Origin: Streptomyces oryzae
Lineage (GTDB): Bacteria > Actinomycetota > Actinomycetes > Streptomycetales > Streptomycetaceae
Assembly (NCBI RefSeq): GCF_017676365.1
Contig: NZ_JADKMA010000007.1
Coordinates: 1 to 64,000, forward strand
Length of the DNA: 64,000 bases
Reading direction: 5' to 3'
This document shows, piece by piece, positions 1 to 64,000 of this stretch. Under the pieces are notes generated by a model. The model made no database searches and had not been told where the DNA came from. It saw only the letters and a program-made list of their open reading frames with translations. Made by a program: the position numbers and the translations under genes. Every line of letters begins with the position of its first letter. The stretch's first letter is position 1.

Positions 1-140
1 GTGACAGAGGGGAAGCGTGCGGCGGGAGGGGGCGCTGTGACGTGGCTGTTTTTGTGTGGGTGCCGCTGCGCCGCCGGCGTTCCGTGGCGGGCGGCGTCCT
101 GACGCGGGGGAGCGCGGGAGGTACAGGCACACTGGGGGTC

Positions 141-554
141 ATGGCCATTCACGAGAACCTGCTCGGGGGTCCGCCCCCGACCCACCTGCCCGACGACCCC
201 GAGCCCCGCGAACTGCTCGCCGCCGGGACGGCACCCGCCGAGGTCGCCGCGCAGCACCCCACCTCGTCGCTGGCGTGGGCGCAGCTCGCCGACGACGCGT
301 TCGAGGCGGGACGCGTCGTCGAGTCGTACGCGTACGCGCGAACCGGGTACCACCGGGGGCTGGACGCGCTGCGCCGCAACGGCTGGAAGGGCCACGGGCC
401 CGTGCCGTTCGAGCACGAGCCGAACCGTGGGTTCCTGCGGGCGCTGCACGCGCTGGCGCGTGCAGCGGAGGCGATCGGGGAGCAGGACGAATACGAGCGC
501 TGCTCGACCTTTCTGAAAGAGAGCTCCCCCACGGCGGCTGCGACGTTGGGCTGA
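141..554 (+). CDS. DUF3151 domain-containing protein
   Basis: A 137-residue soluble protein with the DUF3151 signature: it opens with MAIHENLLGG, followed by PPPTHLP, and has a helical, Tyr/Arg-rich middle (ESYAYARTGYHRGLD) and a conserved RGFLRALHALARAAEAIGE segment. The family is found in actinobacteria and is of unknown function; its helical spacing suggests a TPR-like fold, which is inference. An upstream in-frame ATG at 42 would add 33 residues of low-complexity Arg/Gly sequence that does not look like this family, so the ATG at 141 is preferred. The gene stands alone; an intergenic repeat follows its stop directly. Confidence 0.85.
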   Translation: MAIHENLLGGPPPTHLPDDPEPRELLAAGTAPAEVAAQHPTSSLAWAQLADDAFEAGRVVESYAYARTGYHRGLDALRRNGWKGHGPVPFEHEPNRGFLRALHALARAAEAIGEQDEYERCSTFLKESSPTAAATLG

Positions 555-578
555 CGCGCGATCTTGCGTACCCCGCGT

Positions 579-667
579 GGGGGCTGCGCTTGCCCACCCT
601 GCGCCCCTGGCGCAGACTGCCCAAGCTTCGCGGGTAGCGCATCAGGGGCGCGGGGAACCGCAGGACA
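579..667. repeat. Streptomyces intergenic repeat A, copy 1
   Basis: This copy shares a near-identical core of about 55 bases (579-633) with copies at 7996 and 11499. The core contains the perfect stem CTGCGCC/GGCGCAG and the flanking tract CTTGCCCACC...TGCCCAAGCTT. It is followed by a second shared block containing AGGGGCGCGGGGAAC. It lies 24 bp after the DUF3151 stop codon, as do the other copies relative to their genes, so it may act as a transcript 3' end structure. That role is inferred. Confidence 0.85.
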
Positions 668-796
668 ACTTGCCGCCGCCCTCTCTCTGCCCGATGATGC
701 GCAGTGGGCCCGTGAGGGCTCGAGGGGACCGGGGCTCCGGATGTCTATCTGGAAGGGGCGGACCGCTACCCGGAAGCACAGTGAGTGGAGACAGCG

Positions 797-1618
797 ATGT
801 CACACGACCCCGATGCCCCGGTACTGGATTTCGCGGGCACCACGCCGTACGAGGACTACGTCCGCGCGGACGTCCTCACCCACCTCCAGCACCCGCTCTC
901 CGAGGACCCCGGGGAGATGGTGTTCCTGGTCACCACGCAGGTCATGGAGCTGTGGTTCACCGTCATCGTGCACGAGTGGCAGACCGCGGCGACCCGGCTG
1001 CGGCAGGACGACATCGAGGGCGCGCTCGCGGCGCTGAAGCGTTCCACGTACGAACTGCGGTCGCTGAACGCCTCCTGGGAGCCGCTGGCACATCTGACCC
1101 CGGCCCAGTTCAACGCGTACCGCTCGGCGCTCGGCGAAGGGTCCGGCTTCCAGTCCGCGATGTACCGGCGGATGGAGTTCCTGCTGGGCGACAAGTCCGC
1201 CTCCATGCTGGTACCGCACCGGGGCTCGCCCCGGGTGCACGCGGAGCTGGAGAAGGCGCTCCAGGAGCCCAGCCTCTACGACGAGGCGCTGCGGTTCCTC
1301 GCCCGGCAGGGCGCCGACGTGCCCGAAGCGGTACTGCACCGGGATGTGTCCCGCAGGTACGAGCCCGACGAGGGCGTCGAGGCGGTATGGGTGCGGGTCT
1401 ACGCGGGCGACCCCGGCGCCCCGGCGCACCAGCTCGGCGAGGCGCTGACCGAGGTGGCCGAACTGGTGTGGCGCTGGCGGAACGACCATCTCGTGGCGAC
1501 CCGCAGGGCGATGGGCGCCAAGATGGGCACGGGCGGCTCGGCCGGGGTGGCCTGGCTGGAGAAGCGGGCCGCCAAGCAGGTGTTCCCGGAGCTGTGGACG
1601 GCGCGCAGCCATGTCTGA
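797..1618 (+). CDS. kynA: Tryptophan 2,3-dioxygenase (heme, TDO family)
   Basis: This cytoplasmic heme enzyme opens the indole ring of tryptophan with O2 to give N-formylkynurenine, the first step of the kynurenine pathway. The 273-residue protein matches bacterial TDO length and has the family pattern: TPYEDYVRADVLTHLQHPLS near residues 15-35, then an ELWF motif at 51-54 in the helix lining the heme pocket, the FQSAMYRRMEFLLGDK block and a C-terminal GTGGSAGVAWL loop, the family's substrate-binding segment. The ATG at 797 has GGAG six bases upstream; an in-frame GTG at 785 is less likely. The stop overlaps the next start by 8 bp, so translation is probably coupled with kynureninase. Confidence 0.95.
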   Translation: MSHDPDAPVLDFAGTTPYEDYVRADVLTHLQHPLSEDPGEMVFLVTTQVMELWFTVIVHEWQTAATRLRQDDIEGALAALKRSTYELRSLNASWEPLAHLTPAQFNAYRSALGEGSGFQSAMYRRMEFLLGDKSASMLVPHRGSPRVHAELEKALQEPSLYDEALRFLARQGADVPEAVLHRDVSRRYEPDEGVEAVWVRVYAGDPGAPAHQLGEALTEVAELVWRWRNDHLVATRRAMGAKMGTGGSAGVAWLEKRAAKQVFPELWTARSHV

Positions 1619-2849
1619 CCGCGCGCCCACGGCCGAAGCCCTCGCTCAGGACGCCGCCGATCCGCTCGCCCACCTCCGTGAGCTGTTCGTGCTCGACCCC
1701 GCGACCGTCTATCTCGACGGCAACTCCCTCGGGGCGCTGCCCAGAGCCGTCGAGGGGCGGCTCGCCGATGTCGTCTCCCGGGAGTGGGGGCGGCTGCGCA
1801 TCCGGTCCTGGGACGAGTCGGGCTGGTGGACGATGCCGGAGCGGGTCGGCGAGCTGGTGGCGCCGCTCATCGGCGCGGCACCGGGGCAGGTCGTCGTCGG
1901 GGACTCGACCAGCGTGAACGTCCTCAAGGCGGTGGTGGGCGCCGTCCGCCTCGCACGGCAGGACGATCCGGGGCGCGACGAACTCCTCGTCGACGCGGCG
2001 ACGTTCCCCACCGACGGCTACATCGCCGAGTCCGCGGCCCGGCTCACCGGCTGCACCCTGCGCGCCCTCGCGCCGGGACAGGTCCCGGCGGAGGCGGGCC
2101 CGCGCACCGCGGCGGTGCTGCTCAACCACGTCGACTACCGCACCGGCACGCTCCACGACCTGCCTTCGCTGACGGCTGCGGTCCACGAGGCCGGAGCGCT
2201 CGCCGTCTGGGACCTGTGCCACAGTGCGGGCGCGCTGCCCGTGGACGTGGACGCGCACGGTGTGGACTTCGCGGTGGGCTGCACGTACAAGTTCCTCAAC
2301 GGCGGCCCCGGCTCGCCCGCCTTCCTCTACGTACGCGACGCTCTCCAGCAGCGGTTCGACTCCCCGCTGCCGGGCTGGAATTCGCACGCCGATCCGTTCG
2401 CCATGGCCCCGGACTACGAGCCCGCGAGCGGTGCGGCGCGCGGCCGGGTGGGCACCCCGGACATCCTGTCCATGGCCGCGCTGGAGACCGCGCTCGGCGC
2501 CTGGGAGGGGGTGCGGATCGAGGACGTACGGGCCAAGTCGCTGGCGCTCACCGACTTCTTCCTGCGCTGCGTCGGGGCTTACGGAACCGACCGACCGGCC
2601 GGTATGGAAATCTCGGTACGTCCCCTGACGCCGGCCGAACCCGCGCGGCGCGGCAGCCAGATCTCCCTGCTGTGCGACCCGGCCGAGCATGCTGAGCCGG
2701 TGATGAAGGAGCTCATCGCGCGCGGTGTCGTAGGCGATTTCCGCCGCCCCGGTGTCCTGCGCTTCGGTTTCACCCCGCTCTACACTTCGTTTCAGGACGT
2801 CGAGCGTGCCGCCCGCGTCCTGGGCGAAGTGATCGGGGGAACACGGTGA
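1611..2849 (+). CDS. kynU: Kynureninase
   Basis: This PLP-dependent hydrolase of fold type I cleaves kynurenine to anthranilate and alanine. The 412-residue product has the N-terminal YLDGNSLG motif, the GDSTSVNV phosphate-binding region near residue 100, DLCHSAGALPVD, and the Schiff-base lysine in CTYKFLNGGPGS (Lys227). The C-terminal domain ends with the expected RFGFTPLYTSF segment. The start overlaps the dioxygenase gene and the stop overlaps the formamidase start (GTGA), so the three form one operon. No kynurenine 3-monooxygenase or 3-hydroxyanthranilate dioxygenase is nearby, so the local pathway ends at anthranilate. Confidence 0.96.
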   Translation: MSDRAPTAEALAQDAADPLAHLRELFVLDPATVYLDGNSLGALPRAVEGRLADVVSREWGRLRIRSWDESGWWTMPERVGELVAPLIGAAPGQVVVGDSTSVNVLKAVVGAVRLARQDDPGRDELLVDAATFPTDGYIAESAARLTGCTLRALAPGQVPAEAGPRTAAVLLNHVDYRTGTLHDLPSLTAAVHEAGALAVWDLCHSAGALPVDVDAHGVDFAVGCTYKFLNGGPGSPAFLYVRDALQQRFDSPLPGWNSHADPFAMAPDYEPASGAARGRVGTPDILSMAALETALGAWEGVRIEDVRAKSLALTDFFLRCVGAYGTDRPAGMEISVRPLTPAEPARRGSQISLLCDPAEHAEPVMKELIARGVVGDFRRPGVLRFGFTPLYTSFQDVERAARVLGEVIGGTR

Positions 2850-3559
2850 GCCAGGACGACTACAAGCCACTGCTGGCCCTTCCACCCGCAGCGCCGGAGC
2901 GCCAGGAACGGTACGGATCACACCCCTCGCAGGTCATCGACCTGTACGGGGAGGCCGCCAGTGGTGGTCTGGTGGTGCTGCTGCACGGCGGGTTCTGGCG
3001 CGAGGCGTGGGACCGCAGCCATCTGTCCCCGTTCGCCGCCGCGCTGGCCGGCGAGGGCTTCTCCGTCGCGCTGGTCGAGTACCGCAGGGTCGGCGGCGGT
3101 GGCGGCTGGCCCACGACGGTCGAGGACATCGACGCCGCGCTCGACCACCTGGGCGCGGTGCCGAGCGTGCTGTTCGGCCACTCGGCGGGCGGGCAGCTGG
3201 CACTGTGGGCAGCGGCCAAACGGGAGGGGGCCGCCGGGCGGGTGGTCGTGCTCGCGCCGGTCGCCGATCTGGAGCGGGCCCATGAGATGCGGCTGAACGG
3301 CGGGGTCGTCGCCGCCTTCCTCGGCGGTGACGACAAGGTCGGTCCCGCGCTGTGGGACGTGGACCCGATGCGGCTGTTGCCCCGCGTCCCGGTGGAGATC
3401 CTGCACGGCACCGCCGACCAGGAGGTCCCCATCGAACTGTCCCGCCGCTACGCCAACAACTGGGGCGCCCGCCTGCACCTGATGCCCGGCGTCGGCCACT
3501 ACGCCCCCATCACCCCCCGCACCCCCTCCTTCGACGTCCTGGTCCGGTCACTGCGCTGA
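2846..3559 (+). CDS. Alpha/beta hydrolase, probable kynurenine formamidase
   Basis: A 237-residue alpha/beta hydrolase with the oxyanion motif HGGFW (47-51), nucleophile elbow GHSAGG (Ser113), a late Asp in HGTADQEVP and His in GVGHYAP. The HGGFW/Y motif and size match arylformamidases. Its place as third gene of a translationally coupled operon with tryptophan dioxygenase and kynureninase supplies the missing middle step, N-formylkynurenine to kynurenine plus formate. The fold is read from the sequence; the substrate is inferred from context. It is unrelated to the metal-dependent KynB cyclase-like family, so no symbol is given. Confidence 0.88.
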   Translation: MSQDDYKPLLALPPAAPERQERYGSHPSQVIDLYGEAASGGLVVLLHGGFWREAWDRSHLSPFAAALAGEGFSVALVEYRRVGGGGGWPTTVEDIDAALDHLGAVPSVLFGHSAGGQLALWAAAKREGAAGRVVVLAPVADLERAHEMRLNGGVVAAFLGGDDKVGPALWDVDPMRLLPRVPVEILHGTADQEVPIELSRRYANNWGARLHLMPGVGHYAPITPRTPSFDVLVRSLR

Positions 3560-3581
3560 GCCGCACCGGGGCACGCACGCG

Positions 3582-3609
3582 TCCGGCCCCGCGGACAGGC
3601 GGGGCCGGA
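3582..3609. terminator. Bidirectional hairpin terminator
   Basis: A perfect 10-bp stem TCCGGCCCCG/CGGGGCCGGA with an 8-base loop lies between the convergent kynurenine operon and the small secreted-protein gene. No clear T-tract is present on either side, as is common for Streptomyces terminators. Confidence 0.65.
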
Positions 3610-3651
3610 ACGGTACGCGGACGCCTCGGCGCCCTGAAGAGCCGGACGGGC

Positions 3652-3918
3652 TCAGTCGACGTCGATCTTGCCGATCGCCAGGCCGCTGGAGATGTTCTGC
3701 AGCTCGTTGTCGGAGATGACCTTGTTCGAGAACGACTTGATGTCCGTGGTGTCGTTGTCGCTGCTGCTCACACGCGCGTTCAGGGCGTGGTCGCTGAAGT
3801 CCTGGGCGAGCGCCGTCCAGCGGGTGTGGTTGTTGTCGTGGGCGGCGGCGGTACCCGCCGCGCCGAGAACGGCGGCGGTCGCCAGGACGGCGGCTGCGGT
3901 CGCGGTGCGGATGCGCAT
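3652..3918 (-). CDS. Small secreted protein of unknown function
   Basis: An 88-residue product with an N-terminal Sec signal peptide: MRIRTATAAAVL, an Ala-rich hydrophobic core and a probable cleavage after GTAAA. The mature part of about 60 residues (AHDNNHTRWTALAQDF...) is polar, Asn/Asp/Ser-rich and has no cysteine, so it is neither a chaplin nor a lipoprotein. The ATG at 3918 has an AAGGAGC ribosome site six bases upstream, which argues against the longer reading frame from 3987. I do not recognise the family. It is monocistronic and convergent with the kynurenine operon. Confidence 0.72.
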   Translation of the reverse strand: MRIRTATAAAVLATAAVLGAAGTAAAHDNNHTRWTALAQDFSDHALNARVSSSDNDTTDIKSFSNKVISDNELQNISSGLAIGKIDVD

Positions 3919-4122
3919 ACGTGCTCCTTGCGGGTCTGGTGCGCGGTCTCGCGCGGTTCTGGCTGTGCGTCCGGATGCCTTCCACACCTCGCGGCGAAAC
4001 GATCATCGTTAGTCCATACGTGCCGGTCATCTACCCCGCACGGGCGCTTACCGGCTGCCCCGGTCCCTAAGCTGACAGGGGGTGCGTGCGCGCCTCCCGG
4101 GTACGGCCTGCACACTTCCGGC

Positions 4123-4734
4123 ATGAACACAGACCGGACGAAAGCAGCGCGGACGCGATCAGCACGGGCGGCCGCGGAGCCGACGGGCGACGCGGTCGGA
4201 GTCGGCGTCACCCTGGGCCTGTTCGCGGCATGGGCGGTGCACGACGCGGAGGAAGTCGCCATGGTCCCCCGCTGGACCCGGACCCGGATCCCCGAAATGC
4301 GGGAGCGGATGCCCGACGTTCCGGAGGCGGTGTGGGAGCGGCTGGAGTCGCTGGACGGGCGGCACTTCGCGACCGCGGTCGGCATGATGGCCGCCATCGT
4401 GGGGGCCGCCGCCGTCGACGGGTACCGCACGGGCGGGCGCAGCGCCTTCTACCAGCACGCGCTCACCGGCTTCGGACTGCACGGCTTCATACACCTGGCG
4501 CAGGCCGCCGTCACCCGCGGCTACACCCCCGGCTCGGCGACCTCGCCCCTGCTGGTCATCCCCTTCACCGCCTGGGCCCGCCGCCGCCTGCGCGCCGCGG
4601 GCCTCCTCCACCCCACCCGCCCCCGCGACCTCGCCCTCGGTCTGGGCGCTGCGGCCGCCGCGACGGCAGCCTCGCATTTCGTGGCCGGGCGCCTGCTGCG
4701 CGCCAAGGGAGGGCGCAAGCCTCAGCGCACGTAA
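4123..4734 (+). CDS. HXXEE domain membrane protein
   Basis: A 203-residue protein carrying the HDAEE motif (residues 40-44) that defines the HXXEE family. Hydrophobic segments before and around the motif, in the GMMAAIVGAAAV region, in HALTGFGLHGFIHLAQAAV and near the C-terminus suggest four to five membrane spans. The family is uncharacterised; paired His and Glu residues in membrane helices suggest metal or redox chemistry, which is inference only. The last 13 bases overlap the convergent Uma2 gene. The start is the ATG after a weak ribosome site; the upstream frame contains no family sequence. Confidence 0.75.
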   Translation: MNTDRTKAARTRSARAAAEPTGDAVGVGVTLGLFAAWAVHDAEEVAMVPRWTRTRIPEMRERMPDVPEAVWERLESLDGRHFATAVGMMAAIVGAAAVDGYRTGGRSAFYQHALTGFGLHGFIHLAQAAVTRGYTPGSATSPLLVIPFTAWARRRLRAAGLLHPTRPRDLALGLGAAAAATAASHFVAGRLLRAKGGRKPQRT

Positions 4735-5330
4735 CGCTTCAACGGCTCCGTCTCCAACGAGATCCCGACCGGTTCGGGAATGTCCACCCGCTCCCCGAAC
4801 GACGCCGTGTGGAGGTCGCGGTAACGGCCGGCTTCCGGGTTGGGATTGGTGTGGACGACGACTTCGCAGCGGTCACGGTCGACGAGGAGATAGACGGGGA
4901 TGCCGACCGTCGCGTACGCGGACGGTTTCTCCTTCCGGTCCCGCTGGTCGGTGTCGGAGTCGTACGAGGTGACCTCGACGGTCATCAGCACTCCTGTGGG
5001 GTCGGCCCATTCGCCCTGGCCCACGAAGTGGTCCGGGGGCACGAGTGAGCCGTCGGGACGTGCTCTCCCCTTGCGGTAGGCGCCGACCTTCAGCCCCTGC
5101 GTCGGATCCAGGTCGAGGTCCGGGCGAGACTGCATGCACTGCTTGAGCAACCACATGATGAGACCCGCGTGAGCTCCGTCCGGCACTGCCTTCTCCCCGA
5201 TCCGTCCATCGATGAATTCCAACGTGACGGTCTCGGGGGCGGTGGAGGCGATCCGTTCGAAGTCCTCCACGGACATGTGGGACCCGTGCTCCACCGACGT
5301 ATGAGACGTGCGCTCGGCCATAACCGTCAT
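4722..5330 (-). CDS. Uma2 family restriction endonuclease-like protein
   Basis: A 202-residue protein of the Uma2 (DUF820) family with a PD-(D/E)XK-type fold. The N-terminal MSVEDFERI, LEFIDGRIGEK, RPDGSLVPPDHF, VEVTSYDSDTDQRDRKEK and GIPVYLLVDRDRCEVVVH blocks follow the family order. Possible active-site acids lie in RPDGS and VEVTS, with a lysine in RKEK. Family members are very abundant in Streptomyces and no clear physiological role is established. The start at 5330 has AAGGAGG six bases upstream. The 3' end overlaps the convergent HXXEE gene by 13 bp. Confidence 0.88.
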   Translation of the reverse strand: MTVMAERTSHTSVEHGSHMSVEDFERIASTAPETVTLEFIDGRIGEKAVPDGAHAGLIMWLLKQCMQSRPDLDLDPTQGLKVGAYRKGRARPDGSLVPPDHFVGQGEWADPTGVLMTVEVTSYDSDTDQRDRKEKPSAYATVGIPVYLLVDRDRCEVVVHTNPNPEAGRYRDLHTASFGERVDIPEPVGISLETEPLKRYVR

Positions 5331-5427
5331 GTTGCACCTCCTTCCAGGCGAAGGCCAGGGTGACCCGGCCCTGCCCGGAGCGGAGGGGCATTCCGTATGG
5401 GTTGGTCCGAACGGGTGAACGGCCGGG

Positions 5428-6711
5428 TTAGAGGAAGGAGTTGATCTCGATCGTCTCGTCGCGGCCCGGGCCGACGCCGATGGCGGAGATGGGGGCTCCG
5501 GACATCTCCTCCAGGGCCTTGACGTACGCCTGGGCGTTCTTGGGGAGGTCGGCGAAGGTCTTGGCCTTGGTGATGTCCTCGCTCCAGCCCGGCAGGTACT
5601 CGTAGACCGGCTTGGCGTGGTGGAAGTCGCTCTGGTTGTAGGGCAGCTCCGTGGTGCGCTCGCCCTCGATCTCGTAGGCGACGCAGACGGGGATCTGCTC
5701 CCAGCCGGTGAGCACGTCCAGCTTGGTGAGGAAGAAGTCGGTGAGGCCGTTGACGCGGGTCGCGTAGCGGGCGATGACCGCGTCGAACCAGCCGCAGCGC
5801 CGGTTGCGGCCCGTGGTGACGCCGAACTCGCCGCCGATGGTGCGCAGCGCCTCGCCGTCGTCGTCGAACAGCTCCGTGGGGAAGGGGCCCGCGCCGACCC
5901 GGGTGGTGTACGCCTTCAGGATGCCGATGACCCGGTTGATCTTCGTCGGGCCGACCCCGGCACCGGTGCAGGCGCCGCCCGCGGTCGGGTTGGAGGAGGT
6001 GACGAACGGGTACGTGCCGTGGTCCACGTCCAGCAGCGTGCCCTGGCCGCCCTCGAACAGCACGACCTTGCCCGCGTCGATCGCGTCGTTGAGGATCAGC
6101 GTGGTGTCGGCGACATAGCCCTTGATCTGCTCCGCGTAGCCCAGCAGCTCCTCGGCGACCTGCTGCGGGGAGATCGCGCGGCGGTTGTAGAGCTTGGCCA
6201 GCACCTGGTTCTTGAAGTCCAGCGCGGCCTCGATCTTCTGCATCAGGATCGACTCGTCGAACAGGTCCTGGACCCGGATGCCGACCCGGTTGATCTTGTC
6301 GGCGTAGCTCGGTCCGATACCGCGCCCCGTGGTGCCGATGCGCCGCTTGCCCAGGAACCGTTCCGTCGTCTTGTCGAGCGTCGCGTGATACGAGGTGATC
6401 AGGTGCGCGTTACCGCTGACGAGCAGCTTGGAGGTGTCGACGCCGCGCTCCTGGAGCCCGCTCAGCTCGGAGAGCAGGACCGAGGGGTCGACGACGACGC
6501 CGTTGCCGATGACCGGGGTGCACCCCGGGGAGAGGATTCCGGAAGGGAGGAGATGGAGCGCGTACTTCTGGTCGCCGACGACGACCGTGTGGCCGGCGTT
6601 GTTGCCGCCCTGGTAGCGCACCACATAGTCCACTGAGCCGCCGAGCAGGTCGGTGGCCTTTCCCTTGCCCTCGTCACCCCACTGAGCACCGAGCAGCACA
6701 AGTGCGGGCAC
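5428..6711 (-). CDS. purA: Adenylosuccinate synthetase
   Basis: This enzyme converts IMP plus aspartate and GTP to adenylosuccinate, the first committed step of AMP synthesis. The 427-residue product is full length. It has the P-loop-like GDEGKGK motif (12-18), catalytic Asp13 and His41 (NNAGHT), the [10 protein letters not shown] block, and the C-terminal [14 protein letters not shown] and KLDVLTGWE motifs. The GTG start at 6711 follows GGAAGGGG by about ten bases; reading further upstream gives no family sequence. It is apart from the other pur genes of the window (21-43 kb), divergent from the lipid-kinase-like gene, and its leader contains a hairpin. Confidence 0.97.
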
Positions 6712-7012
6712 AGGCGTACACCCCTTCCGGGCGGGGCATGTCCCACGTGCGGTGGCGCCGTTCGGCGCCAGCGCAAGAGCCGCAGGCCGGTACCCCAGAT
6801 AGAGGAAGCCCCTGGCGCAACAGCGGCAGGGGCTCTTGCACCGAGAGATTACCGAACAATTCTCCCGGGTGACGAACAGGGGAGTGCCCCGGCCCGGACG
6901 GCCGTACGGACCAGCACCGCCCCGGTACGCAACGTCAGCACGCAACCCCGGTACGCAAGGAAGTACGCATCGGAACCATCCGGATCCTCCGGATACATCA
7001 GGAAGGACCGTG
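6712..7012. promoter_or_regulatory. purA: purA / lipid-kinase-like divergent promoter region with leader hairpin
   Basis: This 301-bp divergent region separates purA from the plus-strand gene. An 8-bp stem AGCCCCTG/CAGGGGCT (6807-6814 with 6827-6834, 12-base loop) lies about 95-125 bp upstream of the purA start and would sit in its leader if transcription starts further upstream. The motif CCCCGGTACGCAA occurs twice (within 6917-6958). No -10/-35 pair could be assigned with confidence. Confidence 0.45.
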
Positions 7013-7987
7013 GTGTCGGCTCCAGATTCCGCGAGGCCCCCCGCGAGCGTGGACCAGGCCGCCGGGGGCACCCCCTGCTCGAAGAGCTCGGGGGAGGTTC
7101 CGCTGCTCGTGGTCGTCGACCCGGTCGCCCGGCTCGCGGACGCCGAGTCCGTACGCATCGCGCGGGACGTGCTGCGCGCCGGGACGCCGGGGCTCAAGCT
7201 GTGTCTCCCCGACGATCCGGCGCAGACGGCGCGGCTGCTGGCCCGGCGCGGCGGCAGGCGCCCCGTCCTGGTCGGCAACGACCGGGCACTGCTGCGCGCC
7301 GTCCAGCATCTGCACGCAGAACGCGCACTGGCGGAGACGGCGCTGTCGGTGGTGCCGGTCGGCAACGGCCCCTCGGTCGCCCTCGCCCGCAGCCTCGGCC
7401 TCCCGCTGGACGCGGTCTCGGCCGCCCGCACGGTGCTGCGCGGCACCCTGCGGGCGCTGGACCTGCTGGTCGACGACGAGGACGGCATCGTGCTGGGCGG
7501 CCTGCGTACGGAGGGGACGCAGGACGCCCCCTCGCCGGCCCCGCAGCACCGGGAGGGCGCCCCCTCGGCTGCGGCTTCGCCGTGGCGCCGGATGTACCAC
7601 GCGCTGGCCCGCACCCTGCTGTCCCGCGCCGACGGCGAACGTGACGAGAGGGCCCCGGCACCGGTGACCCCGGCGCCCCGCACTCCGCAGGTCCGTACCG
7701 TGCAGCGGCTGCGGGTTGAGGCGGACGGGGCGGTCGTCACAGGGCCCGACCGGCCGGTGATGGATGTGACGGTACGCACTAACGGCGCCGAGGGCCTGGC
7801 AGAGCTCTCCGTCCAGCCCCTCGCGGGCCAACCCGTCCGCGTACGCGCCAAGTCCGTGACGGTCTCGGCCCCCGAGGGCTTCCGCTACCGCGCCGACGCG
7901 GACGCGGGCGCCTTCGCCGCCCCCGCGGAATCCCGCACCTGGACGGTCCACCCCCGCGCCTGGCACCTGGTCCTACCTACGGGCTGA
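7013..7987 (+). CDS. Diacylglycerol kinase catalytic-like (DAGKc) protein, degenerate motifs
   Basis: A 324-residue protein resembling the diacylglycerol/sphingosine kinase family: [10 protein letters not shown] near the N-terminus, [13 protein letters not shown] where family members have GGDGT, and [21 protein letters not shown] where they have LPLGTGNDLARSLG. The C-terminal all-beta half ([19 protein letters not shown]...) matches the second domain of the family. The altered GGDGT and GTGNDLAR motifs make ATP-dependent kinase activity doubtful. AGGAAGGA lies five bases before the GTG at 7013. Residues about 18-28 are encoded by an inserted 33-bp repeat (7064-7096). The gene is divergent from purA. 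Confidence 0.72.
7064..7096. repeat. Short repeat B inside a coding region
   Basis: This 33-bp sequence contains GAAGAGCTCGGGGGAG and differs at only two positions from the repeat nested in the intergenic element at 11529-11560 (CACCCCC for TGCCCCC, CTCG for CTTG). It is partly self-complementary, with C-runs facing G-runs around GCTCGAAGAGC. Because it is 11 codons long it adds residues [11 protein letters not shown] in frame near the N-terminus without breaking the protein. Confidence 0.8.
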
Positions 7988-7995
7988 CCCGCAAA

Positions 7996-8140
7996 GGGGG
8001 CTGCGCTTGCCCACCCTGCGCCCCTGGCGCAGACTGCCCAAGCTTCGCGGAGAACAACTCAGGGGCGCGGGGAACTGCGCGACAAGCCACAATGAACCCG
8101 CAGACCGCAAACAACAACGAGGGGCACCCCCTCCCCGGGA
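7996..8140. repeat. Streptomyces intergenic repeat A, copy 2
   Basis: This copy shares its core (7996-8050) exactly with copy 1. The following block (GGGGCGCGGGGAACTGCGCG, then an ACCCGCAG...CCGCAAACAACA...GCACCCCCT tail) matches copy 3. It fills almost the whole gap between the convergent lipid-kinase-like gene (stop 7987) and the GbsR-type regulator (stop 8152). The position supports a role as a shared transcript end; this is inferred. Confidence 0.85.
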
Positions 8141-8151
8141 AGTGAGAGGGC

Positions 8152-8631
8152 TCAACCGCGACGGGACTGCCACCGTTCCAGCAGCTCCTCCAACCCCTGC
8201 CGCATGAATTCAAGAAACTCCGCACTCTCCCGCAACCGCCGCCCCCCGGGCGTCTCCGCACCAATTGCTTCCGCCCCGGCGTTCAGCGTGACCAGCCACC
8301 GGCCCAGGACATGATCGCGACTCAGCAGGGTGCTGTACCAGACGTCCTGGTGCAGTTGGTACCGCTCGCGGCGAGACCCGCGATCACGCTGCCGGGAAAC
8401 CATCCCGACCTGCGACAGATACCGCACGGCACCGGAGATCGCCGCCGGACTGGCATGCAGCCGTTCACTCAGCTCCGCCGAGGTGAGCGCGGCGTCGTCG
8501 GAGGTGAGCAGACAGGCGAAGACGCGGGACGCCATCCGCTGCATGCCCGCCTCGGTGAGATCCGCGGCGAACCGCTCCACGAAGGGGGAGGCCCGCTTCT
8601 CGTAGTCCTCCACGGGGTCCTGATCTGCCAC
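8152..8631 (-). CDS. GbsR/MarR family transcriptional regulator
   Basis: A 159-residue winged helix-turn-helix protein. FVERFAADLTEAGMQRMASRVFACLL is the typical GbsR N-terminal helix, followed by LTSAELSERLHASPAAISGAVRYL (recognition helix) and a basic wing SRQRDRGSRRERYQ. The C-terminal helices (ETPGGRRLRESAEFLEFMRQGLEELLERW) form the dimer region. It is divergent from an ABC exporter operon, with a perfect 16-bp palindrome between them, so it very probably represses that operon and perhaps itself. The ligand is unknown; substrates of the exporter are a reasonable guess. Confidence 0.9.
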   Translation of the reverse strand: MADQDPVEDYEKRASPFVERFAADLTEAGMQRMASRVFACLLTSDDAALTSAELSERLHASPAAISGAVRYLSQVGMVSRQRDRGSRRERYQLHQDVWYSTLLSRDHVLGRWLVTLNAGAEAIGAETPGGRRLRESAEFLEFMRQGLEELLERWQSRRG

Positions 8632-8722
8632 GTCTGTCAGCTTCTCCCTGTGCTCGCTGTTCCCTCTGCTCAGCGTTCTCCCTGCTCAGCGCTCCTGTGG
8701 ACGATCCTAACGCTTCCTTAAC

Positions 8723-8738
8723 TTCACAAATTTGTGAA
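8723..8738. promoter_or_regulatory. Palindromic operator for the GbsR/MarR regulator
   Basis: The perfect 16-bp palindrome TTCACAAATTTGTGAA sits 20 bp before the ABC ATPase start and 92 bp from the regulator start. Its AT-richness stands out in a GC-rich intergenic region. The position fits an operator overlapping the exporter promoter. That this regulator binds it is inferred from adjacency. Confidence 0.75.
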
Positions 8739-8758
8739 ATGAGCGTAGCTTCCAAACC

Positions 8759-9787
8759 ATGAACGCGTCCACGACCGCGACCCCTTCCGCGGCACCCTCC
8801 ACCCCGGCGATCTCCGTGTCCGGCCTCGTCAAGACCTTCGGCAGGACCCGGGCCCTCGACGGGCTCGACCTGGAGGTCGCCACCGGCGAAGTGCACGGCT
8901 TCCTCGGCCCGAACGGCGCGGGGAAGTCCACGACCCTGCGCATCCTGCTGGGCCTGCTCCGCGCCGACACCGGCACCGCCCGGCTGCTGGGCGCCGACCC
9001 CTGGCACGACGCGGTCGCCCTGCACCGGCGGCTGGCGTACGTCCCCGGCGACGTCGAGCTGTGGCCCAACCTCACCGGCGGCGAGGCCATCGACCTGCTG
9101 GCGAGGCTGCGCGGCGGCATCGATGCGGGGAAGCGGGCGGAGTTGATCGAGCGGTTCGACCTCGACCCGACGAAGAAGGGCCGCAGCTACTCCAAGGGCA
9201 ACCGGCAGAAGGTCGCCATCATCGCCGCGCTCGCCTCCGACGCGGAACTGCTGCTGCTGGACGAACCCACCTCGGGGCTCGACCCGCTGATGGAGGTCGT
9301 CTTCCAGGACGTCATCCTCCAGGCCAAGGCCCAGGGCCGTACCGTCCTGCTCTCCAGCCACATCCTGTCCCAGGTCGAGAAGCTCTGCGACCGGGTGAGC
9401 ATCGTGCGGCTCGGCAGGACCGTGCAGTCCGGGACGCTCGGCGAGATGCGCCATCTGACCCGGACGACGATCGAGGCGGAGACCGACGGTCCGCCGACCG
9501 GTCTGGAGGAGCTGCCCGGTGTCCACAACCTGCGGACGGACGGCGACCGGGTGCACTTCGCGGTCGACGGCGCCCACCTCGGGGCCGCCGTACGCCACTT
9601 GAGCGGGATCGGCGTCCGCAGCCTGGTCAGCCACCCGCCGACCCTGGAAGAGCTGATGCTGCGGCACTACGGCGACGAACTGTCCGAGCTCGGCCACACC
9701 ACCTCCGGCGCCCCTTCCGGCACCACCGCGGACGCGTCGGCCGGTGCCTCGGCCGACGCCGCAGCAGCGGAGGGCAGCGCCCGATGA
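8759..9787 (+). CDS. ABC transporter ATP-binding protein
   Basis: A 342-residue ABC ATPase with Walker [10 protein letters not shown] (50-58), the signature-like motif YSKGNRQKV, Walker [13 protein letters not shown] and the switch histidine in [13 protein letters not shown]. The C-terminal extension of about 100 residues ([14 protein letters not shown]...) is typical of drug-resistance ATPases of the DrrA type. It starts 20 bp after the palindrome and its stop overlaps the permease start (ATGA). With the permease it forms an exporter of the polyketide-antibiotic type. No signal for the substrate is present, and no biosynthetic genes are adjacent. Confidence 0.94.
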
Positions 9788-11448
9788 GCACCGTCACCGA
9801 GACCGCGCCCCGCACCGGCGCTGTACCCGACCGGAGCGGGACGGCGGGCCACCCGCTCGCCGGCACCGGCGCCCTCTTCCGCTTCGCGCTGCGCCGCGAC
9901 CGGGTACGGCTGCCCGCCTGGGTGCTGGCCACCTTGCTGTTCACACTGGCGAGCGTGAACAAGGCGACGCAGATGGCGCCGGACGACCCGCAGAAGCGCG
10001 CCGACATGGTCAAGACCCTCAGCGGGCCCGCGATGCTGGCGATGACGGGACCCGAGCACTATCTCTCGCAGCTCACCCCGGCCTCCGCACTCAGCCTGAT
10101 GATGCTCGGCTACGGCGCGATCCTCACCGGGCTGATGAGCGTGCTGACCGTCGTGCGGCACACCCGCGCCGACGAGGAGAGCAACATCGCCGAGCTGGTC
10201 CGCTCCGGCGTCGTCGGACGGCACGCCACGCTCACCTCGGCGCTCGCCGTGGCGGCGAGCGCCAATGTGCTGCTGGGGCTGCTGCTGGCCGCCGCGCTGC
10301 CCGGCGCGGGGCTGGAGGGCGCCACCACGGGCGGCGCACTGCTCTACGGCGCCGCGCACACCGTGATCGGCCTCGTCTTCGCGGGCGTCGCGGCCGTGAC
10401 CGTACAGCTGTCCGCACACACCAGGGCCGCCTCCGGGATGGCGCTGGCCGTGCTCGGTGCGTCCTACGGGCTGCGCGCCGCGGGCGACGTCGGCACCGAG
10501 GCGGTCTCCTGGGTCTCACCGATCGGCTGGATCCAGCGCAGCTACCCCTTCGTCGACGACCGCTGGTGGCCGCTGCTGCCCGCGCTCGCGCTGGCCCTCG
10601 TCGCGGCCGCCGCCGGATACGCGCTCAGCACCCGGCGCGATGTGGGCGCCGGCATCCTGCCGCCCCGGCTGGGCAGGCCGAGCGCGACGGAGGCGCTCAC
10701 CAACCCGGTCGGCTTCGCCGTCCGGCTGCACCGCGGGCTGTTCCTCGGCTTCTGCGCCGGGCTGCTGCTGCTCGGCGCGATGTACGGGTCGATCCTCGGC
10801 GACGTGGACGACATGCTCAAGGACCTGGACGACGTACGCGAAGCCCTCGCCAAGGCGGGCGGCACGCTGGTCGAGTCGTTCGCCTCGACGGTGATGCTCG
10901 TCGTCGCCGTCGTCGCTGCGCTGTTCGTGGTGATGGCCGCGCTGCGGCCCCGCTCCGAGGAGACCGCGGGGCGTGTCGAACCCCTGCTGGCCACCGGTCT
11001 GTCCCGGTCCCGCTGGCTCGGCTCGCACCTGGTCGCCGCACTGGGCGGCGGCACCCTCGTCCTGGCGCTGGGCGCGCTCGCCCTCGGCCTGACGGGAGCC
11101 GCCTCGGCGGGCGACGGCGGCCTGGTGGCCGAGCTGCTGGGCGCGGGGCTCGCCTACGCGCCCGCGCTGTGGGTGACCGGCGGTTTCGCCGTCCTGCTGT
11201 TCGGCTGGGCACCGCGGGCGACCGCGCTGGCCTGGGCCGTTCCCGCCTACGGCTTCGTCGTCGGCTACCTCGGCAAGCTCCTCGACCTGCCCGGCTGGCT
11301 GAACGACCTCTCCCCCTTCGGCCACGTCCCCCAACTCCCCGCCTCCGACATGCGCTGGACGCCGATGGTCCTGCTGACGCTGGTGGCCGCTGCCCTGATC
11401 GCCTGCGGCGTTGCCGGCTTCCGCCGCCGGGACCTCGACGCGAAGTGA
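9784..11448 (+). CDS. ABC transporter permease, polyketide-antibiotic exporter type
   Basis: A 554-residue membrane protein with about twelve hydrophobic segments arranged as two similar halves. The order ([17 protein letters not shown] start, [16 protein letters not shown] cytoplasmic loop, [25 protein letters not shown] second copy of the loop) is that of the exporter permeases associated with tetronasin-type resistance. The duplicated AELVRSG / VEPLLATG loops show internal duplication. It is translationally coupled with the ATPase. The likely role is efflux of a hydrophobic compound, controlled by the divergent GbsR-type regulator; substrate unknown. Confidence 0.9.
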
Positions 11449-11498
11449 GGGCGCCGCGTACTGAAGGGGTGCGGGTCATGCTTGTCGGTGCCCGGCAT

Positions 11499-11661
11499 GG
11501 GGGCTGCGCTTGCCCACCCTGCGCCCTGGGGGTGCCCCCTGCTCGAAGAGCTTGGGGGAGCAGACTGCCCAAGCTTGCGGGGAAACAAATAAGGGGCGCG
11601 GGGAACTGCGCGCGCAACCAAAACTCACCCGCAGTCCGCGAACAACAGTCAGGCGCACCCC
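11499..11661. repeat. Streptomyces intergenic repeat A, copy 3, with nested repeat B
   Basis: This copy matches copies 1 and 2 but carries an additional segment of about 32 bp (11529-11560, containing GCTCGAAGAGCTTGGGGGAG) at the tip of the core stem. That segment is repeat B, also present in the coding region at 7064-7096. The tail (GGGGCGCGGGGAACTGCGCG and an ACCCGCAG...CCGCGAACAACA...GCACCCCCT block) runs to within two bases of the kinase stop codon. It fills the gap between the convergent permease and kinase genes. Confidence 0.85.
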
Positions 11662-11662
11662 C

Positions 11663-13687
11663 TCAGTCGGCAGCCTGGTACCGCAGCACCCGCCCGTCAG
11701 GGAACTCGCGGAGCAGCACACCATCCCCGTCCACCCGCAACGTGGAGGTGTCCCCCGCCGCACAGGTGCCCCGCGACGCGGACCGGTCCACGTCGGGCGG
11801 CGCCAGCCGCGCCGGCTCCGTGCCGGTGCCGGGGGAGAAGACATCGACCCGCGCCTCACAGTGCTCAGCGCCGTCCGACACCATCGTCAGCCCCTGATCG
11901 GCGGAGCCGTCACCGCGCACGGTCAACGTCTGGTGGCCGCCGCCCGAGAGCGGGCGGCGCCACTCGCCGACCAGCCCGTCCGGCATCCGCCGCGGGTCGG
12001 CAACCTTGCGCAGCGTCGCCGTACGCCCCGCGGCCCGCCATTCGAGGACGTCGCCCGGCTTGGCCGTCAGCGTATGGACGCCGATCGCCGCGCACCTGCC
12101 GGCCGGCGTGCTCTTGACGACCTTGGTGTCCAGCCGCATGCCCTCGCCGTCGCCCCCGGCTCCGGGGGCCGAGGCCAGCTTGCCGTCGCTCTTGCACTCG
12201 TAGTCGGTGCCCAGGCTGATGCTGGTGGCGACGATCTCGCCCTCCTTGCCCTTGGTGACGTCGAAGCGGCGGTACTGGCCGGTGGGCCTGCCGTCCCGCT
12301 CGACGGCACCCACCCAGGTGCCGAGATACGGTGCGGGCACGTCGGAGGACGCCTTGTCCCCGTCCTTGCCTCCGCCGCCCCCGCCGTTGCCGCCGAGCGG
12401 CCCGATACCGGTGCCGGCTGCGGCGACCCCGACGCCCACCAGGACCACGGCCGCCGCGGCGGCGAGCAGCGCACGGCGGCTGCGCCGAACACGGCGCCGC
12501 GGTGCGTGCTGGCCCCCGCCGGACGCCGGAAGCGCCGAGGTGGGCGCCTCGGGCCCGCCCCCGGACCCGGACTCCGACCCCGCCCCGAACGCCGAACCGG
12601 AGCCGGGGCCGTGGCCAAGGCCAGAAGTGGAACCGGAACCGGAAACGGAAGCCCTGACAGCGGTCGGATCCTCCCCCGGGCCGGACCCCTCGGGCTTCCC
12701 CGACCCCCGCGGCGGCGTGTCCGTGTCCAGCAACCGCACCGCCTCGCGGCCCAGTTCGGCCAAGAGCCCCGCGGGCAGCCACGGCGGGGCCGAGGCGCCG
12801 ACGGACACCGGCTGCACCCGCGCGACGACCTCCTCAGGCGCGGGCCGCGCCGCGGGGTCCTTGGCGAGACAGTCGCCGATCAACTCCCGCAGCCGTACGG
12901 CCTCTTCGTCGGCCGGGTCGGCGCCGAGGGCGCCCAGGTCCGGCTCCTCGGAGGCAATCTTGTACATCAGCGCGTGCACCCCGCCGCCGCCACCGGTCAG
13001 GCCGAAGGGCGGCTGTCCGGTCGCGGCGTAGCCGAGCACGGCGCCGAGGGAGAACACATCGCTCGCCGGGGAGAGCCTGCCGCCGGTGATCTGCTCGGGC
13101 GACATGTAGCCGGGCGAACCGACGACCATGCCGGTGCTGGTCAGCGTGGAGGCGGGCACCTCGTCCAGCGCGCGGGCGATACCGAAGTCGATGACGCGCG
13201 GCCCGTCGATGGTCAGCAGCACATTGGACGGCTTCAGGTCCCGGTGGACGAGCCCGGCGCCGTGGATGTCGAGCAGCGCGGAGGCGAGTCCGTACGCCAG
13301 AACGCGGACCGAGCCGGGCGGCAGCGGCCCGTGCCCCTGCCGCGCCGAGGGCGCACCGCTGCCCGCCCGCCCGGCGGAGATCACCTGTTCCAGCGAGGGC
13401 CCGGCGACGTATCCGGTGGCCACCCATGGGGTGTCGGCCTCGGTGTCGGCGTCCAGCACCGGTGCCGTCCACCTCTCGCCGACCCGCCGCGCGGCCTCCA
13501 CCTCCATCCGGAACCGTGTCCGGAACGAGGGGTCGGCCGCCAGCTCTTCCTTCACCAGCTTGACGGCCACCGTCCTGCCGCCCGAGGAGCGCCCCAGGTA
13601 CACCCGTCCCATGCCGCCCGCGCCCAGTCTCCTCAGCAGCCGATAGCCGCCGATTCCGACCGGGTCCTGTGGCGTCAGGTCCGTCAT
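11663..13687 (-). CDS. Membrane serine/threonine protein kinase with extracytoplasmic sensor region
   Basis: A 674-residue PknB-type kinase. The catalytic domain holds the Gly loop LGAGGMGRVYLG (21-32), Lys43 (AVK), HRDLKPSN (148-155), DFG (167-169) and SPGYMSPEQ. A Pro/Ser/Gly-rich linker (about 300-400), a basic stretch and one transmembrane helix (about 406-427) lead to an outer region of about 240 residues. That region contains two similar segments starting GTWVGAVERDG (456) and GEWRRPLSGGG (574), and four cysteines (498, 532, 610, 642) that could form two disulfides. A lipocalin-like sensor fold is inferred. The ATG at 13687 begins the kinase domain directly. No operon partner is evident. 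Confidence 0.93.
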   Translation of the reverse strand: MTDLTPQDPVGIGGYRLLRRLGAGGMGRVYLGRSSGGRTVAVKLVKEELAADPSFRTRFRMEVEAARRVGERWTAPVLDADTEADTPWVATGYVAGPSLEQVISAGRAGSGAPSARQGHGPLPPGSVRVLAYGLASALLDIHGAGLVHRDLKPSNVLLTIDGPRVIDFGIARALDEVPASTLTSTGMVVGSPGYMSPEQITGGRLSPASDVFSLGAVLGYAATGQPPFGLTGGGGGVHALMYKIASEEPDLGALGADPADEEAVRLRELIGDCLAKDPAARPAPEEVVARVQPVSVGASAPPWLPAGLLAELGREAVRLLDTDTPPRGSGKPEGSGPGEDPTAVRASVSGSGSTSGLGHGPGSGSAFGAGSESGSGGGPEAPTSALPASGGGQHAPRRRVRRSRRALLAAAAAVVLVGVGVAAAGTGIGPLGGNGGGGGGKDGDKASSDVPAPYLGTWVGAVERDGRPTGQYRRFDVTKGKEGEIVATSISLGTDYECKSDGKLASAPGAGGDGEGMRLDTKVVKSTPAGRCAAIGVHTLTAKPGDVLEWRAAGRTATLRKVADPRRMPDGLVGEWRRPLSGGGHQTLTVRGDGSADQGLTMVSDGAEHCEARVDVFSPGTGTEPARLAPPDVDRSASRGTCAAGDTSTLRVDGDGVLLREFPDGRVLRYQAAD

Positions 13688-13857
13688 CCGTTGCCCGCCC
13701 CCGTATTTCGTCGCTCGACGTCGCTCAACGTCGCTTGGCCTGTCGGTCGTCGTCTCCCATCTCACTGTCCGGCAGGAAGGTCACGGTCGGGCTGCTGACA
13801 AGCTTCTGACAAGCTTCGCTTTGATCGTGTGCCGCGAAGTTCCCCTCGGGCACGCTG

Positions 13858-14388
13858 TCATTTCTCCGGGTACAGGGCCTCCATCGCCTCCGAGAGCCGC
13901 CGCAGGGCCGCCGCCACCCGGGCGAACTCCCGCTCACCGCCCAGCTCTTGGCACAGCCTCCGGGCCAGCTCGGCATGGCCGGGGACGATACGTTCGATGG
14001 CGGCGCGGCCCTCGGGGGTGGGGGTGAGGAGCTTGGCGCGGCGGTGCGCCGGGTTGGGTTCGTAGGCGGCGAGGCCCCGTTCGACCAGCAGGTCGGCGAT
14101 GCGCTGCACGCTCTGCCGGGTGATGCCCATGGCCCGGGCTATCCCGGCGACGGGCAGCGGTTCGCGGAGTACGGCTCCGAGGACCTGCCACCAGGCGGCG
14201 GTCAGCCCGGCCGGGCGGGCGATCAGTTCGGCGGCGCCGAGGAACTGGCCGTTGAGCCGGAAGACGGCGAGCGCGGTCTCGCTCACCAACTCCCGTTCAT
14301 CGGGAAGCCCGCGGTCACCGGGAAGCTCCCGTTCACCGGGAAGCTCCCGTTCACCGGGAAGCTCCCGTTCGCCAGGATGCTCGCTCAT
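13858..14388 (-). CDS. MarR family transcriptional regulator
   Basis: A 176-residue MarR protein: LTAAWWQVLGAVLREPLPVAGIARAMGITRQSVQRIADLLVERGLAAYEPNP is the winged helix-turn-helix, followed by HRRAKLLTPTPEGRAAIERI and a C-terminal dimerisation helix. The N-terminal 35 residues are an unusual run of GERELP-type hexapeptides that is absent from typical family members and encoded by an 18-bp tandem repeat. Its ATG overlaps the stop of the DJ-1 gene (ATGA), so the two are co-transcribed. Two CTGTCA-type dyads upstream of the operon are its likely autoregulatory operators. Confidence 0.9.
   Translation of the reverse strand: MSEHPGERELPGERELPGERELPGDRGLPDERELVSETALAVFRLNGQFLGAAELIARPAGLTAAWWQVLGAVLREPLPVAGIARAMGITRQSVQRIADLLVERGLAAYEPNPAHRRAKLLTPTPEGRAAIERIVPGHAELARRLCQELGGEREFARVAAALRRLSEAMEALYPEK
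14287..14373. repeat. 18-bp coding tandem repeat (GERELP)n
   Basis: About five units of an 18-bp repeat (coding strand GGTGAACGGGAGCTTCCC) encode GERELP, GERELP, GERELP, GDRGLP and DEREL at residues 6-34 of the MarR regulator. Three units are nearly identical at the DNA level, pointing to recent slippage expansion. Confidence 0.85.
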
Positions 14389-14969
14389 GCCCGCGCCGCC
14401 GCGAAGACCGCGTAGGCCTCCGGGTCGGAGTGCTGGTGGAGCCGGTAGAAGGCGTCCACGGCGTCGGGCTCGTAGGTGCCCAGCCGGGTGAAGATCTCGC
14501 GGGCGAAGGCCACGGGTTCGGTCGGTCCCGCCGTGATCAGATCGCGGTCGGTGACGGCGTCCGCTTCGCGGTAGAGCGCACTGCCCTGGTAACCGTTTGC
14601 CGCCTGGAGGAATTCGCGCGCGGCGCTGGTGTGCGCCCGCTCGTTGAGCAGCCCCTCGTCGGCGAGCCCGTAGACGGCTCCGCAGATCGCGGCGACGGGC
14701 ACGCCCGCGTGCAGGAACTCCCGTGCCGTGTAGGCGAAGTCGGCGAGGGCTCCGCTGATCCAGGTGTCGGCGCCGGGCAGGATCAGCAGCCGGCTGTCGA
14801 CGGGGCGCAGCCCGTCCAGCGTCATGTCCGGCTCGATGCGCAGCCCGCCCTTGGTGGTGACTGTGCTGCTGGTGAGGCCGACGGTGCGGACGCCACCGGG
14901 GAGGTGCGCGACGGCGTGACCGTACTCCCAGTCGGCGACGGTGTCGTACACGGCGAGATGGACGGTCAT
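14385..14969 (-). CDS. DJ-1/PfpI family protein (type 1 glutamine amidotransferase-like)
   Basis: A 194-residue DJ-1/PfpI protein. The nucleophile elbow is VAAICGAVYGLAD, with the cysteine expected at the strand-helix turn; LLILPGADTW and LITAGPTEPVAFAREIF are other family blocks. Family members act as glyoxalases, chaperones or stress hydrolases. The ATG at 14969 has GGAGG nine bases upstream and is preferred over the ATG at 14981. It is the first gene of a two-gene operon with the MarR regulator. Dual dyads in the promoter suggest induction when MarR releases DNA, perhaps by an electrophile or oxidant (inference). Confidence 0.9.
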   Translation of the reverse strand: MTVHLAVYDTVADWEYGHAVAHLPGGVRTVGLTSSTVTTKGGLRIEPDMTLDGLRPVDSRLLILPGADTWISGALADFAYTAREFLHAGVPVAAICGAVYGLADEGLLNERAHTSAAREFLQAANGYQGSALYREADAVTDRDLITAGPTEPVAFAREIFTRLGTYEPDAVDAFYRLHQHSDPEAYAVFAAARA

Positions 14970-14996
14970 GGCGGCCTCCATGGGCGCTCGATGGTG

Positions 14997-15032
14997 AATG
15001 ACAGGATGCTGTCATTTCGACAGCGAACTGTC
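14997..15032. promoter_or_regulatory. Tandem MarR operators upstream of the DJ-1/MarR operon
   Basis: Two adjacent dyads share the half-site CTGTC/GACAG: AATGACAGgatgCTGTCATT (14997-15016) and GACAGcgaaCTGTC (15019-15032). Both have a 4-base spacer and their centres are 19 bp apart, about two helical turns. They lie 28-63 bp before the DJ-1 start. Binding by the MarR protein encoded in the operon is inferred. Confidence 0.78.
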
Positions 15033-15067
15033 AATGAACCCGGGGTCGCCGCGCTGCGGGCCCGCCC

Positions 15068-15520
15068 TCACGCCGGCAGCGGGCGCTCATGGACCACATG
15101 TTTCATCACCAGCGTCGAGCTCAGCCGCTGCACGCCCGGCAGCGTCGCGAGTTTCTCGTCGTACAGGCGCTGGAAGGCGGCCAGGTCGGCGGTGACGACG
15201 CGGAGCAGATAGTCCGGATCGCCGAAGAGCCGCTGGGCCTGGATCACCTGCGGAAGCTCGGTCAGTGCCTGCTCGAACGCGGAGACCGTGGTGCGGTCCT
15301 CCTGGCGCATGGTGACGAAGACGAGCGCGTCGAAGGTGAGGCCCACCGCGTCGGCGTCGACTACGGCGCGGTAGCCGCGGATGGCGCCGCTGCGTTCCAG
15401 TTCGCGCAGCCGGCGGTGGCACGGGGAGAGGCTGAGCCCCACCCGCGCTGCCAGTTCGGTGACGGTCAGCCGGCCGTCGTTCTGGAGCTCCGCAAGGATC
15501 TGCCGGTCCAAGTCGTCCAT
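15068..15520 (-). CDS. Lrp/AsnC family transcriptional regulator
   Basis: A 150-residue regulator with the AsnC helix-turn-helix (MDDLDRQILAELQNDGRLTVTELAARVGLS, LSPCHRRLRELERSGAI) and the RAM ligand-binding domain (VFVTMRQEDRTTVSAFEQALTELPQVIQAQRLFGDPDYLLRV). It is full length. It is divergent from a LysE-family exporter gene, the classic arrangement for an amino-acid-responsive regulator and its exporter. A 13-bp palindrome directly before its start codon may be an autoregulatory site. The effector amino acid is unknown. Confidence 0.94.
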   Translation of the reverse strand: MDDLDRQILAELQNDGRLTVTELAARVGLSLSPCHRRLRELERSGAIRGYRAVVDADAVGLTFDALVFVTMRQEDRTTVSAFEQALTELPQVIQAQRLFGDPDYLLRVVTADLAAFQRLYDEKLATLPGVQRLSSTLVMKHVVHERPLPA

Positions 15521-15522
15521 GG

Positions 15523-15535
15523 GGAAGATTCTTCC
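15523..15535. promoter_or_regulatory. Candidate Lrp operator
   Basis: GGAAGATTCTTCC is a perfect 13-bp palindrome ending two bases before the lrp-type start codon, in the 110-bp divergent region shared with the LysE-family gene. The palindrome also supplies the GGAAG that may serve as the ribosome site, so regulator binding could affect its own expression. This is inferred. Confidence 0.5.
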
Positions 15536-15630
15536 ACTCTCAGCACGTCAGACGACCTTTTCAGGGAACACCTTCGAGGCATTTCTTTCTATTCTTCCTC
15601 CTCGCACCCCGCGGAGAGGAAGGACCATCC

Positions 15631-16260
15631 ATGGCTGTCAGCTCCATAGCCGCGTTTTTCACCGTCTCCTTTCTGCTCATACTCGTCCCGGGCGCCGACT
15701 GGGCGTACACGATCACCGCAGGGCTGCGGGACCGGTCGGTGGTGCCTGCTGTCGGCGGGCTGATGCTGGGGTACGTGGGGCTCACCGCCGTCGTCGTGGC
15801 GGGAGTGGCGGCCGTGGTCGCGCAGACGCCCGGCGTACTGACCGCGCTCACGGCGCTGGGCGCCGGCTATCTGGTGTGGCTCGGGGTGACGACCTTCGCC
15901 GGAGCGAAGGACGCCGGGGCGCCGCAGGTGGACGAGGCCGGGGCGGAAGGGCCCGGCGCGCGCTCCCGGGTGCTCAAAGGCGCCGGGGTCAGCGGACTGA
16001 ACCCCAAGGCGCTGCTGCTGTACGTCGCGCTGCTGCCCCAGTTCGCCGACCAGCACGGCCACTGGCCGCTCGCCCTCCAGATCGGGCTGCTCGGACTGCT
16101 GCACATGTGCACCGCCGGCGCCGTCTACCTGGGCGTGGGCTCGCTGGCCCGCACCGTCCTGCGCGCCCGCCCCACCGCGGCCCGCGTCATCACCCGGCTC
16201 TCCGGCGCGGTGATGGTCGTGCTGGGCGCCCTGCTGCTGGTGGAGCAGCTCCCGCACTGA
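15631..16260 (+). CDS. LysE family amino-acid exporter
   Basis: A 209-residue membrane protein of the LysE/RhtB family with about six transmembrane helices. The N-terminal FLLILVPGADWAYTI carries the family's PG motif (usually PGP) and SGLNPKALLLYVALLPQF is the characteristic GxxNPKxxLFF-like motif. The ATG at 15631 follows GAGAGGAAGGACC. It is divergent from the Lrp-type regulator, so export of an amino acid under Lrp control is the likely role; the particular amino acid cannot be told. Confidence 0.92.
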   Translation: MAVSSIAAFFTVSFLLILVPGADWAYTITAGLRDRSVVPAVGGLMLGYVGLTAVVVAGVAAVVAQTPGVLTALTALGAGYLVWLGVTTFAGAKDAGAPQVDEAGAEGPGARSRVLKGAGVSGLNPKALLLYVALLPQFADQHGHWPLALQIGLLGLLHMCTAGAVYLGVGSLARTVLRARPTAARVITRLSGAVMVVLGALLLVEQLPH

Positions 16261-16438
16261 GCGGGCGTCCCGTTCCCGCGGTCCCGGTCCGCCGGTCCCC
16301 TCCCGCTGTCCCGCCCTCCCTGCGCGGAAGGCGGGCGCGCGACATTACGCTGGCTGTCACCCTTCCGGGGGCCTCCCTGCCCGGAAGCATCCGTCCCAGG
16401 CCGGACGGGCGACACGCGAGCGAACCGAGGTACCGACC

Positions 16439-17917
16439 GTGACGACGCACCACCAGCCCTCATCGCAGCCCGGCACCGAACCGCAGCGCGGCACCACACC
16501 GCAGCCCCGCACCACACCGCACCTCCGCACCACGCCGCAGCCGGACCCCGCGACCGGCCGGGCCGTGTACGACGCCGACCGGGCACATGTCTTCCACTCC
16601 TGGTCGGCGCAGGGGCAGATCGACCCGCTTGCCGTGGCCGGCGCCGAGGGCTCGTACTTCTGGGACTACGAGGGGAACCGGTACCTCGACTTCACCAGCG
16701 GCCTGGTCTTCACCAACATCGGCTACGCGCACCCCAAGGTCGTCGCCGCGATCCAGGAGCAGGCGGCGAAGATGTGCACCTTCGCGCCCGCCTTCGCGAT
16801 CGAGGCGCGCTCCGAGGCGGCCCGGCTGATCGCCGAGCGGACGCCGGGCGACCTGGACAAGATCTTCTTCACCAACGGCGGCGCCGACGCCGTCGAGCAC
16901 GCCATCCGGATGGCCCGGCTGCACACCGGACGCGCCAAGGTGCTCTCCGCCTACCGCTCCTACCACGGCGGCACCCAGCAGGCCATCAACGTCACGGGCG
17001 ACCCGCGCCGCTGGGCGTCCGACAGCGGCACCGCGGGCGTCGTCCACTTCCACGGGCCGCACCTGTACCGCACGCCCTTCTACTCCGAGACCGAGGAGCA
17101 GGAGTGCGAGCGCGCGCTGGCGCACCTCGAGCAGACGATCGCGTACGAGGGCCCGCAGACCGTCGCCGCCGTCATCCTGGAGACCATCCCCGGCACGGCC
17201 GGGATCATGATGCCGCCGCCCGGCTATCTGGCGGGCGTCAGGGAGATCTGCGACCGGTACGGCATCGTCTTCGTGCTGGACGAGGTGATGGCGGGCTTCG
17301 GCCGCACCGGCACCTGGTTCGCGGCCGACCTCTACAACGTCGTACCCGATCTGATGACGTTCGCGAAGGGCGTCAACTCCGGTTACGTACCGCTCGGAGG
17401 GGTCGCGATCTGCTCACGGATCGCCGAGACCTTCGAGCAGCGCCCCTACCCCGGCGGGCTCACCTACTCGGGGCATCCGCTGGCCTGCGGCGCCGCCGTC
17501 GCGACGATCCGCACCATGGCCGAGGAGGGCATCGTCGAGCACGCCGCGCGGCTGGGCGAGACCGTCATCGGCCCGGCGCTGCGCGAGCTGGCGGCCCGCC
17601 ACCCCTCGGTCGGCGAGGTGCGCGGCACCGGCGTCTTCTGGGCCCTGGACCTGGTGCGCGACCAGCGGACCCGCGAGCCGCTGGTCCCCTACGCCGCCAC
17701 CGGCGCCGACAACAGACCCATGGCCGACTTCGCCGCGGCCGCCAAGCGCGGTGGCCTGTGGCCATTCGTCAACATGAACCGCACCCATGTCGTACCGCCG
17801 TGCAACATCACCGAGGCGGAGCTCAAGGAGGGCCTCGCCGTGCTGGACGAGGCGCTGACCGCGGCCGACGCGCACACCGTCACCGGGGCGGCTTCGGGTG
17901 GGGGATCGGGCGCGTGA
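16439..17917 (+). CDS. Class III PLP-dependent aminotransferase
   Basis: A 492-residue class III aminotransferase. After a low-complexity Thr/Pro/Gln tail (about 35 residues) it has the HVFHSWSAQGQIDPL opening, NGGADAVEHAIRMAR, YRSYHGGT, DEVMAGFGRTG and the Schiff-base lysine in TFAKGVNSG (Lys310). The HSWSAQG opening recalls taurine- or omega-amino-acid:pyruvate aminotransferases, but the substrate cannot be fixed from sequence. The GTG start has GAGG eight bases upstream. The stop overlaps the GntR regulator start (GTGA), giving a three-gene operon with a hydrolase. Confidence 0.9.
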   Translation: MTTHHQPSSQPGTEPQRGTTPQPRTTPHLRTTPQPDPATGRAVYDADRAHVFHSWSAQGQIDPLAVAGAEGSYFWDYEGNRYLDFTSGLVFTNIGYAHPKVVAAIQEQAAKMCTFAPAFAIEARSEAARLIAERTPGDLDKIFFTNGGADAVEHAIRMARLHTGRAKVLSAYRSYHGGTQQAINVTGDPRRWASDSGTAGVVHFHGPHLYRTPFYSETEEQECERALAHLEQTIAYEGPQTVAAVILETIPGTAGIMMPPPGYLAGVREICDRYGIVFVLDEVMAGFGRTGTWFAADLYNVVPDLMTFAKGVNSGYVPLGGVAICSRIAETFEQRPYPGGLTYSGHPLACGAAVATIRTMAEEGIVEHAARLGETVIGPALRELAARHPSVGEVRGTGVFWALDLVRDQRTREPLVPYAATGADNRPMADFAAAAKRGGLWPFVNMNRTHVVPPCNITEAELKEGLAVLDEALTAADAHTVTGAASGGGSGA

Positions 17918-18651
17918 TCAAACGCAGCACCCTGCGCTCGCAGATCGCCACCGCGCTGCGCGACGAGATCCTGGCCGGCCGGCTCGCCACGGGGCGCGAC
18001 TTCACGGTCAAGGAGATCGCCGAGCAGTACGGCGTCTCCGCGACTCCGGTCCGCGAGGCGCTGGTCGATCTCGCCGCGCAGGGGCTGCTGGACGTGGAAC
18101 AGCACCGCGGCTTCCGCGTCCACGAGTTCACCCTGGCGGACTACCGCGCCATGTGCGAGGCCCGGCAGCTGGTGGTGGACGGCGTCTTCCAGGGCATCGA
18201 GACCGACCAGGAACACGCGGGCGGTTCCCCGGCCTCCTCCGCGCCCTCGCCCCTCTCGGCCGGTATGTCGGTGGCCCGCCGTGCGCTCGGTGGCCTGGGG
18301 CCCGAGGTGCTGGCGTCGGTACGCCGCCGGGCCGACGCCGCCGAACGCGCGGCGCGCGCCGGAGATCTCGATGTGCTGATCGCCTACGACCTGCGGTTCT
18401 GGCGGGAGTTGAGCGGGCTGCTGGGCAATCCGTACGTCTGCGACTTCCTCGACCGGCTCCGCGTCCAGTGCTGGGTCTTCGCCGTCCCCGTCCTGCGCCG
18501 GTACTCCTCGCTGCGCGGCCGCCTGTGGTCCGGGCACAACGCGCTGCTGGACGCCGTCGAGGCGGGCGACGCACGCGCGGCCCGCGAGGTCATGGCCACC
18601 TACCATCAGCATGCGCTGGCCCAGGTCGGCGCCGAGGAGCCGCACGCATGA
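17914..18651 (+). CDS. GntR family transcriptional regulator (FCD type)
   Basis: A 245-residue GntR/FadR-type regulator: the winged helix (LRSQIATALRDEILAGRL, FTVKEIAEQYGVSATPVREALVDLAAQGLL, VEQHRGFRV) is followed by an all-helical ligand domain (SVRRRADAAERAARAGDLDVLIAYDLRFWRELSGLLGN, FVHNALLDAVEAGD-like HNALLDAVEAGDARAA). An insertion of about 25 Ser/Pro/Ala residues after GIETDQEHAGG separates the first helices of the effector domain. Overlaps at both ends place it in the aminotransferase operon, so its effector is probably the substrate of that aminotransferase. Confidence 0.9.
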   Translation: MIKRSTLRSQIATALRDEILAGRLATGRDFTVKEIAEQYGVSATPVREALVDLAAQGLLDVEQHRGFRVHEFTLADYRAMCEARQLVVDGVFQGIETDQEHAGGSPASSAPSPLSAGMSVARRALGGLGPEVLASVRRRADAAERAARAGDLDVLIAYDLRFWRELSGLLGNPYVCDFLDRLRVQCWVFAVPVLRRYSSLRGRLWSGHNALLDAVEAGDARAAREVMATYHQHALAQVGAEEPHA

Positions 18652-19589
18652 CAGCACACATGACAGTAGTTCCCGACGGCTCCGCCGGCCTGGTCGCTCC
18701 CGCAGCGCGCACCGGCAGTACGCCGCTGCCCGACGGCCGTGAACTGGCGTGGGCGGAGTGGGGGCCCGAGAACGGCATACCCGTCCTCTTCTCGCCCGGC
18801 GCCGCAACGTCCCGCTCGCTCGGCTTCGGCGCGGGCGTCGTGGACGAGCTGGGCGTACGGCTGATCGCGCTGGACCGCCCGGGGCTGGGCGCCTCGACGC
18901 CCGCGCCCGGCCGTACGTTCGACGACTTCGCGGCCGACGTCGCCGCGTTCGCCCAGGCGCGCGGACTGGACCGCCCCGCGATGGTGGGCAACTCCCAGGG
19001 GGCGCCCTTCGCACTCGCCTGTGCCGCGCACGGGGTGGTCGGCGCGCTGGCCGTGGTCTCCGGCGCCGACGAGATCGCCGACCCCCGCTTCGCCGAGCCG
19101 CCCTTCACCGGCGTACTCCCCGCCGACCTGTACCGCCTCACCGCGCTGGCCACCCGTCAACCCGAGGCGGCACACGCGGAGTTCGCACGCTTCACCCCGC
19201 AGGCGATGTGGGACATGGTGCTCTCCGGCAGCCCGCCCTGTGACCGGGCGGTCTACGAGCGCGCCGACTTCGCGGCCGCCTACCGCCGTGCCCTGGACGA
19301 GGCGTTCGCTCAGGGCCCGGACGGCTACGCCCGCGACACCGTGCTCGCCATGGGCCGCTGGGACATCGATCTGGCGGCGATCGGGGTGCCGGTCGACTTC
19401 TGGTACGGCGACCAGGACTTCGGCCACTCGCCGGACCAGGGCGAGGGGCTGACGGCGCGGGTGCCGGGTGCCGTACGGCACCTGCTGCCCGGGGTGGGCG
19501 GCGCGCTGCTGTGGACGCACGCCTCCTCCGTACTGCACGTCCTCACCGGGCGCTGCTCGCACTACGCTGGGGAACAGGCAGGTTCCTGA
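18648..19589 (+). CDS. Alpha/beta hydrolase fold protein
   Basis: A 313-residue alpha/beta hydrolase. LPDGRELAWAEWGPENGIPVLFSPGA is the N-terminal strand and oxyanion region (SPGA instead of HGxP), LIALDRPGLGAS is the family DRPGxGxS motif, and GNSQGAPFAL is the nucleophile elbow with serine in GNSQG. The acid may lie in WYGDQDFGHSPDQG. The expected catalytic histidine near the C-terminus is within LPGVGGALLWTHAS, which reads GGALL where family members have GHxxL; the following TH could be the replacement. It overlaps the GntR gene (ATGA). Confidence 0.85.
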   Translation: MTAHMTVVPDGSAGLVAPAARTGSTPLPDGRELAWAEWGPENGIPVLFSPGAATSRSLGFGAGVVDELGVRLIALDRPGLGASTPAPGRTFDDFAADVAAFAQARGLDRPAMVGNSQGAPFALACAAHGVVGALAVVSGADEIADPRFAEPPFTGVLPADLYRLTALATRQPEAAHAEFARFTPQAMWDMVLSGSPPCDRAVYERADFAAAYRRALDEAFAQGPDGYARDTVLAMGRWDIDLAAIGVPVDFWYGDQDFGHSPDQGEGLTARVPGAVRHLLPGVGGALLWTHASSVLHVLTGRCSHYAGEQAGS

Positions 19590-19606
19590 CGGTATTGGAG
19601 CGCCCC

Positions 19607-20266
19607 TTGGCCTGTGACCTCTGGCTCGTCCCCCTCGTCGACGTGCTCTGCCACAGCCCCGACAACCCCTTCTCGGAAGAGATCGCCACCTACGACAGAG
19701 CGCTGACCGAAGCCGGCCTGCCCACGGTTCCCGTCTTCGGCTATATGCCGGGCCTGTCGGGCGACGTCGCCCCGGTCGCCGGTTTCGACTACGAGGCCCT
19801 GCACTATCTGCGCCGCGCCTATCTGCTGCTGGCCGCCGGTCTGGAGGTCACGCCTGTGGGGGAGTTGGGCAGCGACTACGAGCAACTCCTGGAGATGTTC
19901 GAGCAGCCGGCCCAGCAGTCGCACCTGGTGTGGCACTACGACCACGCGGGCGCCTACATCCCGGTGGACTTCACCGCGCCGCTGTCCGCCGACGAACTGC
20001 TGGAGGGCGGCGGCCCGCTGGGCTCCAGCCACGGACTGCTGCGCGAGCTGCGGACGGTGGGGCCGCACCTGGGGATCGACCCGGACAACCCGCCGCCCGC
20101 GCCGGCTGCGCCGCTGCGCCCCACCGATCTGGACGAGCCCGCGGCCTCCGCGGCCATCGGCTACGAGGACGGCACGCCGTTCGGCAGGGAGCGGCATGTG
20201 TGGCTGAGCCTGCATGCTGCGGCGACGCGCAGTCTGGCGCAGGGGTCGATGATCGTGTTCGGCTGA
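19607..20266 (+). CDS. Conserved hypothetical protein (unknown family)
   Basis: A soluble acidic protein of about 219 residues. It opens ACDLWLVPLVDVLCHSPDNPF and contains YDRALTEAGLPTVPVFGYMPGL, an SDYEQLLEMFEQPAQQSHLVWHYDHAGAYIPVDF middle and a Pro-rich linker. The YDHAGAYIPVDF segment, with the SHGLLRELRTVGPHL helix, looks like a folded domain I cannot name. The likely start is TTG at 19607, six bases after GGAG; the alternative ATG at 19511 lies inside the upstream gene. The 17-bp gap suggests it belongs to the aminotransferase-hydrolase operon. Confidence 0.7.
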   Translation: MACDLWLVPLVDVLCHSPDNPFSEEIATYDRALTEAGLPTVPVFGYMPGLSGDVAPVAGFDYEALHYLRRAYLLLAAGLEVTPVGELGSDYEQLLEMFEQPAQQSHLVWHYDHAGAYIPVDFTAPLSADELLEGGGPLGSSHGLLRELRTVGPHLGIDPDNPPPAPAAPLRPTDLDEPAASAAIGYEDGTPFGRERHVWLSLHAAATRSLAQGSMIVFG

Positions 20267-20332
20267 CGCTCGTGTCCGGCTGCGGGGGCTTCTGAGGGGC
20301 CTCTCCTGAGGGGGCCTCTGAGACGTCTCCCG

Positions 20333-21025
20333 TCAGCCGCCCGGTGGCCGCTGCCTCGGCATGGTGGCCCAGCCCCCGGCCCCGTTCGGCGGGGGCAGCC
20401 TGCGCATCGAGGTGCCCCGGCCGCCGGGCCCCGCACTCGGCGAGGCCAGCGTGAGGGGGGAGCCCGCAGTACGGAAGGCGACCATCCAGTCCACCGTCTC
20501 GGCCCGTACGGTCTCGTTCACGTCCTCCGAGAAGCGGCGGAGCACGGCCAGCGCCCGCTCCGCCGCCTCCCCGGCCGTGCCCTCGGCGGGGCCCAGCACC
20601 TCACGGACGTTCTCGGCGGCCCACTCGTACCGCAGCATCTCCAGCCGCCGGTGCACGGCCAGCGCGGCGGCGATGTCCCGCATCCACCCGGACGTCAGCC
20701 CGAGCCAGCGGTCCGACAGCGCGCACACCGCGGCGAACAGCAGCGCGACGTAACCGACGTAGCCGGAGTGCCCGTGCGCTAACGCGACGCCCGCCAGATC
20801 GGCCAGCGGCACCAGCGCACCCACCGCGGCCCCCGCCACGACGCCGGCCCGCAGCCACCGCGCCCACCGGCGCTTGCGTACCCGGTCCGCGAGATACCAC
20901 TCGACGAGGCGCATCGCCTCCTGCTCCACCCACTGGTACAGCTCCTCGAGGCGCTCGGCGGGCTCGTTCCAGTCCCCGGACGGGAACCCCCGCCCCAGCA
21001 GATCCGGCTGCTTGACCCGCTTCAC
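20333..21025 (-). CDS. SLATT domain membrane protein
   Basis: A 230-residue protein with the SLATT arrangement: an amphipathic N-terminal helix ([23 protein letters not shown]), a basic KRRWARWLR patch, two transmembrane helices ([45 protein letters not shown]) and a long C-terminal cytosolic helix region ([25 protein letters not shown]). Proteins of this family are predicted pore-forming effectors in nucleotide-signalling defence systems. Here no nucleotidyltransferase or other defence gene is adjacent, so it is an orphan or has another role. The GTG start at 21025 follows GAAGGAGC. It is divergent from purD. Confidence 0.78.
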
Positions 21026-21218
21026 GCATGCTCCTTCGTCCTGCCCGTCCTGCCCCCGCGTTCCCGGCGGCCTCAATTCCTACCGCCAAAAGTGGGACCA
21101 CGCCGACGATCCGCGCCGATTTCCCCCCAGAAGTGGCGCACGGTCGGGTATAGGACGCCACTGTGTCACTCGTAAGGGCCGCACGGGTGAGCCCGCGCGG
21201 GCCGTTAGGGTTGGCGGC

Positions 21219-22493
21219 GTGAGGATTCTGGTCATTGGCGGCGGTGCCCGCGAACACGCAATCTGTCGCTCGCTCTCCCTCGACCCCGAGGTCGGTGCCG
21301 TGCACTGCGCGCCCGGCAACGCCGGGACCGCCGAGGTGGCCACGCCGCACGCCGTGGACGCGCTCGACGGCGAGGCGGTCGCCGCGCTCGCGGCATCCGA
21401 GGAGGTCAGCGCCGACCTCGTCGTCATCGGCCCCGAGGCCCCGCTGGTCGCGGGCGTCGCCGACGCGGTACGCGCCCGCGGCATCCCCGTCTTCGGCCCG
21501 TCCGCCGAGGCCGCCATGCTGGAGGGATCCAAGGCGTTCGCCAAGGAGATCATGGCGGGCGCCGGCGTCCCCACGGCACGCAGCTATGTGTGCACCACGC
21601 CAGAGGAGGCCGACACCGCGCTGGACGCGTTCGGCCCGCCCTACGTCGTCAAGGACGACGGGCTCGCCGCCGGTAAGGGCGTCGTGGTGACCGACGACAT
21701 CGAGCAGGCACGCGCCCACGCCCGCGCCTGCGGCGGCGCCGTCGTCATCGAGGAGTTCCTGGACGGCCCCGAGGTGTCCCTCTTCGCGGTGACCGACGGC
21801 GAGACCGTCGTACCCCTCCAGCCCGCGCAGGACTTCAAGCGCGCCTACGACGCCGACGAGGGCCCCAACACCGGCGGCATGGGCGCCTATTCGCCGCTGC
21901 CGTGGGCGGACCCGAAGCTGGTGGACGAGATCACCACCACGGTTTTGGAGCCCACCGTCGCCGAACTGCGCCGCCGCGGCACCCCCTTCTCCGGGCTGCT
22001 GTACGCGGGGCTCGCCCTCACCTCGCGCGGGGTGCGGGTCATCGAGTTCAACGCCCGGTTCGGCGACCCGGAGACGCAGGCCGTGCTGGCCCGGCTCCGT
22101 ACGCCGCTGGGCGGGCTGCTGTACGCGGCGGCCACCGGGGCGCTCGCCGACTTCCCGGCGCTGCGCTGGAGCGACGGCGCGGCGGTCACGGTCGTGGTCG
22201 CGGCACACGGCTACCCCGCTGCGCCTCGTACGGGTGATGTCATCGAGGGGCTGGACGCGATCGAGCGGGAGGACGGGCCGCGGGCGTACGTACTGCACGC
22301 GGGCACCAAGGCCGACGAGGACGGCACGGTGCGCAGCGCGGGCGGCCGGGTCCTGTCGGTCACCGCGACCGGCGCGGACCTCACCGAGGCCCGGGACCGT
22401 GCCTACGCGGCCGTCGGCCGCGTCCGGCTGGCGGGCTCGCACCACCGCAAGGACATCGCGGAGCGCGCCGCGGCCGGTGCCGTCGAGGGCTGA
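21219..22493 (+). CDS. purD: Phosphoribosylamine-glycine ligase (GAR synthetase)
   Basis: This ATP-grasp enzyme joins phosphoribosylamine and glycine, the second step of de novo purine synthesis. The 424-residue protein has the GGGAREHA start, the PEAPLVAGV motif, ATP-grasp motifs [15 protein letters not shown] and [13 protein letters not shown], the [12 protein letters not shown] signature, and [16 protein letters not shown] with metal-binding Glu/Asn. It is monofunctional. The GTG start at 21219 begins exactly with RILVIGGG and follows a weak GGCGGC site. It is monocistronic; other pur genes lie downstream on the same strand. Confidence 0.97.
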
Positions 22494-22839
22494 CCTGGCC
22501 GCTTGTCAAGGGAGCTGACCCATATACCCCTGGTCCCGCCCGGGCAAGAGCTCTCCCCAAAGCCATTCCATCGAGTGACGACGCCCGCTTACGGCTGACG
22601 CCTGCCAGGGCCCCAACTATGGTGCCGAACAAGCGCCGTGAGGCCGCCGTCCGGCCGTCACGCGGGCGGTGTGCGGACCGGAGTACGGACTGTTCGCGCG
22701 CGGCCCGCCGACGTGGCGCCGAGCGGTCTCGAACCGTCCCTCCGACTGGCGCAGCGCGCATTGCGGTGTCGGAGCGCGGTGACACAGTGGGTGGAAGCCG
22801 GAGAGCCCGGCTGCGGCCTGAAAGGTGCGGGGGTGAGAT
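22494..22839. other. Intergenic region after purD
   Basis: These 346 bp hold no convincing gene. A short plus-strand frame (22619-22843) has poor composition and no ribosome site. A CATATACCCC tract near 22520 is a little AT-richer and could be promoter DNA for the downstream membrane-protein gene, but no element can be assigned. Confidence 0.4.
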
Positions 22840-24972
22840 GTGAGCGGTTCCGGTGGACCCCTCCCCGGCCGGCGCACGGTCGCGCGCTCCCCGCGCGCCC
22901 ACGCCCTCGCCGTGCTCCGGGTGCGCAGTACGGCGCTCGCGCTGGCGCTGCTCCCGGCAGCCGCCGCCGTGATCCTGTGGGTGGGGCGTACGACGGGACA
23001 GTTCGGCCCGGGGCCTGGATGGGACGCCGCCCGCTGGGCGGTCACCGGGCTGGCCGTCGCCGCCCTGGCCTGCGCCGTGGTCGCCGGGCTCGTCATCGCC
23101 GGGGGCCGCCCGGCCGTCTCGCCGACGGTGCCCGTCGAGGAGGGCGCGGCGCCCGATCTGCACGCCCTGGTCCGTGACCTCGCCGACCGGCTGGAGGTCC
23201 CCGCCCCCTCGGCCATCGCGCTGACACCGGACTGCGACAGCTGGCTGGAGGACCGCACGCACTTCCGCGCGGACACCGGCGAGGGCTCGGCGCGCGGCGC
23301 GGCCCCCGTCCTGGTCATCGGCTCGCCGTTCCTGTGGTGGATGCGCGTCGCCGAACTGCGCGCGCTGCTCGCCCCCGTGGTGGCGGGCACCGGGCCCTCG
23401 GCCCACCCCGACATAGCGGCAGCGCGGCGCTTCGTCCGCGGGCTGGACGCGGCAGTCGCCGGTGCCGAGCGGCCTTCCGACCCGGCCCGCGGCCCCGGCC
23501 ACGCCTCGGTCTGGGGGCCGGGACCACCGGGACCGCTCGCCGCCGCACTGGGCGGGCCAGGACCGCTCGGGCGCGCCCTGCGCGGGGGCGCGGCACTGCT
23601 GCGCCGGGCGGTGCACCGGCTGGTGGGGCCGCTCGCCCGGCTGATGCTCCGCGCCGCCGGCCCGTACGCCGCCGCGATGGAGCAGGGCGTCGCCGCTGCC
23701 GCCGCCGACCGCGCCCAGGCCGTCGGCCACGGGTTGCGGGTCGCGGCGCAGGAACAGGTCGGTCTCGCCTATGCCGGGTGGGACCGGCTGCTGACCCGGG
23801 TGGCACTGCCCGCCTGGCGGCTCGGCCTGTGGCCCACCCGGCTGGACGCCGGAGTGGTCTCGGCGCTGACCGAGCTCTCCCGCCGCGACCGGCTCGCGGA
23901 GGGCTTCACCTCGCGGCTCGGCGAACGCCCCGCCTGCGACCTGCTGAAAGAGCCGGGCACCGTGGACGGCGCGGTCTCGCTGCTCGCCGCCCGCCTCTTT
24001 CTGGGGCCCTGCCCACCGGTGCCCGCGGCCGGACTGCGGCAGACGGCGCCGGAGTGGACGCCGGTCGAGTGGTCCGCGTATCCGGAGGAGGTCGTCGACC
24101 GCATCTGGCGCTCGGAGGCGGCGCGCCTCTTCGCCGCGCTGGACGCCACGGGCGCACCCTCACCGGCCTCGGCCGGCACCCCTCGCGCCGCCGAAGACGC
24201 GGCCTCCCCGCTGGCAGTCGGGCACTCGGCGCGGAGTTCCGCAGTCGGGGCTGTGGGTGCCGCCGGTCCCCCGGTGCCCGAAGGCGACAGACGCCCGACG
24301 CCGGGGGGCGACAGACGCCCGGTATCGGGAGGCGAGAGACCTCTGAGGCCGGAGCGCGACAGCGCGCTGAGACCGGAGGGGCGCAGCTCCCTGAGGTCAC
24401 CGGAGGGACACGGCTCCCTGAGACCGGAGCGCGACAGTTCCCGCAACGGCGACGATCCGTCCTCGGCACCCGGCGGCGCGGCGCTGCCTGCGGGCGCTGC
24501 CGGGCACACGTTGGCGGGGCCGACGCTGGCCCGTGTGCTCGACCGGTTCGCATCGCCGGGCGGGATCGACGCGCTGGCCGCGCGTATCAGCGCGGAGGTG
24601 GCGCGCGTCCAGACGGCGAGCGCCCCCGGGGTCATCGGTGCGAGCCCCGGCGCGGGGCCCCTGCCGGGTGCGGGGAGCACGCACCTCGCGCCCCTGGCCC
24701 CCATGGGGCTGCCGCTCCAGCCGCCGCGCGGTGGCAAGGAGCTGCTGGCCGACCACATCACCGCAGCCGTCTGCTGCGCCGCCGTGGACACGGCGGGTGC
24801 GACACCGGGGCTGGACTGGCTGGACGGCCCGGCGCTGTACGTCGAGGGCCGGCGCACCAGCGAGCTGTCCGCACTGGTGCTCGCACTCGTCGAGGACGGT
24901 GAGACGGCGGGGCTGCGGGACTGGCTGGCCGCTGTCGGTGTCCGACCGGAGAAGCCCGTTCGGCTCGTCTGA
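22840..24972 (+). CDS. M48-like membrane protein without a catalytic HExxH motif
   Basis: A 710-residue protein with two N-terminal transmembrane helices (about 25-50 and 62-85). The next region (DLHALVRDLADRLEVPAPSAIALTPD, PVLVIGSPFLWWMRVAELRALLA) matches M48 peptidases that carry a similar LHALV...VRLVP...LLVIGLPLL...ELRAVLAHELGH order. At the catalytic position the sequence reads ALLAPVVAGTGPSAHP instead of the zinc-binding HExxH, so proteolysis is improbable. A low-complexity part around 480-535 contains an eight-residue repeat. The GTG start follows GGTGCGGGGGTGAGAT. Function unknown; the M48 relation is an inference from pattern. Confidence 0.65.
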   Translation: MSGSGGPLPGRRTVARSPRAHALAVLRVRSTALALALLPAAAAVILWVGRTTGQFGPGPGWDAARWAVTGLAVAALACAVVAGLVIAGGRPAVSPTVPVEEGAAPDLHALVRDLADRLEVPAPSAIALTPDCDSWLEDRTHFRADTGEGSARGAAPVLVIGSPFLWWMRVAELRALLAPVVAGTGPSAHPDIAAARRFVRGLDAAVAGAERPSDPARGPGHASVWGPGPPGPLAAALGGPGPLGRALRGGAALLRRAVHRLVGPLARLMLRAAGPYAAAMEQGVAAAAADRAQAVGHGLRVAAQEQVGLAYAGWDRLLTRVALPAWRLGLWPTRLDAGVVSALTELSRRDRLAEGFTSRLGERPACDLLKEPGTVDGAVSLLAARLFLGPCPPVPAAGLRQTAPEWTPVEWSAYPEEVVDRIWRSEAARLFAALDATGAPSPASAGTPRAAEDAASPLAVGHSARSSAVGAVGAAGPPVPEGDRRPTPGGDRRPVSGGERPLRPERDSALRPEGRSSLRSPEGHGSLRPERDSSRNGDDPSSAPGGAALPAGAAGHTLAGPTLARVLDRFASPGGIDALAARISAEVARVQTASAPGVIGASPGAGPLPGAGSTHLAPLAPMGLPLQPPRGGKELLADHITAAVCCAAVDTAGATPGLDWLDGPALYVEGRRTSELSALVLALVEDGETAGLRDWLAAVGVRPEKPVRLV
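24283..24438. repeat. 24-bp coding tandem repeat
   Basis: About six to seven units of 24 bp (one of 27 bp) encode GDRRPTPG, GDRRPVSG, GERPLRPE, RDSALRPE, GRSSLRSPE, GHGSLRPE and RDSS in the linker of the M48-like protein. Units are diverged but keep the phase and the Arg-Pro-Glu/Gly pattern. Confidence 0.75.
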
Positions 24973-25104
24973 AGATCATCTCCAGCCATTTAGCGACGAA
25001 GGGTGACCACACCCTTGCGTAATGTGATGTGCTGTCTGCCGTCACACCCGCGGCACAGCGGCAGCACGGTGGAGCGGAGCGAGGGTGCCGGGGAGGGAGC
25101 AGCG

Positions 25105-26844
25105 ATGGGAACCGAGCGGACCGGGCAGCCCGTACGTGAAGCCGAGCGGCGTGCGCAGGCAGAGCAGCAGTCCCTGCATCCCGGGAGCGAGGCAACTCGC
25201 GGAAACGAGGCAACTCGCCGGAACGAGGCGGCTCTCGGAAACGAGGCGGCTCTTGGGAGGGAGGCAGCTCTCGGCAGGAAGGCGGCTCTCGGGAGCGAGG
25301 CGGCGGCCGAGCCGATGCGGCGGTGGGAGTCGGGGGCGCTGGCCCACGCCGTGACCGATCCGTTCGGCCAGGGCCCGTTGCCCTGGCTGCGGGTGAGTGA
25401 GAACTACTTCGAGAACGGCCGCCTCGTCCCCTGGTACGTCGACTGCGTCGACCAGGCACCCGGCCAGACCTCCCGTACCCCGGAGCTGGTGCGGGCGCTG
25501 GCGCGCTGCGATCAGACCGTGCCCAAGCCGCGCACCCGCGGGCTGTCCAGCAGCGCCCCGCCCACCGCCGACGATGTGCGCTGCCAGATCAAGGGCTTCG
25601 CTTCCGTGGCCGGCGGCACCCCGCCCGGCGAGTCCATCGACTTCCGGATCACCGTCAATCCGCCGCAGCCCTTCAGCGTGGACGTCTACCGCATCGGCCA
25701 CTACGGCGGGGCGGGCGCTACGAAGATCACTACGAGTCCGCGGCTGTCCGGCATCATGCAGCCGGCGCCGCTCACCGCGGACCGCACCGTCTCCTGCCAC
25801 CACTGGTGGCTCTCCTGGCGGCTCCAGATCCCCGACTACTGGTCCACCGGCGCCTATGTCGCGGTGCTGACCACCGCCGACGGCCACCGCTCGCACATCC
25901 CGTTCACCGTTCGCGACCGCGACCCCGCCGACCTGCTGCTCGTCCTCCCCGATGTGACGTGGCAGGCGTACAACCTCTTCCCCGAGGACGGCCGCACCGG
26001 CGCCAGCCTCTACCACGCCTGGGACGACCAGGGGCGGCTGCTCGGGGAGAGCGAGGCGGCGATGACCGTCTCCTTCGACCGCCCGTACGCGGGCTCGGGG
26101 CTGCCCCTGCATGTGGGCCACGCCTACGACTTCATCCGCTGGGCCGAGCGGTACGGCTACGACCTGGCCTACGCCGACACCCGCGATCTGCACGCCGGGA
26201 ACATCGACCCCACCCGCTACCGGGGGCTGGTCTTCCCCGGCCACGACGAGTACTGGTCCGTGCCCATGCGCCGGGCTGCCGAGCGGGCCCGGGACAGCGG
26301 CACAGCGCTGGTGTTCCTCTCGGCCAACACCATGTACTGGCAGGTCGAACTCGACGCGCTGCCCTCGGGCGCCCCGGACCGGCTGCTGACCTGCCGAAAA
26401 CGGCGGGGGCCCGGGCGCCCCGCACTGTGGCGGGAGCAGGGCCGGCCCGAGCAGGCGCTGCTGGGTATCCAGTACGCCGGCCAGGTCGCCGAGCCCTACC
26501 CGCTGATCGTCCGCAATGCGGACCACTGGCTGTGGGAGTCCACCGGCGCCTGCGAGGGCGACGAGTTGCCCGGACTCGTCGCGGGTGAGGCGGATCGTTA
26601 CTACCCGCGCACGGTGCTTCCGGAGCACACCTCCCGCATCTTGCTGGCGCACTCGCCCTACCACGATCGCGGTGGGGCCAAGCGGCATCAGGAGACCTCG
26701 CTCTACCGTGCCCCCTCCGGTGCGCTGGTCTTCTCCTCCGGGACCTTCGCCTGGTCCCCGGCGCTGGACCGTCCCGGGTACGTCGACACTCGCGTGCAGC
26801 GGGCCACGAGTAATCTGCTGGACCGCATTTGCAAGAGGGACTGA
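25105..26844 (+). CDS. N,N-dimethylformamidase large-subunit-like protein
   Basis: A 579-residue protein matching the C-terminal domain of the N,N-dimethylformamidase beta subunit: DYWSTGAYVAVLTTADGHRSHIPFTVRDRDP, VLPDVTWQAYNLFPEDGRTGASLY, FPGHDEYWSVPMRRAAERARDSGTALVFLSANTMYWQ and FSSGTFAWSPALDRPGYVD all occur in family order. In the family this region forms a glutamine-amidotransferase-like domain; the substrate in Streptomyces is unknown. No signal peptide is visible. The ATG at 25105 follows GGGAGGGAGC. The N-terminal 70 residues contain seven 6-residue repeats and are probably disordered. It lies between the M48-like gene and purC. Confidence 0.82.
   Translation: MGTERTGQPVREAERRAQAEQQSLHPGSEATRGNEATRRNEAALGNEAALGREAALGRKAALGSEAAAEPMRRWESGALAHAVTDPFGQGPLPWLRVSENYFENGRLVPWYVDCVDQAPGQTSRTPELVRALARCDQTVPKPRTRGLSSSAPPTADDVRCQIKGFASVAGGTPPGESIDFRITVNPPQPFSVDVYRIGHYGGAGATKITTSPRLSGIMQPAPLTADRTVSCHHWWLSWRLQIPDYWSTGAYVAVLTTADGHRSHIPFTVRDRDPADLLLVLPDVTWQAYNLFPEDGRTGASLYHAWDDQGRLLGESEAAMTVSFDRPYAGSGLPLHVGHAYDFIRWAERYGYDLAYADTRDLHAGNIDPTRYRGLVFPGHDEYWSVPMRRAAERARDSGTALVFLSANTMYWQVELDALPSGAPDRLLTCRKRRGPGRPALWREQGRPEQALLGIQYAGQVAEPYPLIVRNADHWLWESTGACEGDELPGLVAGEADRYYPRTVLPEHTSRILLAHSPYHDRGGAKRHQETSLYRAPSGALVFSSGTFAWSPALDRPGYVDTRVQRATSNLLDRICKRD
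25183..25308. repeat. 18-bp coding tandem repeat (7 units)
   Basis: Exactly seven 18-bp units encode GSEATR, GNEATR, RNEAAL, GNEAAL, GREAAL, GRKAAL and GSEAAA (residues 27-68) at the N-terminus of the DMFase-like protein. The unit length and the Gly-x-Glu pattern resemble the GERELP repeat at 14287-14373. Confidence 0.82.
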
Positions 26845-26989
26845 CGCGTGCAAGAGGGGCTGACGCGCGTCCGGCGAATCCTGCGAGGCGCATGCCGCCC
26901 ATGCGGGGCAAGGTCCGGCGGCGAGGTGGGGACGAGGGAGGATTGGGGCACCCGCCGAATGCGTCGGCTGCCCCCAGAGAGGAAAGAAC

Positions 26990-27901
26990 GTGACGGGATT
27001 CGTCGAAAAGCCCGGGCCCGCCCAGGTCCCCGGCCTGGTGCACCTGCACACGGGCAAGGTGCGCGACCTCTACCGGAACCAGGACGGCAACCTGGTGATG
27101 GTCGCCAGCGACCGGCTGTCCGCGTACGACTGGGTGCTGCCGACCGAGATCCCGGACAAGGGGCGCATCCTCACCCGCCTCTCCCTCTGGTGGTTCGAGC
27201 AGCTGACGGACATGCTGCCCAACCACGTGCTCAGCACCGAGGTGCCGGCGGGCGCACCGGCCGACTGGGAGGGCCGCACCATGATCTGCCGCTCCCTGCG
27301 CATGGTGCCCGTCGAGTGCGTGGCCCGCGGCTACCTCGCCGGGTCGGGGCTGGCCGAGTACGAGGAGTCCCGCACGGTGTGCGGGCTCGCCCTCCCTGAC
27401 GGTCTGGAGAACGGCTCCGAGCTGCCCGGCTCGATCTTCACCCCGGCCACCAAGGCGGCCGTGGGCGAGCACGACGAGAACGTCGCCTACGAGGAGGTGG
27501 CCCGCGAGGTCGGCCCGGAGACCGCCGCCGAACTGCGCCAGGCCACCCTCGCCGCGTACGACCGGGGCCGCGAGATCGCCCGTGAGCGGGGCATCATCCT
27601 GGCCGACACCAAGTTCGAGTTCGGCTGGGACGAGACGGGCGATGAGCCGGTGCTCACCCTCGCCGACGAGGTGCTCACCCCCGACTCGTCCCGCTTCTGG
27701 CCCGCCGAACAGTGGCAGCCGGGCCGCTCCCAGCCCTCGTTCGACAAGCAGTACGTACGCGACTGGCTGACCTCCGCGGCCTCCGGCTGGGACCGCACCT
27801 CCGAGCAGCCGCCGCCCGCGCTGCCCGCCGAGGTCGTCGAGGCCACCCGGGCCCGCTACATCGAGGCGTACGAACGCCTCACCGGTGTCCCCTGGAGCTG
27901 A
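26990..27901 (+). CDS. purC: Phosphoribosylaminoimidazole-succinocarboxamide synthase
   Basis: SAICAR synthetase adds aspartate to CAIR using ATP. The 303-residue protein has GKVRDLYRNQDGNLVMVASDRLSAYDWVLPTEIPDKG (nucleotide-binding and catalytic strands), VECVARGYLAGSG, IFTPATKA, and LADTKFEFG with LADEVLTPDSSRFWP near the C-terminus. The length is typical of actinobacterial and fungal-like forms with extra C-terminal helices. The GTG start follows AGAGGAAAGAAC. It is followed by a bidirectional terminator and a minus-strand tRNA. Confidence 0.97.
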   Translation: MTGFVEKPGPAQVPGLVHLHTGKVRDLYRNQDGNLVMVASDRLSAYDWVLPTEIPDKGRILTRLSLWWFEQLTDMLPNHVLSTEVPAGAPADWEGRTMICRSLRMVPVECVARGYLAGSGLAEYEESRTVCGLALPDGLENGSELPGSIFTPATKAAVGEHDENVAYEEVAREVGPETAAELRQATLAAYDRGREIARERGIILADTKFEFGWDETGDEPVLTLADEVLTPDSSRFWPAEQWQPGRSQPSFDKQYVRDWLTSAASGWDRTSEQPPPALPAEVVEATRARYIEAYERLTGVPWS

Positions 27902-27934
27902 CGGAAGCCGACACTGGCGAGGCCCGCACACGCC

Positions 27935-27966
27935 GAAGGGCCCCGGTCCGCAGACCGGGGCCCTTC
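27935..27966. terminator. Bidirectional terminator between purC and tRNA-Gly
   Basis: A perfect 13-bp stem GAAGGGCCCCGGT/ACCGGGGCCCTTC with a 6-base loop lies between the convergent purC and tRNA-Gly genes. It can serve both strands. Confidence 0.85.
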
Positions 27967-27978
27967 ACTCGTGAACCG

Positions 27979-28051
27979 AGCGGACGACGAGGCTCGAACT
28001 CGCGACCTCAACCTTGGCAAGGTTGCGCTCTACCAACTGAGCTACGTCCGC
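27979..28051 (-). tRNA. tRNA-Gly (GCC)
   Basis: A 73-nt cloverleaf read on the minus strand: acceptor GCGGACG/CGTCCGC, D arm with AGCTCAG, anticodon loop TTGCCAA between CAACC and GGTTG (anticodon GCC), and T arm GTTCGAG. CCA is not encoded. A 79-bp block containing this gene recurs exactly at 35112-35190. Confidence 0.95.
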
Positions 28052-28129
28052 ATGCGCCACCCTCGGCCCTGGTGGGCCGCCGTGGTGCGGGGCCCAGTAT
28101 AGCCGGACCTCCCCGGGCCCGGGACCGGC

Positions 28130-28762
28130 TCAGATCCAGCCCCGCTCGCGGGCCCTCCGCACCGCCGTGTGCCGGTTCTCGGCGCCCAGCTTGGCGGCGG
28201 CGGCCGAGAGGTAGTTGCGGACGGTGCCCTGGGTCAGCGAAGCCCGTTTGGCGATCTCCGCGACCGGTGCCCCGTCAGCGGCCAGCTCCAGCAGCTCGGC
28301 TTCGCGGGCCGACAGCGGCGAGTCACCCGCGCTGATGGCGTCGGCGGCCAGCTCGGGGTCCACATAGCGGCTGCCCTCGTGGACGGTACGGATGATCTCC
28401 GCGAGCTGCTGCGCGGAGGCCGTCTTCGGTACGAAGCCCCGCACGCCCGCCGCCAGCGCCCGCTTGAGGTGGCCCGGCCTGCCGTGGCTGGTGACGATCA
28501 TCGTCCGGCACTCCGGCACCGACTCGCGCAGCGTGGCCGCGACCCGTACCCCGTCCGCGCCCGGCATCTGGAGGTCCAGTACGGCCACGTCAGGGCGGTG
28601 CGCCCGGGCCATGGCCATGGCCTCGGGGCCCGAGGCCGCCTCGGCGACGATGGCCAGATCCTCCTCCAGCGCCAGCAGCGCGGCCAGCGCACCCCGGATC
28701 AGATGCTCGTCGTCGGCCAGCAGCACCCGGATGCGCTCCGTCGCCCTCGCCTCCTCACTCAC
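28130..28762 (-). CDS. NarL/LuxR-family response regulator
   Basis: A 210-residue response regulator. The receiver domain has IRVLLADDEHLIRG (acidic DD pocket), phosphoacceptor Asp63 in VAVLDLQMPG, TSHGRPGHLK and Lys in FVPKTAS. The C-terminal LuxR helix-turn-helix is LSAREAELLELAADGAPVAEIAKRASLTQGTVRNYLSAAAAKLGAENRHTAV. The GTG start overlaps the kinase stop by 8 bp. It is the last gene of a four-gene operon (ATPase, permease, kinase, regulator), and likely controls it through the dyad at 31992-32009. Confidence 0.94.
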   Translation of the reverse strand: MSEEARATERIRVLLADDEHLIRGALAALLALEEDLAIVAEAASGPEAMAMARAHRPDVAVLDLQMPGADGVRVAATLRESVPECRTMIVTSHGRPGHLKRALAAGVRGFVPKTASAQQLAEIIRTVHEGSRYVDPELAADAISAGDSPLSAREAELLELAADGAPVAEIAKRASLTQGTVRNYLSAAAAKLGAENRHTAVRRARERGWI

Positions 28763-30083
28763 GTCCCTCTCCCTCTCCCGCAACAGCACTCGCACCCGCA
28801 CCCGCCACCCCGCCGACGGCACGCTCGGCCTCACGCTCAGCCGACGCCGCGGAGGGGCGGCGGCCGTCCAGCGGAATCTCGGCGCGCAGCCGGTAGAGCT
28901 GTGCGGACTCGTCGCGTTCCGCGGTCAGCGTGCCGTCGAGAGCTGCCAGGCGCTCGCGCAGCCCGGTGAGGCCTGACCCGCCCTGGGAAGCCTCAGGCCG
29001 CAGCCCGTCGTTCTCCATCACCAGCACGGCGCTGCCCCTCGCACCGGCGCCGAGCCGCACCGTGCAGCGGCTCGCCTCTGCGTGCCGCAGCACATTGGTG
29101 GCGCCCTCGCGCACGACCCAGCCCAGCGCCGACTGCACCTCCCGCGCCATCTCGGGCCCCGCGGACTCGATACGGCAGTCCACCCCCGCGGCCCGCAGCA
29201 CCGAGCGCGCCCCGGCGAGTTCGGTCTCCAGTCCGGCCTCGCGGTAGCCGCGTACCACGGCACGCACCTCGGTCTGCGACTGGCGGGCCAGCTCCTGGAC
29301 CTCCCGCATCTGCTCGACGGCCGTCTCGGCGCCCCGCCGGGCCAGCTGGGTCGCCAGCTCGCTCTTGAGCGCGATGACGGACAGATTGCGGCCCATCACA
29401 TCGTGCAGGTCCCGGCTGAAGCGCAGCCGCTCCTCCGCGACCGCGAGCCGCGACTGCGCCTCCTTCGCCTCGTCGAGCTCTTGCATCACGGCGATGTACC
29501 AGGCCGAGCAGCGCGGGGTGAAGATCCCGGTCACCCCGCCGATCCCGAGCACGAACAGGGTGCCCAGCAGGCTGGGCCACGCCATGCCCGCCGCGGCGAA
29601 CACACCGGCCACGAGCGCGGAGCCGGCCGCCGTCACCGCTGCGGAGCGGCGCCACGGCACGGTGAGCCCGTACACCCCCGTCAGCCCAGGAACGCCGGCG
29701 AACAGCGCCATCGCGGGCCCGACCGTATCGCCCGCCCACCCGTGCGCGATCAGCACCGTGACCAGCGTCGTACTGAGGGCGAAGACCCCCGCGACGATGG
29801 CCAGCGGGCCCCGCCGGGCCTCGGCCTTCCCCAGATAGTGGTCGACCCCCTGCCGCAGCCCGCGCACCGCGACCACGCACTGGACGAACCCCAGCACCAC
29901 CACGGCCCCGGCCAGCGCCTTCGGCCGCGGCGCGGACGTCACCTGGATGAGGAACTGCGGCATGCCGCTGACGAAGTAGATCCACGGTGTGAGCAGCAGC
30001 ATCCAGCGGGTGGACACCTCGACCTGCTCCAGCTTGCTGCGCTGCCGCCAGCTCCGCCGTTTCTGCCGCCCCCAGCGGATCAT
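28755..30083 (-). CDS. Sensor histidine kinase (NarL-type partner)
   Basis: A 442-residue kinase with five or six N-terminal transmembrane helices and no large outer domain, so it probably senses within the membrane. The HisKA_3 helix RFSRDLHDVMGRNLSVIALKSELA carries phospho-acceptor His227. The ATPase domain has VREGATNVLRHAEA (N box) and NDGLRPEASQGGSGLTGLRERLAAL (G boxes). An Ala/Gly-rich C-terminal tail follows. The ATG at 30083 has GGAGGGATC upstream. It overlaps the regulator gene and follows the ABC permease by 72 bp. The layout is that of DesK/antibiotic-sensing systems paired with ABC-2 exporters. Confidence 0.92.
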   Translation of the reverse strand: MIRWGRQKRRSWRQRSKLEQVEVSTRWMLLLTPWIYFVSGMPQFLIQVTSAPRPKALAGAVVVLGFVQCVVAVRGLRQGVDHYLGKAEARRGPLAIVAGVFALSTTLVTVLIAHGWAGDTVGPAMALFAGVPGLTGVYGLTVPWRRSAAVTAAGSALVAGVFAAAGMAWPSLLGTLFVLGIGGVTGIFTPRCSAWYIAVMQELDEAKEAQSRLAVAEERLRFSRDLHDVMGRNLSVIALKSELATQLARRGAETAVEQMREVQELARQSQTEVRAVVRGYREAGLETELAGARSVLRAAGVDCRIESAGPEMAREVQSALGWVVREGATNVLRHAEASRCTVRLGAGARGSAVLVMENDGLRPEASQGGSGLTGLRERLAALDGTLTAERDESAQLYRLRAEIPLDGRRPSAASAEREAERAVGGVAGAGASAVAGEGEGRE

Positions 30084-30155
30084 CGGCGATCCCTCCTCGT
30101 CTCGGTCACGGCACACCGTATGCGGCAGCCGCCAGGCCACCGGCCCCGCGGCCGG

Positions 30156-30977
30156 TCAGCGGCGGGGCTCCCACCGGAACCGGCGCCGCACCACAAGGGC
30201 TGCCAGCACCGCCCAGCCCGCCACGACCGCCAGCGCCCGCAGCGTCCCGGGCCCGCTTAGCTGTTCCGTCCAGCCGCTCCGCAGCAGGTCCATCACCGGC
30301 GTCATCGGGAGCCAGCGGCAGATCTCGGCGAGCCGGTCGGGGTAGACCTCCAGCGGGACGAAGACCCCGGACCCGGCGAACGTCGCCAGCATCAGCGGCA
30401 TCGGCGTGAGCTGCGCCAGCTCGGCGGTCCGCGTGTACGCGGCCGAGGCGGCGGCCAGCATCGCCGTCAGCAGCAGCCCGAGCACCAGCCCCGCCACCAC
30501 CAGGTCAGGGCGCGCCGGCGCCCCCGCGTCCAGCAGCAGCGCCCCGCCCGCCAGCAGCAGCGCCGATTGGACGACGCCGATGGTGACCGACGGCAGCGCG
30601 GCGGCGCCCAGTATCTCCAGGTCGTCCGCCTCCCCCGTACGCAGCCGCTTGAGCACCAGCTCCTCGCGGCGGCCCACATAGACGCCGACGAGATTGCTGT
30701 AGACGGCGAACAGCAGCACCATCCCCACCGAGCCCGGCAGCACGGCGGTGCCCACCGAGAGTCCGGTGCCGGACAGATCCGCCTGGCCGGCGGCGGACTT
30801 CAGCGAGAACGTCATCACGGTCGGCAGCAGCAGCACGACGAACAGCGCCGACCTGTTGCGGATCAGCAGCGTCAGCTCGGCGCGGGCCAGCGCCCGCACC
30901 CGCCGCGCCGACAGCCTGCTCGCCCTGCCCATGCGGCCTTCCGCCGCCACTTCAGCCATCGTCGTCGTACTGCTCAT
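30156..30977 (-). CDS. ABC-2 type transporter permease
   Basis: A 273-residue membrane protein with six transmembrane helices typical of ABC-2 exporters: RALARAELTLLIRNRSALFVVLLLPTVMTF opens the domain, FAVYSNLVGVYVGRREELVLKRLRTGEAD is the conserved cytoplasmic coupling loop, and FAGSGVFVPLEVYPDRLAEICRWLPMTPVMDLLRSGW contains the second conserved loop. It overlaps the ATPase stop by 4 bp. With the ATPase it forms an exporter, likely of a membrane-active compound sensed by the adjacent kinase. Confidence 0.92.
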   Translation of the reverse strand: MSSTTTMAEVAAEGRMGRASRLSARRVRALARAELTLLIRNRSALFVVLLLPTVMTFSLKSAAGQADLSGTGLSVGTAVLPGSVGMVLLFAVYSNLVGVYVGRREELVLKRLRTGEADDLEILGAAALPSVTIGVVQSALLLAGGALLLDAGAPARPDLVVAGLVLGLLLTAMLAAASAAYTRTAELAQLTPMPLMLATFAGSGVFVPLEVYPDRLAEICRWLPMTPVMDLLRSGWTEQLSGPGTLRALAVVAGWAVLAALVVRRRFRWEPRR

Positions 30978-31936
30978 GCCCCAACCCCCGTCATGAGTTG
31001 CTGATCGTCCCGCCCCAGCCGGTTACCGGCCTGGGCGATCTCCAAGAACGCCTCCTCCAGGGAGGCCGACTTCGCCTGCAGACCCTCCAGCGTGATTCCG
31101 GACTCCCGTGCCCACAGCAGCAGTTCGGTCAGCGCCTGCTGGAGCTCGTACGTCCGCACCGTCACCGCGCGGCCGTCCACAGCGGCGGGTACGGACAGCG
31201 GCAGCCGCTCGGCCCTGACCCCGGCCGGCAGCCGGAAGGTGATCCGCGAGGGCCGTTCGGCGACCACCTGCTCGGGGGTGCCCGACGCCACGATCCGCCC
31301 GGCCTGCATGATCGCCAGCCGGTCGGCCAGCTGCTCGGCCTCCTCCAGATAGTGGGTGGTCAGCAGCACCGTCGTGCCCTCGGCCCGCAGCGCTCGCACC
31401 AACTCGGCGGTGTCCCGGCGCCCTTCGGGGTCCATGCCCGTCGTCGGCTCGTCCAGGAACAGCACCTCGGGCCGCCCGATCAGCGCCAGCGCCAGATCCA
31501 GCCGCCGCTTCTCGCCCCCGGACAGCTGCTTGACCCGTACGCCGCCCCTGCCACCCAGCCCGACCAACTCCAGCGCCTCACCTGGCGGTCGCGCCTCACT
31601 GGTGACCCCCGCCCACATCGTCGCCGTCTCGCCGACGGTCAACTCGGACGGAAAGCCGCCCTCCTGAAGCATCACCCCGGTACGCGCTCGCACAAAGGCC
31701 CGCTCCCCGTACGGATCGAACCCCAGCACCCGTACCGTCCCCCCACTGGGCCGCGCCAGCCCCTCCAGCACCTCCACCGTGGACGTCTTCCCCGCCCCAT
31801 TGGTGCCGAGCAGCGCGAAGATCTCCCCCTCCCGCACGGAGAACGAGATCCCCCGCACGGCCTCGAACCCCTCCCCGCCCGCTCCCGACTCCGCCGCGTA
31901 CCGGCGCTTCAGCCCTTCAACCTCGATCGCATCCAT
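30974..31936 (-). CDS. ABC transporter ATP-binding protein
   Basis: A 320-residue ABC ATPase with Walker A GTNGAGKTS (44-52), the LQEGG Q-loop, signature LSGGEKRR, Walker B VLFLDEPTTGMD and the switch histidine in TTHYLEEAEQ. The C-terminal 90 residues (RLPAGVRAERLPLSVPAAV...) are the usual extension of drug-export ATPases. It is the first gene of the ATPase-permease-kinase-regulator operon; a perfect dyad lies 56 bp upstream of its ATG. Confidence 0.94.
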   Translation of the reverse strand: MDAIEVEGLKRRYAAESGAGGEGFEAVRGISFSVREGEIFALLGTNGAGKTSTVEVLEGLARPSGGTVRVLGFDPYGERAFVRARTGVMLQEGGFPSELTVGETATMWAGVTSEARPPGEALELVGLGGRGGVRVKQLSGGEKRRLDLALALIGRPEVLFLDEPTTGMDPEGRRDTAELVRALRAEGTTVLLTTHYLEEAEQLADRLAIMQAGRIVASGTPEQVVAERPSRITFRLPAGVRAERLPLSVPAAVDGRAVTVRTYELQQALTELLLWARESGITLEGLQAKSASLEEAFLEIAQAGNRLGRDDQQLMTGVGA

Positions 31937-32301
31937 GCCTCCACTCTTCCGCCGCCCGGGGCACGGAGGGAGTGCGGGCCGTCATGGGTACGAATGACAA
32001 ACGTCATTCCGAGGGCCGGCTCCAAGGCGCCGCCCCCTCGGCGCGGTTCTTCGTACCGAGCCCGCACACGGACGTGGTCACGTTCGACCAACAGCGTCAC
32101 CCGCTCCTCATCGCGACCCGCCGGCAGCCCGTGACGCCGGATGCGCAGTCCCGTCATGACGCATACCGCCCGGTCCGTTTGCAATGGTGCGGGAGCCAGA
32201 GCCGGCCATCAACGCGGCCGAGCCCTGAAAAGGAGGCCGCTGCGGCTGCCGGATTGCGGGCGTACCGTTTTGAGTGTCGAAGGTCAGAACGGAGAGCACG
32301 T
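31937..32301. promoter_or_regulatory. Divergent region between the ABC-two-component operon and the XRE gene
   Basis: This 365-bp divergent region contains the dyad at 31992-32009 near the ABC side. Toward the XRE side the GTTTTGAGTGTCG tract (about 32268-32280) is the most promoter-like sequence, and GGAGAG precedes the XRE start. No gene is supported here. Confidence 0.45.
31992..32009. promoter_or_regulatory. Inverted-repeat operator upstream of the ABC/two-component operon
   Basis: GAATGACaaacGTCATTC is a perfect 7-4-7 inverted repeat, the layout expected for a LuxR-type response regulator dimer. It is 56 bp before the ATPase start codon, a normal distance for promoter control. Binding by the regulator at 28130-28762 is inferred. 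Confidence 0.75.
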
Positions 32302-33492
32302 ATGCCGGAGAGCAGCGACATGCACATCGGCACTCGGCTCCGCGAGGCGAGGAAGCGCGCCGGGCTGACGCAACGGGGGCTGGCTTCCGCATCGGGGGTG
32401 TCCGTATCCCTCATCCGCAAGCTGGAGCAACGGGAGCTCCATGACACGCGGTTGGAGACGGCACGGGCGTTGGCCGTCGCATTGCGCATGCCCACCAGCG
32501 CGCTGTTGCGACATGGCGAGGGTATGGACGACGCGGTGCCCGTCGAGCCCTGGGAACAGGTACGCGCGGCGCTCACCGTTCCCCGACAGCCGTCCGAACT
32601 GTCGGACACCGAGCCCACCGCGCGGGGGCTGGGTGAAGCCTTGCGCGCCACCGAGCCGCTGTTCGCGGGCGACCGGTTCGCGGAGCTGGCAGTGGTGCTC
32701 CCTCAGCTGCTGCGCGATGCCGACGCACTGGACGACGAGGACCCGCCTGCCCGCGCGGTCCGGGGCCGGTTGCTTCAGCTGACGGGGTGGCTGCTGACGC
32801 AGAACCGTCAGTTCGAGGCAGCGACGCATGCTCTGGACCGGGCACTCGCGCAGGCGACCGACCCGCTGGACGGCGCGGCGACAGCCGTCATCCAGTACTG
32901 GCTCCTCCTGCGGACCGGTCGTGTGGCCGAAGCACGCGAGCTGGCCGAGCGATGGGCGGACGAGACCGAGCCGCGGCTGTCCCGCGCGACGGCGGACGAA
33001 CTGGCCACCTGGGGCTGGATGATGCTGCGGGTCGCGGCGGCGTCGGTGCGTGATGCTCGTCAGGAGCAGGCGGCGGACGCCCTCCGTATGGCGAGCGCTG
33101 CGGCTGCGGCCCTTGGCCGTGAGCACTCGCCGGGAGGCGACTGGCTGCGCACCTTCGGCCCCACCACCGTGGTGCTGAAATGCGCCGAGCACGAGGCGGT
33201 GACGGGGCGCCCGGACCGCGTGCTGGCGGTCTCCGAGCAGGTCCCGCTCACTGAGCTGCGGCCCACGTCGAACAACCGCAACAGGCACCTTCTCGATGTC
33301 GCCGACGCCCACGCACGGCTTCGCCGATACGGGGAGGCCGTGGACGTGCTGCAACAGATCCGGGCCGCGTCCCCTCAGTGGCTGCCGCAGCAGCGGTACG
33401 CCCGGGACATCCTGGGACGGATCGTCCGGCGGCGGCGCACGCTGACCCCGGATATGCGCGGGCTCGCTGATGCCGTCCGGCTGCCTCTGTAG
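32302..33492 (+). CDS. XRE-family regulator with TPR-like effector domain
   Basis: A 396-residue protein with an N-terminal XRE helix-turn-helix (IGTRLREARKRAGLTQRGLASASGVSVSLIRKLEQ, residues about 9-45) and a long helical C-terminal part of TPR-like repeats (QNRQFEAATHALDRALAQATDPLDGAATAVIQYWLLLRTGRVAEARELAERWAD; DAHARLRRYGEAVDVLQQIRA). The arrangement resembles signalling-peptide regulators widespread in Streptomyces. The ATG at 32302 follows GGAGAG. It leads a block of small hypothetical genes on the same strand and may regulate them or the divergent ABC operon; neither is shown. Confidence 0.86.
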   Translation: MPESSDMHIGTRLREARKRAGLTQRGLASASGVSVSLIRKLEQRELHDTRLETARALAVALRMPTSALLRHGEGMDDAVPVEPWEQVRAALTVPRQPSELSDTEPTARGLGEALRATEPLFAGDRFAELAVVLPQLLRDADALDDEDPPARAVRGRLLQLTGWLLTQNRQFEAATHALDRALAQATDPLDGAATAVIQYWLLLRTGRVAEARELAERWADETEPRLSRATADELATWGWMMLRVAAASVRDARQEQAADALRMASAAAAALGREHSPGGDWLRTFGPTTVVLKCAEHEAVTGRPDRVLAVSEQVPLTELRPTSNNRNRHLLDVADAHARLRRYGEAVDVLQQIRAASPQWLPQQRYARDILGRIVRRRRTLTPDMRGLADAVRLPL

Positions 33493-33646
33493 GGCGTAAC
33501 TCCCGGGAACTCGTTGGCACTTCGCAGGCGGCGCCGCTGAAAGTGCCATGGTGGCCGACGCCGGAGCGACCCTACGGTCAGTGATCAGGCGATCACCGTC
33601 GAAATAGCCGGGCCAAATCCCGGCGTAGACATGACTGAGGGCACCC

Positions 33647-33871
33647 ATGACGGCGCAGACCGAAGACACGCGCGAAAACCCGAGTGAACGACCGTTTCAA
33701 CGAGGCGGCCTGCCCATGAGCTCGGCCGGCCACAGCTGCCACAGCCCAAAGGGCGCATACGGCACCTGCCGCAACTGTGGCAAGCCGATCAGGCTGGTCA
33801 GCACTGAGGAGGACGGGACCACGGTGATCCGGGCGCGTTGCCGTCCTCGGCCGGGGGTGGCCGGTGGCTGA
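33647..33871 (+). CDS. Small cysteine-containing hypothetical protein
   Basis: A 74-residue protein with GHSCHSPKGAYGTCRNCGKPI and a later RARC, giving four or five cysteines (C..C-x2-C...C) consistent with a small zinc ribbon. The N-terminal 25 residues are polar. No wider family is recognised. The 3' end overlaps the next gene by 8 bp, so both are probably translated together. The ATG follows a weak GAGGGCACCC site; an internal ATG near 33716 is an alternative start. Confidence 0.55.
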   Translation: MTAQTEDTRENPSERPFQRGGLPMSSAGHSCHSPKGAYGTCRNCGKPIRLVSTEEDGTTVIRARCRPRPGVAGG

Positions 33872-34433
33872 GAAGCGGGAGTTGGCGTTGCTTCGGCTGC
33901 TGGCTGAGTGGGTTGAGGGTGTCGGGGTCGAGGGTGTGCTGGGGAGTGAGTTTCTGCGTGGCACGTGGGATGGCGCTGATGGGGAGCAGCGGGCCGCCGT
34001 CCTCACCCGCCTTGCCTGGCGCGCTCGCCATGCCGAGGTGCGGCATCGGGGCACCCATGACGCCAGCCGTGTGGCCGTTTGGGCGGTGCAGGAGGCTGCT
34101 GTCTGGCACAGGGCATCGACCCTCGCGGACGCGTCGTTCCGGTTGCCGGTCGGGCAGTTGGCGTGGATTGCGTCGGAGGTTCAGATGGAAGCGGCGGTGC
34201 GGCTGGTGGTCGCTGGCCGGACCGGGGTGTTGCCGCCCGCTCCGTATCGGTGTGCGGTCTGTGGGACCGATCGCTGCCTTCAGGTGCGCAGCTATGAGCG
34301 TGGGTCCGGGCCTGGGCGGGAGGAGCTGCGCTGTGCGGTGTGTGCGGGGCTGCCCGCAGATCCCGAGGAGATTCCCGAGGCCGTTGATGCCATCTGCCGA
34401 CGGGTTCCGCGCAGCCGGGCCGAGGGCTGCTGA
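33864..34433 (+). CDS. Hypothetical protein with C-terminal zinc-ribbon motif
   Basis: A 189-residue protein. The N-terminal half is helical (RELALLRLLAEWVEGV, AAVLTRLAWRARHAEVRHRGTHDASRVAVWAVQEAAVWHRAS). The C-terminal part has CAVCGTDRC followed about 25 residues later by LRCAVCAG, two CxxC knuckles typical of a zinc ribbon. I do not recognise the family. It overlaps the preceding cysteine-containing gene and may work with it, for example as a nucleic-acid-binding pair (inference). Its GTG start at 33864 lacks a strong ribosome site, consistent with translational coupling. Confidence 0.6.
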   Translation: MAEKRELALLRLLAEWVEGVGVEGVLGSEFLRGTWDGADGEQRAAVLTRLAWRARHAEVRHRGTHDASRVAVWAVQEAAVWHRASTLADASFRLPVGQLAWIASEVQMEAAVRLVVAGRTGVLPPAPYRCAVCGTDRCLQVRSYERGSGPGREELRCAVCAGLPADPEEIPEAVDAICRRVPRSRAEGC

Positions 34434-34603
34434 CCGGGGGTGCGTGCGGCTTCCACTCCAAACGCGTGACGGCCTTGGGCCCGGAGGCGGGTCCGCCGAG
34501 GAATCCGGCGGAAGGAGGGGCACCATGCAGGCGCTGATCCTGGCAGCGTGGCGTCCCGTCCGCGGAGCGGGGTGCCGTGCCCGTGAGGAAGGAAGACCGG
34601 ACG

Positions 34604-34951
34604 GTGCACTGGCACGCGTACGCCTACACCGGAGGGCGGTGGCCCAAGGACAGCGAGGCGCGGAACCTTCAGGCGGCCGTGCCGCCGAACACGGTCAGCC
34701 ACTGGTTCCGCAAGCCGCAGCAGATGCGGGCGGGGACCTTTACCGATCCGGGGGATGCCTGGGCGTGGTTGAAGAAGGAAGTGCGGGCTGCGCCGCCGCG
34801 GGACGTCGACGGGAAGCTGCAGTATCTGCGGGAATGCGTTGAGCGGGGGGCTGATGCGTACGCGGGGTACTACTCGCACGGGCAGTTGGTGGTGCGGTGT
34901 GTGCTGGTGTGCCCGCGCGCGGGTGAGCGGTGTCCGGATCCGCCGCAGTGA
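34604..34951 (+). CDS. Hypothetical protein of the accessory block
   Basis: A 115-residue protein: VHWHAYAYTGGRWPKDSEARN, SHWFRKPQQMRAGTFTDPGDAWAWLKKEVRAAPP, LQYLRECVERGADAYAGYYSHG. It is rich in aromatic residues and has no membrane segment. AGGAAGGAAG lies nine bases before the GTG at 34604; GTG codons at 34577 or 34583 are possible alternatives, adding up to nine residues. No family is recognised. It is separated by 170 bp from the preceding gene and ends before a tRNA terminator on the other strand. Confidence 0.55.
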   Translation: MHWHAYAYTGGRWPKDSEARNLQAAVPPNTVSHWFRKPQQMRAGTFTDPGDAWAWLKKEVRAAPPRDVDGKLQYLRECVERGADAYAGYYSHGQLVVRCVLVCPRAGERCPDPPQ

Positions 34952-35071
34952 AGCTTTGCCTCGGGTCGCGGGCCCCTCTTTCGCCAACCGACCGGACGGT
35001 ATGCAGCGGAGGGGGGAAGGGGGAGCGCTGCCGCGCGGGACGTTGGGCGTACGCGCCGGGGCTTACGCAAA

Positions 35072-35103
35072 GATGCCCGGCTGGAGAGAACCAGCCGGGC
35101 ATC
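35072..35103 (-). terminator. Terminator of tRNA-Gly (GCC), second copy
   Basis: A perfect 13-bp stem GATGCCCGGCTGG/CCAGCCGGGCATC with loop AGAGAA lies just past the 3' end of the minus-strand tRNA-Gly. It faces the accessory block and could terminate both directions. TTTGCG follows on the minus strand. Confidence 0.8.
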
Positions 35104-35115
35104 TCAATGAGACCG

Positions 35116-35188
35116 AGCGGACGACGAGGCTCGAACTCGCGACCTCAACCTTGGCAAGGTTGCGCTCTACCAACTGAGCTACGTCCGC
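35116..35188 (-). tRNA. tRNA-Gly (GCC), second copy
   Basis: This tRNA is identical over its whole 73 nt to the one at 27979-28051 (anticodon GCC in loop TTGCCAA). The identity extends a few bases beyond the gene on both sides, 79 bp in all. The flanks otherwise differ, including different terminator hairpins. Confidence 0.95.
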
Positions 35189-35267
35189 ATTGCCTCCACC
35201 CGGCTCTCACCGAGTGGCGCGACCAATACTGTACCTGATCGTTTCCGATCGACGGTCGGTACCGGAG

Positions 35268-35339
35268 AGCGGGTGACAGGAATCGCACACTGCGCCTCCC
35301 TCTTGGAAAGAGGGCGCTCTACTACTGAGCTACACCCGC
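35268..35339 (-). tRNA. tRNA-Gly (TCC)
   Basis: A 72-nt cloverleaf on the minus strand with acceptor GCGGGTG/CACCCGC, anticodon stem CCCTC/GAGGG and loop TTTCCAA (anticodon TCC), and T-loop GCGATTC. It lies 79 bp upstream of the tRNA-Gly (GCC) gene on the same strand and may be co-transcribed with it. Confidence 0.92.
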
Positions 35340-35555
35340 ACGCTTGCTTGAGGTCTTCCCCTTTCGGGGTCCCCCTCGCGGCGTGCCTTGACTCTAGCCG
35401 ATCACCCGGGGGCTCTGGCAAGTCGAGCCCCAGCAGCTTCCGTTCCGGTTCTTCCTGCCCCCTGCCGGAGAGGGCTCCGCCACCGCCGTCAGCGCCGGGA
35501 GGGGCGGCGGGGCGGCCGCCGCCGCCTCGTTCCGCTGCCCCCTCGACCCCGGCGG

Positions 35556-35873
35556 TCAGCTCGCGGCGCGGAACGCCTCGTACACCTTCTTCGGGATGCG
35601 CCCCCGCGCCGGTACGTCGAAGCCGTTGGACTCCGCCCATGCGCGCACCGCACGCGGGTCGGGGTCGATCGAGGTCCGGCGGTAGGTCTTGCCGGACTTC
35701 GCCCGCTTGCGGCCGGCCTCGACGAAGGGGGCCAGCTCGGTGCGGAGCCGCTTCGCGTTGTCGGAGTTCAGATCGATCTCGTATGTCTTGCCGTCCAGGC
35801 CGAAGGAGACCGTCTCCGCCGCTTCTCCGCCATCGATGTCGTCGGAGAGCATCACTACTACACGCTGTGCCAC
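35556..35873 (-). CDS. lsr2: Lsr2 family nucleoid-associated protein
   Basis: A 105-residue H-NS-like protein that binds and silences AT-rich DNA. The N-terminal oligomerisation domain (AQRVVVMLSDDIDGGEAAETVSFGLDGKTYEIDLN) and the C-terminal DNA-binding domain with the AT-hook-like RGRIPKKV motif (PARGRIPKKVYEAF) are both complete. The GTG at 35873 follows GAGGAAGGACC and starts exactly at the family N-terminus. Streptomyces usually has two paralogs; this one sits beside tRNA genes and divergent from purS. It is monocistronic. Confidence 0.94.
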   Translation of the reverse strand: MAQRVVVMLSDDIDGGEAAETVSFGLDGKTYEIDLNSDNAKRLRTELAPFVEAGRKRAKSGKTYRRTSIDPDPRAVRAWAESNGFDVPARGRIPKKVYEAFRAAS

Positions 35874-36287
35874 GGATATCGGTCCTTCCTCAGGATCACG
35901 AAAGGGGGTCACCCGGCATTACGGCGTCGTCGGCAGGCCCCCGCCGACCGGCGGGTATGCGGGGTGAACCCGAGTAGGAGACAGGTTCTTATTCAACTAG
36001 GTGCTGCGCGCGGGTACCGGAGTGCACCGAAGTGCAAAGGGCGCACAAAATTGTGGCCCGCGGAATTGTTTCCGGTTCCGGCCGCAATCGGGACCCTACT
36101 TTTTTCCCGCCGGTTTTCCCAGTGCTTCGCGAAGTCCCACCAGGATCCGCACAGGTTACGGCTCGCACCGCGGCCCACATCGCAGCACGTATCGCAGCTC
36201 AGAACCCGACGCGTATATCAACGCGCGTAGATTCTCATGCCGGGTACGCTGGCCAGCGCAGCGCCCCGCTAAGCACTAGGAGTACCT
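35874..36287. promoter_or_regulatory. lsr2 / purSQL divergent regulatory region
   Basis: This 414-bp divergent region is clearly AT-richer in places (TTCTTATTCAACTAGG near 35988; ACAAAATTGTGG near 36045; CTACTTTTTTCCC near 36096) than the flanking genes. GAGTGCACCGAAGTGCA near 36020 is a short direct repeat. It must contain the lsr2 and purS promoters, and its AT-rich tracts are potential Lsr2 targets. No promoter boxes are assigned. Confidence 0.45.
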
Positions 36288-36596
36288 GTGGCTCGCGTCG
36301 TCGTCGACGTCATGCTGAAGCCGGAGATCCTCGACCCCCAGGGACAGGCGGTGCAGCGTGCACTGCCCCGCCTGGGTTTCGAGGGCATCTCCGATGTCCG
36401 CCAGGGCAAGCGCTTCGAACTCGAAGTGGAGGGCCCCGTCGACGGGGACGCCCTCGCCCGCATACACGAACTCGCCGAGACGTTTCTCGCCAACACCGTG
36501 ATCGAAAACTTCACCGTGCGCGTCCAGGACGCGGACGGGAGTGAACGTCCCGTCGAGGCGGGTCCGCACGCCGCATCCGAAGGAGCAGTGGCGTGA
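36288..36596 (+). CDS. purS: Phosphoribosylformylglycinamidine synthase subunit PurS
   Basis: The small structural subunit bridges PurQ and PurL in the FGAM synthase complex. The product is 102 residues, with the PurS core [46 protein letters not shown] and [15 protein letters not shown], plus a short C-terminal tail. The GTG start follows AGGAG at five bases. The stop overlaps the purQ start (GTGA), the first of two couplings in the purSQL operon. Confidence 0.96.
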
Positions 36597-37276
36597 CCAC
36601 CCGTATCGGCGTCGTCACATTTCCCGGTTCTCTCGACGACAGCGACGCACGGCGCGCCATCCGTATCGCGGGCGGAGAAGCTGTGGCGCTCTGGCACCGC
36701 GACAAGGATCTGCGCAAGCAGCAGGTCGACGCGGTCGTGCTGCCGGGCGGATTCTCGTACGGCGACTATCTGCGGTGCGGCGCAATTGCCCGGTTCTCGC
36801 CCATCATGGAGCCGGTTGTCGAACAGGCGAAGGCCGGAATGCCGGTGCTCGGCATCTGCAACGGTTTCCAGGTCCTGTGCGAAACCCATCTCCTCCCCGG
36901 TGCGCTGACGCGCAACGATCATCTGCACTTCATCTGCCGCGACCAGCGGCTCCGCGTCGAGAACGACACCACTGCCTGGACGTCGGACTACGAGCGCGGC
37001 CAGGAGATCGTCGTTCCGCTCAAGAACGGCGAGGGCGGTTACGTCGCCGACGAGCGCACCCTGGACGAGCTGGAGGGGGAGGGCCGCGTGGTCTTCCGCT
37101 ACCTCGACGGCAACCCCAACGGTTCGCGCCGCGACATCGCCGGAATCACCAACGAGGCCGGGAACGTGGTCGGCCTCATGCCGCATCCCGAGCACGCTGT
37201 CGAGGCCCTGACCGGGCCGACGACCGACGGGCTCGGTTTCTTCACCTCGGCCCTGAAGAAGCTGGTCGCCTCATGA
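36593..37276 (+). CDS. purQ: Phosphoribosylformylglycinamidine synthase subunit PurQ
   Basis: The glutaminase subunit of FGAM synthase supplies ammonia to PurL. The 227-residue class I amidotransferase domain has [13 protein letters not shown], the oxyanion [13 protein letters not shown], nucleophile Cys in [13 protein letters not shown] and the His/Glu pair in [10 protein letters not shown]. It overlaps purS by 4 bp and purL by 4 bp (ATGA), so the three subunits are made together. Confidence 0.97.
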
Positions 37277-39576
37277 GTCCCCAGAGCCACAGTTCGCAGC
37301 CCCACAGCCACAGCCACACCCTCGACACCGTCAAGCACGCCGAGCAGACGCCGGAGACGGAACTCCCCTGGAAGGAGCTCGGCCTCAAGGAGGACGAGTA
37401 CGCCCGCATCCGGGAGATCCTCGGCCGCCGGCCCACCGGCGCCGAGCTGGCCATGTACTCGGTGATGTGGTCCGAGCACTGCTCCTACAAGAGCAGCAAG
37501 GTGCATCTGCGGCAGTTCGGCGAGAAGGCACCGACCGAGGGGCCCGGCGCCGAGGCGATGCTGGTCGGTATCGGTGAGCAGGCCGGCGTGGTGGATGTCG
37601 GCCAGGGCTACGCCGTCACCTTCAAGGTCGAGTCGCACAACCACCCCTCGTACGTCGAGCCGTACCAGGGCGCCGCGACCGGTATCGGCGGCATCGTCCG
37701 CGACATCATCGCGATGGGCGCCCGCCCGGTCGCCGTCATGGACCCGCTGCGCTTCGGCGCCGCCGACCACCCCGACACCAAGCGGGTGCTGCCCGGTGTT
37801 GTCGCGGGGATCGGCGGATACGGCAACTGCCTGGGGCTGCCCAACATCGGCGGCGAGGTCGTCTTCGATGCCTGTTACCAGGGAAATCCCCTGGTCAACG
37901 CGCTCTGCGTGGGTGTGATGAAGCACGAGGACATCCACCTGGCGAAGGCCGCGGGCACCGGCAACAAGGTCGTCCTCTACGGCGCCAGGACCGGCGGCGA
38001 CGGCATCGGCGGCGCCTCCATCCTGGCCTCGGAAACCTTCGACGACGAGAAGCCGTCGAAGCGCCCCGCCGTGCAGGTCGGCGACCCCTTCCAGGAGAAG
38101 CTGCTCATCGAGTGCACCCTGGAGGCGTTCCACGCCGATCTCGTGGTCGGCATCCAGGACCTGGGCGCCGCCGGGCTGTCCTGCGCCACCAGTGAGCTGG
38201 CCTCCAACGGCTCGGGCGGTATGCAGGTCGAACTGGACACCGTGCCGCTGCGCGACTCCTCGCTCTCCCCCGAGGAGATCCTGATGTCCGAGTCTCAGGA
38301 ACGGATGTGCGCGGTGGTCGAGCCGGACAAGGTCGACCGCTTCCTGGAGATCTGCGAGAAGTGGGAGGTCACCGCGACCGTCGTCGGTGAGGTCACCGAC
38401 GGCGACCGGCTGGAGATCTTCTGGCACGGCGAGAAGATCGTGGACGTCGACCCCCGTACCGTCGCGCACGAGGGCCCCGTCTACGAGCGCCCCTACGCCC
38501 GCCCCGACTGGCAGGACGCGCTGCAGGCCGACGACCCGGCCAAGCTGCCCCGCCCGGCGAACGGCGAGGAGCTGCGGGCCGCGGCGCTCGCGCTGGTCTC
38601 CTCGCCGAACCAGGCAGCCAAGTCCTGGATCACCGACCAGTACGACCGCTACGTGCTCGGCGACACCGTGCTGGCGCAGCCCGAGGACAGCGGCATGATC
38701 CGCATCGACGCGGAGAGCGGGCTGGGCGTCGCCGTCTCCACCGACGGCAACGGGCGCTACGCCAAGCTCGACCCGTACGAGGGAGCGCGGCTGGCGCTCG
38801 CGGAGTCGTACCGCAACGTCGCCGCGACCGGCGCGCGCCCCCTGGCCGTCACCGACTGCCTCAACTTCGGCTCCCCCGAGGACCCGGCGGCCATGTGGCA
38901 GTTCGCCGAGGCGTGCCGCGGTCTCGCCGACGCCTGCAAGGAGCTGGGCACCCCGGTGACCGGCGGAAACGTCTCGCTGTACAACCAGACCGGCGAGGCC
39001 GCCATCCACCCGACACCGGTGGTCGGTGTGCTCGGTGTGATCGACGATGTCGCCCGCCGCACCCCGATGGCGTTCCGCGACGAGGGCCACCTGGTCTACC
39101 TCCTCGGCGACACGGAGGAGGAGTTCGGCGGCTCCGCGTGGTCCCAGGTCGCACACGGCCACCTGGGCGGCCGGCCGCCCAGGGTGGACCTGGAGCGGGA
39201 GCGGCTGCTCGCCGAGATCCTGATCGCCGCCTCGCGGGACGGCATGGCAGACGCGGCGCACGACATCTCCGACGGAGGCGTGCTGCAGGCCCTCGCGGAG
39301 TCCTGCCTCAAGGGCGGCAAGGGCGCCCGGATCGTGGTGCCCGACGGCCTCGACCCCTTCGTCTTCCTCTTCTCGGAGTCGCAGGGCCGGGCGCTGGTCG
39401 CCATCCCGCGGAGCGAGGAGGTGCGGTTCACCGACATGTGCGCGGCGCGCGGGATGCCCGCGGCGCGGATCGGTGTCGTGGACGGGGAAGCGCTGGAGAT
39501 CCAGGGTCAGTTCTCGCTGCCACTGGAGGAGCTGCGCCGCCACCACGAGGCCACGATCCCGGAGCTGTTCGGCTGA
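37273..39576 (+). CDS. purL: Phosphoribosylformylglycinamidine synthase subunit PurL
   Basis: The synthetase subunit of FGAM synthase. At 767 residues it is the small PurL type that needs PurS and PurQ. After a His/Ser-rich N-terminal tail (residues 1-20) it has [39 protein letters not shown], the [12 protein letters not shown] loop, [17 protein letters not shown] and, in the second half, [11 protein letters not shown] and [12 protein letters not shown] strong hairpin follows the stop. It is the last gene of purSQL. Confidence 0.97.
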
Positions 39577-39623
39577 GCGTGCCGGACCTCGCCGGCTGAG
39601 CTGCCGGGCCCCGGCCGCCTGGC

Positions 39624-39665
39624 GAAGGCCCCTGTCCCCGAAAGAAGTGCGGGGCAGGGGCCTTC
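39624..39665. terminator. Terminator after purSQL
   Basis: GAAGGCCCCTG...CAGGGGCCTTC plus an inner CCCC/GGGG gives a stem of about 15 bp with one bulged T. It lies 48 bp after the purL stop and before the next gene. Confidence 0.85.
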
Positions 39666-39702
39666 TCCCGCAAATGGGCACCCGGCGGTTAATCTCACGC
39701 GT

Positions 39703-40545
39703 ATGCCGCCCGCTCGACGCACCACCTCTCGCTCTGGAAACTCCTCTGGAAGAGACCGGCGTACGTACGACCCCAACCGGATCCGCACCGCGCTCATCAA
39801 CCAGGTCGAGGCCGTGGCGGACGCCGCGCACCGCCTCACGCCCGAGCAGCAGACGCTCCCGTCCGGGCTGCCAGGATGGGACGTGCACCACCTGCTGGTG
39901 CACATCGCCGGGCAGATCGACGCGGTCCCCCGCTTCCTGGCCCGCCCGGAGACGGAGGTGACCACCAAGGCGCCGCAGGTCACCCTCTCCCGCTGGGCCG
40001 TCTCGACCGCGACCGTCGCCGAGAAGCTGGACGCGGACACCCGCAAGGACGCTCAGTCGTCGCCCGACGGCGCGGCCCGTATCGACCAGGCCGTCGCCGA
40101 CCTGGAGCCGGTCATCGAGTCGGCCGTACGCGAGGACCTGCTGATCCCGCACGGCTTCGGCACGATGCGGATGCTCGACTTCACCGTGACCCGGCTGGTC
40201 GAGCTGGTGGTGCACAGCGACGACCTGGCGCGGGCCACGGGTGTGCGGGTGGCGCTGGACCGGCAGGCGACGGCCGCCACCGTCCGGCTGCTGGCCGACG
40301 CGCTGGCCGCCAAGGCCCCGGGCGCCTCCGTGGAGGTGCGGATCCCGCCGTTCGCCGTCGTCCAGGCGATCGAGGGCCCCAGGCACACCCGCGGCACCCC
40401 GCCGAACGTGGTGGAGACCGACCCGCTGACCTGGATCCGGCTCGCCACCGGCCGCACCACCTGGGCCGAAGCGCTGGGTACGCCGCAGCTCACCGCCAGT
40501 GGCGCCCGCGCCGATCTGTCCCGGGTGCTGCCGGTACTGGGCTGA
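39703..40545 (+). CDS. Maleylpyruvate isomerase/sterol-carrier-like family protein
   Basis: A 280-residue protein with an N-terminal DinB/mycothiol-type helical domain (RTALINQVEAVADAAHRLTPEQQTLPSGLPGWDVHHLLVHIAGQIDAVPRFLARP; a His in VHHLLVH and later TVTRLVELVVHSDDLARATG provide the usual metal or thiol site) and a C-terminal sterol-carrier-like domain (RHTRGTPPNVVETDPLTWIRLATGRTTWAEAL). Members are assumed to use mycothiol, the actinobacterial thiol; the substrate is not known. It lies alone between purL and purF. An ATG start is used; no strong ribosome site. Confidence 0.8.
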   Translation: MPPARRTTSRSGNSSGRDRRTYDPNRIRTALINQVEAVADAAHRLTPEQQTLPSGLPGWDVHHLLVHIAGQIDAVPRFLARPETEVTTKAPQVTLSRWAVSTATVAEKLDADTRKDAQSSPDGAARIDQAVADLEPVIESAVREDLLIPHGFGTMRMLDFTVTRLVELVVHSDDLARATGVRVALDRQATAATVRLLADALAAKAPGASVEVRIPPFAVVQAIEGPRHTRGTPPNVVETDPLTWIRLATGRTTWAEALGTPQLTASGARADLSRVLPVLG

Positions 40546-40599
40546 AGGTCACAGGTCCCCGGTTCGGCTGAGCGGGTTGCTGGCCGTAGACTCGAAGGC

Positions 40600-42150
40600 G
40601 TGCCACGTGGTGACGGAAAGCTCAGCCACGACCTCCTCCCCGGTGAGAAAGGCCCCCAGGACGCATGCGGCGTCTTCGGTGTCTGGGCGCCGGGGGAAGA
40701 GGTCGCGAAGCTCACGTATTTCGGCCTGTACGCCCTGCAACACCGCGGTCAGGAGTCCGCGGGCATCGCGGTGAGCAACGGCTCCCAGATCCTGGTCTTC
40801 AAGGACATGGGCCTGGTCTCACAGGTCTTCGACGAAACCTCCCTCGGTTCCCTGCGCGGCCACATCGCGGTGGGTCACGCGCGCTATTCGACAACCGGCG
40901 CCTCGGTCTGGGAGAACGCCCAGCCCACCTTCCGCGCCACCGCCCACGGCTCCATCGCCCTGGGCCACAACGGCAACCTGGTCAACACCGCGCAGCTCGC
41001 GGAGCTGGTCGCCCAGCAGGCCGACGCCCCCGGCGGCCGTGCCACCCAGGTGGCGGCCACCAACGACACCGACCTGGTCACCGCGCTGCTCGCGGGCCAG
41101 ACCGACGAGGACGGCAAGCCGCTCACCGTCGAGGAGGCGGCGCCCCAGGTGCTGCCCCAGGTCAAGGGCGCGTTCTCGATGGTCTTCATGGACGAGGACA
41201 CGCTGTACGCCGCCCGGGACCCGCAGGGCATCAGGCCGCTGGTCCTCGGCCGGCTGGAGCGCGGCTGGGTCGTGGCCAGCGAGACCTCGGCGCTGGACAT
41301 CGTCGGCGCCAGCTTCATCCGGGAGATCGAGCCGGGCGAGCTCGTCGCCATCGACGAGGACGGACTGCGCAGCCAGCGGTTCGCCGAAGCAAAGCCGAAG
41401 GGCTGCGTCTTCGAGTACGTCTACCTCGCGCGCCCCGACACCGACATCGCGGGCCGCAACGTCTACCTCTCCCGGGTGGAGATGGGCCGCAAGCTGGCGG
41501 CCGAGGCCCCGGCCGACGCCGATCTGGTGATCGCGACGCCCGAGTCCGGCACCCCGGCGGCGATCGGCTACGCCGAGGCCAGCGGCATCCCCTACGGCTC
41601 GGGCCTGGTCAAGAACAGCTATGTGGGCCGGACCTTCATCCAGCCCTCGCAGACCATCCGCCAGCTCGGCATCCGGCTCAAGCTCAACCCGCTCAAGGAA
41701 GTCATCCGCGGCAAGCGGCTGGTCGTGGTGGACGACTCGATCGTCCGCGGCAACACGCAGCGCGCCCTGGTGCGGATGCTGCGCGAGGCGGGCGCGAAGG
41801 AGGTCCACGTACGGATCTCCTCACCGCCGATCAAGTGGCCGTGCTTCTTCGGCATCGACTTCGCCACCCGCGCCGAACTGATCGCCAACGGTCTTTCGAC
41901 CGACGAGATCGGCAAGTCGCTGGGGGCCGACTCGCTGGCCTACATCTCCATCGACGGCATGATCGAGTCGACGACGATCCCCAAGAACCAGCTGTGCCGC
42001 GCCTGCTTCGACGGGGAGTACCCGATGGAGCTGCCCGACCCCGAGTTGCTGGGCAAGCACCTGCTCGAAGCCGAGGCGGAGTCCGACGTCGACGGCGTCA
42101 ACACGCTGGCCTCCGGCGTCGGTGCCGCCGACGCACTGAAGCGCCCGTAG
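40600..42150 (+). CDS. purF: Amidophosphoribosyltransferase
   Basis: This enzyme catalyses the first committed purine step, PRPP plus glutamine to phosphoribosylamine. The 516-residue protein has a propeptide of 22 residues before the N-terminal nucleophile in DACGVFGVW (Cys23), the glutaminase HNGNLVN block, and the PRPP-binding motif VVVDDSIVRGNT in a type I phosphoribosyltransferase domain. Cysteines near CFFGIDF and LCRACFDGEYP match those of the Fe-S-cluster-bearing B. subtilis-like class. The GTG start follows a weak site; purM lies 111 bp downstream on the same strand. Confidence 0.97.
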   Translation: MPRGDGKLSHDLLPGEKGPQDACGVFGVWAPGEEVAKLTYFGLYALQHRGQESAGIAVSNGSQILVFKDMGLVSQVFDETSLGSLRGHIAVGHARYSTTGASVWENAQPTFRATAHGSIALGHNGNLVNTAQLAELVAQQADAPGGRATQVAATNDTDLVTALLAGQTDEDGKPLTVEEAAPQVLPQVKGAFSMVFMDEDTLYAARDPQGIRPLVLGRLERGWVVASETSALDIVGASFIREIEPGELVAIDEDGLRSQRFAEAKPKGCVFEYVYLARPDTDIAGRNVYLSRVEMGRKLAAEAPADADLVIATPESGTPAAIGYAEASGIPYGSGLVKNSYVGRTFIQPSQTIRQLGIRLKLNPLKEVIRGKRLVVVDDSIVRGNTQRALVRMLREAGAKEVHVRISSPPIKWPCFFGIDFATRAELIANGLSTDEIGKSLGADSLAYISIDGMIESTTIPKNQLCRACFDGEYPMELPDPELLGKHLLEAEAESDVDGVNTLASGVGAADALKRP

Positions 42151-42261
42151 CCTCCGCCCGCCCGCGCTCGTGGAGGGGCGCGCCCGCTCCCTACGGCCTC
42201 GCCGCCACGGGGACGTGCGGAGCGCCCTCTCCCTCCCGCAGACACGAGAGACGACGTACCC

Positions 42262-43332
42262 ATGACCAACAGCAGCGAAGGCGTCAGCTATGCCGCCGCC
42301 GGCGTCGACATCGAGGCCGGCGACCGGGCCGTGACGCTCATGAAGGAGTGGGTCGCCAAGACCCGGCGCCCGGAGTCCATCGGCGCCCTCGGCGGCTTCG
42401 CGGGCCTGTTCGACGCGTCCCGCCTCAAGGGCTACACCCGCCCTCTGCTCGCCTCGGCGACCGACGGCGTGGGCACCAAGGTCGCCGTCGCACAGCGCAT
42501 GGACGTGCACGACACGATCGGTCACGACCTGGTGGCGATGGTCGTGGACGACCTGGTCGTCTGCGGCGCCGAGCCGCTGTTCATGACGGACTACATCTGC
42601 GTCGGCAAGGTCGTCCCCGAGCGCGTGGCGCACCTCGTCAAGGGCATCGCCGAGGGCTGCGTCCTGGCGGGCTGCTCGCTGGTGGGCGGCGAGACGGCCG
42701 AGCACCCGGGGCTGCTGGGGCCGGACGAGTACGACGTGGCGGGCGCGGGCACCGGCGTCGTGGAGGCCGATGCACTGCTGGGCCCCGATCGCATCCGTAC
42801 GGGCGATGTGGTGGTCGCGATGGCGGCGTCCGGTCTTCACTCGAACGGGTACTCGCTGGTGCGGCACGTGGTCTTCGACCGCGCGGGCTGGGCCCTGGAC
42901 CGGCACGTCCCGGAGTTCGGCCGCACGCTGGGCGAGGAGCTGCTGGAGCCCACGAAGATCTACTCGCTGGACTGCCTGGAGCTGACCCGCACCACCGAGG
43001 TGCACGCCTTCTCGCACATCACCGGTGGCGGACTGGCCGGCAATCTCGCCCGGGTCATCCCCGACGGACTGCACGCCACGGTGGACCGCTCGACCTGGCG
43101 GCCCGGCGCGGTGTTCGAGGTGGTCGGCAGCGCGGGCGATGTGGCGCGGGCCGAGCTGGAGAAGACGCTGAACATGGGCGTCGGCATGGTCGCCGTCGTA
43201 CCGCAGGAGTCGGCCGACGCCGCGCTGGCGACCCTCGCCGAGCGGGGTGTGGACTCCTGGGTGGCAGGCGAGATCACCGAGCGCGGGGACCGCACGGAGG
43301 CGGTCACCCTCACGGGTGACTATGCCCGCTGA
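42262..43332 (+). CDS. purM: Phosphoribosylformylglycinamidine cyclo-ligase
   Basis: AIR synthetase closes the imidazole ring using ATP. The 356-residue protein contains SYAAAGVDIEAGDRAV, LASATDGVGTKVAVA, HDLVAMVVDDLVVCGAEPLFMTDYI, GGETAEHPG and SGLHSNGYSLVR, all in the order of the PurM family. The ATG at 42262 follows a purine-rich ACGAGAGACGACG leader. It probably shares a transcript with purF. It is followed by 192 bp without a gene and then the convergent DUF3073 gene. Confidence 0.97.
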   Translation: MTNSSEGVSYAAAGVDIEAGDRAVTLMKEWVAKTRRPESIGALGGFAGLFDASRLKGYTRPLLASATDGVGTKVAVAQRMDVHDTIGHDLVAMVVDDLVVCGAEPLFMTDYICVGKVVPERVAHLVKGIAEGCVLAGCSLVGGETAEHPGLLGPDEYDVAGAGTGVVEADALLGPDRIRTGDVVVAMAASGLHSNGYSLVRHVVFDRAGWALDRHVPEFGRTLGEELLEPTKIYSLDCLELTRTTEVHAFSHITGGGLAGNLARVIPDGLHATVDRSTWRPGAVFEVVGSAGDVARAELEKTLNMGVGMVAVVPQESADAALATLAERGVDSWVAGEITERGDRTEAVTLTGDYAR

Positions 43333-43524
43333 GCATCTGACGGCGGACGCCCGGCCGATAGCGGCCGCCCCGCGCGCCGCACGGCTGCCCAGCGCGAGGT
43401 GGCCGCGCGGCTGCCGCCGCTGTGCTGCTGCCACACCGCAGGCCCGCCGTACCGCACCGCAGGTCCGGCGCGCGCGCCAGAACCCGGCCCGGCGGTTGCC
43501 GGACCGGGTCAGTACGGGCGAACG

Positions 43525-43785
43525 TCAGGCGCCGCGGCGCTTCGACTGGGGTTCGGACGACCCGGGCGCGCCCGCGTCGTCGTCCTCCTCGTCGTTGTAC
43601 AGATCCGCGTACCGTGCGTACGGGTCGTCCTGCTCATCGTCCTCGAAGCGCTCGCCGTTCGGCGACTCGTTCGATGTCGATGCGCCCAGCTCCTCGGCCA
43701 GGCGCGATAGGTCCGTCCCGCCAGTGTTGTACTTCAGCTGGCGGGCGACCTTCGTCTGCTTGGCCTTGGCCCGGCCGCGCCCCAT
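43525..43785 (-). CDS. DUF3073 domain-containing protein
   Basis: An 86-residue protein, basic at the N-terminus (MGRGRAKAKQTKVARQLKY) with an acidic middle (FEDDEQDDPYARYADLYNDEEDDD) and a basic tail. This is the full DUF3073 pattern, conserved in actinobacteria next to purM/vdh/bldC. Function unknown; the charge pattern suggests nucleic-acid or ribosome association (inference). It is convergent with purM. Confidence 0.92.
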   Translation of the reverse strand: MGRGRAKAKQTKVARQLKYNTGGTDLSRLAEELGASTSNESPNGERFEDDEQDDPYARYADLYNDEEDDDAGAPGSSEPQSKRRGA

Positions 43786-44022
43786 GGCTCGACCCCCTCA
43801 ACGACGGGGCTCGACGGCCCCAGAGTCTTGACACGCGTTCATGGTTCAGAGCGGCCTCTCGACCGAGAGACCGGTACTCAGGGCTTCAACGGTACCTGCT
43901 TCCGCCGCCGTACGGTACGTCGCCCGCACGACACGGCCGCCGTCCGACGCGCCCGTTGACCCTTCTCGTGCTGGTCAGTGGCGATTTTACCTTCCTGTAG
44001 CTGAGGGACCCGCCGTGGGGTG

Positions 44023-44049
44023 GTGAGACCACTGTCACGGTGGTCTCAC
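44023..44049 (-). terminator. Terminator of vdh
   Basis: A perfect 10-bp stem GTGAGACCAC/GTGGTCTCAC with a 7-base loop begins 10 bp past the vdh stop on the minus strand. Confidence 0.8.
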
Positions 44050-44058
44050 GCGTCACAC

Positions 44059-45171
44059 TCACCGGCCCATGCGCTGCTCAGCGAGCCGGTCGGCGGCGGC
44101 CACCGGGGGCACCCCGTCCGCGTCGGCGCGCTCGAAGATCGCCATGGTGGTGTCGTGGATCTTCTCCGCCTTTGCTTTCGCACGTGCGAAGTCGAAGCCG
44201 TGGAGCTCGTCCGCGACCTGGATCACGCCGCCCGCGTTCACCACGTAGTCGGGCGCGTAGAGGATGCCGCGCTCGGCCAGGTCCTTCTCCACGCCGGGGT
44301 GCGCGAGCTGGTTGTTGGCGGCGCCGCAGACGGCCTTGGCGGTCAGCACCGGCACCGTCTCGTCGTTCAGCGCGCCACCGAGCGCGCACGGCGCGTACAG
44401 GTCGAGGCCCTCGGTCCTGATCAGCGCCTCCGTGTCGGCCACGGCCGCCAGCGGGGCGCCCGGGTGGGCCTCCAGCACGGCGCGTACGGACGCCTCGCGC
44501 ACATCCGTGACCACGACCCGCGCCCCGTCCTCCAGCAGATGCGAGACCAGGTGCTTGCCGACCTTCCCGACGCCCGCGATCCCCACCAGCCGGCCGCGCA
44601 GCGTGGGAGCGCCCCAGAGCCGCTGTGCGGCGGCCCGCATGCCCTGGAAGACGCCGAAGGCGGTCAGCACCGAGGAGTCGCCCGCGCCGCCGTTCTCCGG
44701 CGAGCGGCCGGTCGTCCAGCGGCACTCCTGCGCCACGACGTCCATGTCCTGCACGTAGGTGCCGACGTCGCAGGCCGTCACGTACCGGCCACCGAGGGAG
44801 GCGACGAACCGCCCGTAGGCGCGCAGCAGGGCTTCGGTCTTGATCTGCTCGGGGTCTCCGATGATCACGGCCTTGCCGCCGCCGTGGTCGAGCCCGGCCA
44901 GCGCGTTCTTGTACGACATCCCGCGCGCGAGGTTGAGCGCGTCGAGGACCGCGGCCTGCTCGGGGTCGGCCGAGCCCGGGTACGCGTGGAAGCGGGTGCC
45001 GCCCAGCGCGGGGCCGAGCGCGGTGGAGTGCAGCGCGATGACGGCCTTCAGGCCGCTGGGCCGGTCCTGGCAGAGCACGACCTGCTCGTGTCCGCCCTGC
45101 TCGGAGCGGAAGAGGGTGCTGATGACCGGGTCCCCAGCGGGGACGCCGTCGGGAACAGATACCTCGATCAC
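44059..45171 (-). CDS. vdh: Leucine/valine dehydrogenase (Glu/Leu/Phe/Val dehydrogenase family)
   Basis: This NAD-dependent enzyme deaminates branched-chain amino acids, feeding polyketide precursors in Streptomyces. The 370-residue protein has [33 protein letters not shown] with the substrate Lys100 and catalytic Lys88, [12 protein letters not shown], and the Rossmann motif GIAGVGKVG. The GTG at 45171 follows AGGAG at nine bases; the 5' sequence before it lacks family similarity. The neighbourhood, beside bldC and DUF3073, agrees with Streptomyces vdh. It is monocistronic and ends in a hairpin terminator. Confidence 0.95.
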
Positions 45172-45372
45172 GGTTGGTGACTCCTGGAATCGCGTCGTAG
45201 CCCTCGGCGGACACGCCGCTTGTGGCAGTCGAAGCCCGCGAGGGCCGGTCGTGGAGCAGCGTACGACCTGCGCGTCACGGGCACGTTGCGGTCCCACGAT
45301 CGGGGTAGTCAACTGTCTTCCAGGCTCGCTCATGAGACCGGTCCGCAGGTGGTTCAGGCTTGGAGGCAATGC

Positions 45373-46248
45373 GTGGCTGAGAAAGCGTCGGTCGTCGTCC
45401 CGTACGCGGCGTACCTGCGGGTCTACGAACCGCTGGCGGCCTTCCCCGAGCCGGAGCGCTCGCACTGGATCGCATATGCGAAGCAGCAGCGCTTCCCCAC
45501 CGCGCAGGACGAAATCCGCCGCGCCCTGGCCGACTTGGTGCCGGTGCCGCCGGTGGTCGTACCGGTCCGGGAGAGCGCCGAGGCGTTCGTGACGGAGGTG
45601 GACGGTGTGACGTGCGTCTGCCCCTGGCGCACCCGGCTGCGCAGCTGGCAGGCGCTCACCGCGCTCACCCAGGCCGCCGACGACCGCGAACTCGCCCTGC
45701 CCCAGCCGGTGCTGGACGCCGCGCTGCCGCCCGTCGTACGGCGCCAGGCGGCGGCCGACTACGAGCGCTGGCGCGAGCTCAACCCGGACGCCAGGCCCTG
45801 GATCCGTACGGCGCTGTGGCATGTGCCCGTGCGCTGGTTCGTTCTCTTCGAGGACGAAGAAAGGGAGTTTGCGAAGCCGGAATCGGGTCAGGAGAGCGGA
45901 CAGCAGTTCGTTTTCCGCTATCGCACGCCAATGGTCCAGGCGAGGCGCCGCCTCGCTCGCGGCCTGAAGGTGCTCCGCGAGGAGCTGGAAGAGGGGCCGC
46001 TCGTCGAGAGCCTGATCGATGTGGGCCGCTGGCTGGAGGAATTCCACCCGCGCTCCCTGGTCGAGCTGGACTACGGCGGGCTGGCTCACGCCATCCCCGA
46101 GGAGCAGCTGGCGGGCGACCACTCCGCCGCCGATGTGGCGGAGGGTCTGCAGGCCCTCCGCGCGGGCGACGGTGAGCGTGCCGGTGCGGCGTACGAGCGG
46201 CTGACAGCGCGCTGGAGAGCGGTCCGCCGGCTCCAGTACGCGAGCTGA
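45373..46248 (+). CDS. Conserved actinobacterial protein of unknown function
   Basis: A 291-residue soluble protein without a recognised domain. It opens [23 protein letters not shown] and has an N-terminal [28 protein letters not shown] helix, a [19 protein letters not shown] segment, [18 protein letters not shown], and a C-terminal [17 protein letters not shown] followed by a helix. The GTG at 45373 has GGAGG six bases upstream; the longer frame from 45220 overlaps the vdh promoter. It is conserved beside bldC in streptomycetes as far as I recall. Divergent from vdh. Confidence 0.85.
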
Positions 46249-46759
46249 GGCCCACCCCGCCGACCAGCGGGGGACGGCTGTCGCGCGAGGCCCCGCCGAC
46301 TGGAGGGGAGGGAGTAGGACCTACGTCCCGAACCGGGTGTTTGCCTCAAGCGTGATGGATTGCACTTAAACGGGTCTTGCTCTCAGAGCTACCCCTCGTG
46401 TCAAAATAGGACAAGGAGTCCGCACGGGGCTCCTTCCGTCCAACTATGGGCGGATAGATCGGTATTGCGCTCCTTGGTGGGTCTGATGACCCTTGCTCCC
46501 GTTGTGACTGATCGTTACAGGGGGATGACTGTCCGCTATAGGACGGTCCATCGGCTTCCGCCGAGGTTGAACACCTGAGAGGGCAATTCCATCGGTTTGG
46601 CCGACGTGGCTGGACAGATGGTGTAGTTGTAGTGCCGAGGACAAGCCGTTCGTCCTATAACCGACTCGGCTCGCGTCCGCCATATCGGGCAACGCGGGTC
46701 AAGGTGCAGAATTTAGAGGAAAGAACCGTGATGGTTCGGTTCTCCCGAGGAGGCCGCTC
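46249..46759. promoter_or_regulatory. bldC: bldC upstream region
   Basis: This 511-bp region has no gene and is AT-richer than its surroundings. It contains two hairpins: AAGGAGTCC/GGGGCTCCTT near 46411-46433 (imperfect) and GACTGTCC/GGACGGTC at 46527-46548 (8 bp, one G-T pair, loop GCTATA). CCTATAACCGACTC near 46655-46668 resembles a promoter -10. A long regulated leader is likely. GAGGAGGC lies five to twelve bases before the bldC start. Confidence 0.5.
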
Positions 46760-46966
46760 ATGACCGCTCGCACCCCTGATGCCGAGCCGCTGTTGACCCC
46801 GGCTGAGGTTGCCACGATGTTCCGTGTGGACCCCAAGACGGTCACGCGCTGGGCAAAGGCGGGCAAGCTCACGTCCATCCGCACGCTCGGAGGACACCGC
46901 CGCTACCGCGAGGCGGAGGTTCGCGCACTGCTCGCGGGCATTCCGCAGCAGCGCAGCGAAGCCTGA
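46760..46966 (+). CDS. bldC: Developmental transcription regulator BldC
   Basis: A 68-residue MerR-type helix-turn-helix protein that controls the start of Streptomyces development and antibiotic production. The single DNA-binding domain is LLTPAEVATMFRVDPKTVTRWAKAGKLTSIRTLGGHRRYREAEVRALLAGI (residues about 12-60), with the winged R-T-L-G-G-H-R-R-Y motif and no effector domain. Known BldC binds cooperatively as head-to-tail multimers on direct repeats. The long upstream region suggests complex control. A strong terminator follows at 47087-47125. Confidence 0.97.
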   Translation: MTARTPDAEPLLTPAEVATMFRVDPKTVTRWAKAGKLTSIRTLGGHRRYREAEVRALLAGIPQQRSEA

Positions 46967-47086
46967 TCAGGGTTCCTGAGCAGGCGCAACAGCACCACAC
47001 AGGGGCGTTTCCGGGGCCCCCACCCCACCGATCCGCCCACTGCGCACCACACGGCCAGGTCGCTGCCCCAACAGTGCTTGTCCGTT

Positions 47087-47125
47087 GATCGCGCTGGACT
47101 CCGCCGGGTCCAGCGCGATCTTTTT
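47087..47125 (+). terminator. Intrinsic terminator of bldC
   Basis: A perfect 13-bp stem GATCGCGCTGGAC/GTCCAGCGCGATC with an 8-base loop is followed at once by TTTTT (47121-47125), an unusually canonical rho-independent terminator for this genome. It lies 120 bp after the bldC stop. Confidence 0.92.
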
Positions 47126-47202
47126 GTGCCCACCGGTTTCGCGGGAGCGTGGTGGCGCGCCGGCGGTTGATGGCGGAGTGTGTGGGTCCGCCCCGTCGTG
47201 TA

Positions 47203-47214
47203 GTGCAATTGCAC
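47203..47214. promoter_or_regulatory. Palindrome GTGCAATTGCAC
   Basis: A perfect 12-bp AT-centred palindrome, followed by ATATTAAATTG, lies between the bldC terminator and the 3' end of the DUF6274 gene. It looks like a promoter-operator but no gene start follows it on the plus strand. It may be a remnant or a site for a distant regulator. Confidence 0.45.
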
Positions 47215-47351
47215 ATATTAAATTGAGGGCTTCTGAGGGGGCCTCAGGTTCCCCGCTGGTACGAGTCGGTTGGGTGACTCCCGTCACACTTGGGAAACCT
47301 TGCGGTGGTCCGCGCTTTTGGGGTAATGCGCCAACAGCTCGGCGCCGCCCC

Positions 47352-47522
47352 TCACTTGTGCTTCCGGCCGGCCGCGCGCGGAGCCGCCATCGCGAGGCGG
47401 AGCAGGCGGTGGCAGAGCGGGCAGTGCCGGGTCGCATGGTGCCGACGCCCACTTGCCGCGAAGTGGCTGCGCAGCAGCGCCCTCGCCTCCCGCCGCCCCG
47501 CATCGATGGGGTCCCTCCCCAT
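47352..47522 (-). CDS. DUF6274 family small protein
   Basis: A 56-residue protein: MGRDPIDAGRREARALL, RSHFAAS, then TRHCPLCHRLLRLAM and a basic tail. The RALLRxHLAA...TRHCPxCHRLLRLAM pattern matches the small DUF6274 proteins encoded near bldC in Streptomyces. The C-x2-C plus two His may bind zinc. The ATG at 47522 has an excellent GGGAGGAGGT ribosome site. The upstream tRNA-Asp terminators separate it from the tRNA, so its promoter lies in 47523-47612. Function unknown. Confidence 0.78.
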   Translation of the reverse strand: MGRDPIDAGRREARALLRSHFAASGRRHHATRHCPLCHRLLRLAMAAPRAAGRKHK

Positions 47523-47612
47523 GAGCCACCTCCTCCCCGGGCCAGGACTACCCATCGTCCCCGGGTCGTCAACACGGGAGGGGCTATTGGCTGGATGGTG
47601 CCCGCACGAAAA

Positions 47613-47678
47613 GGGCCCGGCAACCATTGGTTGCCGGGCCCCGCAAAAAAGAGGGCCCGCGAGTCGAACTCGCGGGCC
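47613..47678 (-). terminator. Tandem terminators of tRNA-Asp
   Basis: Two strong hairpins follow the minus-strand tRNA-Asp. The first is GGCCCGCGAG/CTCGCGGGCC (47654-47663/47669-47678) with six T on the minus strand (47645-47650). The second is GGCCCGGCAACC/GGTTGCCGGGCC (47614-47625/47629-47640) followed by TTTTC. Together they insulate the tRNA from the DUF6274 gene. Confidence 0.88.
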
Positions 47679-47690
47679 TCTCGATCTCTG

Positions 47691-47765
47691 CGGTCCTGAC
47701 GGGATTTGAACCCGCGGCCTCCACCTTGACAGGGTGGCGAGCACTCCAAACTGCTCCACAGGACC
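47691..47765 (-). tRNA. tRNA-Asp (GTC), first copy
   Basis: A 75-nt tRNA on the minus strand: acceptor GGTCCTG/CAGGACC, anticodon stem CCACC/GGTGG, loop CTGTCAA (anticodon GTC), T arm GGGTTCAAATCCC. Identical to the copy at 58063-58137. Two terminators follow it. Confidence 0.95.
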
Positions 47766-47830
47766 TCGCGAGATGGAACTCTACAGCAGGTCAGGCGTCC
47801 GGAGCGAACTCACTCTCAGCGACAGAACCC

Positions 47831-50800
47831 TCACGGTGCGGCGGCGTCCACCGCCTTCACGATCCGCTTGTCGGAGACGGGGTACGCGGTGCCCAGCGCG
47901 TGGGCGAAGTAGCTGACCCGCAGCTCCTCCAGCATCCACCGGATGTCCCGCGCGGCCTGTGGCACCGGCCGGCCCGGAGGAAACTGTTCCAGCAGCCACA
48001 GATACTCGTCCCGCATCTCATGGACCTTGGCCATCCGGGTCCGGTCACGCTCCACGTTGTGCGGGAGCTGCTGGAGGCGCCGGTCGGCGGCGACGAGATA
48101 GCGCATCAGGTCCGACAGCCGTCCGGCCCCGTGCTCGGTGACGAACCCAGGCTTGATCAGGCCGGCGAGCTGCTGCCGTACGTCCGCAACGGAGTCGGCC
48201 AGCACCGGGCTGGTCGTCGTCCGCAGCCGGCTCTCGCACGAGTGCCAGGCGGCCAGTACCTCCTGCACCTGGCGCACCGTACGCAAGGTGGCGTCCACCA
48301 GGTCGGCGCGTACGGCGTCGAACAGCTTGCGGAAGGACTCCTCGTCCCAGGCGGGGCCGCCGCGTGCGGCCACCAGCTGGTCGACGGTGGCCGCGACGCA
48401 GTCCTCGAAGAGGGCCTGCACGCTGCCGTGCGGGGAGCGGGATAGGGCCAGCTTCTGCTGGTTGTTCAGCTTCGACTGGGCGAACTTCGCGGGATCCGAG
48501 GGGACGTTGAGCAGGATGAGGCGCCGGGTGCCGCGCCACATGGCGGTGCGCTGCTCGGCCTCGGTGTCGTAGAGCCGTACGGCCACCGAGTCGCCCTCGT
48601 CCACCAGCGCCGGGTAGGCCCGCACCGGCTGGCCCGCGCGTCTGGTCTCGAACGTGCGGGGGAGCGAGCCGATCGTCCAGCTGGTGAGCCCTGTGCGCTG
48701 GAGGGCGGGCGCGGAGGCGGTTTCCGTGGCCGCTGAGGCGTCCGTGGCGGCCTTGCGGGCCTTGTTGCGGACTGCGCGCGCCGAGGAGTCGAACGCCTTG
48801 GAGATCGCCGTCTGCGTCTGCGACTTGAGCTGTATCTGGAGCGCCTCGATGTCCTTGCTCTCGGCGAGCTTGCGGCGGCGCTCGTCGGTCACCCGGAAGG
48901 TGATCTTCAAGTGGTCGGGGACCTTCGCCCAGTCGAAGTCCTGGGCCGCCACCGGGACGCCGACCATCCGCTTCAGCTCGCGGGCCAGCGTGTACGTCAG
49001 CGGCTCGTCCGGCGCGCCCGCGCCAGGCTGGTGCTGCTGCGCCCGGCGCAGGAACTCCTTGGCGTAGTTCGGCGCGGGGACGTAGTGCCGCCGGACCGCC
49101 TTGGGGAGGGACCGGATCAGCTCGGTGACCAGGTCCTCGCGCAGGCCCGGGATCTGCCAGTCGAAGCCCTCGCCCGTGACCTGGTTGAGCACCTGGAGCG
49201 GTACGTGCACCGTCACGCCGTCCGCGTCCGTGCCCGGCTCGAACTGGTACGTCACCGGGAGGGCGAGGCCGCCCTGCCGCCACACGTCCGGGTAGTCGGC
49301 GGCGGAGATCTCCTCGGCGCGGTCGCTGATGAGCATCGACTTCTCGAAGTTGAGCAGGTCGGGCTCTTCGCGGCGCTTCTTCTTCCACCAGGAGTCGAAG
49401 TGCGCCCCGGAGACGACGTGTTCGGGTACGCGCTGGTCGTAGAAGTCGTACAGCGTCTCGTCGTCCACCAGGATGCCGCGGCGCCGGGCGCGGTGCTCCA
49501 GCTCCTCGACCTCGTCCAGCAGCTTGCGGTTGTCCTGGAAGAACTGGTGGTGGGTGCGCCAGTCGCCCTCGACCAGCGCGTTGCGGATGAACAGGTCGCG
49601 GGAGGTCTCCGGGTCGATGCGGCCGTAGTTGACCTTCCGCTGCGCGACGACGGGCACGCCGTACAGCGTCACCCGCTCGTAGGCCAGCACCGCCGCCTGC
49701 TTCTGCTCCCAGTGCGGCTCGCTGTACGTCCGTTTGACCAGATGGCCGGCCAGCGGCTCGATCCACTCCGGCTCGATCTTCGCGTTCACCCGGGCCCACA
49801 GCCGGGAGGTCTCGACCAGCTCGGCTGACATCAGCCAGCGCGGGGGCTTCTTGAACAGCGCCGAGCCCGGGAAGACCGCGAACTTCGCGCTGCGGGCGCC
49901 CAGATACTCGTTCTTCTCGGTGTCCTTGAGGCCGATATGGGACAGCAGCCCCGCAAGCAGCGCCTGATGGATCGCGTCCGGCGACGGCTCCTGGGCCTGG
50001 TCCTCGCTCAGCCGGATCTTCATCGTCCTGGCGACCTGGCGCAGCTGGGAGTAGATGTCCTGCCACTCGCGTATCCGCAGATAGTTGAGGAACTCCGCCT
50101 TGCACATCCGGCGGAAGGCGGACGAGGACAGCTCCCGCTGCTGCTCGCGTACATACCGCCACAGGTTGAGGAACGCCAGGAAGTCGCTGGTCTCCTCCTT
50201 GAAGCGGGCGTGCTGCTGGTCGGCCTGCTGCTGCTTGTCCGAGGGGCGCTCGCGCGGGTCCTGGATGGAGAGCGCCGCCGCGATCACCATCACCTCGTGT
50301 GCGCAGCCGTGCTTGTCGGCCTCCAGCACCATCCGGGCCAGCCGCGGGTCGACGGGCAGCTGGGCGAGGCGGCGGCCCAGCTGGGTCAGCTTCCGCTTCT
50401 GCCCCTGCTGCTTGTCGAGCGCGCCCAGCTCCTCCAGCAGCTGCACGCCCGCCTTGATGCTGCGGTGGTCCGGCGGGTCGATGAACGGGAACTTCTCGAT
50501 CTCCCCCAGGTCGGCTGCCGTCATCTGGAGAATGACGGAGGCCAGGTTGGTGCGCAGGATCTCCGGGTCGGTGAACTCCGGCCGGGTGAGGAAGTCCTCC
50601 TCCGAATACAGCCGGATGCAGATGCCGTCCGACGTACGCCCCGAGCGGCCCTTGCGCTGGTTGGCGCTCGCCTGGCTGATCCGCTCGATCGGCAGCCGCT
50701 GCACCTTCGTGCGGTGGCTGTAGCGCGAGATGCGGGCCGTGCCCGGATCGATGACGTACTTGATGCCGGGGACGGTCAGCGACGTCTCCGCCACGTTGGT

Positions 50801-51889
50801 GGCCAGCACGATGCGGCGGCCCGGATGCGGCTGGAAGACGCGGTGCTGCTCGGCGTTGGACAGGCGTGCGTAGAGGGGCAGCACTTCGACGGGGCTGCCG
50901 GGGCGCGGGCCTTTGCCTTCGCGGGTGAACTTCTTCTCCAGCGCGTCCGCCGTGTCCCGGATCTCCCGCTCACCGGAGAGGAACACCAGGATGTCGCCGG
51001 GCCCTTCGGCGTGCAGCTCGTCCACGGCGTCGCAGATCGCGGTGATCTGGTCCCGGTCGGGCGCCGCGGAGCCCTCCTCGTCCTCGTCCAGCAGCGGCCG
51101 GTAGCGGACCTCGACCGGATACGTACGGCCGCTGACCTCCACGATCGGTGCGTCGCCGAAGTGCCGGGAGAACCGCTCCGGGTCGATCGTCGCCGAGGTG
51201 ATGATCACCTTGAGGTCGGGCCGCCTGGGCAGCAGCTGTGCGAGATAGCCGAGCAGGAAGTCGATGTTGAGGGACCGCTCGTGCGCCTCGTCGATGATGA
51301 TCGTGTCGTACTGGCGCAGCTCACGGTCCTGCTGGATCTCGGCCAGCAGGATGCCGTCGGTCATCAGCTTGACCAGCGTGTCGTCCCTCACCTGGTCGGT
51401 GAAGCGCACCTTCCAGCCGACCGCCTCGCCCAGCTGCGAGCCCAGCTCCTCCGCCACCCGCTCGGCGACCGTACGCGCCGCGATCCGGCGCGGCTGGGTG
51501 TGACCGATCACACCCTGAATGCCGCGGCCGAGCTCCATGCAGATTTTCGGGATCTGCGTCGTCTTGCCGGAACCGGTCTCGCCCGCGACGATCACCACCT
51601 GGTGATCGCGGACGGCCTCGAGGATCGCGTCCTTCTTCTGGCTGACGGGCAGCTGCTCGGGATACGTGATCCGCGGAACCGCCGCACGGCGGGCGGCCAC
51701 GCGCAGCTCGGAGGCGTCCATCGCAGCCGAGATCTCCGCGAGGACGGCCGCGCGGGCCTCGGACTTGCGGATTTTCCGCGCCCCCGCGAGACGGCGGGCC
51801 AGCCGGTGCTGGTCGCCGAGCATGAGGTGCGGGATGCGCGCTGTCAGTTCCTGGGGAGAGGGGGCGGGGGTCTGGGTGGAAGTCGACAT
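47831..51889 (-). CDS. hrpA: ATP-dependent RNA helicase HrpA (DEAH)
   Basis: A 1352-residue DEAH-box helicase of the HrpA type. Motif I GETGSGKTTQ (103-112), motif II IIIDEAHERSLN, motif III TSATID, motif V VATNVAETSLTVPGI and motif VI SQASANQRKGRSGR are all intact, followed by the winged helix and OB-fold C-terminal region and the long HrpA-specific extension that ends with a segment RDIRWMLEELRVSYFAHALGTAYPVSDKRI. The ATG at 51889 begins just before the first conserved helices. It is preceded by the divergent YdcF-like gene. Role: ribosome- or mRNA-associated RNA remodelling. Confidence 0.95.
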   Translation of the reverse strand: MSTSTQTPAPSPQELTARIPHLMLGDQHRLARRLAGARKIRKSEARAAVLAEISAAMDASELRVAARRAAVPRITYPEQLPVSQKKDAILEAVRDHQVVIVAGETGSGKTTQIPKICMELGRGIQGVIGHTQPRRIAARTVAERVAEELGSQLGEAVGWKVRFTDQVRDDTLVKLMTDGILLAEIQQDRELRQYDTIIIDEAHERSLNIDFLLGYLAQLLPRRPDLKVIITSATIDPERFSRHFGDAPIVEVSGRTYPVEVRYRPLLDEDEEGSAAPDRDQITAICDAVDELHAEGPGDILVFLSGEREIRDTADALEKKFTREGKGPRPGSPVEVLPLYARLSNAEQHRVFQPHPGRRIVLATNVAETSLTVPGIKYVIDPGTARISRYSHRTKVQRLPIERISQASANQRKGRSGRTSDGICIRLYSEEDFLTRPEFTDPEILRTNLASVILQMTAADLGEIEKFPFIDPPDHRSIKAGVQLLEELGALDKQQGQKRKLTQLGRRLAQLPVDPRLARMVLEADKHGCAHEVMVIAAALSIQDPRERPSDKQQQADQQHARFKEETSDFLAFLNLWRYVREQQRELSSSAFRRMCKAEFLNYLRIREWQDIYSQLRQVARTMKIRLSEDQAQEPSPDAIHQALLAGLLSHIGLKDTEKNEYLGARSAKFAVFPGSALFKKPPRWLMSAELVETSRLWARVNAKIEPEWIEPLAGHLVKRTYSEPHWEQKQAAVLAYERVTLYGVPVVAQRKVNYGRIDPETSRDLFIRNALVEGDWRTHHQFFQDNRKLLDEVEELEHRARRRGILVDDETLYDFYDQRVPEHVVSGAHFDSWWKKKRREEPDLLNFEKSMLISDRAEEISAADYPDVWRQGGLALPVTYQFEPGTDADGVTVHVPLQVLNQVTGEGFDWQIPGLREDLVTELIRSLPKAVRRHYVPAPNYAKEFLRRAQQHQPGAGAPDEPLTYTLARELKRMVGVPVAAQDFDWAKVPDHLKITFRVTDERRRKLAESKDIEALQIQLKSQTQTAISKAFDSSARAVRNKARKAATDASAATETASAPALQRTGLTSWTIGSLPRTFETRRAGQPVRAYPALVDEGDSVAVRLYDTEAEQRTAMWRGTRRLILLNVPSDPAKFAQSKLNNQQKLALSRSPHGSVQALFEDCVAATVDQLVAARGGPAWDEESFRKLFDAVRADLVDATLRTVRQVQEVLAAWHSCESRLRTTTSPVLADSVADVRQQLAGLIKPGFVTEHGAGRLSDLMRYLVAADRRLQQLPHNVERDRTRMAKVHEMRDEYLWLLEQFPPGRPVPQAARDIRWMLEELRVSYFAHALGTAYPVSDKRIVKAVDAAAP

Positions 51890-52019
51890 ACCACGCCAAG
51901 GATCGCACCCGCGGGGAGCCGGTGGCGAACGGTTTGCAACCGGTGGCGCGGCTTCCGCGTCGCTGTACGCAATGAAACCGGGTGGGACGGACGGGACAGG
52001 CGGGGGAGACGGGGCCGGG

Positions 52020-52754
52020 GTGAAAGGCAGTGTGACGGCACGCCGCAGGCGGTGGGTGCAGGGCACCATGCTCGCCTGCGTGCTGGCGCTGCTCCCCGCG
52101 ACCTGGATGCGGCTGAGCACCGACGGCCGCATCCGTGAGGGCGTCGCGGACGCGCCCAGCGCCCCGGTGGCTCTCGTTTTCGGCGCCGGCCTGTGGGACG
52201 GCGAGCCCTCCCCCTATCTCGCGCACCGCCTCGACACCGCGGCCCGGCTCTACCGCGCCGGCAAGGTCCGCGTCCTGCTGGTCTCGGGCGACAACAGCCG
52301 CCGCGACTACGACGAACCCGGCGCCATGCGCGACTACCTCACCGACCGCGGCGTCCCCTCCTCCCGCATCGTCGCCGACTACGCGGGCTTCGACACCTGG
52401 GACTCGTGCGCACGCGCGGCCCGCGTCTTCGGAGTGCACCGGGCGCTGCTGGTCAGCCAGGACTACCACCTGCGCCGCGCCGCCGCACTGTGCCGGGCCG
52501 CCGGCGTCGACTCCTACGGCGTCCCCGTGCGCGAGCCGCGGGACGCGACCTGGTACGCGGGCGGGCTGCGCGAGCTGCCGGGCGCGGTGAAGGCGGCGTA
52601 CGACGCGGCCCTCACCCCCGACCCGCACTTCCTCGGCCCCCGCGAACCCGGCGTACGGCGCGCCCTCGCCGAGTCCGCGCAGCACAGCGGCAGCGAGGGC
52701 GACCACGGCAGCCACCACTCGAAGAAACCGCGAGAAAGCGACAGACAGCCATGA
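52020..52754 (+). CDS. YdcF/SanA-like DUF218 membrane protein
   Basis: About 244 residues with one N-terminal membrane helix (RRWVQGTMLACVLALLPATWM) and a DUF218 domain outside: ALVFGAGLWDGEPSPYLAHRLDTAARLYRAGKVRVLLVSGDNSRRDYDEPGAMRDYLTDRGVPSSRI, then ALLVSQDYHLRRAAALCRAAGV. SanA-type members affect envelope permeability and vancomycin tolerance. The GTG at 52020 follows a GGGGGAG tract; an ATG at 51972 would add 16 Gly/Asp residues without a ribosome site. Its stop overlaps the TPR gene. Confidence 0.85.
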   Translation: MKGSVTARRRRWVQGTMLACVLALLPATWMRLSTDGRIREGVADAPSAPVALVFGAGLWDGEPSPYLAHRLDTAARLYRAGKVRVLLVSGDNSRRDYDEPGAMRDYLTDRGVPSSRIVADYAGFDTWDSCARAARVFGVHRALLVSQDYHLRRAAALCRAAGVDSYGVPVREPRDATWYAGGLRELPGAVKAAYDAALTPDPHFLGPREPGVRRALAESAQHSGSEGDHGSHHSKKPRESDRQP

Positions 52755-54835
52755 CATCAACGGGGACCAGCACCGGCGGCGAGCTCTCGGCCGAGGAGCG
52801 CAAGTACCGCAGCGCCGCCGAGGAGGGCGACGCGGCGGACAAGCAGGCGTACGGCGAGTACCTGGTCGGCAGAGGGCGCGTGGACGACGCCGTTCCGTGG
52901 CTGGAGGAGGCGGCCAGGGGCGGCGACGCGCGGGCCGCGCGGCTGCGGGCGGTCACCGCGAAGGACCGCGGCCAGTACACGGTCGCCGACTACTGGTACC
53001 GCACCGCGGCCGAGCGGGACGGCGACTGCGCGTTCGGGCTCGCGGAGCTGCTGCTGGAGCGGCTGGACGACCCCGAGGGCGCCGCCGAGTGGTACGCGAA
53101 GGGCGCGGAGCTCGGCAGCGTCAAGTGCCGCACCAACGGCGCCCTCCTCCTGCTGCGCCAGGGCCGTACGGAAGAGGCCAGGTCGGAGCTGGACGAGGCG
53201 GCGCCGTACGACCACGTCGCCGACCACATAGAGGACCGGCTGATCGACCTGGGCGCCCGGCTCGATCGCTACGAGGACCGGATCGCCGAGCTCGCCGCAC
53301 TACGTGCGCTGCCGCCCGAGGAACGCTCCGAGGACCTCGACGAGCAGATGGAGGAGTTCCTGGAGCTGGAGCCCTTCTCCGAACTGCACACGGAGCCCGA
53401 GTGGTTCACCTCCTACCCGTCCTTCCTCCCGGACGCGGAGAGGGTGTACGAGAAGGCGCAGGCGCTCGGCGACCCGCGCACGGACCACTGGCACGCGCTC
53501 CTCCACTACAACCTCGACCGGTACGAGGACGCCTGCCGGGTGCTGGAGGACGGGCTGCGCCGGTATCCGGACTCCCGGCTGCTGGCCCGCACCCTCAGCG
53601 CCGTACACCTCCAGTACGGCGAGCTGGAGAAGTACGAGGCGTCGCTGCTGCCCGGCGCCGAGGCAGGCGACCGCGTCCAGCAGCGGCGGCTCGGCTCCTA
53701 CTACCGCGACCAGTGGCGGCTGGCCGAGGCCCGCCGCTGGCTGGAGGCCGCCGACGAGGGCACCGAGGGAGACGACGACTTCTACGAGGACGCCGCCGAC
53801 TGCCTGGAGGACCTGGAGGAGGCCGAGCAGAGCACGCCGCCCGCGCTCGGCGACGAGGAGGAGCCCCGGCTGGCCGAGCTCCACGAGGCCGCCGAGTCCG
53901 GCGACCCGGCCGCCGATCTGGAGCTCGGCCGCCTGATGCAGCGGCTGTGCCGCTTCCCGGAGGCCGTACGGCACTACAAGCGCGCCGCCGCCGACCCCGA
54001 CAACCCGCAGGCCCCCGCCGCCTCGTACGCGCTCGGCCGCATGCTGCACGAGGAGTGCGGCGCCCACGAGAAGGCGGTCGTCCCCCTCTACCTGCCCGCG
54101 GCCAAGGCGGGCGACCTGGACGCGATCGAGGGACTGGGCGCGCTGTACGTACGGCTGGACGAGCCGGTCAAGGCGGAGCCGTGGCTGCGCAAGGCGGCCA
54201 GGTTCGGGCGCGCCGACGCCGCCAGCTGGGTCGGCAACCGGGTCGGTGACGACTACGGCGACATGGAAGAGGCCGTCCGCTGGTGGACCCGTGCCGCGAA
54301 GGGCGGACGGGTCTGGTACGGCTGGCGCGCCGGTATGCAGCTCGTGCGGTGGAAGCGGTACGCGGAGGCGGAGGGGCTGCTGCGGCTCGCCTGGACGGGC
54401 CGCGAGGAGAAGGACCCGCTGCACGAGGCCGCGTACTGGCTGGGGCGGGCGCTGCGCGGACAGGGCAGGGCCGAGGAGGCGGTGGAGTGGCTGCGCACCG
54501 CGCGCGACGTGCACCACATCGTGCGGCTCGGCTACAGCGGCTTCATGCTCACCTCGCTCTTCGACCCCTCGATGGAGCTGGCGGAGGCGCTGGTGAACGA
54601 CGTCGCGACGCAGGAGGCGTACGCGGAGGCCGAGGCGCTGCTCGCGCCCGTACTGGAGGACTCGCCCAAGCACCGCACCGCGCGGTATCTGCTGGCCCGC
54701 ATCGCGGAGCAGCGCGGTGACCTGGACGCGGCGCGGGACCACATCGAGCAGGCGTACACCCCGAAGGACGAGCAGACCGGACCGCTGCTGACGGCGGAGG
54801 AGGTGGCGGGCGTCCTTCGGCGCGTACTGGGCTGA
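52751..54835 (+). CDS. Tetratricopeptide/Sel1-like repeat protein
   Basis: A 694-residue all-helical protein with repeated TPR and Sel1-type units, for example GRVDDAVPWLEEAARGGDARAARLRAV, DPEGAAEWYAKGAELGSVKCRTNGALLLLRQGRTEEARSELDEAA and CRFPEAVRHYKRAAADPDNPQAPAASYALGRML. No signal peptide, catalytic or membrane segment is visible, so it is likely a cytoplasmic scaffold. The protein is acidic. The ATG overlaps the stop of the YdcF-like gene (ATGA), giving a coupled pair. Partners unknown. Confidence 0.88.
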   Translation: MTSTGTSTGGELSAEERKYRSAAEEGDAADKQAYGEYLVGRGRVDDAVPWLEEAARGGDARAARLRAVTAKDRGQYTVADYWYRTAAERDGDCAFGLAELLLERLDDPEGAAEWYAKGAELGSVKCRTNGALLLLRQGRTEEARSELDEAAPYDHVADHIEDRLIDLGARLDRYEDRIAELAALRALPPEERSEDLDEQMEEFLELEPFSELHTEPEWFTSYPSFLPDAERVYEKAQALGDPRTDHWHALLHYNLDRYEDACRVLEDGLRRYPDSRLLARTLSAVHLQYGELEKYEASLLPGAEAGDRVQQRRLGSYYRDQWRLAEARRWLEAADEGTEGDDDFYEDAADCLEDLEEAEQSTPPALGDEEEPRLAELHEAAESGDPAADLELGRLMQRLCRFPEAVRHYKRAAADPDNPQAPAASYALGRMLHEECGAHEKAVVPLYLPAAKAGDLDAIEGLGALYVRLDEPVKAEPWLRKAARFGRADAASWVGNRVGDDYGDMEEAVRWWTRAAKGGRVWYGWRAGMQLVRWKRYAEAEGLLRLAWTGREEKDPLHEAAYWLGRALRGQGRAEEAVEWLRTARDVHHIVRLGYSGFMLTSLFDPSMELAEALVNDVATQEAYAEAEALLAPVLEDSPKHRTARYLLARIAEQRGDLDAARDHIEQAYTPKDEQTGPLLTAEEVAGVLRRVLG

Positions 54836-54871
54836 ACGGGCCGGCCGGCCGCGCCCCGTTAGGGTGGCGGC

Positions 54872-55243
54872 ATGCACGGTGGCGAGCGGACGACACGAGG
54901 CGAACGGCAAGCCCTCGCCGTCCTCGTGGCGCTGCTGCTCGCCCTGTGCGGAGCCGTCCACCTGACGGGCGGAGCGGCCGCCTCCGGCACAACCACCGTC
55001 TCCGCCTCCGCGCCCGCCGCCGATGCGGGGCCCTCCCACTGCCACAAGTCGAAGGACGGCGGCGGCGCGCTTCCGGCGGCGCCCGCCGCCGGCCAGCAGC
55101 AACTGCTGCCTCTCGCGCTCCCGGCCTGTCTGACCCCGCAGTCGCACAGCGTGATCGGCGCGGCGCACGCACGCCCGCCCGTGCGCGGTCCCGCGCCGAT
55201 ACCGCCCCCCACTCCTGTCGAACTCTCCGTACTGCGCGTATAG
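54872..55243 (+). CDS. Small exported/membrane-anchored hypothetical protein
   Basis: A 123-residue protein: a basic N-terminus, one hydrophobic segment (ALAVLVALLLALCGAVHLTG, residues 14-33), then an Ala/Pro-rich outer part with two cysteines (SHCHKSK, PACLTPQ). The remainder is low complexity and ends LSVLRV. No family is recognised. It lies 57 bp before a DsbA-like gene on the same strand; two outer cysteines make it a possible substrate or partner of that oxidoreductase (inference). Confidence 0.6.
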   Translation: MHGGERTTRGERQALAVLVALLLALCGAVHLTGGAAASGTTTVSASAPAADAGPSHCHKSKDGGGALPAAPAAGQQQLLPLALPACLTPQSHSVIGAAHARPPVRGPAPIPPPTPVELSVLRV

Positions 55244-55300
55244 CGGCCCCGGTTCGCCGCATTCCGCATTCGCCGTACACGCAGTACAGGAGACTTTCGC

Positions 55301-56140
55301 ATGCCGTCGAACGGGCAGAGCAAGAAGCAGAACCAGAACCAGAACCAGAACCAGAGCAACAAGAGCAACAAGAGCAAGAATCAGAGCAAGAACAAGGGAA
55401 TCGTCATCGGCGCGCTCGTCGCCGTCGCCGCGCTGCTCGCGGGCTGGCTGTCGCAGTACGCCGTCGGCGGGAACGGCGCCGACTCCCGCGACGCCAACGG
55501 CAACGCCACCGTCGAGGGCCGCTCCGACGACACCGCAGCCGGCGACCCCGCGCTGCTGAAGCTCGCGCGGCGCAGCGCCGACGACCCGTTCGCGCGGGGC
55601 GACAAGGACGCGCCCGTCGTGATGATCGAGTACGCCGACTTCGGCTGCTCGTTCTGCGGCAAGTTCGCGCGGGACACCGAGCCGAAGCTGGTCGAGAAGT
55701 ACGTCGAGAAGGGCCTGCTGCGCATCGAGTGGCGCAACTACCCCGTCTTCGGCAAGGGTTCCGAACGCGCCGCGCTGGCGAGCTACGCGGCGGGACAGCA
55801 GGGCCGGTTCTGGCAGTTCTACAAGGCCGTCTACGCCGACAAGGGCAACGAGAAGAGCTCCTTCACCACCGGCCACCTGCACGAACTCGCCGAGCAGGCG
55901 GGCGTGAAGGACCTCGACCGCTTCGACCGCGACCGGGCGGGCAAGGCCGCCAGGAAGCTGCTCGACAAGGACCGCAACGAGGCGTACGGGCTGGGCGCCG
56001 CCGCCACCCCGGCCTTCCTCGTCAACGGACAGCCGATCTCAGGTGCCCAGCCGGACGAGGTCTTCACCGACGCCATCGAACGCGCGGCGACAGCGGCCAA
56101 GAAGACCGACAAGCCCGGCCGGTCCGGCGACGAGGGCTGA
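55301..56140 (+). CDS. DsbA-like thiol-disulfide oxidoreductase, membrane-anchored
   Basis: A 279-residue protein with a Lys/Asn/Gln/Ser-rich cytosolic N-terminus of about 32 residues, one membrane helix (GIVIGALVAVAALLAGWL) and an outer DsbA-like domain. The thioredoxin strand VVMIEYADFGCSFCGKF carries the CSFC active site, LLRIEWRNYPVFGKGSE and AAATPAFLVNGQPISG (cis-Pro loop) complete the fold. It is 16 bp before a CcdA-type gene, suggesting a redox relay across the membrane. The NQNQNQ tail in the N-terminus is coded by an AACCAG repeat. Confidence 0.92.
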   Translation: MPSNGQSKKQNQNQNQNQSNKSNKSKNQSKNKGIVIGALVAVAALLAGWLSQYAVGGNGADSRDANGNATVEGRSDDTAAGDPALLKLARRSADDPFARGDKDAPVVMIEYADFGCSFCGKFARDTEPKLVEKYVEKGLLRIEWRNYPVFGKGSERAALASYAAGQQGRFWQFYKAVYADKGNEKSSFTTGHLHELAEQAGVKDLDRFDRDRAGKAARKLLDKDRNEAYGLGAAATPAFLVNGQPISGAQPDEVFTDAIERAATAAKKTDKPGRSGDEG

Positions 56141-56156
56141 CGGGGACTGACGAGGG

Positions 56157-57002
56157 ATGGACGTCGGATATCTGGCCGCCTTCCTCGGCGGCCTCCTCGC
56201 CCTGCTCAGCCCGTGCAGCGCCCTGCTGCTGCCCGCGTTCTTCGCGTACTCGATCGACTCGGCAGGACGGCTGGTCGCCCGTACCGGGATCTTCTACCTC
56301 GGTCTGGCCACGACGCTGGTCCCGCTGGGCGCGGCCGGTTCCTTCGCCGGACGGCTGTTCTACGGGCACCGCGAGCTGCTGGTCTCGGCGGGCGGCTGGC
56401 TGATCATCGCGCTCGGGCTGGCCCAGATCGTGGGCCTCGGCTTCGCGCCGCGCCGGCTGGCGGAGGTCTCGGGCCGGATCCGCCCCACGACGGTGCTGTC
56501 CGTCTATGCGCTGGGCGCGGTCTACGGGCTGGCCGGTTTCTGTGCGGGCCCCATTCTCGGCAGTGTGCTGACGGTCGCCGCCGTGCACGGCAACCCGGTG
56601 TACGGCGGGGTGCTGCTGGCGGTGTACGCGCTGGGCATGGCCGTACCGCTGTTCGTGCTCGCGCTGCTGTGGGAGCGGTTCGAGCTGGGCCGGCGGCGCT
56701 GGCTGCGGGGGCGGGAGCTGCGGCTCGGCGGCCGGCTGCGGCTGCACTCCACCTCGCTGCTGTCGGGGCTGTTCTTCGTGCTGCTGGGCACCCTCTTCCT
56801 CGCCTTCGACGGGGCGGCCGGGCTGCCCGGGCTGACGGATGTGGACGGCGCCTTCGCCGCGGAGAGCTGGGCCCGGCGCGCGGGCGACGCGGTACCGGAC
56901 GGCGCCCTGGTGGCGGGGCTGGTGCTGGTGGCGGGTGCGGTGCCGGCGGTACGGGCAGTACGGGCGGTACGAGGGAGCCGCAGGGGGCGCCCGGATACGT
57001 AG
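56157..57002 (+). CDS. CcdA-like cytochrome c biogenesis/thiol-electron transfer membrane protein
   Basis: A 281-residue membrane protein with six or more helices. LLALLSPCSALLLPAFFAY carries the first CcdA cysteine with the SPC motif, and GLAGFCAGPILGSVLTVAA the second, which are the redox pair that passes electrons across the membrane. The C-terminal tail (RAVRAVRGSRRGR) is basic. With the upstream DsbA-like protein it likely forms a disulfide exchange module. The ATG has a GAGGG ribosome site and the genes are nearly contiguous. Confidence 0.9.
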   Translation: MDVGYLAAFLGGLLALLSPCSALLLPAFFAYSIDSAGRLVARTGIFYLGLATTLVPLGAAGSFAGRLFYGHRELLVSAGGWLIIALGLAQIVGLGFAPRRLAEVSGRIRPTTVLSVYALGAVYGLAGFCAGPILGSVLTVAAVHGNPVYGGVLLAVYALGMAVPLFVLALLWERFELGRRRWLRGRELRLGGRLRLHSTSLLSGLFFVLLGTLFLAFDGAAGLPGLTDVDGAFAAESWARRAGDAVPDGALVAGLVLVAGAVPAVRAVRAVRGSRRGRPDT

Positions 57003-57023
57003 CGTCAGGCCGGATACGTAGCG

Positions 57024-57854
57024 TCAGGCGCGCACGGTCCGCGTCGAGTGACGCGCCGGGTCGAGCGCGTCGAAGGACACGCTTCCCGCGGCGAGCAGTC
57101 CGCGCTGCGGGATGCGGAAGCCGCCGAGCGCCGCTTGCCGAGGCAGCGGGCCGGGCGGGCCGAGGTCGGCACCGCGCAACCGGGCACGGCCATCGGTCAG
57201 GGGCCAGACGTACTCCGGCACGAGACGGAAAGTCTGCCCGTTCGGCATGCGCCCGGTGAGGGCGAGTGGCCCGGTGTGCAGCAGGGTTCCCGCCGCGGGG
57301 CCGAGGAGCGAGAGCACGGCGCCGCGATCCAGGAATCGGCGCGGAAGCCGCCGGGCCACCGCTGTGAGGGCGCTGCTGAGGCGGGTCGCGCCGACCACCA
57401 TTTCCCAGTCCAGGTCGGGGTCTTCGGAGGTGATGCGGAGGCGGTCCGGCTGCGGCCAGTCGATCCGCAGGTCACTGCGGCGGGACTCGGCCGAGACGGC
57501 TCCGGCGTAGCGGGCACAGCTGAGACCGGGCGTCGCGGTGGACCAGAACTCCCAGCTTCCGTCCGGTGCCCGGTGCCAGACGGAGGTGTACCCCGGTCCG
57601 ACCGAGGAGAGCGGGAAACGCCGCATGCCCAGCACGTGACCGGAGGCGAACGGCAGGCCGATCACCCCATAACCGCTGAACCGCTCGCGCTCGCCTGCGG
57701 GCAGGCCCGTGGCGCGCTCCACCGCCTCGGCCACGTCCCTGGGCGCCTCTCGATCACCCACCACCTGCTCCTCGCACCGGCGCGGCCGCAGGCTGACGGC
57801 CCGTCCTCCGGACGGCTTCCCGCGGCCTCCTGCTTCCATGGTGGGCCGGGACAT
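57024..57854 (-). CDS. Hypothetical protein
   Basis: About 276 residues of soluble, Arg-rich protein with no recognised domain. Features include GYGVIGLPFASGHVLGMRRFPLSSVGPGYTSVWHRAPDGSWEFW, STATPGLSCARYAG and a C-terminal GGFRIPQRGLLAAGSVSFDAL, all suggesting a beta-rich fold. Starts at 57872 (GTG), 57854 or 57839 are possible; the first lies against a tRNA terminator, so 57854 is chosen with little ribosome-site support. It is convergent with the CcdA-like gene. The composition is coding-like throughout. Confidence 0.65.
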   Translation of the reverse strand: MSRPTMEAGGRGKPSGGRAVSLRPRRCEEQVVGDREAPRDVAEAVERATGLPAGERERFSGYGVIGLPFASGHVLGMRRFPLSSVGPGYTSVWHRAPDGSWEFWSTATPGLSCARYAGAVSAESRRSDLRIDWPQPDRLRITSEDPDLDWEMVVGATRLSSALTAVARRLPRRFLDRGAVLSLLGPAAGTLLHTGPLALTGRMPNGQTFRLVPEYVWPLTDGRARLRGADLGPPGPLPRQAALGGFRIPQRGLLAAGSVSFDALDPARHSTRTVRA

Positions 57855-57873
57855 GCGTGGTCGCCAATCCACA

Positions 57874-57905
57874 AAGGCCCCGAGAAGTGATCTTCTCGGG
57901 GCCTT
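57874..57905 (-). terminator. Terminator of tRNA-Phe
   Basis: A perfect 14-bp stem AAGGCCCCGAGAAG/CTTCTCGGGGCCTT with a 4-base loop, 22 bp past the 3' end of tRNA-Phe on the minus strand, followed by TTTG. Confidence 0.88.
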
Positions 57906-57926
57906 CTGCCCTGCTCAGGGCGACTG

Positions 57927-58000
57927 TGGCTGGGGCCGGGGTCGAACCGGCGACCTTCCGCTTTTCAGGCGGACGCTCGTACCAACTGAGCTACCCAGCC
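57927..58000 (-). tRNA. tRNA-Phe (GAA)
   Basis: A 74-nt tRNA on the minus strand: acceptor GGCTGGG/CCCAGCC, anticodon stem TCCGC/GCGGA, loop CTGAAAA (anticodon GAA), T arm CCGGTTCGACCCCGG. It lies 62 bp downstream of tRNA-Asp and the pair is probably one transcript ending in the hairpin at 57874-57905. Confidence 0.95.
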
Positions 58001-58062
58001 GGGTCCGGGGGTGGAGCCCCGGTCCACACGGCCATCAAGAGGGCGAAGCGACTTGATGGCAG

Positions 58063-58137
58063 CGGTCCTGACGGGATTTGAACCCGCGGCCTCCACCTTG
58101 ACAGGGTGGCGAGCACTCCAAACTGCTCCACAGGACC
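58063..58137 (-). tRNA. tRNA-Asp (GTC), second copy
   Basis: A 75-nt tRNA identical to the copy at 47691-47765 (loop CTGTCAA, anticodon GTC). It precedes tRNA-Phe on the same strand; a Glu-Asp-Phe order is common in Streptomyces, and here tRNA-Glu lies further upstream with the DUF2867 gene between. Confidence 0.95.
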
Positions 58138-58271
58138 AAGCGTTTGTGCGAGCTCCAGTCTCGCACAGTGCGACGCGTGCTCCCAACCACTTTCGTGGGT
58201 CTTGCGGGGCTTCCCAGCAGGGGTGACGTCGCCGGAAAAGAGTAACAGACCCCGTGGGGCGCCCCGAACCG

Positions 58272-58895
58272 TTACCGGCAGGAGGTGCCGGCCGCGCTCC
58301 GTTCGGCGGCCGTGGCCCGCCACTCGCGGCCGAGGGCCAGGAGCATCTGCTGGTAGATCCCCACGTACCGGAACGGCTTGATGCCCGCCATGTAGAGGGT
58401 GCCGAAGGGCCCGTTCGGCTTGACCAGCACAGCCATCTGGCCGCGGTAGCCGCCCGGGGCCCTGGTGTCCTGGACCCAGCCGATGTGCATCACTCCGTGC
58501 ACCGTCCGGTTGGCCATCTCGGCGACCCATTCGTCGTCGGTCCGGTAGACGGAGAGGAACGGGATCGGGACGCCCTTGACGTCGGGACCCCGCGGTGCCT
58601 CGAGGAGGTCTGCGGGAAGCCGGTCCCGCAGGGTCGGGACGCGGGCGCCGAGGCCCGTGTCGGGGCGGTCCCAGCCCAGGAGCTCGCCGAGCTTCCAGCG
58701 GACCGCGAACAGGGCGCGGGAGACGGGGGTGGAGCTGTGCGCCCCGGAGCCGTTGGCCATCTGGTCGACAAGGTGGGGGAAGTCGTCCGGTCCGCCGGGG
58801 GTCGGTACCCGCCAGACGTCCTCGACCTTGAAGTCGGGAGCGATCTCGTGGATCCGCCAGGGGTGGGAGGTGTGCGCGGTACGGGGAAGTCTCAC
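58272..58895 (-). CDS. DUF2867 domain-containing protein
   Basis: A 207-residue protein with DUF2867 features: RLPRTAHTSHPWRIHEIAPDFKVEDVWRVP, WKLGELLGWD, FLSVYRTDDEWVAEMANRTVHGVMHIGWV and a C-terminal YMAGIKPFRYVGIYQQMLL. Function of the family is unknown, though it often accompanies TetR regulators and NAD-binding proteins. It is inserted between tRNA-Glu and tRNA-Asp. A 20-bp palindrome (58909-58928) lies just upstream of its GTG start, so it is probably tightly regulated by a TetR-type repressor that is not in this window. Confidence 0.88.
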   Translation of the reverse strand: MRLPRTAHTSHPWRIHEIAPDFKVEDVWRVPTPGGPDDFPHLVDQMANGSGAHSSTPVSRALFAVRWKLGELLGWDRPDTGLGARVPTLRDRLPADLLEAPRGPDVKGVPIPFLSVYRTDDEWVAEMANRTVHGVMHIGWVQDTRAPGGYRGQMAVLVKPNGPFGTLYMAGIKPFRYVGIYQQMLLALGREWRATAAERSAAGTSCR

Positions 58896-58908
58896 GGTCG
58901 GCCTCTTC

Positions 58909-58958
58909 TCTATACGGCTCCGTATAGATCCAGGTTAGCCCACATGTACGGGGGCGTA
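58909..58958 (-). promoter_or_regulatory. Operator pair upstream of the DUF2867 gene
   Basis: TCTATACGGctCCGTATAGA (58909-58928) is a perfect inverted repeat with a 2-base centre, 14 bp before the start codon. A second, shorter dyad TACGggggCGTA (58947-58958) shares the TACG half-site. The pattern fits a TetR-family repressor. The repressor gene is not present nearby. Confidence 0.75.
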
Positions 58959-58998
58959 TACAGATTCGGCCACAAGGAGCGAGGACTGTCTCCGGGCA

Positions 58999-59042
58999 CA
59001 AAAAAGGCCCTGCTACCCACGTTTCCGCAGGTGACAGGGCGT
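58999..59042 (-). terminator. Terminator of tRNA-Glu
   Basis: GCCCTG/CAGGGC (59007-59012/59035-59040) with a possible inner CCTGC/GCAGG pairing, followed on the minus strand by six T. It lies immediately after tRNA-Glu. Confidence 0.75.
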
Positions 59043-59050
59043 TGTTACGG

Positions 59051-59123
59051 TGCCCCCAACGGGATTCGAACCCGTGCTACCGCCTTGAAAGGGCGGCGTC
59101 CTGGGCCGCTAGACGATGAGGGC
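59051..59123 (-). tRNA. tRNA-Glu (TTC)
   Basis: A 73-nt tRNA on the minus strand: acceptor GCCCTCA/TGGGGGC (one T-G pair), anticodon stem CCGCC/GGCGG, loop CTTTCAA (anticodon TTC), T arm ACGGGTTCGAATCCCGT. Confidence 0.94.
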
Positions 59124-59280
59124 GAAACGGCCGACCGAGCGCCTGAACAGTGCTTCAGCAGGCTCCGGCAGCATATGGGATGCACGGACCGTTCGCCAAA
59201 ACATATCCGGGCGGCGGCTGTCCGCCCTCTGGCGCCCGCCTCTCGTCCTCCCCCCGTAGCCCCCCGAGTCCCGACGCACC

Positions 59281-60852
59281 TCAGCGGCCGGTCGCCGGAC
59301 TGGTGGCGGTGGGGCTCGACGAGGGGGAGGGCGACGGCGAGGGGGAGGAGCCGGGCTTTATGTCCCCCGGCAGGTGTCGCGAGACCTCCGCCTTGGAGAG
59401 CCCGAGGCCGCCCAGATCGATCTCGTCCCACGCCTGCAGCCGGTTGCTGTCCCGGTCCAGGTAGAGCACGGACGCCTGCACCTTGTCCGGGGTCTCGCCC
59501 TCGACGGCCCGCAGCCCGCTGCCGCCCGTCGAGCCCTCGATCATCAGCCGGGTGTCGTGCGGCAGCACCTGTGTGCTCCGGTTGTGGGTGTGCCCGGCCA
59601 GGGTCAGCGGCACCAGGCCGTCGGTCTGCTTGGCCAGCACCGGGTTGTGACCCACCGCGATGTCCACCGGCGTACCGGCGGCCCGCTGCCCGCGCAGGGT
59701 GCCGGCCAGCCGCCGGCCCTCCGCCCGCTCCGCCGGGTCCCCCTCGGGCTTGACCGAGCGGTCCGGGGTGAACTGCGGGTCGCCCCAGCCGGAGATCCGC
59801 AGGCCGGCGACGTTCACCGGGACGCCCTCGTCCAGCACGTGCACCCGGGAGCCGCGCTTGCCGGCCAGCTTCTCCATGGCCTTCTGGGTGGTGGCCGAGT
59901 CGTGGTTGCCGCGTACCCATACGTACGGTGCGCCCAGGTCGGGGATGGGTTGCAGGAAGCCGTTCTCGGGGGCCGTGCCGTGGTCCATGGTGTCGCCGGT
60001 GTCGACGATCACGTCGATCTTGTACTGCTCGACCAGCGACCGGATGATGTGCCAGGCGGCCGGGTTGAGGTGGATGTCCGAGACGTGCAGCACCCGCGTC
60101 GTCGAGGGATCGGGCTGATAGGCCGGGAGGGTGGAGGCCGCGTCGTAGAGCTTGGTGACGTTGGTGACCAGGCGGGCCAACTCCTTCTGGTAGACGTCGA
60201 ACTCGGTGGCGATGCTGCGCGCGTTGCCCACCACCGAGGGGGCGCTCGCCAACAGCCCGGAGAACTTCGGCTCCAGCACCGACTTCGGGTTCCACGTCGC
60301 CGCCGCCGTCGCGCCGCAGGCCACCAGCAGCGCGAGGGAGAGGCCGCCCGCCGCGAGGGCCCTGCGGGGGCGGCGGTAGACGGCGAGGGCGAGCGCGCAG
60401 GAGCCGGTCAGCACCGCGACGGCCGAGCGCACCCCCAGATCGAGCGCCCCCGAGCGGACGTCGCCGGAGATCTCGTCCTCCAGGCCCTCGATCCGCTCCG
60501 GATGGTCCACGAGCGCCGCGGCGCGCTCCTGGTCGAGCTGGTCGACGTCGACGTCCAGCCGCAGCGGCGCGGTGTGGCTGTGCAGCTCCAGTGCGCCCAG
60601 CGGGGAGACGTTGACCTTGGTCCCGCCGGCGAGCGAGGGGCGCAGCGTCATCGTCGTGTCCACGGGACCGACGGGCGTTTGCACGCTGCCCACGGCGAGC
60701 AGCCCCAGCCAGGCTCCCAGCAGCGTGACGACGACCAGACCGGCGGCGCGTTGGTAGGGCCTCGGGTGGCGGGTTGCGGCGGACAGCCGGGCGGCGAACC
60801 GTCGGAACCGGCTCCCCGCGGCCCGCGACGGCTTGGTGACAACGCTGGCCAT
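59281..60852 (-). CDS. Membrane metallophosphoesterase
   Basis: A 523-residue protein: two transmembrane helices near the N-terminus (about 35-57 and 150-195) enclose a small outer domain, then a calcineurin-like phosphoesterase domain with VLHVSDIHLNP, VIVDTGDTMDHG, VRGNHDS, GHNP and LAGHTHN, which together supply the two-metal site. A Pro/Ser/Thr-rich tail ends the protein. The ATG is at 60852; the sequence ASVVTKPSRAAGSRFRRF is cytosolic. Likely faces the cell exterior and may act on lipid or nucleotide phosphates (inference). Confidence 0.9.
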   Translation of the reverse strand: MASVVTKPSRAAGSRFRRFAARLSAATRHPRPYQRAAGLVVVTLLGAWLGLLAVGSVQTPVGPVDTTMTLRPSLAGGTKVNVSPLGALELHSHTAPLRLDVDVDQLDQERAAALVDHPERIEGLEDEISGDVRSGALDLGVRSAVAVLTGSCALALAVYRRPRRALAAGGLSLALLVACGATAAATWNPKSVLEPKFSGLLASAPSVVGNARSIATEFDVYQKELARLVTNVTKLYDAASTLPAYQPDPSTTRVLHVSDIHLNPAAWHIIRSLVEQYKIDVIVDTGDTMDHGTAPENGFLQPIPDLGAPYVWVRGNHDSATTQKAMEKLAGKRGSRVHVLDEGVPVNVAGLRISGWGDPQFTPDRSVKPEGDPAERAEGRRLAGTLRGQRAAGTPVDIAVGHNPVLAKQTDGLVPLTLAGHTHNRSTQVLPHDTRLMIEGSTGGSGLRAVEGETPDKVQASVLYLDRDSNRLQAWDEIDLGGLGLSKAEVSRHLPGDIKPGSSPSPSPSPSSSPTATSPATGR

Positions 60853-61017
60853 GAGGGCCCGTATGCCCTTTGCGCGGCATTCGTATGCCGTACGTACACC
60901 GGGAAGAAAAGGATCCGGAGAAGGAGCGTGCCTCCGCCCGGAGGAGGCCGGAAAAGGAGGGTGCCTCGGCCCGGAAGGGATGATGCCCGAGCCGGGATGC
61001 TGGCCGACAATGGGCGG

Positions 61018-61413
61018 GTGCTGGAGATGACGCGTGAGGAGTTCGAGGAGCTGGTCGCCGAAGCCCTCGACCGGATACCGCCGGAGCTGACCAGGCTCAT
61101 GGACAACGTCGCGGTGTTCGTGGAGGACGAGCCTCCGGCGAGCGATCCCGAGCTGCTCGGTCTCTACGAGGGGACGCCGCTGACCGAGCGGGGCGAGTGG
61201 TACGCGGGCGTGCTGCCGGACCGCATCACCATCTACCGGGGGCCGACCCTGCGGATGGTCGAGCGGGAGAGCAACCGGGAGAGCGACCAGGAGGGCGGCG
61301 ACGGGGGAGGCCGGGAGGGGGTCGTGGAGGAGGTCGAGATCACCGTCGTCCACGAGATCGCGCACCACTTCGGCATCGACGACGACAGGCTGCACGCCCT
61401 CGGGTACGGGTGA
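61018..61413 (+). CDS. Minimal zinc metallopeptidase family protein
   Basis: A 131-residue protein of the small metallopeptidase (DUF1025) family: LEMTREEFEELVAEALDRIPPELTRLMDNVAVFVEDEP, LLGLYEGTPLTERGEWYAGVLPDRITIYRGP, then VVHEIAHHFGIDDDRLHALG with the HExxH zinc motif and a downstream Asp as third ligand. An insertion of about 20 polar residues (RESNRESDQEGG) precedes the active-site helix. The GTG at 61018 starts at the family N-terminus; ATG 60997 or 61027 are alternatives. Substrate unknown. Confidence 0.88.
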   Translation: MLEMTREEFEELVAEALDRIPPELTRLMDNVAVFVEDEPPASDPELLGLYEGTPLTERGEWYAGVLPDRITIYRGPTLRMVERESNRESDQEGGDGGGREGVVEEVEITVVHEIAHHFGIDDDRLHALGYG

Positions 61414-61583
61414 GCGGCGCCCTGGGTGGCGGCGTCCGGCGGCGCTCCGCGCAACGACGCGCGCCGTCCCGGGCGCCGTCGGCGCCGTGCGGCGTGACCT
61501 GTTGGGGTGAAGGGAAGTTGGGCATGGCACTTGCCCGAAGCCCCGCCGCAGTCCCGCTGCAGTCCCGCGCAGGAGGTCCCACC

Positions 61584-62201
61584 GTGCGCCGATCCCGTAC
61601 CGCTGCGCCCACCCCCACCGCCGTCGCGCGGACGACGACCGCAGGGGCGCTGATACTCGCGGCGGTCTCCACCCTCAGCGGCTGTATGACGGTGCAGGGC
61701 GCCGGCGACACCGGTGAGGGCACCACCCCGGTGGGAAGCCGCGCGGACGACAACGGCGGGGCCGCCGAGCCCGAGGGCGGGCTGGACGGGACCGGGTACC
61801 GGAACGGTCACACCCATGGCGGGGACTCCGGCGCCGACGGGCGCAGGGGCCGGGAGCGCGGGCGGCACGATGAGCACGCGAAGCGCGGTGCGGACGGTGA
61901 CGGCGCACGCGCCGGGGACCGGGACGGCGCCGACGGAGAGCCCACCTCCTCCGCCGGGCCCGACGCCGGCTCGTCGCCGGGCGGCGACCGGAACCGGCCC
62001 AGGCCCCGGCCGAGCGGGGACGGCGGCGGCTCGGGCGGCTCCGGGAGCGGGGGCGGAGACGGCGGCGGCCCGGGCACACCGACCAGCTCGCCCAGCCCCA
62101 CGTCCAGCGCGCCCGACCCGGACCCCTCACCGACCCGGACCACTGCCTCGCCCACCCGCTCCGACAGCTTCGCCCGCCGCGCCCAGCCCAGCCCGGCCTG
62201 A
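61584..62201 (+). CDS. Probable lipoprotein with disordered tail
   Basis: A 205-residue protein with a Tat/Sec-like signal (RRSRTAAPTP, then a hydrophobic TTTAGALILAAVS) and a lipobox TLSGC that places the lipidated cysteine near residue 36. Everything after is low-complexity Gly/Asp/Pro/Ser, so the mature part is probably an unstructured linker. The GTG start has an AGGAGGT site at six bases, among the best in the window. Function unknown. A 32-bp GC palindrome follows the stop. Confidence 0.72.
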   Translation: MRRSRTAAPTPTAVARTTTAGALILAAVSTLSGCMTVQGAGDTGEGTTPVGSRADDNGGAAEPEGGLDGTGYRNGHTHGGDSGADGRRGRERGRHDEHAKRGADGDGARAGDRDGADGEPTSSAGPDAGSSPGGDRNRPRPRPSGDGGGSGGSGSGGGDGGGPGTPTSSPSPTSSAPDPDPSPTRTTASPTRSDSFARRAQPSPA

Positions 62202-62209
62202 GGGCGGAC

Positions 62210-62241
62210 CGGGCCGGCCGGGCCCGGGCCCGGCCGGCCCG
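62210..62241. terminator. Perfect 32-bp GC palindrome
   Basis: All 16 base pairs of this GC-only sequence match around the centre CCCGGG, with no loop. It begins 9 bp after the lipoprotein stop codon, so it may end that transcript or extrude as a cruciform. No T-tract follows. Confidence 0.75.
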
Positions 62242-62303
62242 AGGGGATGGGCCGGCGCGTGGGGATCGGCCGGGTGGTGGACCGGGTGCGGACCGGGTGC
62301 GGA

Positions 62304-62349
62304 CCGGGGCTCGTTTGCGCGTTGCTCCGGGGCTCGTTTGCGCGTTGCT
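62304..62349. repeat. Perfect 23-bp tandem direct repeat
   Basis: Two exact 23-bp units (each containing GGGGCTCGTTTGCGCGTTGC) lie head-to-tail in the upstream region of the DEAD-box helicase. They could be duplicated regulatory sites or recent slippage. Confidence 0.85.
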
Positions 62350-62525
62350 CTCGGAGCCGCGTATGCTGGTAGATCGTTTGATCCCATTTGCCCGGCGCCG
62401 TCAGCACAGCGCGCCGTGTGGCGCGTTCTCTCTGGCCGTGGCTGACCGCATCGAGGCGGTTCTTTGCGAATTTCACGGAGTTATGGGCGCGTGCCGAAAG
62501 ACTCCGGAAGGTTGTCGCAACTCGC

Positions 62526-64000
62526 ATGTCTGTCACCACCCCTGCCGCCGTACGGCCCGAGGACTTCCCCGAGCCGGCCGCTGAGGCCACGGCCGACCCC
62601 ACGGCTGAGCTCACGGCCGGGACGGTCGCCGAAACGGCCCCCGAGACCCCCGAAATCGCCCAAGAGGCCCCTGAGATGACGGAAACGGCCGAGACGACGG
62701 CCGAGCTGCCCACCGACGAGACGGCGGCCGACGAGGCCGACGAGACCGTCGGTGAGGCGGCTGAGACGAAGATCACCTTCGGCGACCTCGGGCTCCCCGA
62801 GGCCGTCGTACGCAAGCTGGCCCAGAACGGTGTCACCGCGCCGTTCCCGATCCAGGCCGCCACCATCCCCGACGCGCTGGCCGGCAAGGACGTGCTCGGC
62901 CGTGGCCGTACGGGCTCCGGCAAGACCCTCTCGTTCGGTCTGCCGCTGCTCGCCCGGCTCAGCGGTGGCCGCACCCAGCGCAAGCGCCCGCGCGGCGTCA
63001 TCCTCACGCCCACCCGCGAGTTGGCGATGCAGGTCTCCGACGCGCTGCAGCCGTACGGCGACACGCTCGGCCTCAAGCTGAAGGTCGTGTGCGGCGGTAC
63101 GTCGATGGCCAATCAGATCTCCGCGCTCGAACGCGGCGTCGACATCCTCGTCGCCACCCCCGGCCGGCTGCGCGACCTGATCAACCGCGGCTCCTGCTCC
63201 CTGGACGACGTCGAGACGGCGATCCTGGACGAGGCCGACCAGATGTCGGACCTGGGCTTCCTGCCCGAGGTCACCGAGATCCTGGACCTGGTGCCCGAGG
63301 GCGGCCAGCGGATGCTCTTCTCCGCCACCATGGAGAAGGAGATCGACTCGCTGGTGCGCCGCTATCTGGTCGACCCGGTCTCGCACCAGGTGGACGCGGC
63401 GCAGGGCGCGGTGACGACCATGACGCACCACGTGCTGGTCGTGAAGCCGCGCGACAAGGCGCCGGTCACCACCGCCATCGCAGCCCGCAAGGGCCGCACC
63501 ATCATCTTCGTCCGTACCCAGCTGGGCGCCGACCGCGTCGCCGAGCAGCTGCGCGAGGCGGGCGTACGCGCGGATGCGCTGCACGGCGGCATGACCCAGG
63601 GCGCGCGCACCCGCACGCTGGCGGACTTCAAGGACGGCAAGGTCAACGCGCTGGTCGCCACGGATGTCGCAGCGCGCGGTATCCACGTCGACGGCATCGA
63701 CCTGGTGCTGAACGTCGACCCGGCCGGCGACCACAAGGACTACCTGCACCGTTCGGGCCGTACGGCGCGCGCCGGCGAGTCCGGGACGGTCGTCTCGCTG
63801 GCGCTGCCGCACCAACGGCGGCAGATCTTCCGGCTGATGGAGGACGCGGGCGTGAACGCCTCGCGGCACATCATCGGCCGCGGCGACGTCTTCGACGAGG
63901 ACGTGGCGCGTATCACAGGCGCCCGTTCGCTGACCGAGGTCCAGGCGGAGTCCGCCGCGAACTCGGCCCGGCAGGCGGAGCGCGAGGCGAAGAAGCTCAG
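62526..64000 (+). CDS. DEAD-box RNA helicase (3' end outside window)
   Basis: The first 491 codons of a DEAD-box helicase, cut by the window end. The N-terminal 80 residues are acidic and Glu/Thr/Ala-rich. The helicase core has the Q motif ITFGDLGL...FPIQ, motif I GRTGSGKT, Ia PTRELA, Ib TPGR, II DEAD (LDEADQMSDLGF), III SAT, IV IFVRT, V ATDVAARGIHV and VI HRSGRTARAG. It unwinds short RNA duplexes; Streptomyces members often act in cold adaptation or ribosome assembly. No stop codon is seen before 64000. The ATG at 62526 is the first in the frame. Confidence 0.95.
   Translation, partial: MSVTTPAAVRPEDFPEPAAEATADPTAELTAGTVAETAPETPEIAQEAPEMTETAETTAELPTDETAADEADETVGEAAETKITFGDLGLPEAVVRKLAQNGVTAPFPIQAATIPDALAGKDVLGRGRTGSGKTLSFGLPLLARLSGGRTQRKRPRGVILTPTRELAMQVSDALQPYGDTLGLKLKVVCGGTSMANQISALERGVDILVATPGRLRDLINRGSCSLDDVETAILDEADQMSDLGFLPEVTEILDLVPEGGQRMLFSATMEKEIDSLVRRYLVDPVSHQVDAAQGAVTTMTHHVLVVKPRDKAPVTTAIAARKGRTIIFVRTQLGADRVAEQLREAGVRADALHGGMTQGARTRTLADFKDGKVNALVATDVAARGIHVDGIDLVLNVDPAGDHKDYLHRSGRTARAGESGTVVSLALPHQRRQIFRLMEDAGVNASRHIIGRGDVFDEDVARITGARSLTEVQAESAANSARQAEREAKKL

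Follow-up and report, generated by a model that had tools for sequence, protein, structure and literature searches.

Has one very short repeat entered another, and if so, did it happen once or many times? The question is raised by an intergenic locus at position 11499 of the stretch of Streptomyces oryzae DNA analyzed here (64,000 nucleotides of contig NZ_JADKMA010000007.1; hereafter, the window), where a palindromic repeat, A, carries a second repeat, B, in its hairpin. Comparing copies of both repeats across genomes, we conclude, with a probability of roughly 0.7, that B is a non-autonomous mobile element, palindromic and very small, for which the older hairpin A is a hot spot.

Repeat B lies within one arm of repeat A

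The copies of A, B, and a third repeat, T, that the window holds at and around this locus are as follows.

11501..11581, plus strand: repeat A, occupied by B in its right arm; intact left arm CTGCGCC at 11519-11525, right-arm remnant CAG at 11561-11563
11527..11560, minus strand: repeat B inside A, AGCTC type, 34 nt, reading CTCCCCCAAGCTCTTCGAGCAGGGGGCACCCCCA on the minus strand
11593..11619, plus strand: core of repeat T without B, GGGGCGCGGGGAACTGCGCG..., read from the sequence
581..628, plus strand: repeat A, empty, found by pattern match
7998..8045, plus strand: repeat A, empty, between convergent genes, one DAGK_cat-like (ends at 7987) and one MarR-like (ends at 8152)
7064..7096, minus strand: repeat B alone, in frame near the start of reading frame 7013-7987

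The product of reading frame 7013-7987 weakly matches DAGK_cat. Besides 11593-11619, repeat T is seen in the window at 8062-8090 and 645-670, and on many other contigs.

The original prediction, made from the letters of the window, described copies of A at 579 and 7996 with the stem CTGCGCC/GGCGCAG, which is what we find, and matched the extra bases of the copy at 11499 to the separate repeat at 7064-7096; both are indeed members of the B family. It put the extra bases at about 32 and placed them exactly at the stem tip. B is present and does occupy the loop, but it also takes the place of the half of the right arm next to the loop. Of that arm, GGCGCAG, CAG is left; the left arm, CTGCGCC, is complete. 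Since B replaces some hairpin bases, A is lengthened by a net 28 bases rather than 32, as measured by the spacing of its halves (60 versus 32).

Both repeats are abundant in S. oryzae and many copies of A carry B

Repeat A is a 48-base imperfect palindrome with 74 core matches in the S. oryzae genome (pattern of 23 bases, at most 3 mismatches), while a B pattern of 19 bases with at most 1 mismatch finds 80; the reversed-pattern controls gave 0 matches in both cases, which excludes chance for A and for B. A broader exact B pattern matches 84 times. B itself is a palindromic element of 31-35 bases. Its ends, CTCCCCC...CCCCCA, are fixed, whereas its inner stem varies, also between species, yet remains self-complementary. 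Of 13 genomes of the genus, 12 contain an exact B pattern, in 1-110 copies, and the remaining one (G005) has none; the reversed-pattern control gave one match in one genome. The 110 exact copies of genome G101 have different inner stems and lie in a genome of 5.7 Mb. Viral contigs held no exact A or B pattern, and phage records gave no match.

In S. oryzae, 29 of 66 readable copies of A are empty and 37 contain B, which sits in the right arm in 34 of them and in the left in 3; the other 8 of the 74 copies, some of them truncated, could not be read by the script and are left out of these counts. The nested copy had been called a clean case of one element inserted in another: the insertion of B into A stands, whereas its uniqueness does not, with 37 of 66 copies occupied. 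These counts also bear on the idea that A and B spread together as a composite unit after one insertion. The 34 of 37 occupied copies that share an arm, mostly with the same type of B, fit such a history, but occupied and empty copies are both present on every common A background and, as described below, most orthologous loci are discordant. We consider spread as a composite very improbable.

Empty copies of A represent the ancestral state

It had been foreseen that most copies of A might prove to be long, making the short form a deletion product. A narrow majority of the S. oryzae copies is indeed long, and this is what favors deletion; elsewhere, however, the short form prevails. Pattern-matched copies of A are all empty in Streptomyces sp. 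HNM0574 (42 copies), Streptomyces sp. JJ38 (8), S. cacaoi (1), Nocardia otitidiscaviarum (5), and Nocardia sp. CC227C (3), that is, in 59 of 59 cases in five genomes (p=6e-15 for the contrast between this group and the genomes with occupied A). The counts for genomes other than S. oryzae come from one exact pattern that misses variants with different flanks; with it, S. smyrnaeus has 11 copies (7 empty, 3 with B in the right arm, 1 in the left), S. spirodelae 17 (7 empty, 6 right, 4 left), and S. boncukensis 3 (1 empty, 0 right, 2 left). Moreover, occupied copies lack the right-arm GGCG that empty copies have, so a simple deletion cannot rebuild the perfect stem. Because 59 of 59 copies are empty in the five genomes and the occupied form is without these arm bases, sequence comparison indicates that empty A is the ancestral state, and the derivation of short A by deletion is barely credible.

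The distribution of A was also surveyed in 150 genomes of the genus, including S. oryzae. The exact occupied-A pattern was found in S. oryzae only (29 matches), and the exact empty-A pattern 25 times in S. oryzae and once in one other genome. Among the matches listed, the named genomes that bear A are several Streptomyces and two Nocardia. The Nocardia loci (L261, L266, L282, and L287 in N. otitidiscaviarum; L276, L312, L313, and L326 in Nocardia sp. CC227C) show the inner helix CA/TG as well, and the flanks of some copies resemble each other between these two genomes.

Orthologous loci point to recurrent entry of B

Comparison of flanks yielded 14 A loci common to at least two of S. oryzae, S. 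smyrnaeus, and S. spirodelae. Two states were read separately, that of S. oryzae at C353, where the script pattern missed the copy, and that of S. spirodelae at C196, which was taken from the alignment; four loci without A in S. oryzae (C68:6525, C396:5205, C127:7530, and C401:15055) and chance matches marked '?' were excluded. At 11 of the 14 loci the species differ in occupancy, in the type of B, or in the invaded arm, and at the remaining 3 neither of the species compared carries B in A. An occupied copy in one species faces an empty one in another at 8 loci, and at 5 loci two species are occupied with different B types or arms, 2 loci belonging to both groups. The invaded arm differs between species at C348:34310 and C68:14332, and at one orthologous locus A itself is inverted.

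Since 11 of 14 loci are discordant, B appears to have entered the same hairpins repeatedly. Comparison between species, rather than observed events, thus indicates that A is a recurrent hot spot of B, with independent entries in related species. The proposal that B can move or be copied is supported, by the many entries into A and by orthologous sites found both empty and occupied. The survey of A and B across the genome and its relatives revealed such pairs of sites and no target duplication visible by eye, in the orthologous A alignments as in those of coding loci described below.

Repeat B also occupies repeat T, protein-coding genes, and a plasmid element

Repeat T (GGGGCGCGGGGAACTGCGCGA...) is far commoner than A, with 323 first-look candidates, and is the second frequent home of B. 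In S. oryzae, CTG stands directly before B in 64 of 80 copies, mainly at A (CTG|CGCC) and at T (GGGGAACTG|CGCGA), and is largely supplied by these targets themselves. Within a DNA sample biased toward B, S. oryzae has 89 empty and 47 occupied copies of T; the HNM0574 DNA examined has 148 empty copies and 0 occupied, and B is nearly absent from it (3 doubtful matches). At the C196 locus, the tail of T contains a GCC-type B in S. spirodelae and, at the same place, four different bases in both S. oryzae and S. smyrnaeus.

B is also found in frame in four S. oryzae genes, on contigs C352, C34, C360, and C398, which encode NuoG-like, luciferase-like (a luciferase-like monooxygenase), thiolase, and metallo-beta-lactamase-fold proteins. 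Eight loci with B at a unique site were queried by their flanks and these four aligned, the weaker matches of C169 being left out of the alignment. All 18 of 18 aligned relatives, at about 78-85% identity, are without B. The net gains are 24, 27, 27, and 42 bases, all multiples of three, and B adds an in-frame peptide to each protein. Across insertions the net gain is mostly 24-30 bases and few target bases are replaced, their number depending on the alignment. Among the matches listed there were no relatives for the flanks of C143, C377, C35, or the window's 7064-7096, and thus no empty ortholog of the B copy at 7064-7096.

Six plasmid records of Streptomyces, including four from S. zaomyceticus, show similarity to the window's nested repeat in its B part and not in its A part. 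On plasmids, B lies in a MITE-like element, about 185 bases long and with TA at each end, that has TAGGGCCTGTCGTCAAATTCCCG and its reverse complement as termini. The element holds two copies of B in L399, one in L402, and none in L404 and L406; L405 has a different hairpin at one position, and L403 is degenerate. Four further sequences of the ten-row plasmid alignment represent a related second element.

Insertion and gene conversion as possible routes of spread

Typing by script of 111 B-like elements in 1.58 million fetched bases, a sample biased by its choice around A and B, placed the AGCTC type mostly in A and T and the GCC type mostly elsewhere (p=1e-10), a few of the sites called 'other' being copies of A or T that escaped the pattern. 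Of the GCC-type copies, several are inside reading frames. In AGCTC-type B, the inner dinucleotide is TA where it occupies A and TG where it occupies T (p=1e-4). We also considered a rule that GCC-type B comes after C, which was unconvincing by eye.

Both the concentration of AGCTC-type B in A and T and the inner dinucleotides speak for a different history, in which B arrived in A and T on one or a few occasions and then spread by short-tract gene conversion or replication template switching, with no need of a transposase. So does the frequency of A copies with unmatched halves (AG with TG, CA with CT), 6 of 36 among occupied versus 1 of 109 among empty copies of all species (p=0.001), although against the 29 empty copies of S. 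oryzae itself p=0.12. Conversion does not readily account, however, for B at unique coding sites that have neither A nor T nearby, for B in an unrelated plasmid element, or for the invasion of both arms of A. As the sole route of spread it is a serious possibility that we hold to be somewhat doubtful. At the coding and plasmid sites, entry without flanking homology is needed. Short-tract conversion may nonetheless help to spread B, and part of the occupancy of A may reflect conversion rather than new insertion.

If B is a mobile palindrome with A as its hot spot, it would enter A right behind CTG (CTG|CGCC), in one arm or, by symmetry, the other, and replace some bases of arm and loop without a visible target duplication. 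The folded target, single-stranded or extruded, would be what is recognized, by a trans-acting enzyme that is probably not a Y1 transposase, and short-tract conversion between copies of A or of T would add to the spread. A more specific version, to which we give rather little weight, is a hairpin-into-hairpin system in which an undescribed, non-Y1 enzyme places B in the arms of extruded palindromes and exchanges a few bases rather than making a target duplication, a putative pairing between CTG and the inner CAG of AGCTC-type B aiding the choice of site.

Distribution of Y1 transposases and relation to known repeats

Its small size, hairpin form, and missing target duplication liken B to REPs, as the available text of PMC3116915 portrays them, and would fit movement of B or A in trans by a Y1 transposase (RAYT/IS200-IS605). 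We searched 19 genomes with Y1_Tnp (PF01797) alone. Full-length domains are present in two genomes, G140 with 24 strict B copies and G085 with 5; by its identical contig numbers and positions, G085 is probably the S. boncukensis genome (G167). S. oryzae, however, yielded fragments and no intact Y1, and the same search found none in S. smyrnaeus or in the B-rich genomes G101 (110 strict B copies), G018 (22), and G002 (20). Fragments were seen in S. spirodelae and HNM0574, and one Y1 with a stop in JJ38. Given this patchy distribution, REP/RAYT-type movement is unsupported as a general cause, and we regard it as quite unlikely. It is possible that the enzyme was lost after B had spread.

Several families of short repeats invite comparison. 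Cyanobacterial SDRs (small dispersed repeats) are mobile hairpins of 20-odd bases located within other repeats; they belong to a different phylum, have a different sequence, and are likened to B by description only. REPs are described in the accessible part of PMC3116915 as very small non-autonomous palindromes, present in hundreds of copies and inserted in or beside one another. Like REPs and REPINs, B is short, palindromic, and dispersed; in contrast to the REP/REPIN-RAYT systems, however, it has no intact Y1 in S. oryzae, replaces target bases, occupies the arms of unrelated hairpin repeats, and lies within coding sequence as well, so that it is not purely extragenic. RPEs (Rickettsia palindromic elements), according to the sections available of PMC2229807 and PMC10969869, are palindromic repeats that are fused in frame in conserved protein genes and are also intergenic. 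By this description B resembles them in its four in-frame protein genes, but RPEs measure about 100-150 bases and B 31-35, and B is concentrated in other repeats. B also targets dyad-symmetric repeats, as do YPAL/RU-2 of Yersinia, whose targets adjoin or span dyad symmetry (in the portion of PMC2229807 that deals with them), and the insertion sequences that use REPs as targets (PMC1525189); YPAL, however, is about 168 bases long and makes target duplications, and insertion sequences encode their own transposase. From MITEs, B differs in showing no target-site duplication by eye in the orthologous comparisons. Among the matches listed, we found no literature on these A, B, and T repeats in Streptomyces, in a search whose coverage mostly excludes subscription papers.

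The loci described here document naturally occurring entries, repeated and independent, of one of the smallest mobile DNAs into the same hairpins. At orthologous loci of S. smyrnaeus and S. spirodelae, A is empty or has B in its left or its right arm, which makes movement of an element of REP size in the absence of a resident RAYT directly testable. Annotation is affected as well, with in-frame changes to proteins and cluttered intergenic regions in Streptomyces as consequences of B.

Folding of repeat A and its possible role at transcript ends

An alternative view of both repeats is that they are chiefly RNA hairpins, acting as 3' end or terminator elements whose form is kept by selection on transcripts. 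Empty A is far more stable than its shuffles: a typed 49-base copy with a full outer stem reaches -32.7 kcal/mol as RNA (z -6.2), and the copy at 7999-8050 has a z of -2.0. In 109 empty copies from nine genomes, 99.5% of the cells of the inner two-pair helix are paired, versus 66% (maximum 76%) in 2000 shuffles; this helix has two main states, CA/TG and AG/CT, and few independent changes therefore lie behind its pairing. A is also over-represented between convergent genes, with 26 of 59 classified copies versus 122 of 551 background gaps as delimited by a rough gene caller (p=6e-4). However, the window's occupied A is no more stable than shuffled sequences (z 0.39), a terminator scan gave nothing on A itself, and B stands in frame in genes. 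That A and B are chiefly RNA elements appears unlikely. An Rfam scan of positions 11400-11700 of the window gave no match up to E=1. The hairpin of B showed no clear gain in stability over shuffles (z -1.25, -0.04, and -2.19), which counts against the reading of B as a mobile palindrome. An RNA role is compatible with mobility, as a mobile element may be tolerated where it ends transcripts, and the enrichment of A between convergent genes makes a role at transcript ends possible alongside the movement of B. Elsewhere in the window, positions 14290-14379 hold an 18-base tandem repeat, seen as four overlapping 36-base copies.
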